IMG/VR virus record: IMGVR_UViG_3300037089_000087
Coordinates: 1-59,649 of that record
Length of the DNA stretch: 59,649 bases
Origin: a virus
Strand: one strand, 5' to 3'
Shown: one piece after another, positions 1 to 59,649 of the stretch
Numbering within the stretch: the first letter of the stretch is position 1
Layout: each line of letters opens with the position of its first letter
Made by a program: the position numbers and the translations under genes
Notes under the pieces: generated by a model
The model's database searches: none
Seen by the model: the letters and a program-made list of their open reading frames with translations, nothing else
What the model was told of the DNA's origin: nothing

Positions 1-390
1 AAGCATGCTGTGGTACTGAATAAGCAACGCCTCATAAACGTCAGAAAACACTAGGGTGCAGACGGGTCGCGCTATCTCCCACATCTTTTGATAATGTCCA
101 GGCTTGAGCTGTTCGAGCCATGCCTTGAAACGCTTTTCATCTCTGTGGCAATCTGCATGACAGATTTCACACAAAGGCAAAAGATTCTCGATTAATGCAC
201 AAGTGCCAGAGTATGAACGATGAACGATGTGATGAGCCGTCAATGCACAGATACGTCCGCAAAAACTACACCGTCCCCTAGCAATGAGACATGCAATCTT
301 ACCAGCAACGTCTATCGCCTTCTCTCGATATGTTCGGTGTTCTGAATCGTCTGGGTATTCTTGTTTAGGATATGGCTTTGTATAGTTCAT
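1..390 (-). CDS. HNH endonuclease-like zinc protein, partial at window edge
   Basis: The reading frame starts at an ATG at 390 and runs off the left edge of the window. The visible part has Cys pairs around CSFCGRIC, then AHHIVHRS and NLLPLCEICH, the usual layout of a small zinc-binding HNH nuclease. It could be a NinG-like recombination protein or a free-standing homing endonuclease. A GAGGAGG ribosome site lies about 10 nt upstream. The ATG overlaps the stop codon of the upstream HNH remnant (ATGA), so both were once translated together. The C-terminus cannot be judged. Confidence 0.75.
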   Translation of the reverse strand, partial: MNYTKPYPKQEYPDDSEHRTYREKAIDVAGKIACLIARGRCSFCGRICALTAHHIVHRSYSGTCALIENLLPLCEICHADCHRDEKRFKAWLEQLKPGHYQKMWEIARPVCTLVFSDVYEALLIQYHSML

Positions 391-520
391 GGAACCATTG
401 CCTCCTCTATCGTCCAGCCAGCTTTAATTCTTTTTCTAAATCTACCATCTGGAATGTGAAATATATTGGCCCATTCTGCTATGGTATGACTTACTCCATT
501 ATATTCTATTTTTTGATACT
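388..520 (-). pseudogene. 3' remnant of an AP2/HNH-type homing endonuclease
   Basis: An open frame without its own start encodes about 40 residues containing IEYNGVSHTIAEWANI and then a WTIEEAM tail. This matches the C-terminal module of AP2/HNH homing endonucleases, and the gene at 24277-24957 has the equivalent KTLAQWSEITGIP. The frame is cut at its 5' side exactly where the IS200/IS605-like right end begins. The simplest reading is that the transposon end landed in a homing endonuclease gene and only the tail remains. The upstream half is not in the window. Confidence 0.7.
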
Positions 521-750
521 CCCCACGCCTAAAGGCGGGGGATTCTAGGCGGCTACGCCGCCCTTAACTGTTTCAACCAGCGTTGCTGGCTTTCGCCAGA
601 CTGACACACTGTCCGCAGTCGTTTAACGTCTCCATGTATCCCAAGGCGACGAGAATTCTAATACCTTCCGCTTTCAGATTGAGAGATGCGTTGCCATCCC
701 TGCGGTGGTGTGTTCCGCAGGATGGACAAATCCAGTCTCTATCCGAAAGG
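521..750 (-). mobile_element. IS200/IS605-family remnant: tnpB 3' end plus right end
   Basis: Downstream of the tnpB tail on the minus strand there is a GGCGGC/GCCGCC hairpin (548-562). It is followed by a CCCC-GCC/GGC-GGGG hairpin (521-540) and GGGGAG at the boundary. This is the typical right-end architecture of IS200/IS605 elements, which is also the 3' part of the TnpB guide RNA (reRNA). The left end and most of tnpB are missing, so the element cannot move itself. The flank directly after the right end, which would be the guide segment, is homing endonuclease sequence. Confidence 0.7.
573..750 (-). pseudogene. tnpB: TnpB C-terminal fragment (zinc finger and last RuvC motif)
   Basis: About 58 residues are preserved. 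They contain LSDRDWICPSCG followed by HHRRDGNASLNLKAEGIRIL. This is the second CxxC of the TnpB zinc finger and the RuvC-III region with its catalytic Asp (RDGNAS). The first CxxC, the RuvC-I and RuvC-II motifs and the N-terminal domains are absent, so no nuclease activity is expected. The frame merges upstream with an unrelated out-of-frame stretch of the deoxyribosyltransferase gene, so the recombination junction lies near 740-750. Confidence 0.75.
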
Positions 751-1248
751 GTAATACACGGCTGGCTCGTGGATATGCTGAGGCTTTTCAATTCCTGCCA
801 GCATTCCGAAATAGTCGTAGGCATCCTCGATGTCCTCGAAGATGACACCGCTCATTTCGAGAATGAACGCATGGTTGTGGATGTTTTCTTTCGGCAGGAC
901 GGTGATAATGAGCTTGTCTTTGGCATACGCCCTCGACATCTCGGAAACAGTTCCTACAGATACCCTGTCTTTGCAACGAGTAAAATCTGGGAACAGAATA
1001 TCGCATTGGTCAACACGCCAGAAGTCCACGGCGCGGATGGCCTTGTTGGTTGTCACAGGGTTATGGTCATAGCCAGTCGCACGAAGCTCCAGTTCGTTCC
1101 GCAGGTGTTCTTGAGCAACCCATGGATGAAGAACATTGTAGCCCATTTTCGTGAGCCGTTCGGAGCGTTTTTCAAAACACTCTTTTATGGCATCGTAGGA
1201 ATGACCAGAAACTCCACCTACGCAGTACACCGTATATGGTTTTAGCAT
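739..1248 (-). CDS. nucleoside 2-deoxyribosyltransferase-like protein
   Basis: This 169-residue protein has the Rossmann-like features of the nucleoside 2-deoxyribosyltransferase / DUF4406 group. There is a YCVGGVSG start strand, a CDILFPDF strand, and SVGTVSEMSRAYAKDKLIITV, in which the S-x-G-T-x-x-E motif carries the expected catalytic Glu. Such phage enzymes exchange bases on deoxynucleosides or hydrolyse nucleotides in dNTP salvage. That fits the dNMP kinase directly upstream (13-nt gap). A GAAAGGAAA ribosome site precedes the ATG. The last residues overlap the tnpB remnant, so the natural C-terminus may have been replaced. Confidence 0.65.
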   Translation of the reverse strand: MLKPYTVYCVGGVSGHSYDAIKECFEKRSERLTKMGYNVLHPWVAQEHLRNELELRATGYDHNPVTTNKAIRAVDFWRVDQCDILFPDFTRCKDRVSVGTVSEMSRAYAKDKLIITVLPKENIHNHAFILEMSGVIFEDIEDAYDYFGMLAGIEKPQHIHEPAVYYPFG

Positions 1249-1261
1249 GTCACATTTCCTT

Positions 1262-1804
1262 TCAATGGAAAGTTATAACGCCCTTGTCCACTAATATTGC
1301 GAACATGGAGTTCTTCAGCCTGTCAATCTCTCCGCTCTTGGCAGACAGGGTAAAATCTGGAACGATGAGGTCTTGATATGTTTCTGATGGATGAGAGCTT
1401 CCGGCCAGCTCATTCGTGTATCCTTCCCGAATGACTTTGACGGTCACGCCATATGGATATGATTTTATCCACCTAGCTTCGTTTGGGAAACGTACATCAT
1501 CGATAACGAACTTGGTAAACCTGTAACGCATGCGTTGGTCGTAAGCTGGTTGTAATGCCTTTACCCAGTAGTCAGGGTCAACCTGATTTCTAAAGAGGTC
1601 GGTACCAACCTTCTGAAGGATTTCCCTGCTATGAGCCGTTTTCTCGATGTAGCATTCATCATATGTTACCAGACCTGCCTTGATGCACATTTTCTTGAGC
1701 CGTTCGGCAAATGAAATCTTTACGAATCCGTGCTGGTCTATGAGATACTGACCGATAGTTGTTTTGCCTGAATATGCCTTGCCGATAATTCCAACGATAA
1801 TCAT
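1262..1804 (-). CDS. deoxynucleoside monophosphate kinase
   Basis: This 180-residue P-loop kinase starts with a beta strand and the Walker A GKAYSGKTT at residues 8-16. It also has KISFAERLKKMC (nucleotide-binding region) and FVIDDVRFPNEA, a signature of phage dNMP kinases such as T4 gp1. It would phosphorylate dNMPs to dNDPs in the host cytoplasm to feed phage DNA synthesis. An AAAGGGGA ribosome site precedes the start. It sits in the minus-strand early operon with the deoxyribosyltransferase-like gene. The family assignment is strong; the exact base specificity cannot be read. Confidence 0.85.
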   Translation of the reverse strand: MIIVGIIGKAYSGKTTIGQYLIDQHGFVKISFAERLKKMCIKAGLVTYDECYIEKTAHSREILQKVGTDLFRNQVDPDYWVKALQPAYDQRMRYRFTKFVIDDVRFPNEARWIKSYPYGVTVKVIREGYTNELAGSSHPSETYQDLIVPDFTLSAKSGEIDRLKNSMFAILVDKGVITFH

Positions 1805-1819
1805 TTTGGAATCCCCTTT

Positions 1820-1918
1820 CTATTTGAATGTCCATATAAAATAAACGATGCAAAATACTATAAAAACTATCACGAACAGACGGCTCATTACAATCGATGC
1901 TTTCCCCCAATCAAACAT
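1820..1918 (-). CDS. 32-residue membrane protein
   Basis: This small ORF begins MFDWGKASIVMSRL and continues as one strongly hydrophobic helix (FVIVFIVFCIVYFIW) with a short basic tail. An AAAGGGGAG ribosome site stands 5 nt before the ATG and the stop lies 15 nt before the dNMP kinase start, so the operon spacing is good. The sense strand of its early codons contains the dispersed TGAGCCGT motif. No function can be assigned; small inner-membrane proteins of early operons sometimes act in exclusion or host takeover. Confidence 0.6.
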   Translation of the reverse strand: MFDWGKASIVMSRLFVIVFIVFCIVYFIWTFK

Positions 1919-1929
1919 AATCTCCCCTT

Positions 1930-2070
1930 TCATTTGCTATATATATTGTACGCGGTGGCGAAACCAGCAAAAAATAATATCACCCATAGCGCAACATTCG
2001 ATACAATCACCAATCTTCGCTTGTCTTTCTCATGTCTCAACCGATTCCCACAAAGTTTTTTTTGCAACAC
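1930..2070 (-). CDS. 46-residue basic protein with a C-terminal membrane helix
   Basis: A GTG start at 2070 follows a GGAG ribosome site. The N-terminal half is basic (LRHEKDKRRL) and the C-terminal half is one hydrophobic helix (VALWVILFFAGFATAY). An alternative ATG four codons upstream, in another frame, would give only a 15-residue peptide, so the GTG frame is preferred. It lies 13 nt from the preceding gene of the operon and 11 nt before the next. The start codon sits inside a copy of the TGAGCCGT motif. Function unknown. Confidence 0.5.
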   Translation of the reverse strand: MLQKKLCGNRLRHEKDKRRLVIVSNVALWVILFFAGFATAYNIYSK

Positions 2071-2083
2071 GGCTCATCTCCTT

Positions 2084-2233
2084 TCATTTGATTGTTAAAT
2101 AATACTGCCAAGCCATGCCGAGAAAAAAGGCAATCATAAACTTAACGATGTCGTGTGCGAGTTTATTCCTTCGCTCCCTGCTCTTTTGATTAACCTGCAA
2201 CCGCCTTCTCCAGTCATTCTGATATATAGTCAT
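2084..2233 (-). CDS. 49-residue basic single-helix protein
   Basis: ATG at 2233 follows AAAGGAGTGAAGAT. The first 25 residues are very basic (WRRRLQVNQKSRERRNK), followed by one hydrophobic segment (VKFMIAFFLGMAWQYYL). The start overlaps the end of the XRE-type regulator gene by 4 nt, which suggests coupled translation. The cytoplasmic-basic plus membrane-helix layout resembles the neighbouring 46-residue protein. Function unknown. Confidence 0.55.
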   Translation of the reverse strand: MTIYQNDWRRRLQVNQKSRERRNKLAHDIVKFMIAFFLGMAWQYYLTIK

Positions 2234-2421
2234 ATCTTCACTCCTTTGCTATTTAATCCCATCTTTTTTAATAATCCGTTGATTCTGGTGCTTGGAGGTT
2301 GGTGGGTTCCAGCTTTCCAGGAGAGCAGTTCTCTCCTTGATATCCCAATGATTTTCGCTGCCATCGTAGCACTTAAGTCGTGCTTTTTCATGTACCTTTT
2401 GAGAACTGTTTGGAATTTCAT
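2230..2421 (-). CDS. small XRE/Cro-like helix-turn-helix regulator
   Basis: The 63-residue product has the helix-turn-helix pattern LSATMAAKIIGISRRELLSW, as in Cro/CI-type DNA-binding proteins, and nothing else. The start at 2421 is chosen over an upstream in-frame ATG (2457) because the -10 box of its own promoter lies just before it. As the first gene of the left operon, divergent to the sigma-like gene, it is well placed to repress one or both of the facing promoters. A GAAAC-TT-GTTTC palindrome between them is a possible operator. Confidence 0.65.
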   Translation of the reverse strand: MKFQTVLKRYMKKHDLSATMAAKIIGISRRELLSWKAGTHQPPSTRINGLLKKMGLNSKGVKI

Positions 2422-2428
2422 AGCCCCT

Positions 2429-2457
2429 ATACTACCACAACTGAAAGTAAATTGCAA
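2429..2457 (-). promoter_or_regulatory. sigma70-like promoter, start codon 7 nt after the -10 box
   Basis: On the minus strand TTGCAA (2452-2457), a 17-nt spacer and TAGTAT (2429-2434) form a good -35/-10 pair with a TGG just before the -10. The ATG of the XRE-type gene begins 7 nt after the -10, at the expected transcription start, so the mRNA should be leaderless or nearly so. Confidence 0.7.
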
Positions 2458-2480
2458 GCTTTTTTTTCATATTATGTAGT

Positions 2481-2492
2481 GAAACTTGTTTC
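2481..2492. promoter_or_regulatory. candidate operator palindrome
   Basis: GAAAC-TT-GTTTC is an inverted repeat with perfect 5-bp arms, lying between the two divergent promoters. Its size and place fit a binding site for the small XRE-type regulator encoded next to it. There is no direct evidence of binding. Confidence 0.35.
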
Positions 2493-2545
2493 TAGGTTGC
2501 ATCTTGGCATAGTGAAAAAAAGTGACAGCGCACAGCATTATTATC

Positions 2546-2574
2546 TTGACATTGTTTGCGAGATATGGTAGTAT
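2546..2574 (+). promoter_or_regulatory. strong sigma70-like promoter for the rightward early operon
   Basis: A consensus TTGACA (2546-2551), a 17-nt spacer and TAGTAT (2569-2574) with a TGG extended -10 face right. The ATG of the region-4 sigma-like gene starts only 5 nt after the -10 and no ribosome site lies between them, so a leaderless transcript is predicted. The sequence around the -10 (TGGTAGTATA) is repeated in inverted orientation in the facing promoter. Confidence 0.75.
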
Positions 2575-2579
2575 AAGGC

Positions 2580-3032
2580 ATGATTAAGAACAAATGTATC
2601 GTAGATGGTTGTGACAAGGTAGCTCGTGCTAGAGGATTATGCCCTCCGCACTATTATAAGTTTGCCCACGAAGATATACGACAAAGGCATTGTCCAGACA
2701 CCATTCGGATTGCAGACATTCCTCGGAGCCAGCAGTCTTATACAATCAATTATGATAATATATGGTTGGATAAAAAACTTCAGCGTGTATTGCATACTCT
2801 TACCGAACGTGAGTATCTGGTTATATCGTTTAGATATGGTTTAAATGGAGAATGCGAACATACGCTTGAAGAGTGCGGACAGGAATTTGAGGTCACGAGA
2901 GAACGCATCCGTCAGATTGAAGCAAAAGCTCTTAGGAAGCTACGGCATCCAGATAGGTCAAAATATTTAAAGCCGTTCATGTCAGGTGAAGAAACCCACC
3001 CTCAACCGAATCTCCAAGATTCAGGTAATTAG
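2580..3032 (+). CDS. protein with only sigma70 region 4 plus an N-terminal zinc motif
   Basis: The protein has 150 residues. Residues 6-24 have a C-x4-C-x9-C-x2-H zinc-type motif. From about residue 75 to 135 it follows group 1 sigma70 region 4 closely: [35 protein letters not shown] and [14 protein letters not shown]. Region 4 contacts the -35 element and the beta flap; regions 1, 2 and 3 are missing, so it cannot melt promoters alone. It may retarget or block host RNA polymerase, as phage appropriation factors do. The first gene of the right operon, it is read from a promoter directly abutting its ATG. The domain call is strong; the role is inferred. Confidence 0.8.
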
Positions 3033-3052
3033 GGAGACACAGACGGCTTATA

Positions 3053-3328
3053 TTACCCGACCTGTAGGGTAAATCAGGGGAGCAAAGACGCGCTCGAATC
3101 GGGTCAAAGGTGATAAGGCTTCTCACCGCACGAACGAACAAAACAGCTCGAAGGGCTGTTAATCTCAATAGAAGGATGGTGAGCCTATACGACAAAACGA
3201 ACCAAAAAATGCTATTGATATGTCGTAGACCAAGGACGCTCTTCGGAGCGTCCGAATAAACCGGAACGTGCCGTTTCACCTACGGCACTAAACAAGCTCC
3301 GTAGTCGGGGTAACAGCCGATTACGGAG
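3053..3328 (+). ncRNA. structured leader RNA with a predicted pseudoknot
   Basis: The 324 nt between the sigma-like gene and the next CDS hold a chain of helices found by eye. These are TTACCC/GGGTAA (3053-3072), GGTGA/TCACC (3109-3127), AACAGC/GCTGTT (3142-3160), GGACGCTC-TTCG-GAGCGTCC (3234-3253), GTGCCGT/ACGGCAC (3268-3288) and CTCCGTA/TACGGAG (3297-3328). CAATAG (3166-3171) with CTATTG (3212-3217) crosses TACGACA (3188-3194) with TGTCGTA (3221-3227), making a pseudoknot. ACCCGA (3055-3060) can instead pair with TCGGGT (3099-3104). A ribosome site follows at about 3344. It may be a cis-acting leader of the two exported-protein genes or a separate RNA. No known family was recognised. Confidence 0.6.
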
Positions 3329-3356
3329 TACAAATCTAAACATAAGGAGAAAAATC

Positions 3357-4091
3357 ATGAAGAAAAGTATTTTGGTGCTAATATTAATTGTAGTATTGTC
3401 AATGCTCGGCGTTGCTCCGTTGATGGCCACGCCAGCCTCGGTGAACACTTCTGATTCTGCTGTATCTGGAAGTATTAGTCAGCAAACAGATGGTGTCATC
3501 AACACATCAGGATTCGGCGTTACGCTTAACAAGTCAGGCGCAGGAGCAGGTGGTGGTCAAACCAGTAGTGCCTCGTTTGGTGCGAATCCGTCAGACCCAG
3601 TTGGGGAATCGGCAACTGGTAACGCTTCATTGAACGGTCAAACAACCGTACAGGCAACTACATCCAAGGTCAACAATGTCGTTACATCCACGGCAAACGG
3701 CTCAACTCAGACTGGTCTTCCGATAGTAAGCCCAACGGACGTTGTGAATGTCAGCGAACAGTTTAACTCTTCTGGTGTTCCTACGGCCTTCAGCACACTT
3801 TCAGGGTCAGGGTCTATGCAAGCGAATACTCTTTCACAGATTGGCCTCGGAACTGATGGCAAGCTGGCTGGCAACGGAACTTTTGCCCAGACAACGGGTT
3901 ACGGCTCATTCAGCTTTACAGTAAACAGTCCGGCTGGTGCTCCTTACCTTAATTGGGAAGGTGCTGGTATTACAACCGTTGGTGGCACGTCTACATCTGC
4001 ACCGATAGTCGTTGGCGGGAAAACCATCGGGTACACCTCTTCGTCTTCGGCTACGGTCAATTCTACTGCGTGTCCGGCAGGGTCGAAGTAG
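3357..4091 (+). CDS. exported Ser/Thr/Gly-rich protein
   Basis: The 244-residue product starts with a clear Sec signal peptide (MKKSILVLILIVVLSMLGVAPLMA, probable cleavage after the second Ala). The mature part is rich in Ser, Thr, Gly and Asn with few charged residues, and looks like beta-strand or repeat material (for example FGVTLNKSGAGAGGGQ). AAGGAG stands 8 nt before the ATG. It lies directly downstream of the structured RNA and 25 nt before a second exported protein. A phage protein made from an early-type operon and exported is unusual; it might change the host surface or periplasm. No domain recognised. Confidence 0.75.
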   Translation: MKKSILVLILIVVLSMLGVAPLMATPASVNTSDSAVSGSISQQTDGVINTSGFGVTLNKSGAGAGGGQTSSASFGANPSDPVGESATGNASLNGQTTVQATTSKVNNVVTSTANGSTQTGLPIVSPTDVVNVSEQFNSSGVPTAFSTLSGSGSMQANTLSQIGLGTDGKLAGNGTFAQTTGYGSFSFTVNSPAGAPYLNWEGAGITTVGGTSTSAPIVVGGKTIGYTSSSSATVNSTACPAGSK

Positions 4092-4116
4092 GGCGCGGTA
4101 AGAGAGGGACAAAACA

Positions 4117-4989
4117 ATGAAGAAAATCATTATGTTATGTATGTTGCTTGCCTTGCTTGCGTTGCCTTTTAGTGCGTTTGCAGGAACAAATAACATCAAT
4201 ACGAACGCAAACTCGTCTAACTCTGGGTCTGCTGCTTCCGCAAACCCGTCCAACAGCGTTGTCCAGAACAGCACTACCAATCCAGCAACGGGCAGGAACT
4301 TCGAGTACCCAGCCCAGCTTATGAATGCGCCCGTGATGACTTATCTAGGGCCGTGGACTTCGGGTTCAAACATACTGGACGACCTTTCTACGCTTCCATC
4401 GGCAATTTCCTTGCAAGAAGCAAAGGACAATTATGACGGTGGGGTAAGTGCCAAGTTCTATAAGATGGCAGACGGCTCAATACAGTACAAAGTCGTAAAG
4501 CTCTTGTCAACACTTCCCATGAAAACTCTTTTGGACAAAGACGGCAACCCCGTCAAGACAAAAGATGGGAAAGAAATCATGATGCCAGATGGTAAGAAAT
4601 TTACTCACATCGGGTACATTTATCTCAATGGTGACAGGAAAGCTACCACACACGACATTCTGTATAAGGCTGTGATGATTGCCGGAAAGAACGGTGCCAG
4701 CGCAATCGTGTTGTTGAAGAGAGTTACTGGTACTGGAACGTATTCTTCAGGCTCCACGTTCGGAATAACTTTTGTTGCAAGCTCAATGAATACTCCAGGC
4801 ACAATATCGACAGCAACTTCTGCCGGAATTGGGGTGAGCAATGCAACAGCCAAACCACTATACGAAGACGGTTGGGTGGTGTTGGCGATTCAGGAAATAG
4901 AACCTGTAAGTAATCCAACTGCAACCACATCGGAATCACAGACGGTCACGCAGACGGTAACGCAGAAAGTAACAAAGACCACGAAGTAA
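4117..4989 (+). CDS. second exported protein, with repetitive Thr-rich tail
   Basis: This 290-residue protein has a signal peptide ending SAFA-G, an Asn/Ser-rich low-complexity stretch (residues 24-60), a folded-looking middle (YPAQLMNAPVMTYLGPW, DGSIQYKVVKLLSTLPMKTL, DGKKFTHIGYIYLNG) and a TVTQTVTQKVTKTTK tail. No known family is recognised. It is paired with the preceding exported protein (25-nt gap) and is the last gene before a change to small cytoplasmic ORFs, so the two probably act together in the periplasm or at the outer surface. The G+C and codon character is similar to its neighbours. Confidence 0.7.
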   Translation: MKKIIMLCMLLALLALPFSAFAGTNNINTNANSSNSGSAASANPSNSVVQNSTTNPATGRNFEYPAQLMNAPVMTYLGPWTSGSNILDDLSTLPSAISLQEAKDNYDGGVSAKFYKMADGSIQYKVVKLLSTLPMKTLLDKDGNPVKTKDGKEIMMPDGKKFTHIGYIYLNGDRKATTHDILYKAVMIAGKNGASAIVLLKRVTGTGTYSSGSTFGITFVASSMNTPGTISTATSAGIGVSNATAKPLYEDGWVVLAIQEIEPVSNPTATTSESQTVTQTVTQKVTKTTK

Positions 4990-5058
4990 GTTCGTATCTT
5001 TTGAATCGTGGGGAAGCCTCGGTTTCCCCATTTTTCAAAACATATGAAAGGTGATACC

Positions 5059-5445
5059 ATGAGAGAGATAAAATTCAGAGCGTGGGATAAACCATCTAAA
5101 AATAATAAAGGTCTTGGTAAAATGCACTATGATGGTATTCTATTAGATATGGCAAATTGCTATAGATTTTCTATTCTCCTTCAGAAAGATTTTGGCGGTT
5201 CATACCCTACTAATATTATACTCATGCAATTCACAGGACTCAAAGATAAGAATGGCAAGGAAATCTTCGAGGGGGACATACTAGAAAGATATTCCGCCAT
5301 GGTTCCAAGAGGTTCTAATCCGTTCGTTCGTAGCGTTGTCGAATGGCAGGAGTATCGTTGGGAAGGAATTGGGGGGTTTATGTCAGGGGTAGTCATCGGG
5401 AATATATACGAGAATTCTGAACTCTTAAAGGAGAGCAAATCATGA
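5059..5445 (+). CDS. YopX-family protein
   Basis: The start at 5059 follows GAAAGGTGATACC. The 128-residue product has the YopX family marks: REIKFRAWDK at the N-terminus, MQFTGLKDKNGKEIFEGDIL in the middle and VIGNIYENSELL at the end. YopX proteins are common in phage accessory regions and form small beta-rich oligomers of unknown function. Its stop codon overlaps the next start by the ATGA arrangement. Confidence 0.85.
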   Translation: MREIKFRAWDKPSKNNKGLGKMHYDGILLDMANCYRFSILLQKDFGGSYPTNIILMQFTGLKDKNGKEIFEGDILERYSAMVPRGSNPFVRSVVEWQEYRWEGIGGFMSGVVIGNIYENSELLKESKS

Positions 5446-5654
5446 AACTATTTGCGGGTCGCACTTCTGATGGAGACTATGAACTCGGAACAAGCAAAAA
5501 GGATTTCGAGGGGGATTATGGATTTACCGATGGCACATATCTAATGTTTTTTTGTGCGCGGTTTTTCCAGAAATTCACCGATTTACGGCTCAGAAAAGGC
5601 GAGGTTGTAGAAATCGCCCATCCAATCCATCTCAGCATAATGAAGGAGAAGTAA
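5442..5654 (+). CDS. small hypothetical protein (70 aa)
   Basis: It overlaps the YopX gene by 4 nt and is preceded by AAAGGAG. The sequence MKLFAGRTSDGDYELGTSKKDFEGDYGF is acidic and probably beta-rich; the C-terminal half contains FFQKFTDLRLRKGEVVEIAH. No family is recognised. Its reading is supported by the operon spacing and the absence of long competing frames. Confidence 0.6.
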   Translation: MKLFAGRTSDGDYELGTSKKDFEGDYGFTDGTYLMFFCARFFQKFTDLRLRKGEVVEIAHPIHLSIMKEK

Positions 5655-5656
5655 TT

Positions 5657-5839
5657 ATGAGCGTATTCCGAATCATCAAGCGTAATCTTGTGCGGTCTAT
5701 GCAGATGCAGAAAATTACGGCTCATACATATCGAGACTTGCGACCTAGAGACAAGTTCGGTAATTTACTAGACTACTGTGCAAACGTAGAAAAGGAGAGG
5801 AGAGAAAAACATGATACAAACAGCGCAATGGAAAGGTAA
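5657..5839 (+). CDS. small basic hypothetical protein (60 aa)
   Basis: ATG at 5657 follows GAAGGAG with a 6-nt gap. The product is basic and mostly helical (MSVFRIIKRNLVRSMQMQKI, VEKERREKHDTN). Its last 29 nt overlap the next gene in another frame. No function can be assigned. Confidence 0.55.
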   Translation: MSVFRIIKRNLVRSMQMQKITAHTYRDLRPRDKFGNLLDYCANVEKERREKHDTNSAMER

Positions 5840-6017
5840 GACTTTCGCATTGGAATGCGAGTGTAAAGAGCGCGGAGGCCATAAGTGGCGCGACAGACTT
5901 GCTAAGTTCGGATTTGATAGCATGGAATGCCCGATAGGTTTCTGTGATACATGCGAGAAGTCCCCGTGGATAATACTTCCGATACGAGGTAACAATGAAG
6001 ACTCCAAAAGAGATTGA
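5811..6017 (+). CDS. small cysteine-containing protein (68 aa)
   Basis: A strong AGGAGAGGAG site precedes the ATG. The protein contains four Cys arranged as CEC near residue 17 and CDTCE near residue 47, plus a His, which suggests a zinc-stabilised fold. It overlaps both neighbours slightly, as do many genes here. Function unknown. Confidence 0.6.
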   Translation: MIQTAQWKGKTFALECECKERGGHKWRDRLAKFGFDSMECPIGFCDTCEKSPWIILPIRGNNEDSKRD

Positions 6018-6183
6018 GGAATATGAAAAGTTTTATCCTGAACAATGCAACGAAGATGGTAAGTCGCACGTACCAGACTGCGTTGCCTTGCTATGTAAAT
6101 TCCATACAACGGGCATAGGGTGTCTCCATCCTTTGCACCCGACAAACTTAATCTATCTTGACGAGGAGAGCGAACGTGCCTAG
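5995..6183 (+). CDS. small Cys/His-rich protein (62 aa)
   Basis: The start follows GAGGTAACA. The middle contains SHVPDCVALLCKFHTTGIGCLHPLHP, with three Cys and several His, consistent with metal binding. The N-terminus is acidic and helical. No known family. It overlaps the next GTG-started gene by 8 nt. Confidence 0.55.
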   Translation: MKTPKEIEEYEKFYPEQCNEDGKSHVPDCVALLCKFHTTGIGCLHPLHPTNLIYLDEESERA

Positions 6184-6379
6184 AAAATCACATGTCATGA
6201 AAATATACAAAGGCAATAAAATTCCCCACGGAGAATATTACGTCCGTAAAGACAATGTTGTTCTGTCTCCAGAGAACCCAGATGGTCTGCGTGACAAGCG
6301 GGAATTTCCAAGCATCAACCAAGCTAAACATCATTGCTTAACCCTCATGCAGAGCGGAAAACAAATTACAGTCAAATAG
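6176..6379 (+). CDS. small hypothetical protein (67 aa)
   Basis: The GTG at 6176 is chosen because GAGGAGAG lies 6 nt upstream; a TTG 18 nt earlier has no such site. The sequence runs MKIYKGNKIPHGEYYVRKDNVV and ends SINQAKHHCLTLMQSGKQ, a compact alpha/beta pattern. Function unknown. Confidence 0.55.
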   Translation: MPRKSHVMKIYKGNKIPHGEYYVRKDNVVLSPENPDGLRDKREFPSINQAKHHCLTLMQSGKQITVK

Positions 6380-6397
6380 GAAAGGACGGCTCACACT

Positions 6398-6637
6398 ATG
6401 GAGATAATTCATTACTGCATCCTGTATTATATAATCGGACTTGTGACCATGGCTTTATGGGCATACTATCAAGGTGATGAGGTTGACTGGCAAGATGTTG
6501 CTTGGGGTATGTTCCTTGCGCTTATCTGGCCTTGGATGATGATAATATTTATTGTCTCTATCATTAGAGATGCTCTTGCGCCATGGTGGGGAAGAGTTAA
6601 GAGAAAAGTGATTTGGAAAGGGAGAGATATATCATGA
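6398..6637 (+). CDS. small membrane protein with two helices (79 aa)
   Basis: Two hydrophobic segments (YCILYYIIGLVTMALWAYY and WGMFLALIWPWMMIIFIVSI) are separated by an acidic loop (DEVDWQD), with a basic C-terminal tail. The gap between the AAAGGA ribosome site and the ATG is filled by a copy of the ACGGCTCA motif. The stop overlaps the start of the RecE-like gene (ATGA). It probably sits in the inner membrane; function unknown. Confidence 0.6.
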   Translation: MEIIHYCILYYIIGLVTMALWAYYQGDEVDWQDVAWGMFLALIWPWMMIIFIVSIIRDALAPWWGRVKRKVIWKGRDIS

Positions 6638-7545
6638 TGAACATTTTTCGATATGAGCCGTCAATGGGAGTTCCTCAGACTCCGGGTATTTATCTCAATA
6701 TGCCATATAGCGTCTATCATGTGATTCCTGCCATACGGAGTACCTATCTCAAGAAGCTCGATGAATGCCCAGCATCGGCTCTCGTTGATTTAAAAGAGAC
6801 CAAGGCACTCAAGCTAGGGCGTTTGGGTCACACTTTCATACTTGAAGGGATGGATGCGTTCAACGCGCAGTATGCGGTAGTGCCGAACACTCAAGAATTT
6901 CTTGAAAATAAAAATAGCAACGTATACAAACAGGCATTTGCTAAATTTCAAAATGATAATATCGGTAAAATCATTATTCCCGTGTCGAGCGTTCGAGACC
7001 CAGACCAGTCAGACTTGGAAATGCTCAAGGCAATCCAGCATAACCTCATGCTTCACCCTACGGCAAAGAGAATTTTGGCTGGTCATCCGGTGGAACAGAG
7101 CATACTGTGGATTGATAAAGAAACTGGCTGTCTCTGCAAAATCAGAACAGACTTGGCACCATTTGAAAGTATTCGGGCAATCGGAGACCTGAAGATTATG
7201 GAGGATGTTTCGGAGTATGGGTTCGGTCAGGCAATCCGTAAGTTCGGATATTTCTTGAGTATGGCAATGTACTTAGAGGGTGCAAGCATAGCTTACGGAG
7301 AACATTTTGATATCGCATTCTTCATCTGCGGAGAGAAGGAATCACACATGGTCGCCGTGCATGAACTAGACCAAGATTACATAGAACATGGTCAAAACGA
7401 GTTCCATAGACTTCTACGAGTACACAAACAGCGCATGGAAGACACCAACCCAGAGACGGGTCAAAAAGGATGGTTCATGCCCTGGCAACATTCGGGAGTT
7501 GTGGTGCAAAGATTTCCAGCATACTTGCGAGGTGACAGCGCATGA
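6634..7545 (+). CDS. RecE/DUF3799-type PD-(D/E)XK exonuclease
   Basis: This 303-residue protein shows the pattern of phage RecE/exodeoxyribonuclease VIII-like nucleases: YLNMPYSVYHVIPAIRSTYLKKL, KALKLGRLGHTFILEG (the alpha-helix with the His), and IRAIGDLKIMEDVSEYGFGQAIRKFGYFLSMAMYLEG. In the last, D-x-K and the following Gln/Tyr helix form the active site. It would resect double-stranded DNA 5' to 3' to make single strands for the RecT annealase encoded 4 kb downstream. The ATG at 6634 overlaps the upstream stop. The shared operon with RecT and SSB supports the call. Confidence 0.8.
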   Translation: MMNIFRYEPSMGVPQTPGIYLNMPYSVYHVIPAIRSTYLKKLDECPASALVDLKETKALKLGRLGHTFILEGMDAFNAQYAVVPNTQEFLENKNSNVYKQAFAKFQNDNIGKIIIPVSSVRDPDQSDLEMLKAIQHNLMLHPTAKRILAGHPVEQSILWIDKETGCLCKIRTDLAPFESIRAIGDLKIMEDVSEYGFGQAIRKFGYFLSMAMYLEGASIAYGEHFDIAFFICGEKESHMVAVHELDQDYIEHGQNEFHRLLRVHKQRMEDTNPETGQKGWFMPWQHSGVVVQRFPAYLRGDSA

Positions 7546-8273
7546 GCTATATAGAGAATCCAAAAACAAAAGGTAGTGGAATCGTTGCCTGTATACCGCA
7601 AAAGGGTCTATGCCCGAACGGTTGCGAAGATTGTTTTTTCCAATCTGGACGCTCTTACCTTGAACCTCTCGACAAGAATCTTCCCAACATGCCATTAAAG
7701 CATACTACGGAAGGAAGACTTGTTCGGGTAAACGATGGTAATGATAGCGCATGGGAGAGCGACAAGGTAATCAAGAGAACCAGAAAATATGACATGAAGT
7801 TTTACAACACCTCAGACCTCAACGGCGTTGGGTGTTTTAATGCTCCGGTAGTGGTGACAATCAACCCATCGAGTCTGACGGATGAAACATTTATGGCTTT
7901 CGATACTAGATATTCCAAGATGAGAGACAATCTTATGTTTGTGAGGGTTAGAACGAATACATGGAATCTCGATAAAGTTGTGCGCCCAGCGGTTAAGTTC
8001 TGGTCGGAACAGTCGATTCCAGTTGTTCTAACCTTCATGGCGTACTATGAGCAGAAGCCGATGATGGGAATCGATTATGTGTTCCGTAAAAGAACTCTCA
8101 ATTCATACTGGGCGATTACAACTGCCGCGTGGATGAAGATAATGGATGAGTTCCGGCTGAACAAGTGGGTATCGTCATGCGGAAAGATTGAGGGTGAGCT
8201 TGGTACAACCTCATGTCGGTTCTGCGGTAACTGCCTTCGGGAATACTTTGCTACTATGGAGCGTATGAGATGA
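7542..8273 (+). CDS. phage radical SAM protein
   Basis: Near residue 24 the sequence reads CIPQKGLCPNGCEDCFFQSGR, whose C-x3-C-x2-C is the radical SAM [4Fe-4S] motif. NTSDLNGVGCFNAPVVVTINPSSL and later beta strands fit a partial TIM barrel. The C-terminus has SCRFCGNCLREYF, four more Cys that may bind a second cluster. The 243-residue size is close to compact radical SAM enzymes. The substrate is unknown; no peptide precursor or partner reductase is recognised nearby. ATGA overlaps on both sides place it in the recombination operon. Confidence 0.75.
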   Translation: MSYIENPKTKGSGIVACIPQKGLCPNGCEDCFFQSGRSYLEPLDKNLPNMPLKHTTEGRLVRVNDGNDSAWESDKVIKRTRKYDMKFYNTSDLNGVGCFNAPVVVTINPSSLTDETFMAFDTRYSKMRDNLMFVRVRTNTWNLDKVVRPAVKFWSEQSIPVVLTFMAYYEQKPMMGIDYVFRKRTLNSYWAITTAAWMKIMDEFRLNKWVSSCGKIEGELGTTSCRFCGNCLREYFATMERMR

Positions 8274-8533
8274 TTAAGTTTGTTCGCGGTATACATTCAG
8301 ACTATCTTGCCAATGTGAAGAAGTACAGGAACATATACACATGGAATTGTTGGATACGGACATTGCTTGACCCGAAAAAACAGGCATTACAAACCATACT
8401 TCAGCATGCACGTCAGATTAAATGGGGAGACAGGGAAACCGTAATATGCAACGAAAATAACGAGAAACGAGAAGAAATCTTATCCGATGTCCTGAAGGCA
8501 TCCGAAAGGTTGGGGTTACGATATGAAAACTAA
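8270..8533 (+). CDS. hypothetical protein (87 aa)
   Basis: It starts inside the radical SAM stop (ATGA), so the two are translationally coupled. The protein is basic and helical (IHSDYLANVKKYRNIYTWNCWIRTLL, KREEILSDVLKASERLG) with no motif that can be named. The coupling raises the chance of a functional link with the radical SAM protein, but that is only inference. Confidence 0.55.
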   Translation: MIKFVRGIHSDYLANVKKYRNIYTWNCWIRTLLDPKKQALQTILQHARQIKWGDRETVICNENNEKREEILSDVLKASERLGLRYEN

Positions 8534-8765
8534 AATTGTCCACGTAACGATTACCAAGATGCACAATAGAAGGATTGGTCTCGCACAACTCAGCGATGGT
8601 AGCTGGTACATAAAGTGCAAGTCTCTGTGCGTGAACCTCGGAACGGGTCATAAATTTAGAGATGAAAATGTCATGAAACTCACATCTGAAGCGATGAACG
8701 CTCTTATGACAATGTATACAGAGATAATAATGACAAACGTCTTACACTATAACAAGGAGAAATGA
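8523..8765 (+). CDS. hypothetical protein (80 aa)
   Basis: The ORF overlaps the previous gene by 11 nt; GGTTGGGG upstream is a weak ribosome site. The first half looks like a small beta sheet (KIVHVTITKMHNRRIGLAQLSDGSWYIKC) and the second half is helical. Function unknown. Confidence 0.5.
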   Translation: MKTKIVHVTITKMHNRRIGLAQLSDGSWYIKCKSLCVNLGTGHKFRDENVMKLTSEAMNALMTMYTEIIMTNVLHYNKEK

Positions 8766-8767
8766 CA

Positions 8768-9202
8768 ATGAACGAAAGGCAATGCTTATCGAGATGTGCA
8801 AGAATGTGGTTGTGGCTGGCTAAGAATCCAGACATGACAAAGGAAGATTATTTCCTAGCTCACCCAAAACTCAAACCGATTAAGTGTGATTGCTACTGCT
8901 GTGAATATGCGACAAACGGTGGAGCTGAAGCGTTTCGAGATGTGTGCTGGAAATGCCCGTTGATTACACTATGGACTAGTAAACCTAAGCCAAAAACAAA
9001 TACTCTGAAGAGGAGATGGAATGATTATAAGGTTGGCACCTGCGAACGAGGTGGGAGTCCATATAATATATGGCGAAGTATTCGACATTGTTCAGGCGAT
9101 GTAGATGAATCAAGAGACAAACTTTCTTCAGAGTGTGCTATGCAGATTGTGGAATTCTGCCGTAAGAAATTACGGCTCATGGATAAGAAAAGGGGTAAAT
9201 GA
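8768..9202 (+). CDS. cysteine-rich hypothetical protein (144 aa)
   Basis: ATG at 8768 has AAGGAG at a good distance; another ATG 6 nt upstream is too close to it. Cys clusters CDCYCCEY and CWKCPL near residues 40-65 and a third near CERGG suggest zinc binding. The N-terminus (SRCARMWLWLAKNPDMTKEDYF) is helical. Phage proteins of this kind are frequent but not characterised. Confidence 0.6.
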   Translation: MNERQCLSRCARMWLWLAKNPDMTKEDYFLAHPKLKPIKCDCYCCEYATNGGAEAFRDVCWKCPLITLWTSKPKPKTNTLKRRWNDYKVGTCERGGSPYNIWRSIRHCSGDVDESRDKLSSECAMQIVEFCRKKLRLMDKKRGK

Positions 9203-9203
9203 C

Positions 9204-9410
9204 ATGGGGATACCAGTAGGACATAAAGAGTGCGAAACATGCCATGGTGCTGGTACGGTTGAGATTGCAGTACAATGTAAACGATGTCGAGGTACGGGTA
9301 TGAGGAATGGAGAAATGTGTTGTTCTGGCTGGGACTCCATGGACGTTCCGTGTGAGGATTGTGACGGCTTGGGGTATGTGGAGGACGAGGACTATGAGCC
9401 AACAAAGTGA
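9204..9410 (+). CDS. DnaJ-type zinc finger protein (68 aa)
   Basis: The product is almost entirely a DnaJ central zinc-finger module: CETCHGAGTV, CKRCRGTGM, CCSGW and CEDCDGLGYV, which are CxxCxGxG repeats. It has no J domain. Such mini-DnaJ fingers in phages may bind host partners or unfolded protein. The ribosome site AAAAGGGG precedes ATG 9204, and the end overlaps the next gene by 17 nt. Confidence 0.75.
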   Translation: MGIPVGHKECETCHGAGTVEIAVQCKRCRGTGMRNGEMCCSGWDSMDVPCEDCDGLGYVEDEDYEPTK

Positions 9411-9606
9411 TATGATTGGTGACAAATCTCAATTCGAGAATCGCGGTATGGACGAGCAGTTGTTTCAAATATATATTTGCCCTATATGTAAATATGACTG
9501 CGATATCCCGATTACATATGAGCCGTCCATTGGTGGATTTTTACCTATCGATTTGAGCGAGACTCTATGTCCGCATTGCGATGAAGTTTATATGGAGAAA
9601 TCATAA
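9394..9606 (+). CDS. zinc-ribbon protein (70 aa)
   Basis: ATG at 9394 follows GGAGGACGAGG. The protein has CPICKYDC and CPHC pairs 30 residues apart, a typical zinc ribbon, with a beta-rich segment between them (PITYEPSIGGFLPIDL). It overlaps the previous gene and precedes the SMC-like ATPase by 12 nt. Function unknown. Confidence 0.6.
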   Translation: MSQQSDMIGDKSQFENRGMDEQLFQIYICPICKYDCDIPITYEPSIGGFLPIDLSETLCPHCDEVYMEKS

Positions 9607-9617
9607 AGGAGAAAACA

Positions 9618-10949
9618 ATGAAAATCATACAATTTAACGCAGAGAACGTAAAGAAAATTAAGGCGGTAGAAATCAAGCCAAGCTCGTATGTTGTTGAAAT
9701 ATCAGGAAAAAATGAGAACGGAAAAACAAGTTTGCTTGATGCCATCTATTATGCTCTTGGTGGAAAGGAAGCATTGAAGAGTACGGCAAAGCCCATTCGT
9801 TCCGGTGAAAAATCGGCCAAGATTAAACTAGACCTTGGAGATGTCATTGTGGAAAGACGGTTCACCGAAAAGGACTCATATCTTTCCGTGACAACGAAAG
9901 AAGGTGCGAAGTTTCCAAGTCCGCAAGCGTTACTTGATACCATGGTAGGTCGTATTTCTTTTGACCCGTTGGCGTTTGCGAACATGGACGATGGAAGCGC
10001 AGACGGCAAGAGAAGGCAAAAGGAAGACCTGATAAAGCTTGTCGATTTAGGGATAGATTTAAAGGTTTGGTCTAAAGACCGTCAGGATGCCGTTGACAGC
10101 CGAGCCATGATTGGCAGGAATGTCGATGCGTTCAAGAGCCAGTTGAAGCTCATGGGAGAGGTCAGGGATGACGTTCCAGCAGAGGAAGTCAGTATATCCC
10201 AACTGACCGAGGAGTTCAAGACGGCTCAGGACAAGAAGTCAGATAACGACAAGAAACGTCTTGCTCTGGAGACGAAGCGCGGTGATGCTCAGTCTCTACA
10301 ACACGATATAAAGAACCGAGCAAAAACCATCGAATCTATGAGGGCGAACCTGAAAGAGCTGGAAGAGGCTCAAATTGAGGGTCATAAAGCACTTCAAGTA
10401 ATGGTCACAGAAGGCCAGAGATTATCCAAAGAAGTCGAGGTGTTACAAGACCCAGACATTGACTCTATCACCAAGAAGATGAGCGGTGCCGAGGAAAACA
10501 ACCGGATGGTTCGCATAAAGGCGAAGCGTAACGAACTCACGGAAGGTCTGGCAACGGAAGAAACGGCATACAATACCAAGACCGCCGAAATTGACGCGCT
10601 TGATAAGAAAAAGTCCGATGCGCTCAAGAACGCCAAATTCCCGATTCAACATCTGTCGTTCAACGATGAGGGCGTTCTGTATAAAGACATACCATTTGCT
10701 CAATGCTCGTCTGCCGAGCGTCTTCAGGTATCATTGGCAATCGCTATGGCTATGAATCCTAAAATCAAGGTCATTCGCATAAAAGACGGAAGCCTTCTTG
10801 ATGCAGAGCATATGAAGCTTATAGAAAAGATGGCTCATGAAAAGGACTTCCAGATTTGGATAGAAGTAACGTCTAATGACGACAAAATTGGGATTGTAAT
10901 TTCTGATGGAACAATTATTAAAAATAATTACGACAAGAAAGACATCTAA
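9618..10949 (+). CDS. SMC/RecF-like ATPase
   Basis: This 443-residue protein starts like Rad50/RecF family ATPases: MKIIQFNAENVKKIKAVEI, then Walker A GKNENGKTSLLDAI at residues 30-43. Residues about 180-330 are a long coiled coil. The C-terminal lobe has CSSAERLQVSLAIAMAMNP, the ABC signature region, and KVIRIKDGSLLD as the Walker B and D-loop area, where the usual acidic pair is changed to KDGS. It likely works with the RecE-like nuclease and RecT in recombination or end processing. The family is clear; the altered Walker B may affect ATP hydrolysis. Confidence 0.8.
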   Translation: MKIIQFNAENVKKIKAVEIKPSSYVVEISGKNENGKTSLLDAIYYALGGKEALKSTAKPIRSGEKSAKIKLDLGDVIVERRFTEKDSYLSVTTKEGAKFPSPQALLDTMVGRISFDPLAFANMDDGSADGKRRQKEDLIKLVDLGIDLKVWSKDRQDAVDSRAMIGRNVDAFKSQLKLMGEVRDDVPAEEVSISQLTEEFKTAQDKKSDNDKKRLALETKRGDAQSLQHDIKNRAKTIESMRANLKELEEAQIEGHKALQVMVTEGQRLSKEVEVLQDPDIDSITKKMSGAEENNRMVRIKAKRNELTEGLATEETAYNTKTAEIDALDKKKSDALKNAKFPIQHLSFNDEGVLYKDIPFAQCSSAERLQVSLAIAMAMNPKIKVIRIKDGSLLDAEHMKLIEKMAHEKDFQIWIEVTSNDDKIGIVISDGTIIKNNYDKKDI

Positions 10950-11571
10950 GCCAAGGACAGTTGCTTGCAGTATTTGCGAGAAGGAATTTGAGACAACTCA
11001 TTCTCAGGCGAAATATTGCCATACGCCATGCGGTGGAATTCTGAGGCAAGAGCCGTATGAACCAAAGTTTGTTCCGTGCGGAATTTGCGGAAAAGATTTT
11101 TTTGCAGTCTATCCTTGGCAAAAATATTGCCCAGAAACATGCAAACATATTGCGAGAAAAAAAGATTATGCAAGATATACCAAAACCCATAAAGACATTA
11201 GGCAGAGATATTACCTTGCAAATCGCCAAGAGATTTACAAGAAAGCCAAGCAATATAGCATGACTGCTGTTGGACGTGAAGTTCAGAAAAGGGCTGACAT
11301 AAAAAGAAGAGAAAAAGATGAAGAAAAAGTTCTTGCAAGGAGAAAAATAAGTGATGCTATTAGACTGGGGAAATTGGAAAGAATGCCATGCAGTATTTGT
11401 GGTTATAAAAACGCACAGGCGCATCATCCCGATTATTCTAAACCTTTTTTGATAGCATGGCTATGTAAAATATGCCACAGAAGAGAACACGCAAACATTA
11501 AAGAAAGGGAGAAAAACAATGGAACAGAAATCAAAACAGATACAAACATCCAATGCAACACCGGAACCTAA
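10906..11571 (+). CDS. free-standing HNH endonuclease with zinc fingers
   Basis: This 221-residue protein has two N-terminal C-x2-C...C zinc motifs (CSICEKEFETTHSQAKYCHTPC and CGICGKDFFAVYPWQKYCPETC), a basic middle (KTHKDIRQRYYLANRQEIYKK) and a C-terminal HNH module (CSICGYKNAQAHHPDYSKP, LCKICHRREH). It overlaps the end of the ATPase gene by 44 nt and the start of RecT by 53 nt, so it is wedged between two recombination genes. This is typical of homing endonucleases inserted into operons. No clear ribosome site or promoter precedes it. Confidence 0.75.
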   Translation: MEQLLKIITTRKTSKPRTVACSICEKEFETTHSQAKYCHTPCGGILRQEPYEPKFVPCGICGKDFFAVYPWQKYCPETCKHIARKKDYARYTKTHKDIRQRYYLANRQEIYKKAKQYSMTAVGREVQKRADIKRREKDEEKVLARRKISDAIRLGKLERMPCSICGYKNAQAHHPDYSKPFLIAWLCKICHRREHANIKEREKNNGTEIKTDTNIQCNTGT

Positions 11572-12550
11572 CAAAGATAAGACTGTAGCGAAACTTGAGA
11601 CGAAAGTCGTGCAATCATTCTTGGCTGATTTGATTATGCCAATCAAGGAAAACTTTCTCAAGGTTTCCGATAATGAGACGTGGGTAAAAGAAGGGGCATA
11701 TGCGACACAGGCACTCATGGCAAACTCATATCTACTGGAGGTTGCAAAAGAAAACCAACAGAGCTTGAAAAATGCTATTTTCAACTTGGCATTAATCGGC
11801 ATCACGCTTAATCCGGTAAAGCAGTTGGCGTTTCTTGTACCTCGAAAGGTCATGGGAAAAAGGATGGTATGCCTAGACATATCCTATCGAGGTCTTGCCG
11901 GAATTGCCATGGATTCTGGTAGTGTCAAGCATATCACTCCGTATATCGTTTATACATTTGACGATTACTTTTCCTATGAGGTTGTTGACGGAGTGGCACA
12001 TACCAAGCACAAAAAGAGTATGAGTCCACCTGAAGACTTTATTAAAAACATGTCTGGTACATTCTGGAAATATCTTTTGTGCGGATATCTTTCCGCTATT
12101 CTGCACGATGGAACGGTGATTACTACCGAACCGCATCCGAAATGGAAACTTGAAAAGGCCATGAAAACATCAAAGACCGTTTCTGATGATACGCCATGGA
12201 GAACGCACCCAGACGAAATGTGCATGAAGACCCTTGTAAAACACGCCTCAAAGCTCATGCCACAAACCGATAGATTAAGCCAAGCGGTTGCCATTCTTAA
12301 CGAGCACGAGGGCATCGATACAGAGCCAAAGCAGGAATCTAAACTGGAAGAACGGCTCAATACCAAGGTGAGTGAGGGAAACTATAACGCTCCACCAGAG
12401 CAACCGATTGGAGAAACCAAGAAAGAGCCAGAGAAGATTGTCGAGGGCGTTGTAATCAGCGATGCCGAGGCTGAAGCGATACGACAGCGCGAGATAAAAG
12501 AGTCACGAGGTAACACGGTGGATATAAAAAAGGAAGGAAAACTGTTCTAG
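11519..12550 (+). CDS. recT: RecT-family single-strand annealing protein
   Basis: The 343-residue protein carries RecT features. These are a helical start (VQSFLADLIMPIKENFLKV), NAIFNLALIGITLNPVKQLAFLVPR, which matches the conserved LNP-x-K-x-x-x-LVPR element, and CLDISYRGLAGIAMDSG with the conserved Tyr-Arg-Gly. The tail after residue 270 is acidic and disordered, as in phage annealases that touch SSB. It pairs single strands made by the RecE-like nuclease. AAAGGGAGAAAAACA precedes the ATG. The conserved core makes the call firm. Confidence 0.9.
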   Translation: MEQKSKQIQTSNATPEPNKDKTVAKLETKVVQSFLADLIMPIKENFLKVSDNETWVKEGAYATQALMANSYLLEVAKENQQSLKNAIFNLALIGITLNPVKQLAFLVPRKVMGKRMVCLDISYRGLAGIAMDSGSVKHITPYIVYTFDDYFSYEVVDGVAHTKHKKSMSPPEDFIKNMSGTFWKYLLCGYLSAILHDGTVITTEPHPKWKLEKAMKTSKTVSDDTPWRTHPDEMCMKTLVKHASKLMPQTDRLSQAVAILNEHEGIDTEPKQESKLEERLNTKVSEGNYNAPPEQPIGETKKEPEKIVEGVVISDAEAEAIRQREIKESRGNTVDIKKEGKLF

Positions 12551-12692
12551 GGCTTGCCCGTAATGGATTGAGCCGTGGTTTACTGTCAAGTTTTCCAATG
12601 GCTCTCCGATGGGCGAGATTGCTGGCGGGTGCGTAATCCTTTTCCGCACCTGCCACTCTTTAAATTGAAATGAGCCGTCTGGAGGTGTTGCA
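12551..12692 (+). other. 142-nt intergenic stretch with a strong hairpin and a possible 32-codon ORF
   Basis: GGCGGGTGCG (12624-12633) pairs with CGCACCTGCC (12645-12654) over 10 bp with one G-U pair; no T-run follows, so it is not a standard terminator. A GTG at 12575 opens a 32-residue frame to 12673 (starting VVYCQVFQWLSDGRDCW) without a convincing ribosome site. Two copies of TGAGCCGT lie at 12569 and 12671, flanking the stretch. It may be a structured RNA like the one at 14604-14798 or a tiny gene. The evidence favours neither clearly. Confidence 0.4.
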
Positions 12693-12911
12693 ATGCCACA
12701 AAGAGAAAATATTATCAAAAACGAATGCAAGCTCGATAATGGTGAAATCAGAGAATATGATGCCTGCTCAGACAATAAACGAGCATATAATGCCAAACAC
12801 TTCAAGTTAATAGGTCGTGGGACGGTATATAGCGTGAACGGAGTATTGCAAGAATTCACTCACAAACAATATTTTTTCACAAAAAAGTTCATGAACCGTC
12901 TGGAGATGTAA
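12693..12911 (+). CDS. hypothetical protein (72 aa)
   Basis: GGAGGTGTTGCA precedes the ATG. The protein is charged (MPQRENIIKNECKLDNGEIREYD) with a beta-like second half (FKLIGRGTVYSVNGVLQEF). No family recognised. It is the first of several small genes behind recT. Confidence 0.55.
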   Translation: MPQRENIIKNECKLDNGEIREYDACSDNKRAYNAKHFKLIGRGTVYSVNGVLQEFTHKQYFFTKKFMNRLEM

Positions 12912-12913
12912 AA

Positions 12914-13078
12914 ATGTTTATCAAAGCAAGTCTATTATACTATGCACATGCAATAGACAGATTGACAGTACAGAGAAATCAGCTTATCCATGAAATAGAA
13001 GATAGGCAAGAACGGCTCATAGATTACAATAACAGATTAGACGCTCTGCGTAAAAAATTGAGACAGAAACAGAGGTGA
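12914..13078 (+). CDS. small coiled-coil protein (54 aa)
   Basis: ATG at 12914 follows TCTGGAGATG. After a short hydrophobic start (MFIKASLLYYAHAI) the whole protein is a charged heptad-like helix (VQRNQLIHEIEDRQERLIDYNNRLDALRK, quoted here only to show the pattern of Leu/Ile at regular spacing). It ends 4 nt before the next ATG. Possibly membrane-attached; function unknown. Confidence 0.55.
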   Translation: MFIKASLLYYAHAIDRLTVQRNQLIHEIEDRQERLIDYNNRLDALRKKLRQKQR

Positions 13079-13082
13079 TATA

Positions 13083-13286
13083 ATGAGTAAGCCGTTTAAT
13101 CAGACACTTGAAAGTTTCCTAGAATGTAACTGTTCAGATGAATATTCCATTGAGCCTCACGGAAATGGCTATGCGCTCTATTTTGGTCGTTGTAATCATC
13201 GCCATGGGTATAATATTCTTCATATAACGGAAGTTGATAACCCGAAATTTATATTTCCAAAAATACTGAAAGGATTAAACCAATGA
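13083..13286 (+). CDS. hypothetical protein (67 aa)
   Basis: The start follows CAGAGGTGATATA. The sequence contains LECNCSDEYSIEPHGNGYALYF and CNHRHGYNILHITEV, with Cys and His that could bind a metal. It overlaps the following gene by 4 nt (ATGA). Function unknown. Confidence 0.55.
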   Translation: MSKPFNQTLESFLECNCSDEYSIEPHGNGYALYFGRCNHRHGYNILHITEVDNPKFIFPKILKGLNQ

Positions 13287-13684
13287 ACCTACAAAAGAAG
13301 CTCTACATAGCGAACGGGAGATGGCTAGACAGACAGCACATATACGTCTGCGGTTACAGCAAGGCCGATGCGATACGCATACTGGAAGAACTTGCTGGTG
13401 GCGTTAGAGGTATGAAAGCCGAGATGAATAAATACTTTTCAAAAGGATGCTGGGGAACGACAATGGCAGGTATAGTGCCAGAGCGCGGTGCGTGGGTCGC
13501 GGATGAAAAGTTCGGAAGCTCACCGAAACGCATCTATCCTGTTGGAGACGAGACGGTCATCAAGAAAGACCATTATCAAGAAGACCCAACCTTCCCATTA
13601 CATATCCCATGCTGTAATTGTGTGAGCCGTGATATTGCTTTAAAAGAGTCTCCATGTGAAAGGTGTACTCATTATATGGGGTAA
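13283..13684 (+). CDS. hypothetical protein with C-terminal Cys cluster (133 aa)
   Basis: The N-terminal part (MNLQKKLYIANGRWLDRQHIYVCGYSKADAIRILEEL) looks like a small alpha/beta fold. The end has CCNC and CERC pairs consistent with a zinc knuckle. Translation is coupled to the gene before it. Phage proteins of this type are common and uncharacterised. Confidence 0.55.
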   Translation: MNLQKKLYIANGRWLDRQHIYVCGYSKADAIRILEELAGGVRGMKAEMNKYFSKGCWGTTMAGIVPERGAWVADEKFGSSPKRIYPVGDETVIKKDHYQEDPTFPLHIPCCNCVSRDIALKESPCERCTHYMG

Positions 13685-13737
13685 GATGTTGTGAGCCGTA
13701 TTTTCTAAAAAATCGATACCGCGAGGAGGTAACAAAA

Positions 13738-14100
13738 ATGCCAGAAATAAAGATTACGCAAAATCCGTGTACGCAATGCGGAGAGAACGAGTCAACACAG
13801 AACGGTCTATTATGTCTAGCATGCATCACCAAGAACCTCGAAATGCTTCACGAACTTATCGGTAAATCCATCGAGTCAGGTAAGAGCCAAGTCGCGGACT
13901 TGCTGGATAACCATATTACCGATATCGAGATGGCATACATGAAGTCATGCGAAGACCTGTCCATCAGCTTTTCCATGAAGTTCTCGAAGTCAGAAAAGAG
14001 CAACACCATCGATGTCAAGACCAAAATACGGTTCATATCAGAAACGATTCAAGACGGAGTTATGACCGAGGTCACGCATCAGGAAAAACTGCCGTTATGA
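13738..14100 (+). CDS. hypothetical protein with N-terminal zinc motif (120 aa)
   Basis: ATG 13738 is chosen because GCGAGGAGGT lies just upstream. The protein has CTQCGENE and CLAC pairs at residues 10-30 (a zinc ribbon), a helix (NLEMLHELIGKSIESGK), and a beta-rich second half (LSISFSMKFSKSEKS, DVKTKIRFISETIQDG). It is translationally coupled to the next small membrane gene by ATGA. Function unknown. Confidence 0.6.
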   Translation: MPEIKITQNPCTQCGENESTQNGLLCLACITKNLEMLHELIGKSIESGKSQVADLLDNHITDIEMAYMKSCEDLSISFSMKFSKSEKSNTIDVKTKIRFISETIQDGVMTEVTHQEKLPL

Positions 14101-14252
14101 CAACTCATCAGCAGAAAGTATTAGCAGACCAAAAATACTGGACACCAACGCTTACGATTCCACCGAAAACTCTTGCGTGGGTCGTGTTCTACTGTTTCGT
14201 CATAGAAATCGTCATCAAGGGGTTCGGTAGGTTGTTGGCGGTGATATTTTAG
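14097..14252 (+). CDS. small membrane protein (51 aa)
   Basis: It begins with a short polar part (MTTHQQKVLADQKYWTPTL) followed by one long hydrophobic helix (LAWVVFYCFVIEIVIKGFGRLLAVIF). The start overlaps the upstream stop (ATGA). It is a candidate inner-membrane peptide; function unknown. Confidence 0.55.
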   Translation: MTTHQQKVLADQKYWTPTLTIPPKTLAWVVFYCFVIEIVIKGFGRLLAVIF

Positions 14253-14263
14253 GAGGACAGAAT

Positions 14264-14602
14264 ATGGTAGAAATCTCAGTAGTCATGGCAAGAGGTGCTG
14301 GGGGAGCACAAGACGATGATACTCCGCTCGAAAAGTTACTACGAGATTTTGCAAACCTTCATGGTGCTAAAAACGAATGGTCAGAAAAATACGGCACAGA
14401 TTATGAAGATGATGTTGTTATGATGCACACGTATTGCTGGTGCGATGAGGCGCTATGCAAGTGGTGCGGTGGAGATGAGCCGAATTTTCGTTACAAGCCA
14501 ACGGGATTTGAAGTAACATGGTATAAATATATCGGCAGGGACATGAAGCATCGTCCAATATCGTCCGAAGAAGTCGCAGAAATGCGTAAGAAATTATTTT
14601 GA
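14264..14602 (+). CDS. hypothetical protein (112 aa)
   Basis: AGGAGGACAGAAT precedes the ATG. The protein is acidic (ARGAGGAQDDDTPLEKLL) and has a Cys/Trp-rich centre (HTYCWCDEALCKWCGGDEP) that resembles a zinc knuckle, then FEVTWYKYIGRDMKHR. This C-W-C...C-x-W-C pattern is seen in several phage hypothetical proteins. Function unknown. Its stop abuts the structured RNA that follows. Confidence 0.6.
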   Translation: MVEISVVMARGAGGAQDDDTPLEKLLRDFANLHGAKNEWSEKYGTDYEDDVVMMHTYCWCDEALCKWCGGDEPNFRYKPTGFEVTWYKYIGRDMKHRPISSEEVAEMRKKLF

Positions 14603-14603
14603 G

Positions 14604-14798
14604 CGTACAGGGTCGAGGCTATTTGGCGACCTCAAAAGGGTGGTAGTTTTTTCGGTTGAGCGTCAACCGACAACAACGGTATGCCATGGCACCTTACCGT
14701 TTGGACAAACAATAAGCCAACCGTTCTGAAATGCTCGGACTATTGGCCGAATCGACCATGAATCGGCGTAGGAGATTACGAGCCGAAAACCCTGTACG
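14604..14798 (+). ncRNA. structured RNA closed by a 10-bp helix
   Basis: CGTACAGGGT (14604-14613) pairs perfectly with ACCCTGTACG (14789-14798), enclosing about 175 nt. Inside are a perfect TCGGTTGA-GCG-TCAACCGA hairpin, AACGGTA/TACCGTT around TGCCATGGCA, a GCCAA/TTGGC helix and a TCGGC/GCCGA helix with an inner CGTA/TACG. So many consistent helices under one closing stem indicate a folded RNA domain rather than a plain gap. It begins right after a stop codon and ends 11 nt before AAGGAGG of the next gene. It may be a cis-regulator of that gene or an independent processed RNA. No Rfam family was recognised. Confidence 0.65.
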
Positions 14799-14816
14799 GT
14801 CATTTAAGGAGGTAAT

Positions 14817-15047
14817 ATGCGTAGATTGAGAAGCCTAAATTTATCTGATGTAAACAGAACCTTGCTAAGAAGACAAGGTGTGTATGTTCTTGGTGTGCTT
14901 GATGCTGCAAACCTAGCAAACGAACTTTATGCAAGTTCATCATCGCATCCGTTTGCCATAGGAGATTGCATATTGGCAAAATTAAATTTGCTTCATCCGA
15001 AAATGAAACCACGAAGAAACATAAATAGGAGACAGGAAAAGATATGA
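14817..15047 (+). CDS. basic hypothetical protein (76 aa)
   Basis: A strong AAGGAGGTAAT site precedes the ATG. The sequence has basic ends (MRRLRSLNLSDVNRTLLRRQ and KMKPRRNINRRQEKI) and a helical, Ala/Leu-rich centre. It could bind nucleic acid, but no motif is recognised. It is the first gene after the structured RNA, so it is the one most likely affected by it. Confidence 0.55.
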   Translation: MRRLRSLNLSDVNRTLLRRQGVYVLGVLDAANLANELYASSSSHPFAIGDCILAKLNLLHPKMKPRRNINRRQEKI

Positions 15048-15208
15048 CTCAGAAAATAATCATCATAGAAACATGCAGGGAATGCACTCATTGTGGGTGT
15101 AAACTTATCACTATAAAAGATATTTGGTGTACCAAGATGAAGAAGTATATCAAAAATGCGGAAATTCCAGAGGATTGCCCTCTTGAGGAATTGCAAGACT
15201 ATGTATAA
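15044..15208 (+). CDS. small Cys-rich protein (54 aa)
   Basis: The ATG overlaps the previous stop by 4 nt. The N-terminal part ETCRECTHCGCKL contains four closely spaced Cys, with more Cys at WCTK and EDCP, suggesting one small zinc site. Similar small proteins with a CRxCxxC start are frequent in phages. Function unknown. Confidence 0.55.
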   Translation: MTQKIIIIETCRECTHCGCKLITIKDIWCTKMKKYIKNAEIPEDCPLEELQDYV

Positions 15209-15347
15209 ATTTCGCTTGACTTTGCTGACCATTCTGTGCTATCTTCAGATGGTGTACGAGATTGATGTTATGATTCCCGTGTGTATCGGCGCGTTCTGTA
15301 TAGAACGCTATGTTCAATTCATATGTAAAGAAAACGTTGGGGTGTGA
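15201..15347 (+). CDS. small membrane-like protein (48 aa)
   Basis: ATG at 15201 lies inside the end of the previous gene (8-nt overlap). The product is hydrophobic (FRLTLLTILCYLQMVYEIDVMIPVCIG) and could be one membrane helix. An upstream in-frame ATG at 15156 is less likely because it lies inside the previous gene without a ribosome site. Function unknown. Confidence 0.45.
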   Translation: MYKFRLTLLTILCYLQMVYEIDVMIPVCIGAFCIERYVQFICKENVGV

Positions 15348-16003
15348 TAGTGACTAAACGGATTAAACATGAACTTCCAAGAGAATACTGGTCGGAAGAA
15401 CAGATGAAACGGCTCATTTCGCTATGTTGGGATGGTGAAACCGATAAGAAACTAGCAGAAATACTCAAAAGAACACCATATTCCATACACAGCATTAGGA
15501 GAAAACAAGGCGTTCCATATAAAACAATTCCGCTCATCATAAGATTGATGAACAAAGTAGAAATGATTCCCGAATCCGGTTGTTGGATATGGATGGGGGC
15601 ATGTAATAATAAAGGATACGGACAAATTAATAACGGGATAAGAAAAGAATTAGCACATAGGTTGTTTTATAAAGTGCACGGTGGGATATTGCCAGATGAT
15701 GTTTGCTTGCTTCATGATTGCGATACACCTCTATGCGTTAATCCGCATCATATGTTTAAGGGAACCATGAAAGATAATACACAAGACATGCTCAAGAAGC
15801 ATAGAAATAATAACGCAAAAGGAGAAAAAAATCCGGCATATAAACATATTACCGTAGACATGATGTTGGATGCCATTCAAAATTCACCTAATAAAAAAAT
15901 AGCATCTAGGGCTTTGGGAATCTCAACTGAAACATTGAGAAGTAAAATAAGACTTTACAAAATAGAAAGAGAGGTAGAATTATGCCAAGTTATTGCAAAG
16001 TAG
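15344..16003 (+). CDS. HNH homing endonuclease with N-terminal helix-turn-helix
   Basis: The 219-residue protein has an N-terminal DNA-binding part (WSEEQMKRLISLCWDGETDKK, KLAEILKRTPYSIHSI) and a central HNH_3 domain. The latter comprises GCWIWMGACNNKGYGQI, AHRLFYKVHG, CLLHDCDTPLCVNPHHMFKGT with the catalytic His pair, and NTQDMLKKHR. A last helix-turn-helix-like segment follows. It starts at a GTG overlapping the previous stop (GTG 15350 is an alternative) and ends inside the ssb start, so it is wedged upstream of ssb. A homing enzyme inserted in a replication operon is the likely explanation. Confidence 0.8.
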   Translation: MIVTKRIKHELPREYWSEEQMKRLISLCWDGETDKKLAEILKRTPYSIHSIRRKQGVPYKTIPLIIRLMNKVEMIPESGCWIWMGACNNKGYGQINNGIRKELAHRLFYKVHGGILPDDVCLLHDCDTPLCVNPHHMFKGTMKDNTQDMLKKHRNNNAKGEKNPAYKHITVDMMLDAIQNSPNKKIASRALGISTETLRSKIRLYKIEREVELCQVIAK

Positions 16004-16404
16004 TCGCCGTAGGTAACATGACTCGGCCAGTAGAGGTGCGTTTTGCTCCATCAGGAACCGCGGTGGCAACTTTCACCGTAGCCATCAATCACAAGTATAA
16101 GGCAGATGGAGAAACTAAGGAAGATGTAGTTTTTCTGGATGTTGTAGCGTTTGCCAAAACCGCCGAGTCGTGTGGTAAATATCTGGATAAGGGAAGTTTG
16201 GTTCTCATAGAAGGTCGCCTGTCACAAAGAAAATGGGAAGATAAGGAAACGGGTGCCAAGAGAAGCAAAATAGAACTGAATGCCCAGAATGTTGTGTTCC
16301 TTAGCGCGAAGAAGAATCAAGGTGCGGACGGCTCACAACAAGAGCGACAAGATGCGTCTGAAGTTCAATCTGACGAAATTCCTTTTAGCGGAGAGGACGC
16401 ATGA
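15982..16404 (+). CDS. ssb: single-stranded DNA-binding protein
   Basis: This 140-residue OB-fold protein has the classical SSB run: VVAVGNMTRPVEVRFAPSG, VATFTVAINHKY, VVFLDVVAFAKTAESCGKYL, KGSLVLIEGRLSQRKWEDKETG and the acidic tail ending SDEIPFSGEDA. The DEIPF tip resembles the partner-binding tail of bacterial SSB, although it is not at the very end. It coats single-stranded DNA for replication and RecT-type recombination. GAGAGGTAGAATT precedes the start, and the stop overlaps the next gene by 4 nt. Confidence 0.92.
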   Translation: MPSYCKVVAVGNMTRPVEVRFAPSGTAVATFTVAINHKYKADGETKEDVVFLDVVAFAKTAESCGKYLDKGSLVLIEGRLSQRKWEDKETGAKRSKIELNAQNVVFLSAKKNQGADGSQQERQDASEVQSDEIPFSGEDA

Positions 16405-16934
16405 CAACCTCTTTAAAAACATGCTTTAAGTTCAATTTTTTAGATATAACTGGTCAGAAGTTTGGCGACCTTGTTGTGAAAAGCAGGACAGATAACGACA
16501 GCATAAGTGGTAATGCTAGATGGGTCTGCTTGTGTAAATGCGGAAATCTTACAACGGCTAGCGGAACAGAATTAAGAAATGGTCATAGAAGTAGTTGTGG
16601 GTGTAGTTGGCGCAACAAAACCCATGGTATGCAAGGAACGAAATTTTACCATGTTTGGTCTGGGATGAAAGATAGGTGTTTAAATCCAAACAATCCTTCG
16701 TATAAAAATTACGGTGGCCGTGGAATAACGATTGAGGACTCGCGTTGGATTCAATTTGAGAATTTCCGTGACGATATGTATAAAGAGTATCTTGCACATG
16801 TAGCGACATTCGGAAAGTCACAAACAACAATAGAAAGAAAGGATAATAACCGTGGCTACTGCAAAGAAAACTGCACTTGGGCTACATGCAGAGAACAACA
16901 ACTGAACCGTAGAAGAACGAAGGTGAAAAAATGA
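16401..16934 (+). CDS. zinc-ribbon/AP2-type homing endonuclease
   Basis: This 177-residue protein follows the pattern of small phage homing endonucleases that start with ITGQKFGDLVVKSRTDND, a WVCLCKCGN zinc motif and SSCGC. HGMQGTKFYHVWSGMKDRC, NYGGRGITI, FENFRDDM, ERKDNNRGYCKENCTWAT and REQQLNRR follow. It is clearly related to the protein at 24277-24957. The 4-nt overlaps on both sides show that it was inserted without breaking translation coupling between ssb and the following gene. Confidence 0.8.
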   Translation: MTTSLKTCFKFNFLDITGQKFGDLVVKSRTDNDSISGNARWVCLCKCGNLTTASGTELRNGHRSSCGCSWRNKTHGMQGTKFYHVWSGMKDRCLNPNNPSYKNYGGRGITIEDSRWIQFENFRDDMYKEYLAHVATFGKSQTTIERKDNNRGYCKENCTWATCREQQLNRRRTKVKK

Positions 16935-17359
16935 AAAGGATATTTATTATAGCTTTATTTGGGTTCATGTTGTTCGGCTATACATCGGTACGGGCAGAGG
17001 ATATATATGAGCCAAAACCGTCTAGGTTCGTCCAGAAGTCATTTATAGTGCTGCCGGGAACGGAAATATATGTGGCACCGGAGATAGCGGAATACGACTT
17101 GTATTTTTTCCAAGACTGGTTCTGGCAGAAGCATGGACTAGACTGGTGGCGCACTCGTGGCTGGAATAACAGGTGGACGAGGTACTACCTCATTCCAAAG
17201 TTCGTGAGAGAGGTTCCTAGGGACTGGAGACAGCGTTATATGAGCCGTTCGTGGGATGGTAAGCCGTGGAAACCGAAGCTTATACCGTACAGCGGTTTGG
17301 AGCAGTATCAGAGAACATTACATCAGCAGAGGATGCACAGAAAGAAGGTAACGCGATGA
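16931..17359 (+). CDS. exported Trp/Arg-rich protein (142 aa)
   Basis: It begins with a signal peptide (MKRIFIIALFGFMLFGYTSVRAE, likely cleavage after RA). The mature part contains FIVLPGTEIYVAPEIAEYD and a Trp/Arg-rich segment (FWQKHGLDWWRTRGWNNRW). No family recognised. It is the third exported protein of this operon and is coupled by ATGA to genes on both sides. It probably acts in the periplasm. Confidence 0.6.
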   Translation: MKRIFIIALFGFMLFGYTSVRAEDIYEPKPSRFVQKSFIVLPGTEIYVAPEIAEYDLYFFQDWFWQKHGLDWWRTRGWNNRWTRYYLIPKFVREVPRDWRQRYMSRSWDGKPWKPKLIPYSGLEQYQRTLHQQRMHRKKVTR

Positions 17360-18000
17360 TATATAAAGACTTGGCAAAATTAATTACTATTTATCTTTAC
17401 GACCATCTTCCACTTGGGGGCGTTGATACTTCTTATCTAGGACACATAGATGGTTGGGGAAGGATAATTACCATGTACCCACCACTACCAAGTAAACCTT
17501 ATGAGGTAGTTGTCAGGCAAAAAATAAATATACCCAATGATGGTTGTACTGAAGAACGCCCTGTATCATACTTTGGTGAACGGCTCATGGCAAGATTAAC
17601 GAGCCTTCACCCATTTAAGTGGAAAGCATTTGCTGGGCAAGTATTTGTTGCTCAATATACAATAACTCTTCTCTATGCTATCGTCATTGACGAAAGGAAG
17701 GTAGGAACCATGGATATCGTACAGGCGTGGAAAGCAAAAGAGGATAAGGTTCGCCCGTGGAGGGATGGAAAACTTTACAGAAAATCAAACTTTTATAGCT
17801 TCATACTCTTTGCAAGCTGTCTTTCAGAAATCGAGCGTCTTTCGGAAACATGGGAGATAGTAAGAGAACCCATCGAACATGCCAAGGTGGTTCAAGCTAT
17901 GCACGGTGGTCATTTGCAAATCTATAATCGTAATGGCAATGTTCACGATACATTCAATATACCAGACAATGCCGAAGTCACCGTGAAGTGGGAGGATTGA
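17356..18000 (+). CDS. hypothetical protein (214 aa)
   Basis: ATG at 17356 overlaps the previous stop (ATGA). The product is a soluble alpha/beta-looking protein (IYKDLAKLITIYLYDHLP, GRIITMYPPLP, SNFYSFILFASCLSEIERL). No conserved motif could be named. It lies just before two small paralogous zinc proteins and the phosphoesterase gene. Confidence 0.6.
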   Translation: MIYKDLAKLITIYLYDHLPLGGVDTSYLGHIDGWGRIITMYPPLPSKPYEVVVRQKINIPNDGCTEERPVSYFGERLMARLTSLHPFKWKAFAGQVFVAQYTITLLYAIVIDERKVGTMDIVQAWKAKEDKVRPWRDGKLYRKSNFYSFILFASCLSEIERLSETWEIVREPIEHAKVVQAMHGGHLQIYNRNGNVHDTFNIPDNAEVTVKWED

Positions 18001-18003
18001 GCC

Positions 18004-18219
18004 ATGACACTATGCGATGACGGTCACGAAAAGGTGTGCTACGAAGGAAAGAAGTGTCCGGTATGCTCAATGGGGAAAGAGCTATATGATGCTTTGAAAA
18101 CTGTCGAACGGCTCAATTCAGATATTGACGCTCTTAGCGGAGAAATAAAAAATCTTAAGCAGGAAATAAACGATGAGGTGAACTATCATGACCGAGTTAT
18201 TCTTGGAGACGGCTCATGA
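18004..18219 (+). CDS. zinc-motif plus coiled-coil protein, copy 1 (71 aa)
   Basis: The protein starts MTLCDDGHEKVCYEGKKCPV, a C-x3-H-x3-C-x5-C-x2-C metal site, and continues as a charged coiled coil (VERLNSDIDALSGEIKNLKQ). The next gene begins with nearly the same motif, so the two are a tandem duplication. Proteins with this start are common in phage genomes and may act as small adaptor or scaffold proteins. Coupled by ATGA to copy 2. Confidence 0.65.
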   Translation: MTLCDDGHEKVCYEGKKCPVCSMGKELYDALKTVERLNSDIDALSGEIKNLKQEINDEVNYHDRVILGDGS

Positions 18220-18407
18220 CACTATGCGATAAAGACCACCAAGAGGTTTGTTTCGATGGAATGGAGTGTCCTGTCTGCCTTGAGTTTCTTGAGAATAAAC
18301 AGGATAAAAAAACTATTGAACGGCTCGAACAGGAAGTCTCAGATTTAAAGTCTGATAACGATGAACTTTTTTCGAGACTCTACGAGATTGAGGGGGACAA
18401 ATCATGA
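18216..18407 (+). CDS. zinc-motif plus coiled-coil protein, copy 2 (63 aa)
   Basis: A paralogue of the preceding gene: MTLCDKDHQEVCFDGMECPV followed by ERLEQEVSDLKSDNDELFSR as coiled coil. The metal ligands are the same, while the coiled-coil part has diverged, so the duplication is not very recent. The start lies inside the previous stop, and its own stop overlaps the phosphoesterase start. A copy of ACGGCTCA covers the start. Confidence 0.65.
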   Translation: MTLCDKDHQEVCFDGMECPVCLEFLENKQDKKTIERLEQEVSDLKSDNDELFSRLYEIEGDKS

Positions 18408-20698
18408 GTTCATGGGCGTCAAAACAGCAAAGAAGACTTTTGGGATTATGTTACGATTGCAATGAAAACGCAGAACCCGAAAAAACAAGATGCAAGACTC
18501 ACCTAAAGAACAACGCTAGGTCTGGCAGAAAGCCTACCGATGCTCTGAAAGAATTCGAGCATACAGACATAGCAAGGAATGGTCATGTTTATGATAAGGG
18601 AACGCCAGTTCTTTTGGACAGGATTCAGAAGATAAGCGATGCCCTGAGGTCTGAGCGGGACAAGACAACACATATCGTCAACGCTTGTCTCGCATCAATC
18701 CAATCGCTTCGGTTCAATAAGATTAAGCGTCCAGTTCTTCCGAAAGCGAAGAAGCATGACCTCGATATGCACGTTCTCCGGTCTGACGCGCAGGTGGGTT
18801 CTAGGGTTGACCCTCAGTTCACAAGCGGTCTTGGGAAGTATGATTGGAAGACTTATGTGAGCCGTCTGGAGAAGTTGACACAAAAAATAGTCACGTTCCA
18901 CGACCAAGACCACGGAGCACTTGGCTTACACAGATTGGTGTCACCGCAGTTGGGAGACCAAGTTGAAGGAGAGCTTATTTTCTCAGGTCAGTCATATGTG
19001 ATAGACCTGCCGTTGGTAGACCAAGTATTTCAATCTGTTGAGATGGAAGTGAACCGTTTTTGGCTTCCTCTTGCGGAGATATTCGACACCATAGAGCTTT
19101 TCTGCGTCATAGGGAACCACGGACGTTGTTTTTCTGAAAATATTCAATTACTTACATGTAATGGTTGGAAAGATTATACCGATATCAAAATGAGAGAAAT
19201 GGTGCCAACATTGAACTTAGAAACCAATCAAGTCGAGAACCAAAATGTCAAGGATGTTTACATATTTAATAACGAACCAACTATGCTCACCGGATTAACT
19301 AAGTCCGCATCGGGTCTTGAAGTTACTCCAGACCATACCATGATTTATTATGACAAACGTTCTAAGACACATAGAACGAGGACTGCCAAGGAAATGCAAA
19401 GAGTTGGTAACGAATTCCCAATCCCAAAGTGCGCTATGAGTGGAAATGAAGATGTGGTGGAAATTTCCGATGAAGAATTGGAATTGATGGGATTGATATT
19501 AACAGACGGTTCCATTCCTAGGAACATCAACCATAATTCTTTTGTTATTTATCAATCTAAGATTAATTATCTTCAGAGAATACACACTTTGTTGGAGACT
19601 CTTGGCATACCGTATACGGATGACATTAGAAACAAGGCAACAGACTCCATACAAGGTGTCAAAGTAAAAAGTCAAATACAAGATTCTCATGTGTTTCGTT
19701 TACATTCATGCTTGGAAGTTGTAAAATTAAGAAAATATTTACCAACAAAAAAACTTCAGAAGTGGATGTTTGGTTTATCTGATAGACAGGTCGGCATATT
19801 GCTTAACGGAATAGTCATGGGAGATGGCACTATTAGAAAAAATTCAGGCAAAACAATTGTCATCAATGGTAAAAAACTTAAGGGGTTGGATTCTTCAGAA
19901 TGCGTTTACGGTACGAAGGTCTTTCTTGATGATTTGCAAGCTTTGCTTATTACGCATAATATACCTTGCACATTGTCAGTCCCTCAAGATGGGTCTGGAT
20001 ATAATGCAGAAACATCGTGCGTATTGTTTTTAACAAGAAGAAAACATTTTATCCTTGGTAGGTCTTTTATAAAAGAAAGGGCATATGGGAAGACGAGTTG
20101 GTGCGTAACCGTTCCAAATCATACCTTGTTTGTTAGAAATAAATTAAACGGTAAAGCTTTTGTGTGTGGAAACTCTGGAAGAAAAGGTGACGGGAGTGAG
20201 AGGACTAATTGGGATTACGTCTACTACCGATGCCTGAAGCAAATTCTTGAGACATCAACGGCTCATGTCAAAGTCCACGTTTCCGAATCTCCTATCATGC
20301 TCGTTGAACACGGGAAATACCTGTTCTGTTATAAGCATGGAGATGATGTTAAAAGCTGGATGGGAATACCGTATTACGGATTAGACCGCTCAGTTAATAA
20401 GACCAGCAGAATGTTCAACAAGGTCATTCACTACAACTGCGTTGGCCATTTCCACCAGACAGGAAACATATCAGATGTGATTCTTGTGAACGGAACCATG
20501 GTAGGAGGTTCTGATTTGTCTATCAACAAGATGGCATCGTCAGGGATTCCGAGCCAGAAAATGTTCTATTTCGACAAGAAGTACGGCATCAACAGGGAGA
20601 GTAATATTTATCTTGCAGATAGAATCGACCTAGAGGCAGACTCCAACGGAATCTTTACTCCGATAAGTAGGGGGTTGGAGATTTCTGGGACCAAATAG
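18404..20698 (+). CDS. calcineurin-like metallophosphoesterase interrupted by an intein
   Basis: The 764-residue precursor has an N-terminal zinc motif (CYDCNENAEPEKTRCKTH). Its phosphoesterase domain has its motifs split by an intein: DAQVGS, LGDQVEGEL (metal-binding GD), VIGNHGR (GNH motif) directly before the intein, and KHGDD plus CVGHFHQTG (GHxH) after it. The mature enzyme would be 415 residues. Phage proteins of this type may be DNA-end nucleases or nucleotidases; the SMC-like ATPase encoded nearby recalls SbcCD-like pairs. The insertion sits next to an active-site residue, a favourite intein site. It is the last gene of the rightward operon, facing the lysis operon. Confidence 0.8.
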   Translation: MSSWASKQQRRLLGLCYDCNENAEPEKTRCKTHLKNNARSGRKPTDALKEFEHTDIARNGHVYDKGTPVLLDRIQKISDALRSERDKTTHIVNACLASIQSLRFNKIKRPVLPKAKKHDLDMHVLRSDAQVGSRVDPQFTSGLGKYDWKTYVSRLEKLTQKIVTFHDQDHGALGLHRLVSPQLGDQVEGELIFSGQSYVIDLPLVDQVFQSVEMEVNRFWLPLAEIFDTIELFCVIGNHGRCFSENIQLLTCNGWKDYTDIKMREMVPTLNLETNQVENQNVKDVYIFNNEPTMLTGLTKSASGLEVTPDHTMIYYDKRSKTHRTRTAKEMQRVGNEFPIPKCAMSGNEDVVEISDEELELMGLILTDGSIPRNINHNSFVIYQSKINYLQRIHTLLETLGIPYTDDIRNKATDSIQGVKVKSQIQDSHVFRLHSCLEVVKLRKYLPTKKLQKWMFGLSDRQVGILLNGIVMGDGTIRKNSGKTIVINGKKLKGLDSSECVYGTKVFLDDLQALLITHNIPCTLSVPQDGSGYNAETSCVLFLTRRKHFILGRSFIKERAYGKTSWCVTVPNHTLFVRNKLNGKAFVCGNSGRKGDGSERTNWDYVYYRCLKQILETSTAHVKVHVSESPIMLVEHGKYLFCYKHGDDVKSWMGIPYYGLDRSVNKTSRMFNKVIHYNCVGHFHQTGNISDVILVNGTMVGGSDLSINKMASSGIPSQKMFYFDKKYGINRESNIYLADRIDLEADSNGIFTPISRGLEISGTK
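19127..20173 (+). mobile_element. intein with LAGLIDADG homing endonuclease (349 aa)
   Basis: The intein starts at Cys 242 (CFSENIQLLTCNGWKD) and ends FVCGN before Ser 591. Block B is EVTPDHTMIYY with the TxxH motif. Two LAGLIDADG-like motifs are present (LELMGLILTDGS and GILLNGIVMGDGT), so the homing part looks intact. The penultimate residue is Gly instead of the usual His before the terminal Asn, a known but uncommon variant that may slow or alter splicing. Boundaries are deduced from the motifs and from the joined GNHGR-SGR sequence. Confidence 0.8.
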
Positions 20699-20779
20699 TA
20701 TATCATAATCGATACAATCTGGCTCGTCAGCACACAGGAAGTCATCCCAGTCGCCATTACTGATGGTGTATGACCGCAT
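20630..20779 (-). CDS. possible small protein at the end of the lysis operon (49 aa)
   Basis: ATG at 20779 has a strong GGAGGTCAT site and lies 34 nt after the inner-spanin stop, in the same direction. The protein starts MRSYTISNGDWDDFLCADEP and is acidic. Its last 69 nt lie antisense to the end of the phosphoesterase gene. The good ribosome site and spacing support it; no homology can be claimed. Confidence 0.45.
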   Translation of the reverse strand: MRSYTISNGDWDDFLCADEPDCIDYDILFGPRNLQPPTYRSKDSVGVCL

Positions 20780-20812
20780 ATGACCTCCGTGATGCTTTCG
20801 AGCCTTATCTGT

Positions 20813-21409
20813 CTAACGCGTACTCGTTGGTGTCTGATGGCTAGAAATTATGGCTTCCATCTGTAGTTCGTATGACCGATGGATGTTGATATCCTCTAGC
20901 CAGTTTATTGCGTCTTGGACGGACTGGAAACAATATCTTCGTAGCAGAACCCCACTCCCAAGTCCGGCACCTTTGTCGGTACTGGTTCCACTACCGCTGG
21001 AACATATATTTCCTTGACCACCTGCTTTGGGGTACACCCCATTGAGCCTATCAAGAACAAGGTCACCGCTACTAATAGCACTAGGTTTTTCATTTGTTGC
21101 TCCTTTCATGTCGAGTAAAGAATGACATTGAATTATTGCATCGTTTTGAATTGATAACTGTTTCTGGCATGTTGCCTGAGCCGTTGAACGCTCTTTTTGT
21201 AGAGCCGTTACGGTTGCCGCCGAACTCAGGTTTGCATCGAGGCATTGCTGGTTCTGCACCTGGAGAACTGCTACCTTGGCGTGTTCTACCTTGTACGTCA
21301 GGTAACTACTGCCTCCGGCAGAGATGGCCGCAACAGCAATCATGATGTAAACCGTAGCACCGCTGAACGCGCTTGATAACGCACTTCCTATAGTACTGAA
21401 TATGCTCAT
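20813..21409 (-). CDS. inner-membrane spanin (Rz-like)
   Basis: This 198-residue protein has one N-terminal membrane helix (YIMIAVAAISAGGSSYL) followed by a periplasmic helical region (VEHAKVAVLQVQNQQCLDANLSSAATVTALQKE in part), as in Rz-type i-spanins. The gene follows the transglycosylase gene directly, and its GGAG site overlaps that gene's end. A lipoprotein gene is nested within it in another frame, the classical Rz/Rz1 arrangement. The spanin pair fuses inner and outer membranes in the last lysis step, so the host is Gram-negative. Confidence 0.75.
   Translation of the reverse strand: MSIFSTIGSALSSAFSGATVYIMIAVAAISAGGSSYLTYKVEHAKVAVLQVQNQQCLDANLSSAATVTALQKERSTAQATCQKQLSIQNDAIIQCHSLLDMKGATNEKPSAISSGDLVLDRLNGVYPKAGGQGNICSSGSGTSTDKGAGLGSGVLLRRYCFQSVQDAINWLEDINIHRSYELQMEAIISSHQTPTSTR
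20905..21093 (-). CDS. outer-membrane spanin lipoprotein (Rz1-like), nested
   Basis: The 62-residue product starts MKNLVLLVAVTLFLIGSMGC: a signal sequence ending in a lipobox with the modified Cys at residue 20. The short mature part is Pro/Val-rich (EIYVPAVVEPVPTKVP), like o-spanins. The whole gene lies inside the inner-spanin gene in a different frame and has its own AAAGGAG site. It would be anchored in the outer membrane and pair with the i-spanin. Confidence 0.8.
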   Translation of the reverse strand: MKNLVLLVAVTLFLIGSMGCTPKQVVKEIYVPAVVEPVPTKVPDLGVGFCYEDIVSSPSKTQ

Positions 21410-21410
21410 G

Positions 21411-22025
21411 TTAGTGCTCCTTATAGTTTAGGCTGTTTGTAAAAATTATCACAGGATAGCTTGTGTTCACTTTACACAAGTCTAAATCCTCACCGCTCTT
21501 CAGCACCACCACCTTTCGCTTGCAGAATTTTTCCACTACAGACGGAATACACGATTTTGCGCGGGCTATTTCCTTATTGAGAGTTCCAAAACCGCCATTG
21601 TACGCGCGCAGCCCGAAATACCAGTCCTTACATGACACCTTATCGTAGCAGTTCTTATCGTAAATTATCAACGCTCTGATAGCCCATTGAGGATTATACG
21701 GCATGGGTTCCGCGCCTAACGCCTTCAGGTCAGCGTTATGGTCTTGTAAATCCTGAGCGGTGGCTGGCATGAACTGTCCAAGACCTTCACCGCCATCAAA
21801 GGCAGTTATGCCTTCGTTACACCGAGACTCCTGCTGAATCTGACCAGCGAAGTTCCAGTATGGCGCATCCATTCCGAGCTTGTAATGTGATTCTCTGATT
21901 ATGGTAGGCACATATTTTTTACACCTGTTTATCGTTGTGGTATCAGAGGCCGAGGCAAATGGAGGCGATGATGGCAAAATACAAAAGACCACGAAAAAGC
22001 AAAACAGAAAGAACTTTAATATCAT
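21411..22025 (-). CDS. lytic transglycosylase endolysin with signal sequence
   Basis: The start at 22025 follows GAAGGA. The first 24 residues are a hydrophobic export signal (LKFFLFCFFVVFCILPS), then an SLT-type lysozyme-like domain: FAGQIQQESRCNEGITAF with the catalytic Glu, GEGLGQFMPATAQDL and LRAYNGGFGTLNKEI. Several Cys in the mature part suggest disulfides. It cleaves peptidoglycan glycan strands in the periplasm during lysis. The start overlaps the end of the holin gene. A longer in-frame upstream start is unlikely because it would cover most of the holin gene. Confidence 0.85.
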   Translation of the reverse strand: MILKFFLFCFFVVFCILPSSPPFASASDTTTINRCKKYVPTIIRESHYKLGMDAPYWNFAGQIQQESRCNEGITAFDGGEGLGQFMPATAQDLQDHNADLKALGAEPMPYNPQWAIRALIIYDKNCYDKVSCKDWYFGLRAYNGGFGTLNKEIARAKSCIPSVVEKFCKRKVVVLKSGEDLDLCKVNTSYPVIIFTNSLNYKEH

Positions 22026-22224
22026 GGTCACCATCCTTCGGTCCAAGATAAGTCTTGAACCCGATATACCATATGCTTTCAGCAACACCGACAGCGAGAG
22101 AAACGAGCGCAACTTTGTAAGCGACAACCCGTAACGCTTGTTCTCCCTGAGTGAGCAGAAGGAGTGGAATTGCAAAAAGCAAAAGTTGTATAGACTTGAC
22201 GGAATATTTCTTTATTTCAAACAT
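21943..22224 (-). CDS. holin (2-3 membrane helix family)
   Basis: ATG at 22224 follows GAAAGGAG. The 93-residue protein MFEIKKYSVKSIQLLLFAIP has two to three hydrophobic helices (LLLFAIPLLLLTQ, YKVALVSLAVGVAESIWYIGF, LLFRGLLYFAIIASICLGL), as in the putative 2/3-TM phage holin family (Pfam Phage_holin_2_3). It would form inner-membrane lesions that set lysis time. Its ribosome site is inside a predicted hairpin (22232-22248), which suggests control of its translation. It overlaps the transglycosylase gene. Confidence 0.8.
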   Translation of the reverse strand: MFEIKKYSVKSIQLLLFAIPLLLLTQGEQALRVVAYKVALVSLAVGVAESIWYIGFKTYLGPKDGDHDIKVLSVLLFRGLLYFAIIASICLGL

Positions 22225-22231
22225 GCGATGC

Positions 22232-22272
22232 TCCTTTCGGAGAAAGGATACCCGTGCCAATTAAGGCACGGG
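22232..22272 (-). promoter_or_regulatory. twin hairpins over the holin ribosome site
   Basis: On the minus strand CCCGTGCC/GGCACGGG (22251-22272, 8 bp, 6-nt loop) is followed by TCCTTTC-TCC-GAAAGGA (22232-22248, 7 bp). The 3' arm of the second contains the AAGGA of the holin ribosome site. No T-run follows, so termination is unlikely. The arrangement fits translational damping of holin synthesis, as in lambda S. Confidence 0.55.
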
Positions 22273-22290
22273 ATTAGGTAGGTGCGCCTA

Positions 22291-22482
22291 CTAGCGTCCT
22301 ATTCGGATTGTGGAGAAGTTACCGAGCACTCCAGTTGCACTCAGCAACCAGAGGACTACCGCGATAATGACCACAATGTTCAGGATATTCTTGATGTTTG
22401 GTTCCATTGGGATGAACTGGTTAATCAACCATAAGATAACCCCGACAACCACCAGAACAATAATCAGACTCATTAATGTCAT
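22291..22482 (-). CDS. small two-helix membrane protein (Thivi_2564-like)
   Basis: This 63-residue protein has two hydrophobic helices (LIIVLVVVGVILWLINQFIP and ILNIVVIIAVVLWLLSATGV) joined by the short polar MEPNIKN. This is the pattern of a small conserved membrane family named Thivi_2564, found in bacteria and phages. GGAGGCAGT precedes the ATG. Next to the holin, it may be a second holin-like or antiholin protein; this is inferred from context only. Confidence 0.65.
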   Translation of the reverse strand: MTLMSLIIVLVVVGVILWLINQFIPMEPNIKNILNIVVIIAVVLWLLSATGVLGNFSTIRIGR

Positions 22483-22526
22483 ACTGCCTCCTCTCTACAT
22501 ATAGACCACTCTAACTGCTTGTGCGT

Positions 22527-22709
22527 CTACAGCTTTTTGACATCGGCAACTACTGTTTCAACCGTTTTAACAACGGGAGCAAGCTCTGCAACCGTTCTCT
22601 GAACCTGCTTCACTATCTTAGGATACAAAAAATACGTGGCGATAGAACACGCAAGTCCAACAACGATTGATGCCAATACGACAACTAAGACAATTTCAAA
22701 TGTATTCAT
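22527..22709 (-). CDS. small single-pass membrane protein (60 aa)
   Basis: The N-terminal helix (FEIVLVVVLASIVVGLACSIATYFL) is followed by a short amphipathic or coiled-coil tail (VKQVQRTVAELAPVVKTVETVV). The start overlaps the upstream stop (ATGA). It lies in the lysis operon; a role in holin control or in the envelope is possible but not shown. Confidence 0.6.
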   Translation of the reverse strand: MNTFEIVLVVVLASIVVGLACSIATYFLYPKIVKQVQRTVAELAPVVKTVETVVADVKKL

Positions 22710-22831
22710 GGTCTCACCTCCAATGGTTGTGGTTTTTCCTCAGTAACATCTTTCATCTTAACATCTTTATCTTCAAAAGTTGGTTTTTTACATAGCGTGG
22801 GACATGCAAGCTCTTCCCAGAAATTTCCCAT
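22706..22831 (-). CDS. small acidic protein (41 aa)
   Basis: ATG at 22831 follows GAAGGTGACC. The product MGNFWEELACPTLCKKPTFE continues with charged residues and ends by overlapping the next start (ATGA). No motif beyond two Cys. Operon position and ribosome site support translation. Confidence 0.5.
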   Translation of the reverse strand: MGNFWEELACPTLCKKPTFEDKDVKMKDVTEEKPQPLEVRP

Positions 22832-22839
22832 GGTCACCT

Positions 22840-23037
22840 TCAGGCAAGATTGCCAGTTTTAAAGAAAAATTCCTTCTTCCATTCCGAATCCTTGGGGCAA
22901 TAGGTCTCTTCTGCTCTGCTGAAGAATTGGTAACGCACACCGTTGCAATAACATATACCGCACCCTGCGTTATTACAATGGTAGTGGTGATTCTCTGACA
23001 CCTTTTTCATATCCTGCTTGCAAACTGGACATTGCAT
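22840..23037 (-). CDS. zinc-ribbon protein (65 aa)
   Basis: CPVCKQDMKKV, then CNNAGCGICYCNG and a final CPKD give several Cys pairs typical of a small zinc ribbon. It lies immediately after the GNAT-C39 gene (stop and start 1 nt apart) and 8 nt before the next small gene. It may be an accessory of the GNAT-C39 protein or only a phage small protein. Confidence 0.6.
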   Translation of the reverse strand: MQCPVCKQDMKKVSENHHYHCNNAGCGICYCNGVRYQFFSRAEETYCPKDSEWKKEFFFKTGNLA

Positions 23038-23038
23038 A

Positions 23039-24076
23039 TTAGACTCCTATTAAACTTTGAAATGAGCCGTCTTTTAATGTATGCGCGAGTGAAACGCCCC
23101 AACTGGTTTCCGTTGTGTTATTCCACCACATCCTCTCTAATTCTCGCTTGCTCATTCTTCCGAACAATGAATCGTAAACATCCCAAGTATAATAATAGCT
23201 GTCGCATGCTCCAAGAATGAGCAGGTAATGACCCTCGAAAGTCCCAGGAGAAAGCACGTGTATAATAACAGGACAACCGCATCTGATTAACGATATCAAA
23301 GTTCTGATATCGGGAGTTGCATCGTCCATTACCAAGACTGGTTCGCAGGAAGAGCATCCGAGAGCATACTTCATACCATCATGGGTTGTTCCCTGCTTGT
23401 TGACACCGCTTTGTAAAATCAAAGACTCTCTGCTATACTTGATACCCTTGTGATGTAAAAGGTTTTCTATCGATGCGATGCCACAGTCAAAGTTTGTATC
23501 TTGTCCGATAGGCTCATGCAGTGGTATCAAAAACATGTTGTGCAGATTAATTTCGCAAAGAGTATGCGTTGCCCCTGTGTCGTACCAGTTATCAACTGCA
23601 TCGATGTGGGCACCGCCGAAGAAGTCATGAAGGTGAAGTGAACCGCCTTCCTTGGCATGACTCAACAGGACATCGTATCCTTGCGCTTTACAGTCAGCGA
23701 TTATCTCAATCATGAGCCTCTTCGCCAAATCCTTCCCTTGGTATTCTGGATGAACTGATATTGAATAAAGATATGCTACCTTTTTCATATTGTACTTCTG
23801 TATTGTCTTCATCCAGTAATCATAATGAGGGTCGTCCCTGTCGATGTCTGCTTCCTCTTCCATCGGGATAGCATATGCTATCCCGACAATCTTTACAGAA
23901 CGGTCTAAGACAAAATAGCAAGAAACGGAACTCTTTATCAGAGATTCAATTTCTTCCCAGTCGCCCCGAATGCTCGGTGCAAAACATTTTTCTTCCATTT
24001 CCATGAGGTCTGGTTTGTAAAGAAACTCAGACGGCCCATACTTCACGATTGCTAATTCAGGATATACTTTAGACAT
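23039..24076 (-). CDS. GNAT acetyltransferase fused to a C39-like cysteine peptidase
   Basis: The protein has 345 residues. Residues about 1-175 form a GNAT domain (YLYSISVHPEYQGKDLAKRL, the acetyl-CoA loop, at 103-121). Residues about 190-345 form a papain-like C39 domain with Cys198 in QDTNFDCGIASIENLL, His283 in FEGHYLLILGACD and Asp299 in YTWDVYD. Such fusions are known next to ATP-grasp amide ligases in peptide-tag or peptide-synthesis clusters. An ATP-grasp gene lies 1.4 kb upstream here. It could trim and acetylate peptides or proteins; the substrate is unknown. Confidence 0.8.
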   Translation of the reverse strand: MSKVYPELAIVKYGPSEFLYKPDLMEMEEKCFAPSIRGDWEEIESLIKSSVSCYFVLDRSVKIVGIAYAIPMEEEADIDRDDPHYDYWMKTIQKYNMKKVAYLYSISVHPEYQGKDLAKRLMIEIIADCKAQGYDVLLSHAKEGGSLHLHDFFGGAHIDAVDNWYDTGATHTLCEINLHNMFLIPLHEPIGQDTNFDCGIASIENLLHHKGIKYSRESLILQSGVNKQGTTHDGMKYALGCSSCEPVLVMDDATPDIRTLISLIRCGCPVIIHVLSPGTFEGHYLLILGACDSYYYTWDVYDSLFGRMSKRELERMWWNNTTETSWGVSLAHTLKDGSFQSLIGV

Positions 24077-24296
24077 GAGAAGGCCACCTTTCTGAAATTT
24101 TTTTGATTGAATCTATGTAAGATTTATTTGCGTGCCATATTTCACTTTTCAGTCTTTCCCTAGCACTTTTAATGGCAGATAATTTACAATCCTCTTGAAT
24201 ATTTGACCACTCTCTTTTTTCTGATTCAGATAATATCTGGTCTTCAGTCAGACCCAATGATTTACCGTAAAACATTTTAAGAACTATTGCCCTCAT
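24069..24296 (-). CDS. hypothetical helical protein (75 aa)
   Basis: The start at 24296 has AAAGGACGG upstream. The protein is helical and charged (LKMFYGKSLGLTEDQILSES, AIKSARERLKSEIWHANKS). Its start overlaps the end of the HNH gene by 20 nt and its end overlaps the GNAT-C39 start by 8 nt. Function unknown. Confidence 0.5.
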   Translation of the reverse strand: MRAIVLKMFYGKSLGLTEDQILSESEKREWSNIQEDCKLSAIKSARERLKSEIWHANKSYIDSIKKISERWPSHV

Positions 24297-24957
24297 GAGC
24301 CGTCCGTCCTTTCTTCCCATCCAAGGGATGAGTATATTTATAATAGGCTCCAACTTTTTCCGTAAAGGCTCTCTCAACCGACCAACCATATCTCAACCTT
24401 GCCCATAATGCAAAATATGGGATTCCAGTAATTTCACTCCATTGGGCAAGTGTTTTGCGTTGACCGTGATGTTCTATAACATGATTTGCCCGTGTATTAT
24501 TGTTCTGTTCTTTTGGAGTGCCCCATTTTACATTCCCCGGTTCGTAATTCCCGTTATTATCTATTCGCTCAATAGAGTGTTTCTGACTTGGCTTGTCTCC
24601 CATAAAAGCATAAAACGCCTCAAAACTATCGCTCCATGGTTTGTAAAGTTTAATCCCCCTACCTCCGTAATCAGGATATCCACGGTCATGGATATTTTCG
24701 CATCTACCCTTGATGTGCGACCAAGTTCTCCATTCAGACGAGTATGACTTTCCGTGAGTCGTAGTGCATGATTTTTTATAACAACCGCATGATGTTGTAT
24801 GTCCTATTGTAAGAGAATATGCACGGACAATAGTTGTATTTCCACAATCGCATTTACATAGAAATTGCGCTGCGTGGTGATTGTCGTTGCATGTTCTTTC
24901 TAAAACAATCAACTTACCAAATCGCTTACCGATAACATCACTACATCGCCTTCCCAT
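24277..24957 (-). CDS. zinc-ribbon/AP2-type homing endonuclease
   Basis: This 226-residue protein is of the same family as 16401-16934. It has IGKRFGKLIVLERTC, FLCKCDCGN, TSCGC, WRTWSHIKGRCENIHD, DYGGRGIKLY, ERIDNNGNYEPGNVKW and a C-terminal HGQRKTLAQWSEITGIP module. The last residues (PLDGKKGRTAHEG) resemble the end of the gene directly upstream (PLENKKGRTNGKAM), suggesting that the insertion copied that gene's tail. AGAAAGGTAGAACC precedes the ATG inside the upstream gene. Confidence 0.8.
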   Translation of the reverse strand: MGRRCSDVIGKRFGKLIVLERTCNDNHHAAQFLCKCDCGNTTIVRAYSLTIGHTTSCGCYKKSCTTTHGKSYSSEWRTWSHIKGRCENIHDRGYPDYGGRGIKLYKPWSDSFEAFYAFMGDKPSQKHSIERIDNNGNYEPGNVKWGTPKEQNNNTRANHVIEHHGQRKTLAQWSEITGIPYFALWARLRYGWSVERAFTEKVGAYYKYTHPLDGKKGRTAHEGNSS

Positions 24958-25360
24958 TGGTTCTACCTTTCTTGTTTTCTAAAGGGAATTTATCATTGTA
25001 ATACTCTGACCATGGAATCTTTAAACCTTCCACGAATGCTCTCTCGACTTTTAGTCCTAGGATATGGTGTTTATGATTAGGAGAATCTGGCAATGAACCT
25101 GGGTCTAGTACATCCGCATGCGCCTCGTAAAACTTGGCTATCTCTTTGAAATCTATCTCCTGACGGCTCAAAATAATAGACAAGACCTCCGCAAGCTCAT
25201 GTATAGCCCACCCAGCCTCGTAATGCTTCTTTCTGGCTTTTGATACTCGCAACGTCCAGTTACCATCTTCCCACTTCACCCCAGAGGCTAGAACGGCTGG
25301 CGATGCTTGGTCTTCGTGGTCTACGAACATTAACTCGATAAACGGTAAGTGGTCGCTCAT
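24941..25360 (-). CDS. hypothetical protein (139 aa), first gene of the lysis operon
   Basis: The protein starts MSDHLPFIELMFVDHEDQ, has helical segments with AGWAIHELAEVLSIILSRQE and FKEIAKFYEAHADVL, and ends KIPWSEYYNDKFPLENKKGR. No family recognised. The ATG lies 7 nt after the -10 box of a sigma70-like promoter, so it probably has a leaderless message. The HNH gene downstream overlaps its end and mimics its last residues. Confidence 0.6.
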   Translation of the reverse strand: MSDHLPFIELMFVDHEDQASPAVLASGVKWEDGNWTLRVSKARKKHYEAGWAIHELAEVLSIILSRQEIDFKEIAKFYEAHADVLDPGSLPDSPNHKHHILGLKVERAFVEGLKIPWSEYYNDKFPLENKKGRTNGKAM

Positions 25361-25367
25361 GAGCTTT

Positions 25368-25396
25368 ATCCTAGCACGATTTTACTGCCAAGTCAA
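25368..25396 (-). promoter_or_regulatory. sigma70-like promoter of the lysis-side operon, abutting the ATG
   Basis: TTGACT (25391-25396), a 17-nt spacer and TAGGAT (25368-25373) on the minus strand, then AAAGCTC and ATG at 25360. The transcription start would fall at or next to the A of the start codon. Confidence 0.65.
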
Positions 25397-25442
25397 CTAA
25401 AATCCGATTATGTTTTTCTTGATATTTATGAGCCGTTTACGA

Positions 25443-26723
25443 CTACCAAACCCCCAATCTCTTAGCTTCGGCTATGTTTTCGTCTGCCTCATCGAATGTA
25501 TTTGTATTGAAGTAAATTCCTTCTGCCTTGACTGATTCGGCGGCCTCGACAGCATTACACTGGGCTTCTTCGAGACTATCTCCTATGCCTACGGCGGCCC
25601 CAAGGACATCACCAGCATCTTGGGTCCAGCATTTTCTCATACCATCTTTTGTAATGCAGAAATTCTGGAGCTTCACCCATTGCTGGAACTTTGCAGGGAT
25701 TGTTACTGGAGTAACTTCTTTTATGAGCCGTCCAGAGTATAAAAATATGGATGCGCCGTATTTCTTTATCTCTTTCGGAACGATATCCTCACCAGCGGCG
25801 ATAGCACGGAAAAGTTCCGGCAAATCATCCCATATTTCGCAAATTATTTCTCCCGGCGGGCTTCCAAAACGCTGTGTCGGGTCAATAAAATATGCCAATC
25901 CCCTGTTTACTACACGATACTCCGATGATATCGGAGCGTGGACGCCGTAACCAGCCATTATCGGAGTCATTTTCTCATGAATATTTCTAATCACGTATGG
26001 TAATTTATCATGAGCAATAACCTTACAACTGTATGATTCGTCTTTTTTTTCTAATCCCCATAAGCATTTGGAAAGATATTTCCCGTTGGAGAAAAGAGAA
26101 TCATCACCCACCTCAACACCCTTGATATGGTCTTCCCAGAGCGCAGAGAAATCATGACGATGTGAGCCGAAATTATGTGCCATCTCAAACAGAAAATCTT
26201 CACTTTCTTCATATGATAGGTGCTGATATGTTTCAGCCACCCCTCGGTATTCTGAGAATTTTATCCATTTATTCTTTGTTCCCTGCATCATGGAACGTGT
26301 AGCATCGAATCCTATGGTTTCCATGATTTTCTCTTCACCATTAAACGGAACAATATGCAGTCCTTGATTCAGAAGAGTTTGCTTGAACAGCTTTCTGTCT
26401 TTCTCAATTTCGTCTCCGGCACGTGTACCTAAAACAAGTCCACCCTGCCTGACGATATCTAATTGCATGCCAGCATGACCAATGAAGGGGAATATTGTAT
26501 AGGTATATTCTGGGATACGGGCAAAAAATTCAGTTTCAAGAATCTTCGTAACGCCAGAAATGCCCGTCCCTATCAAATCTCTATCGGCCATAGGAAAACC
26601 AGTTGACCGTGGGCAACATAAATATACTTTTTTGCAATCTCTCGCGAGTCTCTCGGCAAGATATGGGCCGAATGTTCCAAAGTCCCAGATTGCAACTGTC
26701 ATATCTTTTGCTTTGATTTTCAT
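25443..26723 (-). CDS. ATP-grasp enzyme, PurD-like
   Basis: This 426-residue protein starts with a Rossmann-like region (MTVAIWDFGTFGPYLAERLA, VYLCCPRSTGFPMADRD), as in ATP-grasp ligases. Middle elements include KWIKFSEYRGVAETY, MTPIMAGYGVHAPISSEYRV and PPGEIICEIWDDL. The end (DVLGAAVGIGDSLEEAQCNAV and VKAEGIYFNTNTFDEADENI) resembles the C-terminal domain of phosphoribosylamine-glycine ligase. It should join a carboxylate to an amine with ATP. No purine pathway gene is nearby, while a GNAT-C39 protein is, so an amide ligation system is more likely than purine synthesis. AGGAGAATGCT precedes the start. Confidence 0.65.
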   Translation of the reverse strand: MKIKAKDMTVAIWDFGTFGPYLAERLARDCKKVYLCCPRSTGFPMADRDLIGTGISGVTKILETEFFARIPEYTYTIFPFIGHAGMQLDIVRQGGLVLGTRAGDEIEKDRKLFKQTLLNQGLHIVPFNGEEKIMETIGFDATRSMMQGTKNKWIKFSEYRGVAETYQHLSYEESEDFLFEMAHNFGSHRHDFSALWEDHIKGVEVGDDSLFSNGKYLSKCLWGLEKKDESYSCKVIAHDKLPYVIRNIHEKMTPIMAGYGVHAPISSEYRVVNRGLAYFIDPTQRFGSPPGEIICEIWDDLPELFRAIAAGEDIVPKEIKKYGASIFLYSGRLIKEVTPVTIPAKFQQWVKLQNFCITKDGMRKCWTQDAGDVLGAAVGIGDSLEEAQCNAVEAAESVKAEGIYFNTNTFDEADENIAEAKRLGVW

Positions 26724-26732
26724 AGCATTCTC

Positions 26733-29700
26733 CTAAGTTGTTTCCCCTAAACTCTCCATCATTTTGTTATAGAGTGCCAGAATTCTTTTGCGAGCATCGG
26801 GGGTCTTGTTCTTCAGAGCCGTCCGCATCTTTTTATTGAGAAGGGGTTTGAGTTCCTTTCTCTCGACTTCGTTACCAAGTTCATAGACGGTGATAGCCTC
26901 TTCCGGTTCTAGCTGTTTAAATTCCCGTACCAGCGGAGGAACATTCTTGCTTTTGATGATGTCGCGGGCTTCTTTCGATGTGATTTTTCCATCCAAAACA
27001 GCCTGATGAATTTCCTCAGTATCTCCGGTCTGCTGTAGTCTTCCGCGTAGTTGCCGTTTGAGGTTGTAAATATCAGCTTGCGCCTGCGTCTTCTCTGACT
27101 TCGGTGTTCTCGCCTGTAAGATATCCCTCATGGTATTCTGAGCTGGAGTATTCAGATACTCTGCGCTTGCAGGCATAACGCCTATTTCCGGTGCTAATGC
27201 TTTCAATGGGTTTTTCGCTATTGTGGATGCCATACCACCAAGAGTGTCATCCTCACCAGCAGCAACCGCCGATTTTTCAAGTCCACGCATCCAGAACGGC
27301 TCAAATTGCTTGACGGTAAACATTCCCAATTCTCCACCTTGGGCTATTATACTGTCTCCTTTATGGCGTATCTCTACACCATAATAGTCGGTATTGCGAA
27401 TCATATCAGAAACAACGCCTATCATTGGATGAGCCTTTGCAAGCAAGGTCTTAGTAGGATGTCTCCAGTAGGCGAAGAGGTCTTTTGCGTAAGTTGGTAG
27501 CAAGTACCTTATAGGCCGTCCCTGCTCATCATTCTCACCAGTCCTGAATGCCCACCAATCAGTACTCGTTGGGCTGGTATCAAGGTCTCCGGTAAAGGCA
27601 TAGGTTAATGCGCCGTTTATAGCTGCCGCCGTGATAAGAAGCGACATGGTATAAGCTGCCCTATCTGGTAGCTTATCTGGCATTTTCCCTGTTTTCGTCC
27701 ACTCTGCGAGGAACTTGGAAAAATCTTTTAATCCACCCGCGATTTGAGCTATAGTGCCTCCTGACCAACCCGGCGCGCGGACTGTAGCCTGAACTATGTT
27801 TTTGTTCTGGTTATCAAGGAATATACGGTCATATCTGACCATACCCATACTCGCATCAACGAAGTTCCATGCAGCACGTAATTCTGGTACTAGCTCTTGC
27901 AAAGTTTTGTTTGGGTTCATTTCTATGAGCCGTTGGACTTTATAACCAAACACGCCAGCTTTCTGTTTCGGCACCAGCCATTCCATGATAGGCTTGGCAG
28001 ACAGCTCTATAAAAGCGATAGGTGAGCGCATCGCAGCTCGCAATTTATGTTTTCCATACCAATCCTGAAGCATCTTTCCTGTTTGCTCGGTTTTCAAACC
28101 CTGTTCCAATCTCCAACCGCCTCCAGCAAGTACCGCTGCCTTGGCAATAATTGCAACTGGGTTTGTAAGCTGGCTGACAGGCACGTTTGTAGGAACATTA
28201 ACGGTGGGGTTCTGCCATTCCTTCAGTATGCGTGAGCCGTCCATTGGAGTCTTGATAATAGCCATCGGAACATGCGATAACGATGTTCCTAAATCCCCTA
28301 TCGTGCGATTGCCTTTAATAACTCCATACAAATCCTGTATAACGTGAGAGTTGGCAATAACTGTTACCTCTCCCGATGTAAACCCTGCGTGGAAGAACGA
28401 CCCTACGCTTAACTGCGACATATTCAAAACATTTGCAGCCGACATGGTCCATTTATATGCATCTCCGAAGAGTTTATTATTATAGAGGCTCGATGACATA
28501 TAATTGTTCAGTATTTCCGCAACTGGTTTCTTGGCTATCATGTGACCGAGAATTGGGAACCCACCAAGATACTTCTCGCCCGTGAGTGCTTTGAGCGAAA
28601 GCCCCTGACGAATATCAGCAAGCTCGGAAATCTCAGGAGTGCTTTTGATAAATGCGTCAAAGTCTTTGAATACAGTAGGAGCAACCTCTTCAAACCTGTC
28701 CTTGGCATGGATGTAGGCTTCGAGTAAATGAGCCATTTTCTCTTCTTTTTTACGAACCTGTTTTTTATATGCCGGAGATGCTTCACTACCTTCCCATGAA
28801 AGGTCTGCTAATGTTCTCAACTCGTTCTGAATCGTTGCTCGTTTTTCCGCTGATGCGGTTTTGGTAACTTCTCCACGTTTCCCTATGCCTTCAGCACCAG
28901 CAACAAGTTTATCCCATAAATCGTATTTCGTGTCGAGCTTATGACCTATTTCATGAGCCATAACTGAAAGTTCTGTGGCAAACTGGGTTACTATCTGACC
29001 GCCTTCTTCACGGCTTGCCCAACCAAGCTTTCCACGGCCTGCATTCCACTTACGCTCATGCTGAATGCCTAATGCCGCAACAACATTTGACAGACCCTCG
29101 AAAACATTACGGTCAACATACTCGACAGTTTTCATTGTCGGCGGTCCGTAAACTATTCCAACCCTGCCGTTCAGTTCTGCCCAATCTTCCGGCATCTCTT
29201 TTCCGGAACCAAGGAATTTCACATCCCCGTTCGGTCTTGCGGTATTGTTAATATAGTCATGTCCAACAATGGCGGTATTCATTTCAGCAAGTTTTAACGC
29301 CACATGGTCCATAGGATTCGGCGATACCGACCTCAAACCAAATTCTCTTGCAGTCATGACATCATCAAATGTTTTATGTTTTTTATATGACTCCTTACCA
29401 TAAAGGTTGTGCTTGGTAAGATATTGATAATGGTCAACATCTGACCCTTTCTTGTCTTTCAAGAGTTCATCTACACGGTTCTTGATTACGGTCTTCTCTT
29501 CATCTTCCCAATCACCAAGAGGTTTAGGTTCTCCTGGATGCGCTTCGAGATATTCCCCCATAGCCTGATTGAACGCCCTGACGGAATCTTTACTATGCAT
29601 GCCGGGGAAGTAAAATTGTCGCAATGTTTCAAGTGGAACACCAGCCCTTTCAAGTGCGTCAAGTGCTTCTTGGAGCGCATCCTTCGTAACTTTTTCAGCC

Positions 29701-32700
29701 TTTCTAATCATGTTTGCCTGAAGCCCAGTAGTTCCGTATCGTTCGTTGATTTCCGCATTAGTCAGTTGGGCAAGACGGCCTTGCGACACATCCGACTCAA
29801 ACAGAATACCGGGGTTGTTCAGTCCTTTGCTCTCATCTCCAACGCCAATCTTACTAAAGAACCCATATGGATGCTTTGCAGAATCTTCAAATTTCCCAAG
29901 CTCGCCATGTATCTGTGCATAGGCTACGTCTTCTCGTCTATTACGTTCTCCAATTCTAATGCTAATCTCACGAGCAGCTTTCGTATGCTCTGGACTAATG
30001 GTGGTAGGTGCGATAAGAGTTTTGACGAATTGCGATACCCCCTTGCCAATCTTTTTAGCAATCTCAAAACCCGGCATATAAAGATGCTCTGTTTTTGCCA
30101 GAGCATCCTTGGCATGGTCAACTATATCCTTAGCTGGTATGTCTGGTCGTTTGTCTGGGTCAAATTCATGGCCGAAAAGTGAGTAGAACACTCTAGCATC
30201 GTGAGCATTAACCTTCTCTTCTTCCGGCGTGAAATCTGTTCTCTCGTTAGGGTTGTTTATATATAAAGCGTTGTAAATATCTTCGGAACCTCGAATTCCC
30301 CATTTCTTTTCTGCTTCATCACGACTGAAAAAATCTCCATTTCTGTCGATAAATCCAGAGATATATTTCTGACCTTTCGGTGCGTTTCTCCTTAAATCTT
30401 CATGTGTATCACCGAATTTGCTAGACTGAATGTCTCCTGTGTCTGTGTTTTTTATGGCTGGTTGCAATCCTTCTATGTCTCGCTGACGGCTCAGGATAGA
30501 CTTCCATTGTCTCTCGGTAGCTAAAGAAAGTTTCGGTTCTTCGAGCTTTGGTTTGGAAAATCTCTCACCTTCTCCGATATCGGATGTTTTGCTTTCTCCT
30601 GTTTTTGCCTTGAGTTTGGCAAGTTGATTGGAATATCTCGTAAAATCTTTCTTTTCTCCTACCGTTAATGGGATACCAGCATCCATTTTTGCCTGTATCT
30701 CGGCAATCATTTTCTTCCTATATTCTGGATAGTCTGCTTCGGTGGCATAGAGCGGTTCTTCTAGCTTTGGTTCTGTGATTTCTTTTGGTCTTGATTCGAG
30801 ATAGGTTTTTATTAAGTCAGATGAGGATTTTATGAGCCGTTCAGCCTTATCTGGTTCATAGTAATTACTTGCAACTACCTTTTCGCTGATAAAACCCATT
30901 TTGCGGAAAGCATCTACAATCCAGTCAACGAATTTCCGGAACGATGATGGACTCTGACGTTGCAGATTCTCGTAGAAACGAGGGTCACGAATGGCATCTC
31001 CTAATACATATCCTCCGTACTCTTCCCATAATTCGTCTGGGGTTTGTTCTTTCAAGCCAATTTTTATATTTTCTTTGTTTCTCCAATCGGTAAATCTTAC
31101 AAAAGTCTTTTCCGGTATGGCAGTACGAATATCACGCTCGAATGTTTCGCCCGCTGTTTTTAAAATATCAGAACCTACCCTACCTTCATTTTTGATAGTA
31201 TGATAGAGTTCATGTCCAAATGTTTTCATGATGCTCTGTGCGTCAGAGAGATGCGATGCAAGGTAAATACGGCTTGCATCAATAGCCACACCGTCAAATT
31301 TTGAGTTTGCCTGAACCCAAACAATTCTCTTAGAAAATGCTTTAGATAGAATTTCTGCGGCGGCAGTTTGTGTTGGGGTTATTTCTCTTGCGGCTTCGAT
31401 ATCTGGATTTCCTGATTTTTCTCTGAGGTCTGCGATGTCTTGGCTAATCTTTCCTTCATTTGCACGTATGGAGTCAGGCATTTTATTCCCTTGTCCCATG
31501 ACTCTTCTGGGGTCTCCGATGGCTCCTGAGACATCTTTTTCAGTCTGTCCTGTATCCGGTAGAACGGGCAAGGTCTTATCAAGTCCTTCTCCCACCCCTT
31601 TCTCCTCTCTGCCCACTCCGACTCTCTCTTCTCCTGTTCTGCCTCCTTCATCGCCTGCTCGTACCGCTTGTCCTCTTCCTCCTGTTCCTTTTGTTCCTGT
31701 TTCAACCTGCTCTGCACCAGAGTCCACCCGCATCGGTAGTCCTTCTCCCATCCCTTGATTCTCTCCTCCCACGCCTTCTCTTCCTGTGCTAATCGTTCTT
31801 CCTCTTTTTGCTCTTTGGTCTTGAACATCTCCCGCAACCACTTTCCGAGAGGCAGATGGAACTTGCGTCTCTGGCGAGGCATTTCCTTCTCCACGAGTGC
31901 CTTCAGTCCCGATAGACCTTCCTGCTGTTCCTGTGTCAACATTGTATGACCCCTTTCTTAAAATATCTAACACTTCAGACTTTGGCATGACCGGACGGCT
32001 CATACCATTCAGCATCTCTACCGCCTGTTGTGACCCGTCTGCTGATATAATACCACGTTTCTCCATATCTTGCAACTTATTTATTGCAGATGCGATACGA
32101 ATATTTTTCTCATACGTATCATCGAGAATTTTGATAGCACGGTCTATATTTGGCTTATTTTCTAGAGAAAACAATGCTTTAGTGTCAGCACCTTTCTTTG
32201 CCGCAAAGATTTCTCCTGCCTTGCCTTCAAGATAGCCCGGAGACATCTCGATAATAGCACCATCTTTGATGTTGCCCTCTTCTATTTCCGCATGCAGGGC
32301 ATTCGAGATGGATGAAGGATTAATCTTATATTGACGCTTGGTTTTGGATTCTTTCGATGCTTCTGGAGACACGTTGTAGACAAGCCACGACCCCGCTTTA
32401 GGGTCGTCTTTAGATATGAGCGCAACGGTGAACCGTGGATTCTTGGCAAATGCGGGGTCGGCTTTGGCAATATCTCGGATTACACGGCGACCTTCTTGAG
32501 CCATTTCTCCAGCTATAAGACCTTCACGGCCAACCTTTTCACCCGGAGCACCAAGATAGGTAAGACCTTCCTGCTTTGCCAGTTCCTCTGTTTTTGGTGT
32601 CGTATCGATAGGCAGGAAATCATGGTAAGTGGTCGGTGCAAATTCCCCACCTTCTTGCTTACGCACCTTTTGCGATTCTACTCGTATGCCATTTTTAGTC

Positions 32701-35700
32701 TTCTTGACTGTGCCTTTTAATACTGCTTCCCATGATTTATCATATTGTTTCTGATTTTCTTCGCTTTTTGGCTTCGATGATTCATAGGTGAACGGGTCTC
32801 TATGACCATCGGGAACATATAACCACTTTCCAGCCTCAAAGTCTTCTTTCAGTTTTTGCGGTGTCTCTGGTATGGTAAATTCTTGAGGCTTCTTTGCCAT
32901 GACCCGTACATCGCTCGGTTTCTCGGTTGCGGATGGAGTTGGAGGGTACTTACGGGTTTTCTCTTCCTCTTTGGCGGCATCACGAGCTTTTTCTTTTTCT
33001 GATTCGAGTTTAGATTTTTTCTTGTCCTCAGCAATGAGCCGTTCACGCTCTACATCCACATTTTTCTGAAGGTCGACCATAGCCGTAACCTTTTCCGGAG
33101 ACGTTTTCATTGCTCCTACGTCATTCAGAGGCTCGATGAACTTTTTATGTAACGCATCGTAAGTCTCGGTACTCTTATCGATGTGAGAAGACAATAAATC
33201 CGTAATGTGGTCTTGATGCCGATTAATGAGTTGGTTCAAGACAAGCTTTTTGAGAGAATTCGCATCGTCAGACTTTGGAGATGTCGTAATCATTGACGTT
33301 ACGCTGTCTTCTGTTTGACTGGAAACGTCATCGTCAATCTTGCCATAAGACTTTATTTCATCTTTTACCATGTTCCTGATGGCATCATAGGTCTTTTTCG
33401 ATACGCCTTGATTATCAAGAATTTCCTGTGCGGCCATACGGTTCGGTTCGTCACCCTGCTCAACAACTTCATGGAGATACGTGCTCCGTATCTCTTTCCT
33501 GAGAGGTTCTGCTTCTTGGCTCAAAACCCTGACCTTATCGTAGTTTTCTGATAACTGCTTGGACATTTCATCGTTCAGTTTTGAGCCGTATTTTGAACGC
33601 TTCTGCTTTTTCTTCAGAGCTTCAGCTTGTTTATTAAGACCTTTTATTGACTCATCGATTTCCTCAATGCGTTCTTTTGCCTTGGTAATGTCAACAGGCT
33701 TTGCGGTGGGCTTCTCAACTGTTGCCGACCATTTTTCTAATTCTTCCTTAGGTACCCAAACTGTTTTTGGCAACTTGATTCCAGTTCGATTCTCAAATTC
33801 GGCTCGTAGAATCTTGTTACCCTTATGTAAAATCTGAAACATTTTATCGGAATTTCCAGACTCGAACGCCTCATTAAACAGATTCTTTGAGGCTTGCGGT
33901 AGAGAATAAAACGCACCAGTAGTCGGTTTAGATGGAGCCGTTGGTTCTTCTGTTTTTGGTTTTGGTTCTGATTTAGGTTCTCCTGTCGGTTTTTCCGAAG
34001 CCCATGATTCGAGAGCGGACTTTCTCTTAAATTTCATATTCGGAATTTCTTTACCTGTCTGATGTTCAAATTCCTTCACGAGAGCATAGAATCTCCAACC
34101 AGCAGACACTTCGCTATCGTTCAATAAATCCAACATTCCTTGAGCGTCACGGGATTCTAATAGCTCATTGAACCTGTCTTTCGTTCTTTGAGGTAATGCA
34201 TCGAAGGCTTGGGTGGGCTCCTTGACTTGAGCCGTTAGTGCCTTGGTTTCTTCTGCTGGGTTCTCCTTTGGTTTCGGGAAACTCATGTTGGCTTTATCAG
34301 CGGCTTGCTTTGCTGATTCATACGTTCTCTCTATCCCATGCGTGGAAATTGTATACTTGTCATACAAAACCCACTTGTCCTTGTTTTTAGTGGAACGCAT
34401 AGGAACAATATTATCAAGGAATCCTTCGGGTGGAGTGTAAACAGGTTCATCTGTTATTTGAGCCGTCCGTTCCTTGGATTCTGCTGGTTCCGGTTCTTTC
34501 GCAAGGTCAGGGTAATCTTTCATGATTTCTGGGTCAACAACCTTACCTTCCGAGACAGCCTTCATTACAGCGTCTTTATGGGTTTGTCCAAACGGTCTAG
34601 GAACAAAAAGATTCTTCTCAAATCCAGACTTATACTCTGCATTCTGGAAAGTAGGTTCAATGCCAAATCGTTTAGCTGTATGGTTTCCAACCCAAGCCAG
34701 AATTGTTTTATCTCCCCGTTGACGGGCTAGATGAAGTCTGTGTTGACCATCCAAGACAATGGTTTCTGGTGCAACTCCATACATTCGTTTATGGCGACCC
34801 ACTTCACGGTTATTCGCATCTACCACGATTGGTCCGGTAGCCTTGGGTGGCTCTTCTCGGTATTTTGTTTCTTGACCTGCCACACCGAACCAGTCTATTT
34901 TATCAATAGGAACTTCAGCAAGCGTATAGGTATCGCTTGGCATCCAATGGTCAGCGTAATCTTTTGGACTCTTATTTATTTTGGCATCGGGGTCAATATA
35001 CGGAGAATCTTTTGATATTTCATGGATATGAGTAGCAAGCTGTTCTTGGGTAACTGTTTGCCCTATCTTTGGATTTTTGGGCATCTTCATCCATTCTTCC
35101 CGTGTCATCTGATAAGGTTCTTTCTGTTCTTGAGCCGTCTGTTCCTCTTTGGCTTGAGCCGTCTCCGGCTCTGTTGCGGTTTCAACACGTGGTTGACCCG
35201 CTGGTTCCTCGGTTTTTACCTTTGCGTTATTGATAATACCCATGATATCGCTATTTGCGGGTTTCATGCCAAGCTTGTCATTCTCAATGGCTTCTTGGAC
35301 TTCAGATAACATATCTGGATTGAGCCGTTCGTCCCCTACTAAATAACCAGCTTTGCGGGCATAGTCCTCTGCTTCATCAAGGGTCATTGGCTTGGATGGT
35401 GCCTCTTCTTTAGGTGTAGGAGCTTCTGGTGCGACTTCGGCTTTTGGTTCAACAGGTGCAGACGGCTCACTAACTGGAGGAGTTACTTCTTCCTTCTTGA
35501 CTTGAGCCGTTGGTTCCTCTTTTTTCGGTTCTAGTAAACTCTTTGCCAATTCCGGTGTCATGAGTTCCGGATGTGATTTGGCAATCTTTGTGAAGAATGC
35601 CTTACCCTTTGGTGTCGTATCAGTCCATCCACGGATTATGCCGTGGTCTGCTACTGCTTTCTTGACCAGTTCCGTTGCGTATCCCTTTCGTTCTTCGGAT

Positions 35701-38700
35701 TCAAGGGTCTCAACTTTACGGACGGAAATAGTTCCATCTTCATGCTTTGTATAGTGAAGGAATGATACATCCTCACCATTTGCATTACGGGCGACAATCT
35801 GGGTATCATCTGGACCCATTACGGATGTCCTGCGCCCACCACGGAAGGAATTGTTTTCCACTATGTTTACCTTTGAAGATTCTTTTTGTGGTGGAACTTC
35901 TGCCGTTTTTTCAGGAACGAACGGCTCATCTGGGTATAGAATTTTACCAGCCTTTATCTCTTCTCTTTTCTGTTTATACGTTAATGTTCTACCATCCGCA
36001 TCGACCATAATTGATGGAGTTGATACCAGAACGCCATCTTTCATTAACCCCTGCGTTGTTATCTTGCTTATTATTTCAGAACCAATTATATCAGAATCGG
36101 TTAACTGGAACTCTGCCTTGACAGTCAGTCCATAGTCAAAGGCATCTCCTTCTTTCACGACATCTTGTATTTCAAGCCCCTTGCTTTTCAAATAATCCTT
36201 CGCTTCCTGAATTAACTTCTTGACTGCCTCGGTTTCCAGTTCTGGTTTTTTAGATATTCTTCTCTCTAAATTGGTAATTCTTGTTGCAACCTCTCCACTT
36301 GATGCTTGGTGTAACGCATCTTGTAACGCTTCAATGCCTATTTGCATTCCTTGAGGAACGGCCTTGACCCGTTTTTCTTTATCTGATACTTTAGGAGCAG
36401 ACGGCTCAGGTGAAGGCTCTGGAGCAACAGGAACTTCAGGCGCAACGGGAGCCTCGACAGGCGGTTCTGCTACGGGTTGAGCCGTTGGCTCCTGTTCGGC
36501 AGGAACCTCTGGACGGCTCATTTCATCCTGAAGTGTCTGTTTTACAATATCTTCCGGAGTTTGTGGCTTCACAGATGGCGGTAGCGTCTCTCCAGAGGGC
36601 TTTTGAGGCATTTCTGGAGCCGTAGGTGTCGTAGGAGCCGGAGTTGGCATGGTAAGGTCTGTAGGTGCGCCCCCAGAGCCGTCTGTGGGTGGTAAGACAT
36701 TCGCCTCAGTCGGCATCTTGGTGAGGTCAACAGCAGGTCCGCCAGGCACTATGGCAGGCAAAGATATGATTGGTCGTGGACTTTCCAGACCGCCAGCCTT
36801 TGCAAGGTCGAGCTTTTGCATAACTTCAGCATGCCTATCGGCGGTAGCTTGGTCGTTTGCCTTTTTGAAGTCCTGAGCGGTCATTGCGGGGATATCTTCA
36901 GGTTTTGCAGGAGATTCGCTGACGGCTTTCCCGAAATCCTCTAAATCATTCTTATATTCCTCGCGCTTTCCTTGAACCAACTCGTCTTCAGGAGACCCTA
37001 ACGGCTCATGGAAGAACTGGCTATCCAATGCCCTCTGGTCTTGAGTTAATGGTAGCGTCTGTTCTGGAGGTGTAGGAGCAGACGGCTCACCAGTAGGCTC
37101 AGGTTGGGCTGTTGGTTCCCTCAGACTTTCTGCTGATAAGTTAATTGGCTTGCCTTCATTGATAGCAGCGATACTATTCCATCTGAAGTTTTCTGCCATC
37201 TTCGGGTCAATCTTCTTCAGTTGTAAGGCAACGGCATTCACTGCGGCCATGCGCTGTTTAGCGTAATTTTCAGCATCTTTCCCTTTCAGGTTAGGTCGTG
37301 GGTCGCTAAAAGGTTTTGTACGAGCGGCTAAACCGAAAATAGATGAAATGATAGTAAGTCCAACGCTTGATGGTATAGTGCTTTTAAGAGCTTCCCATAC
37401 TGTAGGTTCTTCCGGCCCAGTAACCCCAAACGCTCTCTCCACGGCAACTGGAATGGTTCCGTAAGCAGCTAGTGCTGCCATGGTAGTGCCAAGACCTACG
37501 CCAAAACTCTTCGCAAAACCTTTAGCCATCTCAGAGCCAGCGGCATTCGTAAAGACTTCTTCAGCGGTGAACGCACCTTTCCCTAGAGCTTTTCTGAACA
37601 ATCCGCTTGCTATACCCTGACCTTTACTCAGATATTTTCCACCGAAAGCATATACCGCACCAGTAATTCCTCCAGCTATCATTGCGTTCTGTTTTGCTTC
37701 TTCAGGAGATTTTCCTGATGCTAATTGCGACTTGTAAACTTTGTCATGAGTCTCTTTGTAACCACTCAATGCAAAAGCAGTCATACCAATCGCTTGGCCA
37801 ATAGGTCCTAAAGCGAATGGAGCTAATTGGGGAAGAATACCTGCTCCACCAGCCAACGAAGCGGAAATCGGGTGCTTGGATACATCTGAGTATTCAGTTG
37901 GCTGTAATTCTGGTAATTTATTAATCCCTTCAATCGCCTCTTGTGTTCCGCGAATGTTTTTAGCAAACTTCTCCATAAAGCTTTCTTCTGGTTTTTCACC
38001 AACAGACGTCTCATCGGAAAACGGACTCTTACCTTCCTTGACTCTCCCTTCAGCATGGGCAATGGCCTTATCCATAATTGATTGACCCATCGGAGTTCTG
38101 AAAAGGTTTTTATCGCCATCTTTTGAGTTAAGGATGTAATCAACCTGTTCTTTGCTAAGACCAGGAACAAGGGTTGGAATCTCCATTTCCTTATCGTTAA
38201 TATTTGTTCCAACAGTGAACTCGGTCATCACACCTTTTCCATCGGGACGGTTTAAAACTCCGAGCCATCCATTTCCTTTTTTTGAGCCGTCTTGACGTGT
38301 TCCCCAGTCTTTACGTTCAGGAATTTCTGGACGGCTCGTATCAGGAAGCGTCTGTTGATGTTTCTCTGGTACAAAAGCATCAGCAACAGCTTCAGGTATA
38401 GAATAAAGCATATGAGATAAGCCCTGTTGTCCTTTTACTAATTCCCTCCCAACTTCCTTCGTTCCTTCCCATGCCTGCTTGAAAATACCCGGTTTTTCTG
38501 GAGGCAATGTTTTTTGACTTTTTTGTGATGGAAGTGTAGACCCACTCTGGGATGAAGGTGTTGGTGGTTTATCATAAGATTCGGTAAGTGGTTTATAGTC
38601 GTACTGGGGTGTTGAGGGAGATGAAGACGCAAGTCCACCAGCATTGCCGGAATCAGGCAACGTGGAAGTTGATTTTGGTATTGTTACTCCGGGTATAGCC

Positions 38701-38774
38701 TCTTTTGTAGGTGGCTTATCGTAAGATTCACCAAGAGGCTTATATTCAAACTGATTGTCAGTAGGTTCTGCCAT
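26733..38774 (-). CDS. giant polyvalent virion/ejection protein (4013 aa)
   Basis: One uninterrupted 12-kb ORF. The N-terminus has two YKPL(G/T)ESYDKPPT repeats, and hydrophobic segments follow at about 310-480. Long Pro/Glu/Ala linkers carry repeated EPTAQ-like units. Other parts are a GNAT-like stretch (EERKGYATELVKKAVADHG, near 1025), a ParB-like motif (IVLDGQHRLHLARQRG, near 1340), two tandem LPQ...LE(S/K)WA(S/T) repeats (about 1520-1690) and metallopeptidase motifs FGHELYHTIKNE (near 2521) and MAHEIGHKLD (near 3272). This mosaic matches large polyvalent proteins that phages package and inject to protect their DNA. The linkers hold many copies of TGAGCCGT. Roles of single domains are inferred. 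Confidence 0.75.
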   Translation of the reverse strand: MAEPTDNQFEYKPLGESYDKPPTKEAIPGVTIPKSTSTLPDSGNAGGLASSSPSTPQYDYKPLTESYDKPPTPSSQSGSTLPSQKSQKTLPPEKPGIFKQAWEGTKEVGRELVKGQQGLSHMLYSIPEAVADAFVPEKHQQTLPDTSRPEIPERKDWGTRQDGSKKGNGWLGVLNRPDGKGVMTEFTVGTNINDKEMEIPTLVPGLSKEQVDYILNSKDGDKNLFRTPMGQSIMDKAIAHAEGRVKEGKSPFSDETSVGEKPEESFMEKFAKNIRGTQEAIEGINKLPELQPTEYSDVSKHPISASLAGGAGILPQLAPFALGPIGQAIGMTAFALSGYKETHDKVYKSQLASGKSPEEAKQNAMIAGGITGAVYAFGGKYLSKGQGIASGLFRKALGKGAFTAEEVFTNAAGSEMAKGFAKSFGVGLGTTMAALAAYGTIPVAVERAFGVTGPEEPTVWEALKSTIPSSVGLTIISSIFGLAARTKPFSDPRPNLKGKDAENYAKQRMAAVNAVALQLKKIDPKMAENFRWNSIAAINEGKPINLSAESLREPTAQPEPTGEPSAPTPPEQTLPLTQDQRALDSQFFHEPLGSPEDELVQGKREEYKNDLEDFGKAVSESPAKPEDIPAMTAQDFKKANDQATADRHAEVMQKLDLAKAGGLESPRPIISLPAIVPGGPAVDLTKMPTEANVLPPTDGSGGAPTDLTMPTPAPTTPTAPEMPQKPSGETLPPSVKPQTPEDIVKQTLQDEMSRPEVPAEQEPTAQPVAEPPVEAPVAPEVPVAPEPSPEPSAPKVSDKEKRVKAVPQGMQIGIEALQDALHQASSGEVATRITNLERRISKKPELETEAVKKLIQEAKDYLKSKGLEIQDVVKEGDAFDYGLTVKAEFQLTDSDIIGSEIISKITTQGLMKDGVLVSTPSIMVDADGRTLTYKQKREEIKAGKILYPDEPFVPEKTAEVPPQKESSKVNIVENNSFRGGRRTSVMGPDDTQIVARNANGEDVSFLHYTKHEDGTISVRKVETLESEERKGYATELVKKAVADHGIIRGWTDTTPKGKAFFTKIAKSHPELMTPELAKSLLEPKKEEPTAQVKKEEVTPPVSEPSAPVEPKAEVAPEAPTPKEEAPSKPMTLDEAEDYARKAGYLVGDERLNPDMLSEVQEAIENDKLGMKPANSDIMGIINNAKVKTEEPAGQPRVETATEPETAQAKEEQTAQEQKEPYQMTREEWMKMPKNPKIGQTVTQEQLATHIHEISKDSPYIDPDAKINKSPKDYADHWMPSDTYTLAEVPIDKIDWFGVAGQETKYREEPPKATGPIVVDANNREVGRHKRMYGVAPETIVLDGQHRLHLARQRGDKTILAWVGNHTAKRFGIEPTFQNAEYKSGFEKNLFVPRPFGQTHKDAVMKAVSEGKVVDPEIMKDYPDLAKEPEPAESKERTAQITDEPVYTPPEGFLDNIVPMRSTKNKDKWVLYDKYTISTHGIERTYESAKQAADKANMSFPKPKENPAEETKALTAQVKEPTQAFDALPQRTKDRFNELLESRDAQGMLDLLNDSEVSAGWRFYALVKEFEHQTGKEIPNMKFKRKSALESWASEKPTGEPKSEPKPKTEEPTAPSKPTTGAFYSLPQASKNLFNEAFESGNSDKMFQILHKGNKILRAEFENRTGIKLPKTVWVPKEELEKWSATVEKPTAKPVDITKAKERIEEIDESIKGLNKQAEALKKKQKRSKYGSKLNDEMSKQLSENYDKVRVLSQEAEPLRKEIRSTYLHEVVEQGDEPNRMAAQEILDNQGVSKKTYDAIRNMVKDEIKSYGKIDDDVSSQTEDSVTSMITTSPKSDDANSLKKLVLNQLINRHQDHITDLLSSHIDKSTETYDALHKKFIEPLNDVGAMKTSPEKVTAMVDLQKNVDVERERLIAEDKKKSKLESEKEKARDAAKEEEKTRKYPPTPSATEKPSDVRVMAKKPQEFTIPETPQKLKEDFEAGKWLYVPDGHRDPFTYESSKPKSEENQKQYDKSWEAVLKGTVKKTKNGIRVESQKVRKQEGGEFAPTTYHDFLPIDTTPKTEELAKQEGLTYLGAPGEKVGREGLIAGEMAQEGRRVIRDIAKADPAFAKNPRFTVALISKDDPKAGSWLVYNVSPEASKESKTKRQYKINPSSISNALHAEIEEGNIKDGAIIEMSPGYLEGKAGEIFAAKKGADTKALFSLENKPNIDRAIKILDDTYEKNIRIASAINKLQDMEKRGIISADGSQQAVEMLNGMSRPVMPKSEVLDILRKGSYNVDTGTAGRSIGTEGTRGEGNASPETQVPSASRKVVAGDVQDQRAKRGRTISTGREGVGGENQGMGEGLPMRVDSGAEQVETGTKGTGGRGQAVRAGDEGGRTGEERVGVGREEKGVGEGLDKTLPVLPDTGQTEKDVSGAIGDPRRVMGQGNKMPDSIRANEGKISQDIADLREKSGNPDIEAAREITPTQTAAAEILSKAFSKRIVWVQANSKFDGVAIDASRIYLASHLSDAQSIMKTFGHELYHTIKNEGRVGSDILKTAGETFERDIRTAIPEKTFVRFTDWRNKENIKIGLKEQTPDELWEEYGGYVLGDAIRDPRFYENLQRQSPSSFRKFVDWIVDAFRKMGFISEKVVASNYYEPDKAERLIKSSSDLIKTYLESRPKEITEPKLEEPLYATEADYPEYRKKMIAEIQAKMDAGIPLTVGEKKDFTRYSNQLAKLKAKTGESKTSDIGEGERFSKPKLEEPKLSLATERQWKSILSRQRDIEGLQPAIKNTDTGDIQSSKFGDTHEDLRRNAPKGQKYISGFIDRNGDFFSRDEAEKKWGIRGSEDIYNALYINNPNERTDFTPEEEKVNAHDARVFYSLFGHEFDPDKRPDIPAKDIVDHAKDALAKTEHLYMPGFEIAKKIGKGVSQFVKTLIAPTTISPEHTKAAREISIRIGERNRREDVAYAQIHGELGKFEDSAKHPYGFFSKIGVGDESKGLNNPGILFESDVSQGRLAQLTNAEINERYGTTGLQANMIRKAEKVTKDALQEALDALERAGVPLETLRQFYFPGMHSKDSVRAFNQAMGEYLEAHPGEPKPLGDWEDEEKTVIKNRVDELLKDKKGSDVDHYQYLTKHNLYGKESYKKHKTFDDVMTAREFGLRSVSPNPMDHVALKLAEMNTAIVGHDYINNTARPNGDVKFLGSGKEMPEDWAELNGRVGIVYGPPTMKTVEYVDRNVFEGLSNVVAALGIQHERKWNAGRGKLGWASREEGGQIVTQFATELSVMAHEIGHKLDTKYDLWDKLVAGAEGIGKRGEVTKTASAEKRATIQNELRTLADLSWEGSEASPAYKKQVRKKEEKMAHLLEAYIHAKDRFEEVAPTVFKDFDAFIKSTPEISELADIRQGLSLKALTGEKYLGGFPILGHMIAKKPVAEILNNYMSSSLYNNKLFGDAYKWTMSAANVLNMSQLSVGSFFHAGFTSGEVTVIANSHVIQDLYGVIKGNRTIGDLGTSLSHVPMAIIKTPMDGSRILKEWQNPTVNVPTNVPVSQLTNPVAIIAKAAVLAGGGWRLEQGLKTEQTGKMLQDWYGKHKLRAAMRSPIAFIELSAKPIMEWLVPKQKAGVFGYKVQRLIEMNPNKTLQELVPELRAAWNFVDASMGMVRYDRIFLDNQNKNIVQATVRAPGWSGGTIAQIAGGLKDFSKFLAEWTKTGKMPDKLPDRAAYTMSLLITAAAINGALTYAFTGDLDTSPTSTDWWAFRTGENDEQGRPIRYLLPTYAKDLFAYWRHPTKTLLAKAHPMIGVVSDMIRNTDYYGVEIRHKGDSIIAQGGELGMFTVKQFEPFWMRGLEKSAVAAGEDDTLGGMASTIAKNPLKALAPEIGVMPASAEYLNTPAQNTMRDILQARTPKSEKTQAQADIYNLKRQLRGRLQQTGDTEEIHQAVLDGKITSKEARDIIKSKNVPPLVREFKQLEPEEAITVYELGNEVERKELKPLLNKKMRTALKNKTPDARKRILALYNKMMESLGETT

Positions 38775-38797
38775 GTGTTACCCCTTTGCTTTAAGTG

Positions 38798-40516
38798 CTA
38801 TTGAGGACGAGTTTGAGGCAATGTTTTTTCTCTATCTTCGGAGTCTTGATTTGCGCTTCCCGACTTGCTATTCCTTTCCTCGTCTATTTCCAGTTCAGCC
38901 ATTTCCCTTGCCTCGTTTATCGAAAACCCCAGCTTAGAAAACTTTTGAACTCGTTCTGATAGTGTCTTCTCTTGAGGGTACGCGCTCTTATCTCCAGATA
39001 TACCAGCAGTCCTATTTTCAAGTTGCAGTGTTTTCGATGCATCGGTTAGATTAGTACCCTTGTCCGGAGATGCCGTTGGTGATATTTTCCCACTGGCAGA
39101 CGGTGCTGATTCGCCCAGTGGTTGTGTTTGCAGACCTTGCTGGTGTGGTTTTACAATGACCTGTCGGAATCCACCCTTGTTGTCTGGGTCTGGCTGTCCC
39201 CATACCGCTTCAAATTGTTCCTGTCCATTCTTATCCTTTCCCCTAGGAACGTATCTTACTGTTATATCATCACCGGGAGGTCTCGTACCTTTCGGCACAT
39301 CACCGTAATGCTGGGCTGGCATTGTTTGGTCGGAACCCTTCTGCCTACTATTGTTCATCATATCTTTAAATGCCCGGTCATGAACTGCATATCGCTCTTC
39401 TGCGATTCGTTTCGCCTCAACGTCTGCACCAGCCGCTAATATTGCTTTGTTATCCTCTGCTAGTAAAGCCCTCAGATTATCTGCTTCAGGATGCCTTCTG
39501 GCGAACTCTTCTCGTTCCCTGTCTGCCCTAATCCACTCATTATTACGAGCCGTCTGGGAATCCTTATATCCTATTTCAGATTTTTTAACTGCATTATCAA
39601 GCTCTTGATTAATTTGCGCCATGCTTCTTGGGTTCAGATATTGACTGAGTATTTTCATATTCTCATTACGGCGGTCATCGGCAATTTTCTGTTGGGAAGC
39701 CTGCTCTTGTTCATTGCCACCAAAACCAGCCCATCCCAATTCACCACCCCTCACATTACCTTCTGTAAGGTTTTTCGGGTTGCTAATGTCCATCGGGTTA
39801 CGTCCAATGGCAGACATTTGATTTTTATTGAACTTGTCTATGTCTTTCTTTCCCGTTAGTGGAAGTATTCTCCCACCATCCCCTTCGGGCAGAGTGCCTG
39901 CAAACTTTGTACCCTTCGATATCTGTTCATCGGTCATTCCTGTTCCTGGTAAAACCTTTCCACCTCGGAACGGGTCACCCTTCATCTCACCAAGGACATC
40001 ACCTGAGTCTAGGTTTGTGAAAATCTTTTCTCCGTATTTTCCACGCATGGCTGGGCTAACATCTATAGAGCGTATTCCTGTTTGTTTAATAGGAGATATT
40101 TTCCCAACACCTTTCCCTGGGAGAGCCTGTTCGCTTGCAGAAACATCTTGAGGACTTTTTCTCCAATCACCACCACCACCGCCAGGCTTTTCATTAGCAT
40201 GTAGCTGTCCTTTAGGGTCTGTTGGAACATCTACCGATTCCTGTAGGGTAATAGCATTCTCACTAGGAGATGGCAAACCATGTCGTCCCTTCGTAACACT
40301 TTCCCTATTATCAATTTCAGAAGCCATTTGTCGGTTCTTTCGGAGAGTGCTTGCTGGTACATACGATTGGTCTGTTGGAGGCATAGCGTTTCCCATAGGG
40401 TCAGGACCACCCTGCACATTACTCTTAGTAATATCCGCAGTCTCCTTGGCTGTTCGGTCTATATTCCCCTGAGTTGTAGCCCGAAGTGCTTTTTCGTTTT
40501 CTTCTATAGTTCCCAT
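38798..40516 (-). CDS. probable internal virion protein (572 aa)
   Basis: This polar, low-complexity protein has many Gly, Pro, Ser and charged residues (GNAMPPTDQSYVPAS, GGGGGDWRKSPQDV) and a central helix-rich part (SQKIADDRRNENMKILSQYL, QTARNNEWIRADREREEFAR). It has no signal peptide or membrane helix. Its place between the tail-type proteins and the giant polyvalent protein suggests a structural or injected protein. GGGGGATAACACC precedes the ATG. No known family. Confidence 0.5.
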   Translation of the reverse strand: MGTIEENEKALRATTQGNIDRTAKETADITKSNVQGGPDPMGNAMPPTDQSYVPASTLRKNRQMASEIDNRESVTKGRHGLPSPSENAITLQESVDVPTDPKGQLHANEKPGGGGGDWRKSPQDVSASEQALPGKGVGKISPIKQTGIRSIDVSPAMRGKYGEKIFTNLDSGDVLGEMKGDPFRGGKVLPGTGMTDEQISKGTKFAGTLPEGDGGRILPLTGKKDIDKFNKNQMSAIGRNPMDISNPKNLTEGNVRGGELGWAGFGGNEQEQASQQKIADDRRNENMKILSQYLNPRSMAQINQELDNAVKKSEIGYKDSQTARNNEWIRADREREEFARRHPEADNLRALLAEDNKAILAAGADVEAKRIAEERYAVHDRAFKDMMNNSRQKGSDQTMPAQHYGDVPKGTRPPGDDITVRYVPRGKDKNGQEQFEAVWGQPDPDNKGGFRQVIVKPHQQGLQTQPLGESAPSASGKISPTASPDKGTNLTDASKTLQLENRTAGISGDKSAYPQEKTLSERVQKFSKLGFSINEAREMAELEIDEERNSKSGSANQDSEDREKTLPQTRPQ

Positions 40517-40528
40517 GGTGTTATCCCC

Positions 40529-41788
40529 CTACGGTCCTGCTGTGTACGGCTGAGTCTGCCCAACAGTTGCAGAATCAGACATATGAACCAGAGTATTTAT
40601 TGCGTTCAATGCGCCAGCGATGGTCTGTGACCAAATCTGACCACCAGCGGTTGCCGCATGTATTTGAATTTGGGCGAGTTCGATGTATGCCTGTAGGTTT
40701 GCCTTTGCAGCCTCCAAAGCCATCTTTAAATTGTCTTCCTGCTCTTGCAAAACATATTCCTGTTGCTTCTCTAGGATGCGACCCTTCGCTTCACTGAGTC
40801 CCAAGTCTGCGCTGTATTTCTGAATGTCAACGCCGTACACATGGGCGAGAGTCTTGATTTTTTCTAGGATAGCATCAACATTCGTTCTGTAAAGAGTTAT
40901 GTTGCCCAAAAACACTTGAAGCTGAAGACTTTCAACCTGAGTTTGTATACGAGCCGTCTCGAAACTGACATCCATCTGCATTTTGATTGCGGCAAGATAT
41001 GCGTTATACCGTAACACATACGCATTATAGATAGCTATGCCGAGTTCCGTTACCGAACGTGCCGCCTGCAACGCACGGTTCTCGATAGCCTCGAAGTGGG
41101 CAAGCATCATACTCTCGTACTGAAGGCTCGTTGTTAATGAAAACTGATTGTTCTGAAATGAGGACTCGAACTGTTTTATGAATATAGCAAGCGATGTGTC
41201 TTGCTTCTTGTCGTAATATTCCATGAGTGCTTTATCAACAGTTGCCTTCAGAGAGCCTTGTGGTAAATCCCACCCGAACGCAGCAGATGCGTCAGCAAGT
41301 TTCTCAATCTCCAACTGCATCATTTTCTCTTCACGAACCAAATTACGGCTCATCATATCAGCTTCCCAATTCGGGTCAAGACCATCAGAACCGTACAGAA
41401 CGTAATTTATGAGCTTCGCAACCATTGCGGCATTAAGCGGAGAAACGTAATCTCTCTCCGCATAGCTGAACGCCCCAATTTGAGGAAGTGAAATCGGGTC
41501 GATTGTCGGTATGGTTGCAATCTCAATGGGGGCTACCTGAAACGGTGCTGGCTCATCAGGAAGCGAGAAGTCCATGTCTGGACGTGTTGGTTGGGGAGCA
41601 TTAACATCTATGGGGGACGGATAATAGTATCCCTGAAGCGTTGGCACATAAGGCAGAACAAGTCCGTTTACTATAGCCTTTAGTCCATCAAGAAAACCCT
41701 GAACTTCTGTGATTGACCTGTCAACGAGGTTCCCAGTATTCGTATATTGTTTTTGTACTGCCTGCTGTACTTGGTCTAAAGTTGGCAT
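40529..41788 (-). CDS. helical virion protein (419 aa)
   Basis: After a Pro-rich N-terminal third (PTLQGYYYPSPIDVNAP), residues 150-400 form long Ala/Gln/Glu-rich helices (ILEKQQEYVLQEQEDNLKMA, AAKANLQAYIELAQIQIHAA). This pattern is seen in internal core or tail-needle-type proteins of podovirus-like particles. No domain is recognised. Adjacent structural genes support a virion role. Confidence 0.55.
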   Translation of the reverse strand: MPTLDQVQQAVQKQYTNTGNLVDRSITEVQGFLDGLKAIVNGLVLPYVPTLQGYYYPSPIDVNAPQPTRPDMDFSLPDEPAPFQVAPIEIATIPTIDPISLPQIGAFSYAERDYVSPLNAAMVAKLINYVLYGSDGLDPNWEADMMSRNLVREEKMMQLEIEKLADASAAFGWDLPQGSLKATVDKALMEYYDKKQDTSLAIFIKQFESSFQNNQFSLTTSLQYESMMLAHFEAIENRALQAARSVTELGIAIYNAYVLRYNAYLAAIKMQMDVSFETARIQTQVESLQLQVFLGNITLYRTNVDAILEKIKTLAHVYGVDIQKYSADLGLSEAKGRILEKQQEYVLQEQEDNLKMALEAAKANLQAYIELAQIQIHAATAGGQIWSQTIAGALNAINTLVHMSDSATVGQTQPYTAGP

Positions 41789-41792
41789 AGTA

Positions 41793-43214
41793 TTACCTCA
41801 CCCTTTGCGGTTGAGCCGTTGAAATCACTGACAATTCCTCAATCGATATATCCGAACCGTCAAGATTGGTTATTTCATAACTTGCGAATCTGTCCCTCAT
41901 GTTCTTCGGTGCCTTCACGCGGTATGCTTTCAGTCTGCCAATCACGTCTTCGATAGTGTAAAGGAAATCACCTTGAGATTCTTGAATGATTTTTACAGCT
42001 ACTTTACCGGATATTTTACCGCTCAAATATGCATCGACAATCCTTGATACGACCCGTTTATGCAGGTCTATCTGAGCAAAGCGAACTGTTCCGTGAATCT
42101 TTGAACCTGTATCTGTTGAGCCGTCCAGACGTACAAGACCAGAAGGTCCGACAGCGTAGTACTTCCCTCCGAGTTCCGCAATGCTGTCGAAGTTGTAGTT
42201 GTTATATTCCGTGACGGCGAAGTTGTCCGTGTTAAGAACTATCGTTATAAAGTTACTGCCAACTTGCTGTGTCAGATATGCCTCGAACCGTATTTTTGGC
42301 ATCGAAGCAGCAAGAGAATATAGAACATCTTCAGCAAGAGTAGCCTGCATCGTAAGTAACGGAAGAGTTCCAGCCATCTCCATGCCGAAAAGAATATCCA
42401 GCGTAGATGCCATTGAAATTCGTGGCAATACGCTTTTCATCGAGTAAACAAGACCGTTAATCTCTGTCGCACTCATTCCTATTTTCGGAAGCGTGGCAAC
42501 CAGAGTGAACTCTTGGCTCTCATGTATTGTTGCGGTCATCGTTATCTTCGGAAGTGAGCCAGTAAGAAGCAACGAGCGAGATACTATTGTCGCGGTAAAT
42601 TGTATTTTCGGAAGAGATGCGATGAGAGAATTTGTTGGGAATGGCTTGACAAATTTATACCAATGGTTATATCCGTCCACATCAACATAAAAATACAGCT
42701 CATCAATAAAGCAATCGGTTGGACCATTAAATAGACTTCCAGATACGGACGATATAAGAGCATACGGAGATACTTTTTGAAATACTTGGACTCTGTTGTT
42801 CCCATGGTCTACAACGTATAAAAAGTTTTCATCAACCGCAATTCCCATAGGGGAGCTAAATCCTGTTGTAGTACCGAAGCTCCCAAATTGGTCAACGTAG
42901 TTTCCAGACATGTCAAATAGCTGGACTCTATTGTTTCCTGTATCGGTTACGTAAACGAAATTTCCATCAGTCGTGACATCGTAAGGCGATATAAACTGAC
43001 CGTTTCCACTTCCATACGAACCAAAGGAAAACTGGAAGTTTCCATACCAGTCGAAGACATTGACTCTGTTGTTTCCAGAGTCAACGATATACACATAAGG
43101 AGAGAGCGTTCCACCTATATCGTTTTGCTCTATAAATGTACCATCCGATATAAGAACGGGAAACCCAGCGTTCAGCGTATTAATATCTTGTAATGGAGTT
43201 GATGAAAAGTCCAT
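41793..43214 (-). CDS. tail-type protein with NHL beta-propeller repeats and LPKI repeats
   Basis: The protein has 473 residues. Residues 35-155 contain NHL repeats (YIVDSGNNRVNVFD, YVTDTGNNRVQLFD, YVVDHGNNRVQVF), about half a propeller. Residues 190-330 hold six units of a LPKIxMTAT-type beta repeat (LPKIQFTATI, LPKITMTATI, LPKIGMSATE and three variants). NHL domains bind proteins, RNA or carbohydrates; in a virion a receptor or host-surface role is likely. The C-terminal 140 residues form a separate alpha/beta part. Confidence 0.65.
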   Translation of the reverse strand: MDFSSTPLQDINTLNAGFPVLISDGTFIEQNDIGGTLSPYVYIVDSGNNRVNVFDWYGNFQFSFGSYGSGNGQFISPYDVTTDGNFVYVTDTGNNRVQLFDMSGNYVDQFGSFGTTTGFSSPMGIAVDENFLYVVDHGNNRVQVFQKVSPYALISSVSGSLFNGPTDCFIDELYFYVDVDGYNHWYKFVKPFPTNSLIASLPKIQFTATIVSRSLLLTGSLPKITMTATIHESQEFTLVATLPKIGMSATEINGLVYSMKSVLPRISMASTLDILFGMEMAGTLPLLTMQATLAEDVLYSLAASMPKIRFEAYLTQQVGSNFITIVLNTDNFAVTEYNNYNFDSIAELGGKYYAVGPSGLVRLDGSTDTGSKIHGTVRFAQIDLHKRVVSRIVDAYLSGKISGKVAVKIIQESQGDFLYTIEDVIGRLKAYRVKAPKNMRDRFASYEITNLDGSDISIEELSVISTAQPQRVR

Positions 43215-43223
43215 TGTATCTCC

Positions 43224-44165
43224 CTACGCATCTAGTAGTGTACCGCCAGCAACGGTAATGGTAGTCCCAGCTACAGCCGTCTGGTCTACACCAAAATTGA
43301 GGTTGCCAACTATTGTCTGGTCTGACGTTGCAAGGTCAACGATAATCATTGATGCCGTGGGACCGATTGAACCAACAGCCGCCGTCCAAACTATGTTCGG
43401 AATGGCAATCTTGCCATAATTATGAACATCGTCTTCGGTTAATATTGGAACTCCAGATAGCAACCCCCACGTACTATACCCATTCCCGCTAGCAAGTTCA
43501 TCAGTAGTGGTGAATGTTACTACATTGGTACTCTCTACCGCATTTGTCAGGACATTGGCGGTTAAGACTATCTGCGTATCAGACACAGATAAAATTTGTG
43601 CGGTGATATTGTTTGCGCCAACCGCAAACCCTGAGAATGTAATGGAGTTTCCAGCAACAAATCCAGCGGCTACAAACGCTCCAGTATTCAGTGCAATCGT
43701 ATTCAGACCAGTAATGGTAATGGTATTGCCTGATGATGTAATCGATAATACATTCTTAAAGTTAATAAGTTTCTTATATGTTGCCGGATTAAAAATAAAT
43801 CCAGACCGTGTGAGCATACATTGAAGAATAGATGTTCCTATGGTGTCTGTTGCCTCTACGCCAGCCGTAAAGGTAGGGGCTACTCCAGTAGGAAGTACCA
43901 CATACAAGGTGACCGTGGAAATGCCTATAATAATGAACGGACCTTTATTCCCAGCGTTTCCAGAGTTCGTAAACACCCTATCGCCAATCGCTGCTCCAGC
44001 CGTGGCAAAGTTTGCGCTAGAGACAATGGTGCTACATGCTACTCCAGCAAGGGTTTGACTGTTGGCAAATGTCAAGCTCCCAGATGGAACCTGCCAGCGA
44101 AAGTTAATTTGCCCTAAGTTCTTCATATATTTGTAATAATTAGAGAGAGTCCCAGAGATAGGCAT
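43224..44165 (-). CDS. beta-rich virion protein (313 aa)
   Basis: The protein starts MPISGTLSNYYKYMKNLGQI and then is rich in Thr, Ala, Val and Gly with alternating hydrophobic strands (GNTITITGLNTIALNTG, AGTTITVAGGTLLDA). This is typical of phage tail or decoration proteins. GGAGGATATT precedes the start. No family recognised; assignment rests on composition and neighbours. Confidence 0.55.
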   Translation of the reverse strand: MPISGTLSNYYKYMKNLGQINFRWQVPSGSLTFANSQTLAGVACSTIVSSANFATAGAAIGDRVFTNSGNAGNKGPFIIIGISTVTLYVVLPTGVAPTFTAGVEATDTIGTSILQCMLTRSGFIFNPATYKKLINFKNVLSITSSGNTITITGLNTIALNTGAFVAAGFVAGNSITFSGFAVGANNITAQILSVSDTQIVLTANVLTNAVESTNVVTFTTTDELASGNGYSTWGLLSGVPILTEDDVHNYGKIAIPNIVWTAAVGSIGPTASMIIVDLATSDQTIVGNLNFGVDQTAVAGTTITVAGGTLLDA

Positions 44166-44174
44166 AATATCCTC

Positions 44175-45206
44175 CTAAAACGATATCGTATTGATGCACA
44201 TGCGGGTTGGATTATTGAATTTACCTTCACCAGCACCCTGACCGCCAAAGAACGAGTGCAGTGCGGGCGACAAATCATAGATAAGGACTTTATCATATAT
44301 GCTGTCAATAAAATAAGTAAAAAAATCTCCTACATATGTTGTCGATGATTCTGCAACGTAAATCTGGATGCTTGCTGTTGATGAGCCGTATGAGTTCGTT
44401 ACTGTCAGAGTGATTGTATAAAGACCTGCGTTCAAATAGGTAAATGTCGGAGATGAAGAAGATGATGTTTGACCGTCACTCGACACCCATGAATATCCCA
44501 CGCTAGAAGTCGATAGGGATGCGGAAAGCACCACCGACATAGATATAAGTCCGGCATAGACAGATGATGATATACCGACCGCTGGCTGGTTGTCTGCTGG
44601 CAATGCGTCTGAAGCAGCTACAATAATAGTAGCAGATGACGAAGATGAACGCCCAACCGCATCCGAAACAGTCAGAGTAATAACATGGACACCAGTAGTA
44701 AATGGCACATTGACTGGATTTTGGAGAGTGGCAAACGCAACGCCATTTTCAGACCATACCCAATCGATTGGGTTGTTGACAGAGGTATCGGTAAAAGATA
44801 CCAAAAGCGTTGATAGTCCAATCATCGGCGAAGCAGTAAAACTCGCCATTGGGGGAGCTAATGGAGTGCCAGAGGAAGCCTGCTGGACATCAACAGAAAT
44901 TGATTGCGATGTGTTTTGGCTACCAAGCTCGTTGATGGCGGTAAATTTTATTGTATAGTTTCCCGGTACAGAGTATGTATGAGATGGAGTTGCTATATTA
45001 GACGTTGTGGTATCATATATATCCCCAAAATCCCAAAACCACGCATTCGGTGCATTCGTTGATATATCGGTAAAGTTAATTTTTAACGGATTGCCGCCAT
45101 CAACAACATACGAAAAGTTGGCGACTGGGACTCCCGCTATTTGAGTACCCGGAGCATCGGATATTTGAGGAATTTGTATGCTTCCGTCTTTTTTCAAAAT
45201 GGGCAT
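44175..45206 (-). CDS. PKD-domain virion protein with a broken NHL repeat (343 aa)
   Basis: Three PKD-like beta domains follow each other: NAWFWDFGDIYDTTTSN with HTYSVPGNYTIKFTA, then VWSENGVAF with GVHVITLTVSDAVG, then SWVSSDGQTS with NAGLYTITLTVTNSYG. The last 50 residues (FIDSIYDKVLIYDLS, FFGGQGAGEGKFNNPTRM) are part of one NHL repeat that stops abruptly. PKD domains commonly bind glycans or other surface polymers. The truncated NHL unit may be a scar of recombination with the NHL gene two loci downstream. Confidence 0.65.
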   Translation of the reverse strand: MPILKKDGSIQIPQISDAPGTQIAGVPVANFSYVVDGGNPLKINFTDISTNAPNAWFWDFGDIYDTTTSNIATPSHTYSVPGNYTIKFTAINELGSQNTSQSISVDVQQASSGTPLAPPMASFTASPMIGLSTLLVSFTDTSVNNPIDWVWSENGVAFATLQNPVNVPFTTGVHVITLTVSDAVGRSSSSSATIIVAASDALPADNQPAVGISSSVYAGLISMSVVLSASLSTSSVGYSWVSSDGQTSSSSSPTFTYLNAGLYTITLTVTNSYGSSTASIQIYVAESSTTYVGDFFTYFIDSIYDKVLIYDLSPALHSFFGGQGAGEGKFNNPTRMCINTISF

Positions 45207-45221
45207 TCTTATCTCCAGAAA

Positions 45222-46499
45222 TTACGGGTATGTGCTTATAGTATCGCTTTCCGACAATACAGCCTTTGCGAACAACGGAGGTGTTGGATGAATAGTAGAC
45301 GTATAGAGAAGCGTTGACGAATCCGACCACCCGATAAAATTTCCACCCATGTCTGTTACTATTGACCAGCTTCGGAATTCAACTAACCCATTCGCATTGA
45401 CGGCAATAGATACCGCTAGTGTATTATCCCAATTTGTGATGCTAAGTTTTAACCCGCTTGGGTCGAAAATATTAAGATTTTGAGTTGTTGGTGGAGCTCC
45501 AGAAATATAATCTTGTTGCCATTGCGACACGTAATATTGCAATCCAGAACCGTTTGCTAATCCAAAAGTTGCTGGGTATGGGAAACATGGAGCACCAGTT
45601 GAGCCACCAGTAGGATAAACACCAATACCACCACTGGGAAATCCTATAATCCCCACCCCATTACCTAATGAGGAAATTTGCTCCACAGATTCTGCACTTG
45701 CGGCATTTGGCTGGAATACATGTAATCCACCAACAGTCGAGTATGGTACATTATGAGCTTCTATATTATACGTCTCTCCTTTCAATGTAAAGATTTGAGC
45801 ATACGTAAAATCTTCCCATGTAATAGGAGACCACGATGAAGTTGGCGGTTCTACAAGAATGGTTTGGATTGCCTTGAGTCCATTGTCTGTTCCCATGGTG
45901 ATAACATACTCGCCGGGTCCAGAATAAAAATGGACAACATTACTTCCCGTATCAGTAGAGCCATCTCCAAAATCCCACGCTGTAACTGTAGGAACGAAAT
46001 TTGACGTGTTGTTGCAGGATACAGCAAGTCCTGATTGGGCTACATAACAAGATGCCATTGGCGGTCCCAAGGTCGGCACAGTTATGATGTTAGATGTTAC
46101 CGATGTTTTACCAGCACCAGTTGCGGTAAGAGACACCACATATTGAGTTGCGTAAGTATGGTAGGGATATTGATGATTAGGATTTTGAGCGTTGGATGTA
46201 GCACTTCCGTCACCAAAATTCCACACATATGAAGAACAGTTCACCGACTGATTTTTGAATACAACCATGCCTGATGGAAATGCTGTATATGAAAATCCTG
46301 ATTCTGGGGTAATAACGATTGGTTTTGGTACATATAGAGGCGGTGGAGATATAAATGGCCCAACCAGAGTGTCTTGTCCTCCACCTTCGTAAGATAAAAC
46401 CCAACCATAAATAGGATTATTATTCGAGTCATATCCTATGACTTCCCAAGCAAGGATTGGATTAACGTTCACAGCGGTAACTGTATAGCTGATTCCCAT
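45222..46499 (-). CDS. PKD-domain virion protein (425 aa)
   Basis: Two clear PKD domains are present (SYVWNFGDGSATSNAQNPNH with YVVSLTATGAG, and VTAWDFGDGSTDTG with GEYVITMGTDNG). They are followed by a beta-rich C-terminal half of about 200 residues with no recognised family (WSPITWEDFTYAQIFTLKGE, STLLYTSTIHPTPPLF). Its start codon overlaps the upstream stop. With the neighbouring PKD and NHL proteins it probably forms the adsorption apparatus. Confidence 0.65.
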   Translation of the reverse strand: MGISYTVTAVNVNPILAWEVIGYDSNNNPIYGWVLSYEGGGQDTLVGPFISPPPLYVPKPIVITPESGFSYTAFPSGMVVFKNQSVNCSSYVWNFGDGSATSNAQNPNHQYPYHTYATQYVVSLTATGAGKTSVTSNIITVPTLGPPMASCYVAQSGLAVSCNNTSNFVPTVTAWDFGDGSTDTGSNVVHFYSGPGEYVITMGTDNGLKAIQTILVEPPTSSWSPITWEDFTYAQIFTLKGETYNIEAHNVPYSTVGGLHVFQPNAASAESVEQISSLGNGVGIIGFPSGGIGVYPTGGSTGAPCFPYPATFGLANGSGLQYYVSQWQQDYISGAPPTTQNLNIFDPSGLKLSITNWDNTLAVSIAVNANGLVEFRSWSIVTDMGGNFIGWSDSSTLLYTSTIHPTPPLFAKAVLSESDTISTYP

Positions 46500-48592
46500 T
46501 ACTCCTCCAACAAACAGAGCGTATTAATTCTCTGAACGTTTTTCATAATTCCACCACCGCTGTCGAATTTCGGTGTTTTAATATCTGCCGAGAGTCCACC
46601 GCCAGAATCGAATAAGAGCCATTTACGGTCTTGAGTAAACTCATAAACACCGTCTGATGCAGGCTCCCATGGATACACGCTATCATCGTACCATGCTTCT
46701 AAATTCTGCCATGTTTTATGTGTCTTGAGTCCTGTGATGTGATTCACGGTGACTGGGAAAACATCAAGGCCAACAAGGATATGTTTGGAACTTGCAGAGG
46801 TAAAAATTCTCGTAATATTAACCGAGCCAGCATCAATATTCACCCACGGCTTGTCCTGATAAAAACCTCCCGTGATGATTTGCTGACCGACCAAGGAACC
46901 AGTATACGGCTCACCAAGAACAGTTATCTGATTCTCATGATTCACAGATTGATATGGTTGCTTGACTTTATTAGTATCTAAATAGGTGATTGGATATTTT
47001 GAGCCGTTAACTGAAATCCAAAATGTTGTAACGCTATTAATTGTAGTCTGCCTTACCTGTGCATAGGTATGACCAGACAAAGAACGTAATGTTAAAATGT
47101 TTGGTAGTATCTGAGACGTATAATCAGTAAAAACTGTTTTTCTATATACACATATATCCCATCCCTGTTCGTGGTGTGCTTGGAGAATTCTATAATTTAC
47201 CGGCCTTACATACATCGTGCAACCGCCAACTTCAGGAGCCACAGCAGGAAGTACGGGTGCAATGGTGTCGTTGTAAAGTTTCAGTACTGGTAAAAATCCC
47301 GATTCCTCAATAAGCTTTCCGGCAACGTATAGACCAATGTTCCACGTGTCCATCTCGGTATCTTTTTGACATCGAACATAGGTCATCGAACCATCTTCTA
47401 GTATTGCATATGGCTTCTTGACATCATTTTGGATGGTCGAGAGTCCTGTATTTGTTGTTCTTTGAGTTCCGGAATCGAAGACCTTTCCGGATATATTATC
47501 TCCATCGAGGAAAAAACTTGTGTATCCAACATTGTCCGTGCCTCTATCCAGCTCGATGCCAACTTCCTTTGTATTGTTCTTGGTGTCATATGTTTCTATC
47601 TTCGCTGGCTCCAGCATGTTGTTGCCTAGCGGAAACTCGTAGCCTGCTGGTATACCGCCCTGCGGAACACCGCTTGGAGTATATACCCAATCTAGGCCAC
47701 GAATAATATCTTGTTTTAACCGCATGTCAGAATAAAAATTAGCCATGGTAAGACATGCAGATTTCAATGTTACAGCGGCATAGCTTCGTGGGTTTTGTGA
47801 GGTCTGAACGAATGGCTTGTAATAAATTCTTGTTACGACTGGCACGTTGTCGAACCACTCACCGCTCACATAAGCATTTAACACAAGAACGGTAAGAAAG
47901 CTACCCCACATCTGGACCGCCGTTACAATGCCGTCTTTTACATAACGGCTAATGAATGGCTTGTTTCCTTTATACTTATACGGCGCATAAATCAACGAGT
48001 CATCAAGCTGTAAAAAATTATAAGAATATATTGACAAATCTGGAAGCTGTACGGACTCTGTGATACCTTGCCACATTTCGTCTTCAATAGCATTGTTCAA
48101 AACAAATCTGTAATTCTTTGCTCCTAATTTCATTGTTGCAGGTATGCCATTTCCGCAATCTGGTACGAGAAGGCTACCAGCATCCGTTGATGGATAACCA
48201 TAAGAATTTGTTTCTGGGTCATTGTTACTTACCGTTCCTTCAAATCCGTATTGGCCATCGTCGAGAAGTGTCCAGCCTGCTGGTTTGTCACCCAGATTTT
48301 TTAACTTAATTTCAGTACCATCAAGAGTATAATATTTACGGGTCGTATAGTCTGTCGTGTCAACGCCCGGATTCGAGATTATAAGAAAAGCACCACCGAG
48401 ACCAGTTATGCTTATTAAATCCCATCCATGGTGAGTATTGATATAGACATACGCATCATCGAAGATATATCTTCGAGACCCCATGGGAGCACCGAACAAC
48501 ATCAGGTTCCGCTTCAGATTCCGTAGTTTAGACTTCGCCCATGAGAGATAATTTGTAGCGTTGTCTATATCTCCAAGAAGGCGTATAGCCAT
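46499..48592 (-). CDS. large virion protein, probable tail or fibre component (697 aa)
   Basis: No known domain is recognised. The protein is soluble and beta-rich with many aromatic residues (YVYINTHHGWDLISITGLGG, TFWISVNGSKYPITYLD). It lies in a run of tail-type genes and ends overlapping the PKD gene. The size and composition resemble phage fibre or baseplate-like proteins. The assignment is by context only. Confidence 0.5.
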   Translation of the reverse strand: MAIRLLGDIDNATNYLSWAKSKLRNLKRNLMLFGAPMGSRRYIFDDAYVYINTHHGWDLISITGLGGAFLIISNPGVDTTDYTTRKYYTLDGTEIKLKNLGDKPAGWTLLDDGQYGFEGTVSNNDPETNSYGYPSTDAGSLLVPDCGNGIPATMKLGAKNYRFVLNNAIEDEMWQGITESVQLPDLSIYSYNFLQLDDSLIYAPYKYKGNKPFISRYVKDGIVTAVQMWGSFLTVLVLNAYVSGEWFDNVPVVTRIYYKPFVQTSQNPRSYAAVTLKSACLTMANFYSDMRLKQDIIRGLDWVYTPSGVPQGGIPAGYEFPLGNNMLEPAKIETYDTKNNTKEVGIELDRGTDNVGYTSFFLDGDNISGKVFDSGTQRTTNTGLSTIQNDVKKPYAILEDGSMTYVRCQKDTEMDTWNIGLYVAGKLIEESGFLPVLKLYNDTIAPVLPAVAPEVGGCTMYVRPVNYRILQAHHEQGWDICVYRKTVFTDYTSQILPNILTLRSLSGHTYAQVRQTTINSVTTFWISVNGSKYPITYLDTNKVKQPYQSVNHENQITVLGEPYTGSLVGQQIITGGFYQDKPWVNIDAGSVNITRIFTSASSKHILVGLDVFPVTVNHITGLKTHKTWQNLEAWYDDSVYPWEPASDGVYEFTQDRKWLLFDSGGGLSADIKTPKFDSGGGIMKNVQRINTLCLLEE

Positions 48593-48593
48593 G

Positions 48594-49367
48594 TTATGAC
48601 TTCGGAATAGTTAAAACGCAGGTGTCAACGGTGGAAGTTACGCCAGATACCATGTTCAGACTTGACAGGGCAATCATGTCCGAGTTCGCGGTATTGATGG
48701 CGAAATCCAACCTCATGAAGCTTGTGCTCGTACTGTCATCGTCAAAACCGCTGGATAGATTGGCCTTGAAACGACCCCATCCGGCAAGACCAGCCTGAAG
48801 TCCCGTTCCCTGCCACGCACCAGCTTCTTTCGACAATGCGCCGACAGCCACACCGCCGAACTGGATACCTGTTCCACGGGCAGACGAAACAGTGGTAAGG
48901 CTCATTGTTCCACTTCCTGAAGTCGCGCTTGTATCGCCAACAAGAGCACCAGGAATATTCTCCACAACGACAATCTGGCTTACCCCATCGTCATACGCCG
49001 ATACCACAGAAGACGCGTTAATCTTGGCTGCAAGTGCTTTCGCAATAGTTGCAAGCGTGTCTGCAAGAACCGCCGTATAAGTGTATGGTGTGCTTCCATC
49101 GCCAGGCGTATACGCATATACCTTGCTGGTATATGGACCAGAACCGCCAATGATAAGAACATCCTTCTTGGCCGTAGATGCGGTGGGAGCGGAAGAGCCA
49201 GCACCACCCTGATAGGATATTCTACACAGAAGCAATGCGCCTGACGCACTATCACTATCAGTTGGTTGAGTACCTGAGTATACGTCTATGCAGCCGTCAC
49301 ACAAAGCCTTTTTGAGCGAACCACCACCCGCAAGATAATTTACTAAACCTGTACTAAGTCGTATCAT
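48594..49367 (-). CDS. virion protein of the RLSTGLxNxL-type family (257 aa)
   Basis: The N-terminus MIRLSTGLVNYLAGGGSLKK followed by CIDVYSGTQPTDSDSA is a motif I know from many uncharacterised tailed-phage structural proteins. The central segment (YTAVLADTLATIAKALAAKI) resembles an insert in the adaptor protein at 50713. The C-terminal part (TSFMRLDFAINTANSDMIAL) is beta-rich. GGAGGGCATTACC precedes the ATG. Its position among tail/head-completion genes suggests a tail or neck role. Confidence 0.6.
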   Translation of the reverse strand: MIRLSTGLVNYLAGGGSLKKALCDGCIDVYSGTQPTDSDSASGALLLCRISYQGGAGSSAPTASTAKKDVLIIGGSGPYTSKVYAYTPGDGSTPYTYTAVLADTLATIAKALAAKINASSVVSAYDDGVSQIVVVENIPGALVGDTSATSGSGTMSLTTVSSARGTGIQFGGVAVGALSKEAGAWQGTGLQAGLAGWGRFKANLSSGFDDDSTSTSFMRLDFAINTANSDMIALSSLNMVSGVTSTVDTCVLTIPKS

Positions 49368-49394
49368 GGTAATGCCCTCCTGAAATGTTTTAAA

Positions 49395-50354
49395 CTAATA
49401 ACGAACTGTTGCGACATAACGGTTAAGACCGTCTGTCCTCATAATGACACCTGTTCCGGTTCTTACACCGTTCAGGCTGATAGATGGTTCGTACTTCCTG
49501 TCTGTCAAGTTCTTGAACGCGCCTCCAACACCACCCAAACAAATACCCTTCGTTGATAAAAAGAATATCGGTTCATCCGGCATTCCGTTTGGACCAACCC
49601 TGTCTCCAGCGGCATAACGGTCTGTACGCGGTATGGCATCGTAGTCTGCCTTCTCTGTCGTTTTCATGTCAGCTTTTGGATTGGTTCCATTTAAGAACCA
49701 TATCTTTCCGTTAGCCATCCAGATTCCGTTCGTTACTGTTCTGAATAATGTAACGGTTCCATTCAAAGGCATAAAATTATGTATGAGGTCGAACTGTGAC
49801 GGCCTATGTCCATCGGAATAGAAAACCTTGTCTCCTCGTACTACCCAAAGCCTTCCGTGTCCGTAATCAATGAGATTTCCGGGCATAGGTCGTACTTTAT
49901 AAAAGTCTATCGGGTCGGTGTATGTATCGTAATACGCACCATCCTTGATGAATCCGATTGTCTCTTCATTCGTACACCATATCCGTCCGTCACCATCACA
50001 GAAGTTCATGGGCTTGCTCGCACTAAAACCAGTGGCAATGGTCGATGATGTCTCGTCCTTGTTCAATCTTTTCAATGAGCCGTTGTCCATATACAGGCAA
50101 ATTGTTCTTGTCTTGTTTGACCATATGCTGTTTTTGGTTGCACCCGATGCGACAAGCGTTTGTCCTGTTCGTAACGATAATTCTCCGTCCCTGCTAACAT
50201 CTAGGTTCATTGCTATCTGAAGATGTTGTGGACCAATGTTTACAGGAGAGTCCACATTATTGATGCCGAGGAAGTCTCTGAACTTTACAATCGGAGCGTC
50301 ATTCAGGTCTCTACGGTTGGCTGAAACAGCTTTTGGTTTTGATTGTTTCGGCAT
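49395..50354 (-). CDS. tail hub/DNA-stabilisation protein, P22 gp10-like
   Basis: The 319-residue protein has KFRDFLGINNVDSPVNIG, QIAMNLDVSRDGELSLRTGQ and repeated propeller-type strands (GRIWCTNEETIGFIKDG, GRLWVVRGDKVFYSDG, GKIWFLNG). The N-terminal pattern (LGINNxDSP, then NxDVSxxGxLxxRxG) is typical of phage tail proteins related to P22 gp10, a beta-propeller hub that closes the portal. The role fits the adjacent adaptor gene. Homology is inferred from motif memory, not from a search. Confidence 0.55.
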   Translation of the reverse strand: MPKQSKPKAVSANRRDLNDAPIVKFRDFLGINNVDSPVNIGPQHLQIAMNLDVSRDGELSLRTGQTLVASGATKNSIWSNKTRTICLYMDNGSLKRLNKDETSSTIATGFSASKPMNFCDGDGRIWCTNEETIGFIKDGAYYDTYTDPIDFYKVRPMPGNLIDYGHGRLWVVRGDKVFYSDGHRPSQFDLIHNFMPLNGTVTLFRTVTNGIWMANGKIWFLNGTNPKADMKTTEKADYDAIPRTDRYAAGDRVGPNGMPDEPIFFLSTKGICLGGVGGAFKNLTDRKYEPSISLNGVRTGTGVIMRTDGLNRYVATVRY

Positions 50355-50698
50355 TACCAGACTCCGTTACAAATCCATTCTTCGAGGCGGTGTAAGACAT
50401 CTTGCGATGTGTGTCCGTCAAATCGTGCTGCCACTTTTTTTGTTTCAATTCCATCGAGCAGTATCCAGTATTGCTCATGGATATGATAGGAAATATCCCC
50501 AGTAGGTAGCCGCATTCCTGCAATGAACCAACCTTCATGACATGAGCCGTCTTCGTGCTTCCACGAACGCCATGACATATGAGGATGTGATTTCATTAAG
50601 GCTATATACAGAAGTTGACGATGGTCATACAATTCAGCAAAAGTATGCGAGCCATCACTTACTTTGTCGGTGTCGCACTCCACAACTAACATTCCCAT
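50354..50698 (-). CDS. WDGH-domain protein
   Basis: ATG at 50698 gives 114 residues; an upstream TTG is less likely. The C-terminus KVAARFDGHTSQDVLHRLEEW matches the WDGH motif of a small phage/bacterial domain (W/F-DGHTS-x-DVL-x-RL). The first part has HTFAELYDHRQLLYIALM and WRSWKHEDGSCHEGWFIAG, also typical of this family. Function is unknown. Its stop overlaps the start of the hub gene. Confidence 0.75.
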   Translation of the reverse strand: MGMLVVECDTDKVSDGSHTFAELYDHRQLLYIALMKSHPHMSWRSWKHEDGSCHEGWFIAGMRLPTGDISYHIHEQYWILLDGIETKKVAARFDGHTSQDVLHRLEEWICNGVW

Positions 50699-50712
50699 GA
50701 TGCACAACCTTT

Positions 50713-51762
50713 CTATAGAAATCCTGCTGGTAGCATATTCATCGGTTGAACCGGATTCTGCCTGATTTTATAATTAATTCTCGTCTGCTCGATGATACGG
50801 GCAAATTCCTGCTCGAACTTTGTAGAACGAGCCGTTGATAAGGTCTCACGGTCATTTTTCAAGAATGCCTGACGCATCGCCCATGGTATAATACCCGTAG
50901 TATATTCATCAGGAATTTCAGGCGTTGCACTTGGATTCGAGAGAGTGAATCGATTATACGGATGACGCACTACATCAAGATAGACCGTATGATACTTTTT
51001 TGGTCTCGGTACCGTGGTGATTTTCTTGTTAATATAATCAGGGATGTACCGTACAGGACGACCCGGCTGCATATGAAACCAGCCCGGATACATATTGTCC
51101 ATGTCAATCTTCGTGATAGGGTCAATCGGCTTGTCTACATGCTCAGGATAAAATCTCGTTATCAGATACGTCTTTTGGTGAATAGGATAATGCGGTTGGC
51201 CAGGGAATAAGAAAATCTTACACATGCACGAACCGCCAGCCAGATTGGTAGAAACGAACGATAAATCTCCAGTCACCACGGCTGTAATGGCAAATCCATT
51301 TGGCGAGAACCCAGTATCCGATGGCGCGGTAATCGTTACAACGGCACCAGTCGCGCTTGCGCTATATGCTATGCCATACACGGTATACTGAAGCCATGAG
51401 GTCAGCACGGAGTTGACGTTACTTCCTGATGCGCTGTAGGCGTTGATGGCTGTGGCAAGGTCGGTTGCGGTCTGGGCGAGAGTCCCATTGAAAGGAACTG
51501 GAGCAGATATGATAGGAACGCCATCGACCAAGACAGAAGTAATCTGACCAGTGGTTCCTGTTATCGTGATGGTTCCATATGCATTGACTTCCGTAAAATC
51601 TTGGTCGGTCTTTAAGAGCTGAAGCTCTTTGTTGATTTCATCCTGACCATCGCTCAAATATTCAACGAGTTCCCAGTTCTGCCAGTTCTTCTGGGAGTCA
51701 GTGCCGAGTTCATCGTCCAGCCTCTTACGGAGAAGTTGCAAGAGATATTCTACTGTAGGCAT
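50713..51762 (-). CDS. head-tail adaptor protein with a beta insert (349 aa)
   Basis: The N-terminal helices (YLLQLLRKRLDDELGT, WELVEYLSDGQDEINKELQL) and C-terminal part (YTTGIIPWAMRQAFLKND, KFEQEFARIIEQTRINYK) fit the adaptor family that docks under the portal (gp4/DUF6682-like). Residues about 60-165 are an inserted beta domain (TITITGTTGQITSVLVDGVP, GAVVTITAPSDTGFSPNGF) similar to a part of the 48594 protein. The insert is unusual for an adaptor. AAGGAGATTGT precedes the ATG. Confidence 0.6.
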   Translation of the reverse strand: MPTVEYLLQLLRKRLDDELGTDSQKNWQNWELVEYLSDGQDEINKELQLLKTDQDFTEVNAYGTITITGTTGQITSVLVDGVPIISAPVPFNGTLAQTATDLATAINAYSASGSNVNSVLTSWLQYTVYGIAYSASATGAVVTITAPSDTGFSPNGFAITAVVTGDLSFVSTNLAGGSCMCKIFLFPGQPHYPIHQKTYLITRFYPEHVDKPIDPITKIDMDNMYPGWFHMQPGRPVRYIPDYINKKITTVPRPKKYHTVYLDVVRHPYNRFTLSNPSATPEIPDEYTTGIIPWAMRQAFLKNDRETLSTARSTKFEQEFARIIEQTRINYKIRQNPVQPMNMLPAGFL

Positions 51763-51771
51763 ACAATCTCC

Positions 51772-52068
51772 TTATTTCTTTTCTTGAGTTTTCAGAGAAT
51801 CATCAAGCTTTTGTTTTCTGTTCTGTAAATCACGGTAGTTGTCCTTCACATCCTTCGGCATCTTATCGACAGCTTTATACCTGTCCTCAAGCTTCCACAT
51901 CTGGTTCTGTATCTGGTCGCGCTGGTCGGAATTGATTTTATAATCCAACCTTTGCTCCACCTGCTTCACGCTATCAGCAGACGCATAGCGATTGTCGATA
52001 AAAAAATACGTTCCGAATGCAAAGCTTAACAGAACAACGATGGAGATGATTTTCTCTATCAATTTCAT
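51772..52068 (-). CDS. membrane-anchored coiled-coil protein (98 aa)
   Basis: The start at 52068 follows GAAAGGACG. One N-terminal membrane helix (IISIVVLLSFAFGTYFFI) is followed by a long charged helix (KQVEQRLDYKINSDQRDQIQ, MWKLEDRYKAVDKMPKDVKD). Proteins with a similar YASAxxVKQ-ExRLDYKI run occur in the structural region of many phages, but their role is not known. It overlaps the HAD-like gene by 4 nt. Confidence 0.6.
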   Translation of the reverse strand: MKLIEKIISIVVLLSFAFGTYFFIDNRYASADSVKQVEQRLDYKINSDQRDQIQNQMWKLEDRYKAVDKMPKDVKDNYRDLQNRKQKLDDSLKTQEKK

Positions 52069-52451
52069 GGTAACGTCCTTTCTCGATGCTCCCAATGAGG
52101 AAGCGTGTCATTTTTACGAATCTTCTGCCACGGAACTCCGGTCTCTGAATCAACGCCGATGGCACGGTCATCGAAAAATCTGATTAAATCGTGGTCTTTT
52201 CTATCTGTAATATCTAAAACTTGACCGAGATATTTCTTGCACCAATTTTGGATAGGCTTGATACATTCCTTATGTGCGGCACGAGCCGTAAAAATCTTAC
52301 AGCACTTACCTTGTTCAAGGTATCCAAGAAGAATGTTGAAGGCAGAATTCATCTTCTCGATACCGAGAGGCTCTCCAATATCGGTATGTCCTTCCCATCC
52401 TTCGTAACGCGCAATCGAAGAATCTAGGTCGAACCCGTACCATCCTTTCAT
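52065..52451 (-). CDS. HAD-like phosphatase/hydrolase
   Basis: This 128-residue protein has a HAD-type first motif GFDLDSSIARYEGW (Asp8 and Asp10; the usual Thr is replaced), CCKIFTARA as motif II, and a last acidic motif RFFDDRAIGVDSETG. It is shorter than typical HAD enzymes and lacks a cap. It may dephosphorylate nucleotides or small molecules. Its location inside the virion block is not informative. GGAGCAAATC precedes the start. Confidence 0.7.
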   Translation of the reverse strand: MKGWYGFDLDSSIARYEGWEGHTDIGEPLGIEKMNSAFNILLGYLEQGKCCKIFTARAAHKECIKPIQNWCKKYLGQVLDITDRKDHDLIRFFDDRAIGVDSETGVPWQKIRKNDTLPHWEHRERTLP

Positions 52452-52462
52452 GATTTGCTCCG

Positions 52463-52969
52463 TTATTCTGTTACAGGCGTGGGCTTCCAGTTCGGATTGT
52501 TTTTCATGAACTCTGCAAATGCGACTTCCCGTTCCGGTCCAGTGATGTCCTGAAGTCCGGTCATCCTCATAAGAGCTGCGACAGTTGGGATGTGGGGTTC
52601 TTTCTGGGTCATCTCACTTGAGGTAAGTTTCGGAATTGCAGACATGAGCATACCAAGCCTGTCAGCTTCCGTGATAACTGGCTGTACTGTTGTTTCGCCC
52701 GATATAAGTGGGGAACCAGTTTCAACTGGCTTTTGTTCGGGTGCTGGAGGTGGGCTTTGTGATACGATATCACGTTGGAATGATTGAATCTCTTTTGATT
52801 TTTCCTTTTGCCATTCATTGAGGTCTATCTTGCCACCGGGCGGTACCGGACCATTCCACGGTATGAAACGACCCTTCAGACGTTCCCTGCCTTCAATGTC
52901 TTCCTTCATATACGAAGTTGCGCCTAAAATTCTCCCTGTGTGTAAATCTAAAACGAAGTCTTCCTTCAT
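52463..52969 (-). CDS. hypothetical virion-region protein (168 aa)
   Basis: The start at 52969 has AGAAGGTCACAC; the longer upstream frame lacks a ribosome site. The N-terminus MKEDFVLDLHTGRILGATSY is followed by a Pro/Gln-rich linker (SQSPPPAPEQKPVETGSP) and a helical end (EREVAFAEFMKNNPNWKP). No family is recognised. It may be a minor head protein. Confidence 0.5.
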   Translation of the reverse strand: MKEDFVLDLHTGRILGATSYMKEDIEGRERLKGRFIPWNGPVPPGGKIDLNEWQKEKSKEIQSFQRDIVSQSPPPAPEQKPVETGSPLISGETTVQPVITEADRLGMLMSAIPKLTSSEMTQKEPHIPTVAALMRMTGLQDITGPEREVAFAEFMKNNPNWKPTPVTE

Positions 52970-53019
52970 GTGTGACCTTCTTTCTGACCCGTTTAGGTCA
53001 TTGATTTTACTGAATGTTG

Positions 53020-53382
53020 TTACGCTTTGATAAAAATATTGACTAATACTGCGGCGTTCGGGTTCGACTGCGAGAAGGCGATATTGACGTTGCACGTCTT
53101 GTCACCACCAGACGATACACAGAACGGCATACCAGCACCGCTCACCCCGCTTGTATAAGGCCAAAACACGGTCTTAGTATTCGCTGCTAACGCCCCAGAA
53201 GCGAACAGAACTGCACCGTTCTCATCGGTAACCGTTATTGCAACAGTACCCGTGACTCCAGCGGGAACAATAACGACAACTTGTCGCACTTCGCCTGTGT
53301 TTGAAATCTGCTCCGAGGCTGTAAGTGTGCCAGCGACAATAGAGCCAATAAACTCAAAATGGTTATAGACGGCGACTGACAT
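53020..53382 (-). CDS. probable head decoration or minor structural protein (120 aa)
   Basis: ATG at 53382 follows AAGGGG. The small beta-rich protein has QVVVIVPAGVTGTVAITVTD and NVNIAFSQSNPNAAVLVNIF, without charged coils or Cys clusters. The size, beta content and position near the capsid gene suggest a decoration-type protein. The transcription terminator just upstream means it may be made at a lower level than its upstream neighbours. Confidence 0.5.
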   Translation of the reverse strand: MSVAVYNHFEFIGSIVAGTLTASEQISNTGEVRQVVVIVPAGVTGTVAITVTDENGAVLFASGALAANTKTVFWPYTSGVSGAGMPFCVSSGGDKTCNVNIAFSQSNPNAAVLVNIFIKA

Positions 53383-53392
53383 AGTGCACCCC

Positions 53393-53423
53393 TTAAAAAA
53401 CATGGCGGGGTTTTATCCCCGCC
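53393..53423 (-). terminator. intrinsic terminator-like hairpin
   Basis: On the minus strand GGCGGGG-ATAAAA-CCCCGCC (53404-53423) is followed by ATG and a run of six T. It sits between two structural genes transcribed the same way, so it should be a partial terminator setting relative expression. Confidence 0.7.
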
Positions 53424-53444
53424 TGTAGATTTAACTTCTACTGG

Positions 53445-53762
53445 TTATGCGTGAGCACCAGAGGTTCCAGAGACTCCAGAGTATCCAGATGTACCTGTTG
53501 CTCCAGAGTACCCGGATGTTCCGGTCGTGGCGAACGTGCATGATGTCGTGGAACCAGTATTGATTGTCAAGGCTCCCGTTGTGGTGTTTATGCACATACA
53601 GCCCTTAGCGTAACCTTTCTTCGCGCTCGGAACACTCGCAGTTGCGGCTTGTATCAGGAGCGCATTCCCAGAGGAATCTTCGATAAGAACGGATACGCCT
53701 GAGTCTGAGTTGGTCTGACCAACAATCATGACTTTATCAAATGGTAATGACCTTTCGGACAT
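53445..53762 (-). CDS. small head-type protein with GTSGYSG repeats (105 aa)
   Basis: An N-terminal beta part (LPFDKVMIVGQTNSDSGVSV, GNALLIQAATASVPSAKKG) is followed by a Gly/Ser/Thr repeat tail of GTSGYSGxxGTSGYSG units. Such tails occur in phage virion proteins and resemble short collagen-like stretches. The same repeat is found in the next upstream protein. GGAGG precedes the ATG. Terminator-like hairpins flank the gene on both sides. Confidence 0.6.
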   Translation of the reverse strand: MSERSLPFDKVMIVGQTNSDSGVSVLIEDSSGNALLIQAATASVPSAKKGYAKGCMCINTTTGALTINTGSTTSCTFATTGTSGYSGATGTSGYSGVSGTSGAHA

Positions 53763-53793
53763 AGTAAATACCTCCTACTACAGATTGTTGAAA

Positions 53794-53823
53794 ATGCGCG
53801 GGATGGGATTTCTCCAATCCCGC
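53794..53823 (-). terminator. terminator-like hairpin with short T-run
   Basis: On the minus strand GCGGGATTGG pairs with CCCATCCCGC (one mismatch) around a 6-nt loop, followed by GCATTTTC. It lies between the two repeat-containing head genes. The T-run is short, so termination may be weak. Confidence 0.5.
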
Positions 53824-53830
53824 ACAGGCG

Positions 53831-54535
53831 TTAGAAGTTCAAATCGAGAACCATTGCGTAGACAATCACGGTAGCGTTGCTGGTCATCGATACGATATTG
53901 GAAGCCGTGAGGTCGATAGTGCCGTCAACAGGGAACATGATTGGTGAAAACACCGGAACGAACGGGCTATCCGCGCCAGCAAGGATTACAAGGCTGGTGC
54001 CAGACGTTCCGCTATATCCGCTGGTTCCTGAAAGTCCGCTTACCGCACTTCCTGCACCGGAAAGACCGAGACCGGAGACCACAGTTGCGCACATGTCAAG
54101 CGCGGTACCCCATACACTTGTGCTACCCACGTTCGTGGGTGCCGATGTCGTGTTGACACCCAAGTGGTAGCAGCAGGTTGTAGCAACAGCAGGTACGATA
54201 ACTTCTACCCACGCTGTCAAGACCATGGTTCCGGCTGCAATCGGAATCACCTGGTCGATGGAGTTAGTTACGTCAGTTGACGGAAGTGCTACAGCATTGA
54301 TGTTGCCAGACGCTGTGCCTGGGGGCAGAATGGTTGCCGCATCTTGGAAGTAGTTAATGTTCTGACTCTTCACAATGCAGACCTGATTCACGCCCTGAAC
54401 GGGCTTGGCATTGCCGACAATTCTCTGCCCTACGGTGCTTGATGCGCTTGCACTCTGGTAGAGCTTGGTTGTTGCACCAAGCTGGCAGGTCAATTTCTTG
54501 ACCATGAATTCGAGAAATTCAGTAAATTTCTTCAT
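53831..54535 (-). CDS. structural protein with GTSGYSG segment (234 aa)
   Basis: The start at 54535 follows CAAGGAGATATAAAC. The sequence has a short helix at the N-terminus (FTEFLEFMVKKLTCQL), beta-rich parts (AAGTMVLTAWVEVIVPAVAT, PVFSPIMFPVDGTIDLTASN) and an internal GLSGTSGYSGTSGTS repeat. It lies directly downstream of the capsid gene, so a decoration, spike or minor head role is likely. No known family. Confidence 0.6.
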   Translation of the reverse strand: MKKFTEFLEFMVKKLTCQLGATTKLYQSASASSTVGQRIVGNAKPVQGVNQVCIVKSQNINYFQDAATILPPGTASGNINAVALPSTDVTNSIDQVIPIAAGTMVLTAWVEVIVPAVATTCCYHLGVNTTSAPTNVGSTSVWGTALDMCATVVSGLGLSGAGSAVSGLSGTSGYSGTSGTSLVILAGADSPFVPVFSPIMFPVDGTIDLTASNIVSMTSNATVIVYAMVLDLNF

Positions 54536-54601
54536 GTTTATATCTCCTTGAAACACCCATATAGTAATGGGCTATTGATTTTGGATTGGTAAACGGCTCA
54601 A

Positions 54602-56822
54602 TTACATCCGGGCATAGAGCACACCAACAGCTTCCGGCTTCACGACCTTCCAGTCGTAAACCTGTAGACCCTTCATGCCTTGCCCGAAGGTCTTCTCGAA
54701 CTTGTCATGGTATTCCATTTCCGTCAACTGCGCGGCGAAGGTTATACCAGTCTTGTGTCCGAACGTGATGTTGTAGCAATACTTCCCTGTGTCGAGCACT
54801 GGTGTATAGAGGTTGGTAACAAACAGGTCGAAATCATGGAGCGTCTTGACGTACCCGCCGTTCAGCATGGGCGACTTGTCCATACCAGTTACGGAGACAT
54901 CCTTCAGCTCTGAAATCGCCAAGAGGTACTTCATCCATGTCGGTATGGTCATCCAGCGACCCATCCGAGGCCAATTCTGCTCTTCAGCGATGTCGGCACA
55001 GGCTGCGATAAGCTCTGTAACATTCGCCTTATTGATGACAACCGGAGAAGCTGTCGCGCCGAGATTGAACGCTGCGGTTCTCTTACCAGCGGTTGCACCT
55101 TGGTTGACTGACGAAGCATGGAGGTATACATCAGCCCAGAACTTCGTGTCGATGGTCTTTCTCATTTGCTCGGCACCGTCAGCCGCATATTCGTCCATGG
55201 TTTTCTTGTCGGCTAACTGAGCGTAGGTCACCTTGTCCATGCGTACAGCATAGTAGCTGGCACGGTCAATCTTGAGGTCAACACGCCCTTTCTGCATCAA
55301 CTGCCAGTTGATTTCAGAGTTTACCGTGTAGTCCGAGATTTGGACATCCGGCAGGGTGTTGATAACAACGGTGTCGCCCTTCTGCTTGATTTTCAGTATG
55401 TTATCGTTAGGCTCTTTATCCTAACTTCTCATGCTTTCGTATGAGTCCTGACTATATCTTGTTTTTTCTCTTGCAAATCGAACCAAAAGGTGATATAATG
55501 TGTCCATGGCTAATAAAAAGTTTTTTATCTCAAAAGAGCAATTGGAGTCTGATTACTCCGAAACTCCATCTATGCTCAAGCTGTCTAAAAAATACGGAGT
55601 AAGTAAAAAACTTGTTCTTAACTACATGAACCGTTATGGCATAGCCAGAAAACAACCCGTTGATATTCCACTTGACGAGTTGATAATCATGGCTGAGTTG
55701 AAGTTAAGCGTAGAAGATATTTCCAAAATTTTTGGTGTTAAAAAGCGTAGAGTGCTTTATGTTGCTCAAAAAAACCACTTGAAGCTTTTTGACCCCTATC
55801 ATTCTGGGATTGGTAAAACCGAATCTGGATATCTCCTAGTGCTTCAACCCGAACATCCTGAAGCCGATAGTAGGGGATATGTTAGAATCCATAGAATCGT
55901 TATGGAAAAACATATCGGTAGACGGCTCACATCTCAGGAAGTTGTTCACCACATCAACGGAATTAAGTCTGACAATAGAATAGAAAACCTTGCTTTAATG
56001 TCCGTTGAAGACCACGTTAGGCTTCACCACAGTAAACAAGGTGAAGATAAATGCAAGAATTAAAACCGCCCCGTTCGTGAGAATTTTGCCATATCTTGTG
56101 GATGTAGGCTACTTTTCTTAGTCGATGAACCTGCAACCTCTTTCGAGGCTGATTGGCTGCTGATTGTCCATTGTATCATCTCAATTCTTTTTAGCATTCG
56201 CATTTGTTGTTGCCAACTGTGCTGTAGCGTATTGAGCTTTGGGAGTTTCCAGCAATTAAAGGCGTTTAAAGAGAGCAAAATCACTTGTGATTAACCCTCG
56301 TACAGGGTTTTGTTATCGCTAAGGCTCTTTATCCTTGGCTTCTTACGGTTTCTTTTCCCGTAAGCTCAGACTATATCATCTCACATATTTGTGAGCCGGA
56401 CGCTCGTGTTCGGATTATTGGTTGGATGTCCTCACCGATTAGTCGTTGAACCCGCTCAGGTACTTCTTGAATTATCCTTCCCTGAGATTGGCTGCTGATA
56501 GGCATTTCAGCTTCCCAGCAATTCATCCGGTATTTATACTCGGACTACGATTTTAGGTCAAATCCGAGTTACTACAAAACGGAGCAGCGGACGCATCATA
56601 AAATTTCTCAACGACCTTATCGGCATATAGGAACGGAATTTCTCCGGAGCCTGTATCCGTGGTCAGGTCAGGTGAACCTGGGGCTGCTGGTACGGCACCC
56701 TTCTGGTTGCTCAGAATGGCGATGACCGGAAGCATCCAGCCAGCCAAAAGACATGCTGAAAGCATGACCCACAGGCCGATGAAACCCTTAATTCTTGCGA
56801 AGAAATCGAAAATACTTTTCAT
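54602..56822 (-). CDS. major capsid protein, split by two group I introns (3 exons)
   Basis: Proposed join on the minus strand: 56822-56576, 56316-56293 and 55404-54602, total 1074 nt = 357 residues, in frame. Exon 1 encodes FLYADKVVEKFYDASAAPF, exon 2 only (Y)NKTLYEG, and exon 3 KIKQKGDTVVINTLPDVQIS and VTYAQLADKKTMDEYAADGA. This resembles coat proteins of podovirus-type phages, with the usual YEG...GDxVxI region. It follows the scaffold gene with a GCAGGAG site. The first 40 residues contain an unusual hydrophobic segment (FIGLWVMLSACLLAGWMLP). Splice points are deduced from group I motifs and reading frame. Confidence 0.7.
55471..55499 (+). promoter_or_regulatory. sigma70-like promoter for the intron HNH gene
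   Basis: TTGCAA (55471-55476), a 17-nt spacer and a consensus TATAAT (55494-55499) face right. The ATG follows after 6 nt, so the message is predicted to be leaderless. Transcription from here is antisense to the capsid pre-mRNA. Confidence 0.7.
55506..56063 (+). CDS. HNH homing endonuclease, antisense within intron 2
   Basis: ATG 55506 lies 6 nt behind the -10 box; a GTG two codons upstream is also possible. The 185-residue protein has two helix-turn-helix-like N-terminal parts (MLKLSKKYGVSKKLVLNYMN, LSVEDISKIFGVKKRRVLYV) and an HNH_3 domain (SRGYVRIHRIVMEKHIGRRL, EVVHHINGIKSDNRIENLAL, DHVRLHHSK). It should cut intronless capsid alleles and spread intron 2. An intron ORF on the strand opposite to the intron is rare and prevents the capsid message from also encoding it. 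Confidence 0.85.
   Translation: MANKKFFISKEQLESDYSETPSMLKLSKKYGVSKKLVLNYMNRYGIARKQPVDIPLDELIIMAELKLSVEDISKIFGVKKRRVLYVAQKNHLKLFDPYHSGIGKTESGYLLVLQPEHPEADSRGYVRIHRIVMEKHIGRRLTSQEVVHHINGIKSDNRIENLALMSVEDHVRLHHSKQGEDKCKN
56317..56575 (-). other. group I intron 1 in the capsid gene (259 nt, no ORF)
   Basis: Core elements on the minus strand are CCTATCAGCAGCCAATC (Q region), GGTTCAACGACTAATC (R, 56437-56452) and GATATAGTC (S, 56369-56377). TTACGG/CCGTAA (P9) follows, and GGATAAAGAGCCTTAGCG at the 3' end. This tail is almost the same as in intron 2, so the introns are relatives. Removal joins CCG TTT T to AT AAC in frame. It is ORF-less and compact. Confidence 0.7.
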
Positions 56823-56826
56823 TGTT

Positions 56827-58035
56827 TTACTCCTGCGAAGCCACTATCCTCCCTTCCATTTTTGCAGTCCTAAACTCCTCGCTCCAGTAATCCCTTTCAT
56901 CCGTGATTTTCTTTGCTTCTTCTGGAGTGTGGTGGATAGTTCTGTAATCACCACGGGTTACTTTGCGCTTGAAGTCTTCGTACTGTTGTTCGGTATAGAT
57001 GGGCTTCTTATTAGATTTTAAATCACTGCTTCCCCCCTTGGGGTTCGGCATGAGTTGACTTGTTGGCGTTGATGGTTTTGAGACAGGTGGTTGGTCTTTC
57101 CAATCAAGGAATGCCGTATACACCTCTGCCATCGTTACCGCGTTGAATGAATCATCAGCTTCCCGTGCCAGTTCGTGAATGGGTTTTTGGCTGTTCTTGT
57201 CAAATAACGACAGGAATTCTTTAAATTGCTTATCCTTTACAATGGATTCACGAACTTCCCAGCCACCGATTAACCTATCTAGGGTTTCCAAATAGGTGCG
57301 TTTTACCGGAGACATTCGTTCGACAGGCTCTTCTGTGGTTTCTTTTGAGGGCTTTTCGGCAGGTGCCTTAACCACTGGTAATTCTTGAGGTTTTGGCACT
57401 CCAGCGAGGATGACATTTTTAAGTGCAATGAACGAATCATTCTCAATACCTAAATCTTTGGCTACGTTCTTTTCATCCTCGGTAAGCTCTTTTGATACGG
57501 CCTGAACGGTTTTTTTCTTTAATTCCTCATTCTCTGATGTGAGCCGTTCATGCTCTGCTTTTGCCTTGTCTTGCTCCGTTTGTAAATCGGCGTTCTCTTT
57601 CACCAAACGAGCATTTTCTTTCATTAAATGAGGCACTTCGGCGTTGTATTTACCCTGAAGTATTTTAAGTGCCGCGCTCATACGCGTCAACGCATCATCA
57701 GATGTCTCACCTTCTTTTTTCCCTACTACTTTAGGAGCAGGAGGTGCTGTTGGCACGATGCCTTCTTTTGGCTTTTCTTCTGGTGCCGGAGAGGGCGTTG
57801 GTGTAATTGCTGGTGCTGGCGGTGGAGTCGGTGTGACTGGCTCCGGAGGTGCTGGTGATTCTATTGGTTGAGGAGCTGGAGTTTCTGGGGCGGGAGCCAC
57901 AGGAGCCACTGGCGCGGGAGCGACAGGCGGTGTTCCTTCTGGTGGTATTCCTTTTTCCTTGTTTTCTCTTGCCTCCCTCTTGTCTTTCAGTTGACGTGGT
58001 AACGGTGATGCTGGTGTGCGGATTTCTCCTACCAT
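56827..58035 (-). CDS. scaffolding protein (402 aa)
   Basis: The start at 58035 follows GGAAAGGACAGTC; a longer in-frame start at 58227 would translate a terminator-like hairpin and is rejected. The protein has a Pro/Ala-rich N-terminal arm (PPVAPAPVAPVAPAPETPA), a coiled coil (HLMKENARLVKENADLQTEQ, AEHERLTSENEELKKKT) and an acidic helical C-terminal half. This, with the position directly upstream of the capsid gene, is typical of head scaffolds. It would guide procapsid assembly and then leave or be cleaved. Confidence 0.7.
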   Translation of the reverse strand: MVGEIRTPASPLPRQLKDKREARENKEKGIPPEGTPPVAPAPVAPVAPAPETPAPQPIESPAPPEPVTPTPPPAPAITPTPSPAPEEKPKEGIVPTAPPAPKVVGKKEGETSDDALTRMSAALKILQGKYNAEVPHLMKENARLVKENADLQTEQDKAKAEHERLTSENEELKKKTVQAVSKELTEDEKNVAKDLGIENDSFIALKNVILAGVPKPQELPVVKAPAEKPSKETTEEPVERMSPVKRTYLETLDRLIGGWEVRESIVKDKQFKEFLSLFDKNSQKPIHELAREADDSFNAVTMAEVYTAFLDWKDQPPVSKPSTPTSQLMPNPKGGSSDLKSNKKPIYTEQQYEDFKRKVTRGDYRTIHHTPEEAKKITDERDYWSEEFRTAKMEGRIVASQE

Positions 58036-58163
58036 GACTGTCCTTTCCGAGAGCTTGGTTACCCAAGTATTCTCTAATGACGAGAAGCCGTATGAGCGGT
58101 ATTTCCCGTTGGTGACCGAACCAGCCAAGCCCAGTTGTATGGGTGTTTGGTCTGGAAAATTAC

Positions 58164-58216
58164 AAAAAAAAGCCGAATTCAACGTAATCCGCGTGAGCGG
58201 AGCGTTCAAATCGGCT
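58164..58216 (-). terminator. terminator/attenuator hairpin upstream of the scaffold gene
   Basis: AGCCGATTTGAACG pairs with CGTTGAATTCGGCT (12 of 14 pairs), with a small TCCGC-TCAC-GCGGA hairpin on top, followed by eight T on the minus strand. It lies between a promoter (58262-58291) and the scaffold start, so transcripts from that promoter would end after about 90 nt unless termination is relieved. Confidence 0.7.
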
Positions 58217-58261
58217 TGTTTGTGCAAGGTGCGATTAGACTATTAAATTTTCATACTCATT

Positions 58262-58291
58262 ATTATACCACATTGTGAAAACAAAAAGCAA
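58262..58291 (-). promoter_or_regulatory. extended -10 promoter
   Basis: TTGCTT (58286-58291), an 18-nt spacer ending TGG, and a consensus TATAAT (58262-58267) on the minus strand. The predicted start near 58255 gives a short RNA ending at the hairpin at 58164. An ATG 7 nt after the -10 opens only a three-codon frame (MKI-stop). Confidence 0.6.
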
Positions 58292-58347
58292 GCTAAATCG
58301 ACATAATAATGAATTATTTTTATGAGCTGTATTTTCCTTGCTACGGC

Positions 58348-58373
58348 AAATCTCTTACCCTCTGGGAGAAGTT
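58348..58373. repeat. direct repeat copy A (26 nt), copy of the upstream gene's tail
   Basis: This 26-nt block is identical to 58955-58980 and in both places encodes NFSQRVRDL with a following P and stop. Copy A lies just past the HNH gene. The spacing of copies is 607 nt, so the HNH unit is bracketed by direct repeats. Confidence 0.75.
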
Positions 58374-58407
58374 TATAGTGATTTTTTATGAGACGTTTAT
58401 TAATGCT

Positions 58408-58902
58408 CTATGAGTCGGGAAAGTTTAAGAATGCGAATTCACCAAAAAGCTCACGGGCTTTGGCATCGTAAGCACGGGCGGCATCAGTTTCGTCTTTATA
58501 ATACCCTATGTAAATTGACTTGTAATTTACAACAATTCTAGCAGACCATGCATTGCGATTCCTAAGAAAACATATACCCTTGTAACGAGATGTATTGTGC
58601 TCTGTCTTGTGAAATTTCGAGTTATGGCTATTCTGTTGATTTGTACATCTTCTTAAATTACTTTTTTGATTGTCAAGGCCATTTCTATTTCTATGGTCTA
58701 CTCGCTCTCCATCTTGAAGGTTCATGATAAACCGATGCATAAGTGCCGTCTTGAAAACACCATCAATCTTCATGCTTGACCTAGCATATAGAGTATGGTC
58801 TGTTTTCTTATTATGGGCATACCACCTATATTGAGATACCCTCTCATAGTCTTCGTCATCTATAAGTGCTATTTCACCATGTAAAAGTTTCACCTCTCGC
58901 AT
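58408..58902 (-). CDS. AP2/HNH homing endonuclease between direct repeats
   Basis: ATG 58902 is chosen because it lies 7 nt behind a perfect TTGACA-N17-TAATAT promoter; a TTG at 58938 overlaps the -35 box. The protein begins MREVKLLHGEIALIDDEDYE, has an HNH-type core (ALMHRFIMNLQDGERVDHRN, NGLDNQKSNLRRCTNQQNSH) and an AP2 domain (SRYKGICFLRNRNAWSARIV, IYIGYYKDETDAARAYDAKA). It sits directly behind the gene at 58948, between 26-nt direct repeats of that gene's end. A mobile homing unit is the natural explanation. Confidence 0.85.
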   Translation of the reverse strand: MREVKLLHGEIALIDDEDYERVSQYRWYAHNKKTDHTLYARSSMKIDGVFKTALMHRFIMNLQDGERVDHRNRNGLDNQKSNLRRCTNQQNSHNSKFHKTEHNTSRYKGICFLRNRNAWSARIVVNYKSIYIGYYKDETDAARAYDAKARELFGEFAFLNFPDS

Positions 58903-58909
58903 GAGATAG

Positions 58910-58938
58910 ATATTAAACCCATTTAACTGCCATGTCAA
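58910..58938 (-). promoter_or_regulatory. consensus sigma70 promoter of the HNH gene
   Basis: TTGACA (58933-58938), 17-nt spacer, TAATAT (58910-58915), then CTATCTC and the ATG at 58902. No ribosome site is present, so a leaderless message is predicted. Confidence 0.7.
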
Positions 58939-58947
58939 ATGAAATCG

Positions 58948-59649
58948 TTATGGTAAATCTCTTACCCTCTGGGAGAAGTTAATAACAAATTCGAGTGCGG
59001 TCTGTGGGTTGACAGTCCCCAGTGCGTCATCGAAGGCACACAACTCACCATAATATAACCCCTCAACTGAAGTTTGAGCGATTGTCGGGGTATATGTAAC
59101 CTCTGTTGAAGTTACATTGTTGCACACGGCATCTATTATTGCCGCTGAATCAGGGTCGGTTTTATTTCTTTTAATACAGAGCCATACATACTTACTCGAA
59201 ATATCCCAGCTTGACGGCAGATAGAAATTAAGAGGCTTGGTATCACCAGAGACAAAATCTACCGGAGAACCCTCTGAAATGGAAATATTCTGTACTGATA
59301 TGAATGGGAACATGGTATTCGAGCCTCCAAGTGTTTGAATAGACTGAACAATTTCCTCTACTGGAATGTCCAAAATTACAAAGCTGTTTTGGAAAACGTA
59401 GCATTCGCCAGTTCCTATGTTGACTCCTGATTGCGGGTCGAAGATAGGGTATGAATATTCCCCGTCATTCAGCGTCAACGCCGACATGTCGTAAGCGTAT
59501 CGGCCAGTAATGATAGGGTCTTCTATCATGACTGGATATGAGGCCGGAGAAGCTTCAAAAATCCCACTCGCATTCAAAATCAGGTTGTCAAGAGAACGCC
59601 TGAATTTCAAGATAGGATGAAGTCCTGTTACTGACCAATCGAGAATGAT
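58948..59649 (-). CDS. virion-region protein, 5' end outside the window
   Basis: The frame is open to the right edge; inside it a TTG at 59610 is not a convincing start, so the gene is taken as partial. The visible 233 residues include KFRRSLDNLILNASG, GVNIGTGECYVFQNSFVILD and SSWDISSKYVWLCIKRNKTD, a beta-rich pattern, and end NFSQRVRDLP. It lies upstream of the scaffold gene. No family is recognised; it may be a structural or baseplate-type protein. Its last codons are duplicated behind the HNH gene. Confidence 0.55.
   Translation of the reverse strand: MILDWSVTGLHPILKFRRSLDNLILNASGIFEASPASYPVMIEDPIITGRYAYDMSALTLNDGEYSYPIFDPQSGVNIGTGECYVFQNSFVILDIPVEEIVQSIQTLGGSNTMFPFISVQNISISEGSPVDFVSGDTKPLNFYLPSSWDISSKYVWLCIKRNKTDPDSAAIIDAVCNNVTSTEVTYTPTIAQTSVEGLYYGELCAFDDALGTVNPQTALEFVINFSQRVRDLP
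58955..58980. repeat. direct repeat copy B (26 nt) within the gene end
   Basis: Original copy of the 26-nt block repeated at 58348-58373. It is the last coding segment of the gene at 58948 and is directly followed by its stop and the HNH promoter. Confidence 0.75.

Follow-up and report, generated by a model that had tools for sequence, protein, structure and literature searches.

The major capsid gene of the window (by which we mean the whole stretch of DNA analysed, a viral IMG/VR record of 59,649 nt) lies on the minus strand at positions 56822-54602, and its reading frame is broken twice by group I introns. Comparison with an intron-free relative, together with the guide sequences of the introns themselves, indicates that the gene is very probably intact, being composed of exons of 261, 9 and 792 nt separated by two group I introns that belong to distinct families.

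Exon map of the major capsid gene

Exon 1 (56562..56822, minus strand; 261 nt) comprises codons 1-87 and ends in AACTCGGAT^, where the caret marks a splice site or, in guide sequences, the corresponding break. Exon 2 (56294..56302, minus strand) is TACGAGGGT, a stretch of 9 nt made up of three whole codons, Tyr88-Glu89-Gly90, and exon 3 (54602..55393, minus strand; 792 nt) contains codons 91-353 and the stop codon. The joined exons (261 + 9 + 792 = 1062 nt) encode a product of 353 aa, and they are colinear, codon for codon, with the capsid coding sequence of L001, an uninterrupted relative in which this sequence is also 1062 nt long; 340 of the 353 residues match (96% amino acid identity). Around the motif, L001 reads TTTTGTTCCAACTCGGATTACGAGGGGAAAATCAAGCAG, the counterpart of exon 2 being TACGAGGGG. 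Past the point at which a first-pass annotation of this DNA had ended exon 1, the window reads TTTTGTAGTAACTCGGAT^TTGACC, resumes at CCCTG^TACGAGGGT^TAATC, and resumes again at ATACTG^AAAATCAAGCAG. That annotation had proposed a capsid frame broken twice, which the colinearity with L001 bears out. Further, tblastn matches of three family members (L214, L215 and L218) stop exactly at the exon 1 border, 56562, and those of almost all relatives start at the exon 3 border, 55393. With these borders, each intron has U before its 5' site and G at its 3' end.

Regarding the identity of the product, a match to the capsid profile phrog_267 was obtained (E 4.8e-29, residues 50-355, scored with the earlier 357-aa join), and no Pfam match to the capsid protein was found in a profile search. 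The Tyr-Glu-Gly tripeptide encoded by exon 2 is part of a capsid motif, NxDYEGxI, in which D87 and G90 are invariant among the eight capsid proteins of alignment A1, and the YEG motif was also read in 79 uninterrupted capsid genes.

Two group I introns and their guide sequences

Intron 1 (56303..56561, minus strand) is an element of 259 nt, TTGACC...ACCCTG, without an endonuclease gene. It matches the RF00028 model with 58.0 bits (cut-off 50) at 56587-56342, model positions 1-253, with a full core, and displays a P1 of 8 bp with the U.G pair, a P10 of 5 bp, and G at the intron end. Its internal guide sequence (56538..56550, minus strand), UCGUA^GUCCGAGU, pairs with ACUCGGAU^UACGA, thus forming 13 consecutive pairs across its own ligated junction, a score reached by none of 20,000 shuffles. 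When alternative T^...G^ sites were scanned, one 3' site for intron 1 located inside intron 2 paired higher (8+8, with a 2-nt gap); this candidate was rejected, as its use would restore neither the frame nor the protein.

Intron 2 (55394..56293, minus strand) extends over 900 nt, TAATCAC...ACATACTG, and has an HNH gene in its P8. Its match to RF00028 (56303-55428) scores 35.6 bits with an E value of 7e-7, which as it stands is below the cut-off of 50; the intron has an insert of ~590 nt in P8 and a long P5, and among the ten homologous introns that share its site, six reach 53-68 bits, above the Rfam cut-off. A P1 of 6 bp with the U.G pair, a P10 of 7 bp and G at the intron end are present, and the internal guide sequence (56271..56283, minus strand), UGAUUUU^GCUCUC, pairs with GAGGGU^AAAAUCA, giving 13 pairs across its own ligated junction, again with 0 of 20,000 shuffles reaching this score. 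These covariance-model matches agree with the first-pass annotation in assigning both breaks to group I introns; beyond the two capsid ones, no further group I introns were found in the 59.6-kb record.

The two introns share 55% core identity and fall into separate, well-supported clades. In the tree of intron cores, intron 1 groups with the first intron of L037 (IMGVR_UViG_3300050026_000598) with support of 100/99, and intron 2 belongs to a clade with L295, L294 and L134 (95/96). By identity, the closest core relatives are likewise intron 1 of L037 for intron 1 (66% core identity; in a blastn alignment of 225 nt, 71.6%) and the intron of L295 for intron 2 (71%). An origin by duplication of one intron was rejected on the basis of this combination of core identity and tree topology. 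As for the relatives of intron 1 recognized by their P9 pattern, most were found in other genes or at other sites.

The micro-exon, splicing order and alternative readings

The bases of exon 2 are needed by both introns: bases 1-5 by P10 of intron 1 and bases 4-9 by P1 of intron 2, bases 4-5 being shared. In addition, in-silico folding pairs the end of intron 1 with exon 2 in a hairpin, AACCCU/AGGGUU (-8.1 kcal/mol alone), the formation of which competes with that of P1 in intron 2 (-8.6, inner stem included), so that splicing could be slow or ordered. Taken together, the shared bases and the modelled hairpin suggest some ordering of the two splicing reactions. A stronger proposal, which could be added to the exon map given above, is an ordered switch in which the hairpin would keep the 5' splice site of intron 2 hidden as long as intron 1 is present, timing capsid expression; a predicted hairpin energy similar to that of the P1 helix in intron 2 and the presence of the hairpin in a 90-nt fold speak for such a switch, but we consider it unlikely, given that a 6-bp hairpin can arise by chance and that no conserved counterpart of it was demonstrated at other loci. 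In-frame stops are located two codons past exon 1 (SNSDLT-stop) and directly past exon 2 (YEG-stop); such stops, which many bacterial group I introns contain, have been seen as letting the intron RNA fold and splice (PMC3984707).

Judging from the sequence, both introns are probably removed from the capsid transcript. Relative to L001, the capsid gene displays a dN of 0.022 and a dS of 0.51 (dN/dS about 0.04), consistent with purifying selection, and no second capsid copy was found in the window; since the gene is under purifying selection and constitutes the only capsid copy there, it is very probably expressed and its splicing most likely works. A non-functional allele with introns that have lost the ability to splice, or an assembly artefact, could be invoked on account of the highly unusual structure of the sole capsid copy and of the score of intron 2 under the Rfam cut-off, yet either is very improbable in view of the low dN/dS, of the intact P1/P10 pairings and splice-site bases, and of the identical arrangement in L002, a second IMG/VR contig in which 8787 bp, both introns among them, are the same as in the window, although this contig may come from the same phage population and is not independent.

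Skipping of the middle exon had also been raised in the first-pass annotation, which was right in that skipping keeps the frame. If exon 2 were normally skipped, the 5' site of intron 1 would be joined to the 3' site of intron 2, with all of the intervening RNA released in one piece, yielding a 350-aa protein without Tyr-Glu-Gly, and exon skipping is reported for group I introns in terL of SIOphi and orf142 of Twort (PMC11878797). In the window, however, neither guide pairs with the exon that skipping would need: between IGS1 and exon 3, P10 would have 0 pairs, and between IGS2 and exon 1, P1 would have just 1. This cross-guide pairing disfavours skipping as the main path. With the YEG motif conserved, its glycine invariant in A1, and the motif present in the 79 uninterrupted genes, the regular skipping of exon 2 is highly improbable.

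The map originally proposed, with a 24-nt exon 2 (56316-56293), the peptide YNKTLYEGYN and introns duplicated from one another, had an open frame of 358 codons including the stop and a GGATAAAGAGCC...GATAAC block common to both introns in its favour, but it can hardly be maintained: its joins (56576/56316 and 56293/55404) give a 357-aa protein with four additional residues and an altered motif when set against L001 and the family as a whole, its guide pairing amounts to 6+1 and 6+2 bp only, and two cores that are 55% identical and belong to different clades are not the near-identical tandem pair that it attributed to duplication. Its 3' ends, set at CG^ATAAC, were misplaced owing to the common block, an internal element of both introns that comes before their true 3' ends; family introns carry GGATAAAGA(G/A)CC near their end, several of them with GATAAC, all upstream of the true 3' end. 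What stands from that map is a tiny in-frame exon between two group I introns, with a length of 9 nt (56302-56294) instead of 24, a coding sequence of 354 codons with the stop by the L001-guided map, and CSNSDYEGKIKQ as the ligated-junction peptide predicted from the joined exons.

A family of introns at the YEG site

Ten further viral contigs (L134-L137, L037, L299, L295, L294, L297 and L302; L089 corresponds to L299, and L112 to L295) contain introns of the family of intron 2 at the same site, where related capsid genes encode the (D)YEG motif. As in the window, these introns carry a related HNH gene in P8; the HNH proteins of the ten contigs, all located within a capsid-family intron, display 40-52% identity to that of the window. 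Guides, reading GCUCUC or GCCCUC, put each family intron after GAGGGT, except in L299, with the guide GCCCUG after CAGGGT; by the guide scan, the 5' site alone is firm in L137 and L302. Unlike the window, all but L037 have a single intron, and most have the HNH gene in the sense orientation. Rfam gave exactly one group I match per locus at ten YEG-site loci, one of which, L301, is cut at its 5' end.

Of 11 interrupted capsid genes, 10 have the hexamer GAGGGT before the site, as against 9 of 79 uninterrupted ones (p 1.6e-7). In L001, the triplet preceding the intron 2 site is GGG rather than GGT, so that the nearest intron-free relative represents an imperfect target. Among genome contigs, one clear case was identified, L393, a contig from a Clostridia MAG with an HNH gene beside the same capsid residue. 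Other group I introns are located near the same motif in related capsid genes (L389, 13284-13352; L381, 743-814; L382, 818-889), and their presence suggests that this stretch is a general insertion hot spot.

Orientation and possible inversion of the HNH gene

The HNH homing endonuclease gene (55506..56063, plus strand; 185 aa) lies inside P8 on the strand opposite to both intron 2 and the capsid gene, a feature missed in the first-pass annotation. Its product matches PF13392 (HNH_3; E 5e-14, 52.1 bits, cut-off 24.8) and phrog_7545 (E 8e-28), and residues H148, H149, N157, N161, H170 and H174 are invariant in alignment A2. A promoter-like site (55471..55499, plus strand), TTGCAA-17-TATAAT with a TG extension, located 6 nt before the ATG and recognized by consensus match only, may be used by this gene; at the same position, L294, in which the HNH gene is likewise antisense, has an extended -10 promoter-like sequence, TTGACA...TGATACAAT. 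On the plus strand at 56293-56309 of the window, a hairpin followed by a T-rich tail, resembling a terminator, is formed by exon 2 and the end of intron 1; it lies downstream of the antisense HNH gene and could end the HNH transcript or be a product of chance.

Three loci, namely the window, L294 and L295, have an HNH gene antisense to the capsid gene; the remaining family loci have it in sense. In the tree of intron cores, L294 (antisense) and L134 (sense) are sisters at 96/94; as this sisterhood lies within the 95/96 clade, at least two orientation changes are needed, and the HNH protein tree gave no resolution as to the number of antisense origins. The arms of the P8 stem in the window (55461..55475 and 56052..56066) constitute an inverted repeat of 15 nt, 80% complementary, which brackets the HNH gene; in L295, the corresponding repeats bracketing the gene are 12 and 11 nt long and perfect. 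Given this position, an inversion between the arms would keep P8 intact, and that the gene was turned in this manner is our guess from repeats of 11-15 nt. Compared with shuffles, P8 pairing energy is better in some introns only (z -2.6 in L295, -0.3 in the window).

Two other features of the window were recorded. A free-standing HNH-AP2 endonuclease gene (58408-58938, minus strand) is accompanied by 36-nt direct repeats (58342-58377 and 58949-58984, 92% identical), and L001 has only a short gap of about 240 nt at this place; together, the short gap and the flanking repeats make the gene look like a recent insertion with target duplication. An open reading frame of 4013 aa (26733-38774, minus strand) had no Pfam match in a profile search.

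Possible joint mobility of the two introns

The arrangement of the window has a counterpart in L037, which has two tandem introns around the same motif, the first being the closest relative of intron 1 of the window; in both loci, intron 1 is located just upstream of the YEG-site intron. L037 differs in the length of its in-frame exon 2 (15 or 18 nt), in the sense orientation of its HNH gene, and in the 3' splice site of its intron 1, which is ambiguous, with no G at an in-frame junction.

Under the mechanism that we propose, intron 2 would be the mobile intron, with an HNH endonuclease targeting the DNA of the capsid (D)YEG motif, where it is expected to cut the predicted intron-free target GATTACGAGGGTAAAATC; its gene, in the P8 loop, would have come to lie opposite to the intron strand by inversion and would be served by its own promoter. 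Intron 1, 9 bp upstream, would be copied along whenever intron 2 homes, by co-conversion during repair. Because intron 1 lies just 9 bp from the endonuclease target, we tentatively regard it as a hitchhiker of intron 2, a suggestion drawn from two loci, the window and L037. More speculative, and rather doubtful at present, is a fuller model in which the (D)YEG codons constitute a standing homing target, the two-intron cassette travels as a unit, the HNH gene flips by recombination of the P8 arms, and the passenger intron, 9 bp off, both gains free mobility and splits the target.

Tandem group I introns also occur in capsid-like genes of other types in L074, L041 and L100, and multi-intron capsid genes are therefore not unique, the middle exon of L074 being one that guide pairing could not fix. 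More generally, two to four closely spaced group I introns were observed in the viral contigs L074, L041, L100, L121, L125 and L092.

Comparison with known systems and implications

Short spacers between group I introns are known from rDNA. No description of a phage gene in which group I introns enclose an exon of 9 nt was found in a literature search of incomplete coverage. Each of the following has precedent by itself: introns in tandem in phages, exons of small size, exon skipping, and endonuclease genes in antisense orientation. Mycobacteriophage LittleE has a probable group I intron in its major capsid gene, the splicing of which was proven by RT-PCR, and an endonuclease is encoded within this intron on the bottom strand, antisense as in the window; however, LittleE has one intron and no micro-exon, and its endonuclease is related to LAGLIDADG (I-CreI) enzymes, whereas that of the window is of the HNH_3 type (PMC3706429). 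Several group I introns per gene are described for the ribonucleotide reductase of phiNIT1 and terL of SIOphi, both Bastillevirinae, and for Twort orf142, including a small exon between two introns and exon skipping (PMC11878797; Landthaler and Shub 1999 cited there); these are not capsid genes, the exon of the window is 9 nt, and its guides disfavour skipping. Nuclear rDNA group I introns at L2066 likewise have endonuclease genes of both orientations, sense and antisense, at one site; they differ in residing in eukaryotic rRNA genes and in having His-Cys endonuclease genes that carry spliceosomal introns (PMC9548176).

For annotation, this capsid gene serves as a warning, as a 9-nt exon is undetectable without an intron-free relative or guide sequences. 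The host gene of these introns encodes the capsid, which is usually highly expressed, and 9 nt lying between two independent ribozymes, with bases shared by P10 of one and P1 of the other, pose a demanding test of folding and turn-taking. With one exact site, two HNH orientations and an occasional passenger intron, the set of YEG-site capsid introns allows the study of how HNH genes invert, and also of how introns without endonuclease genes persist.
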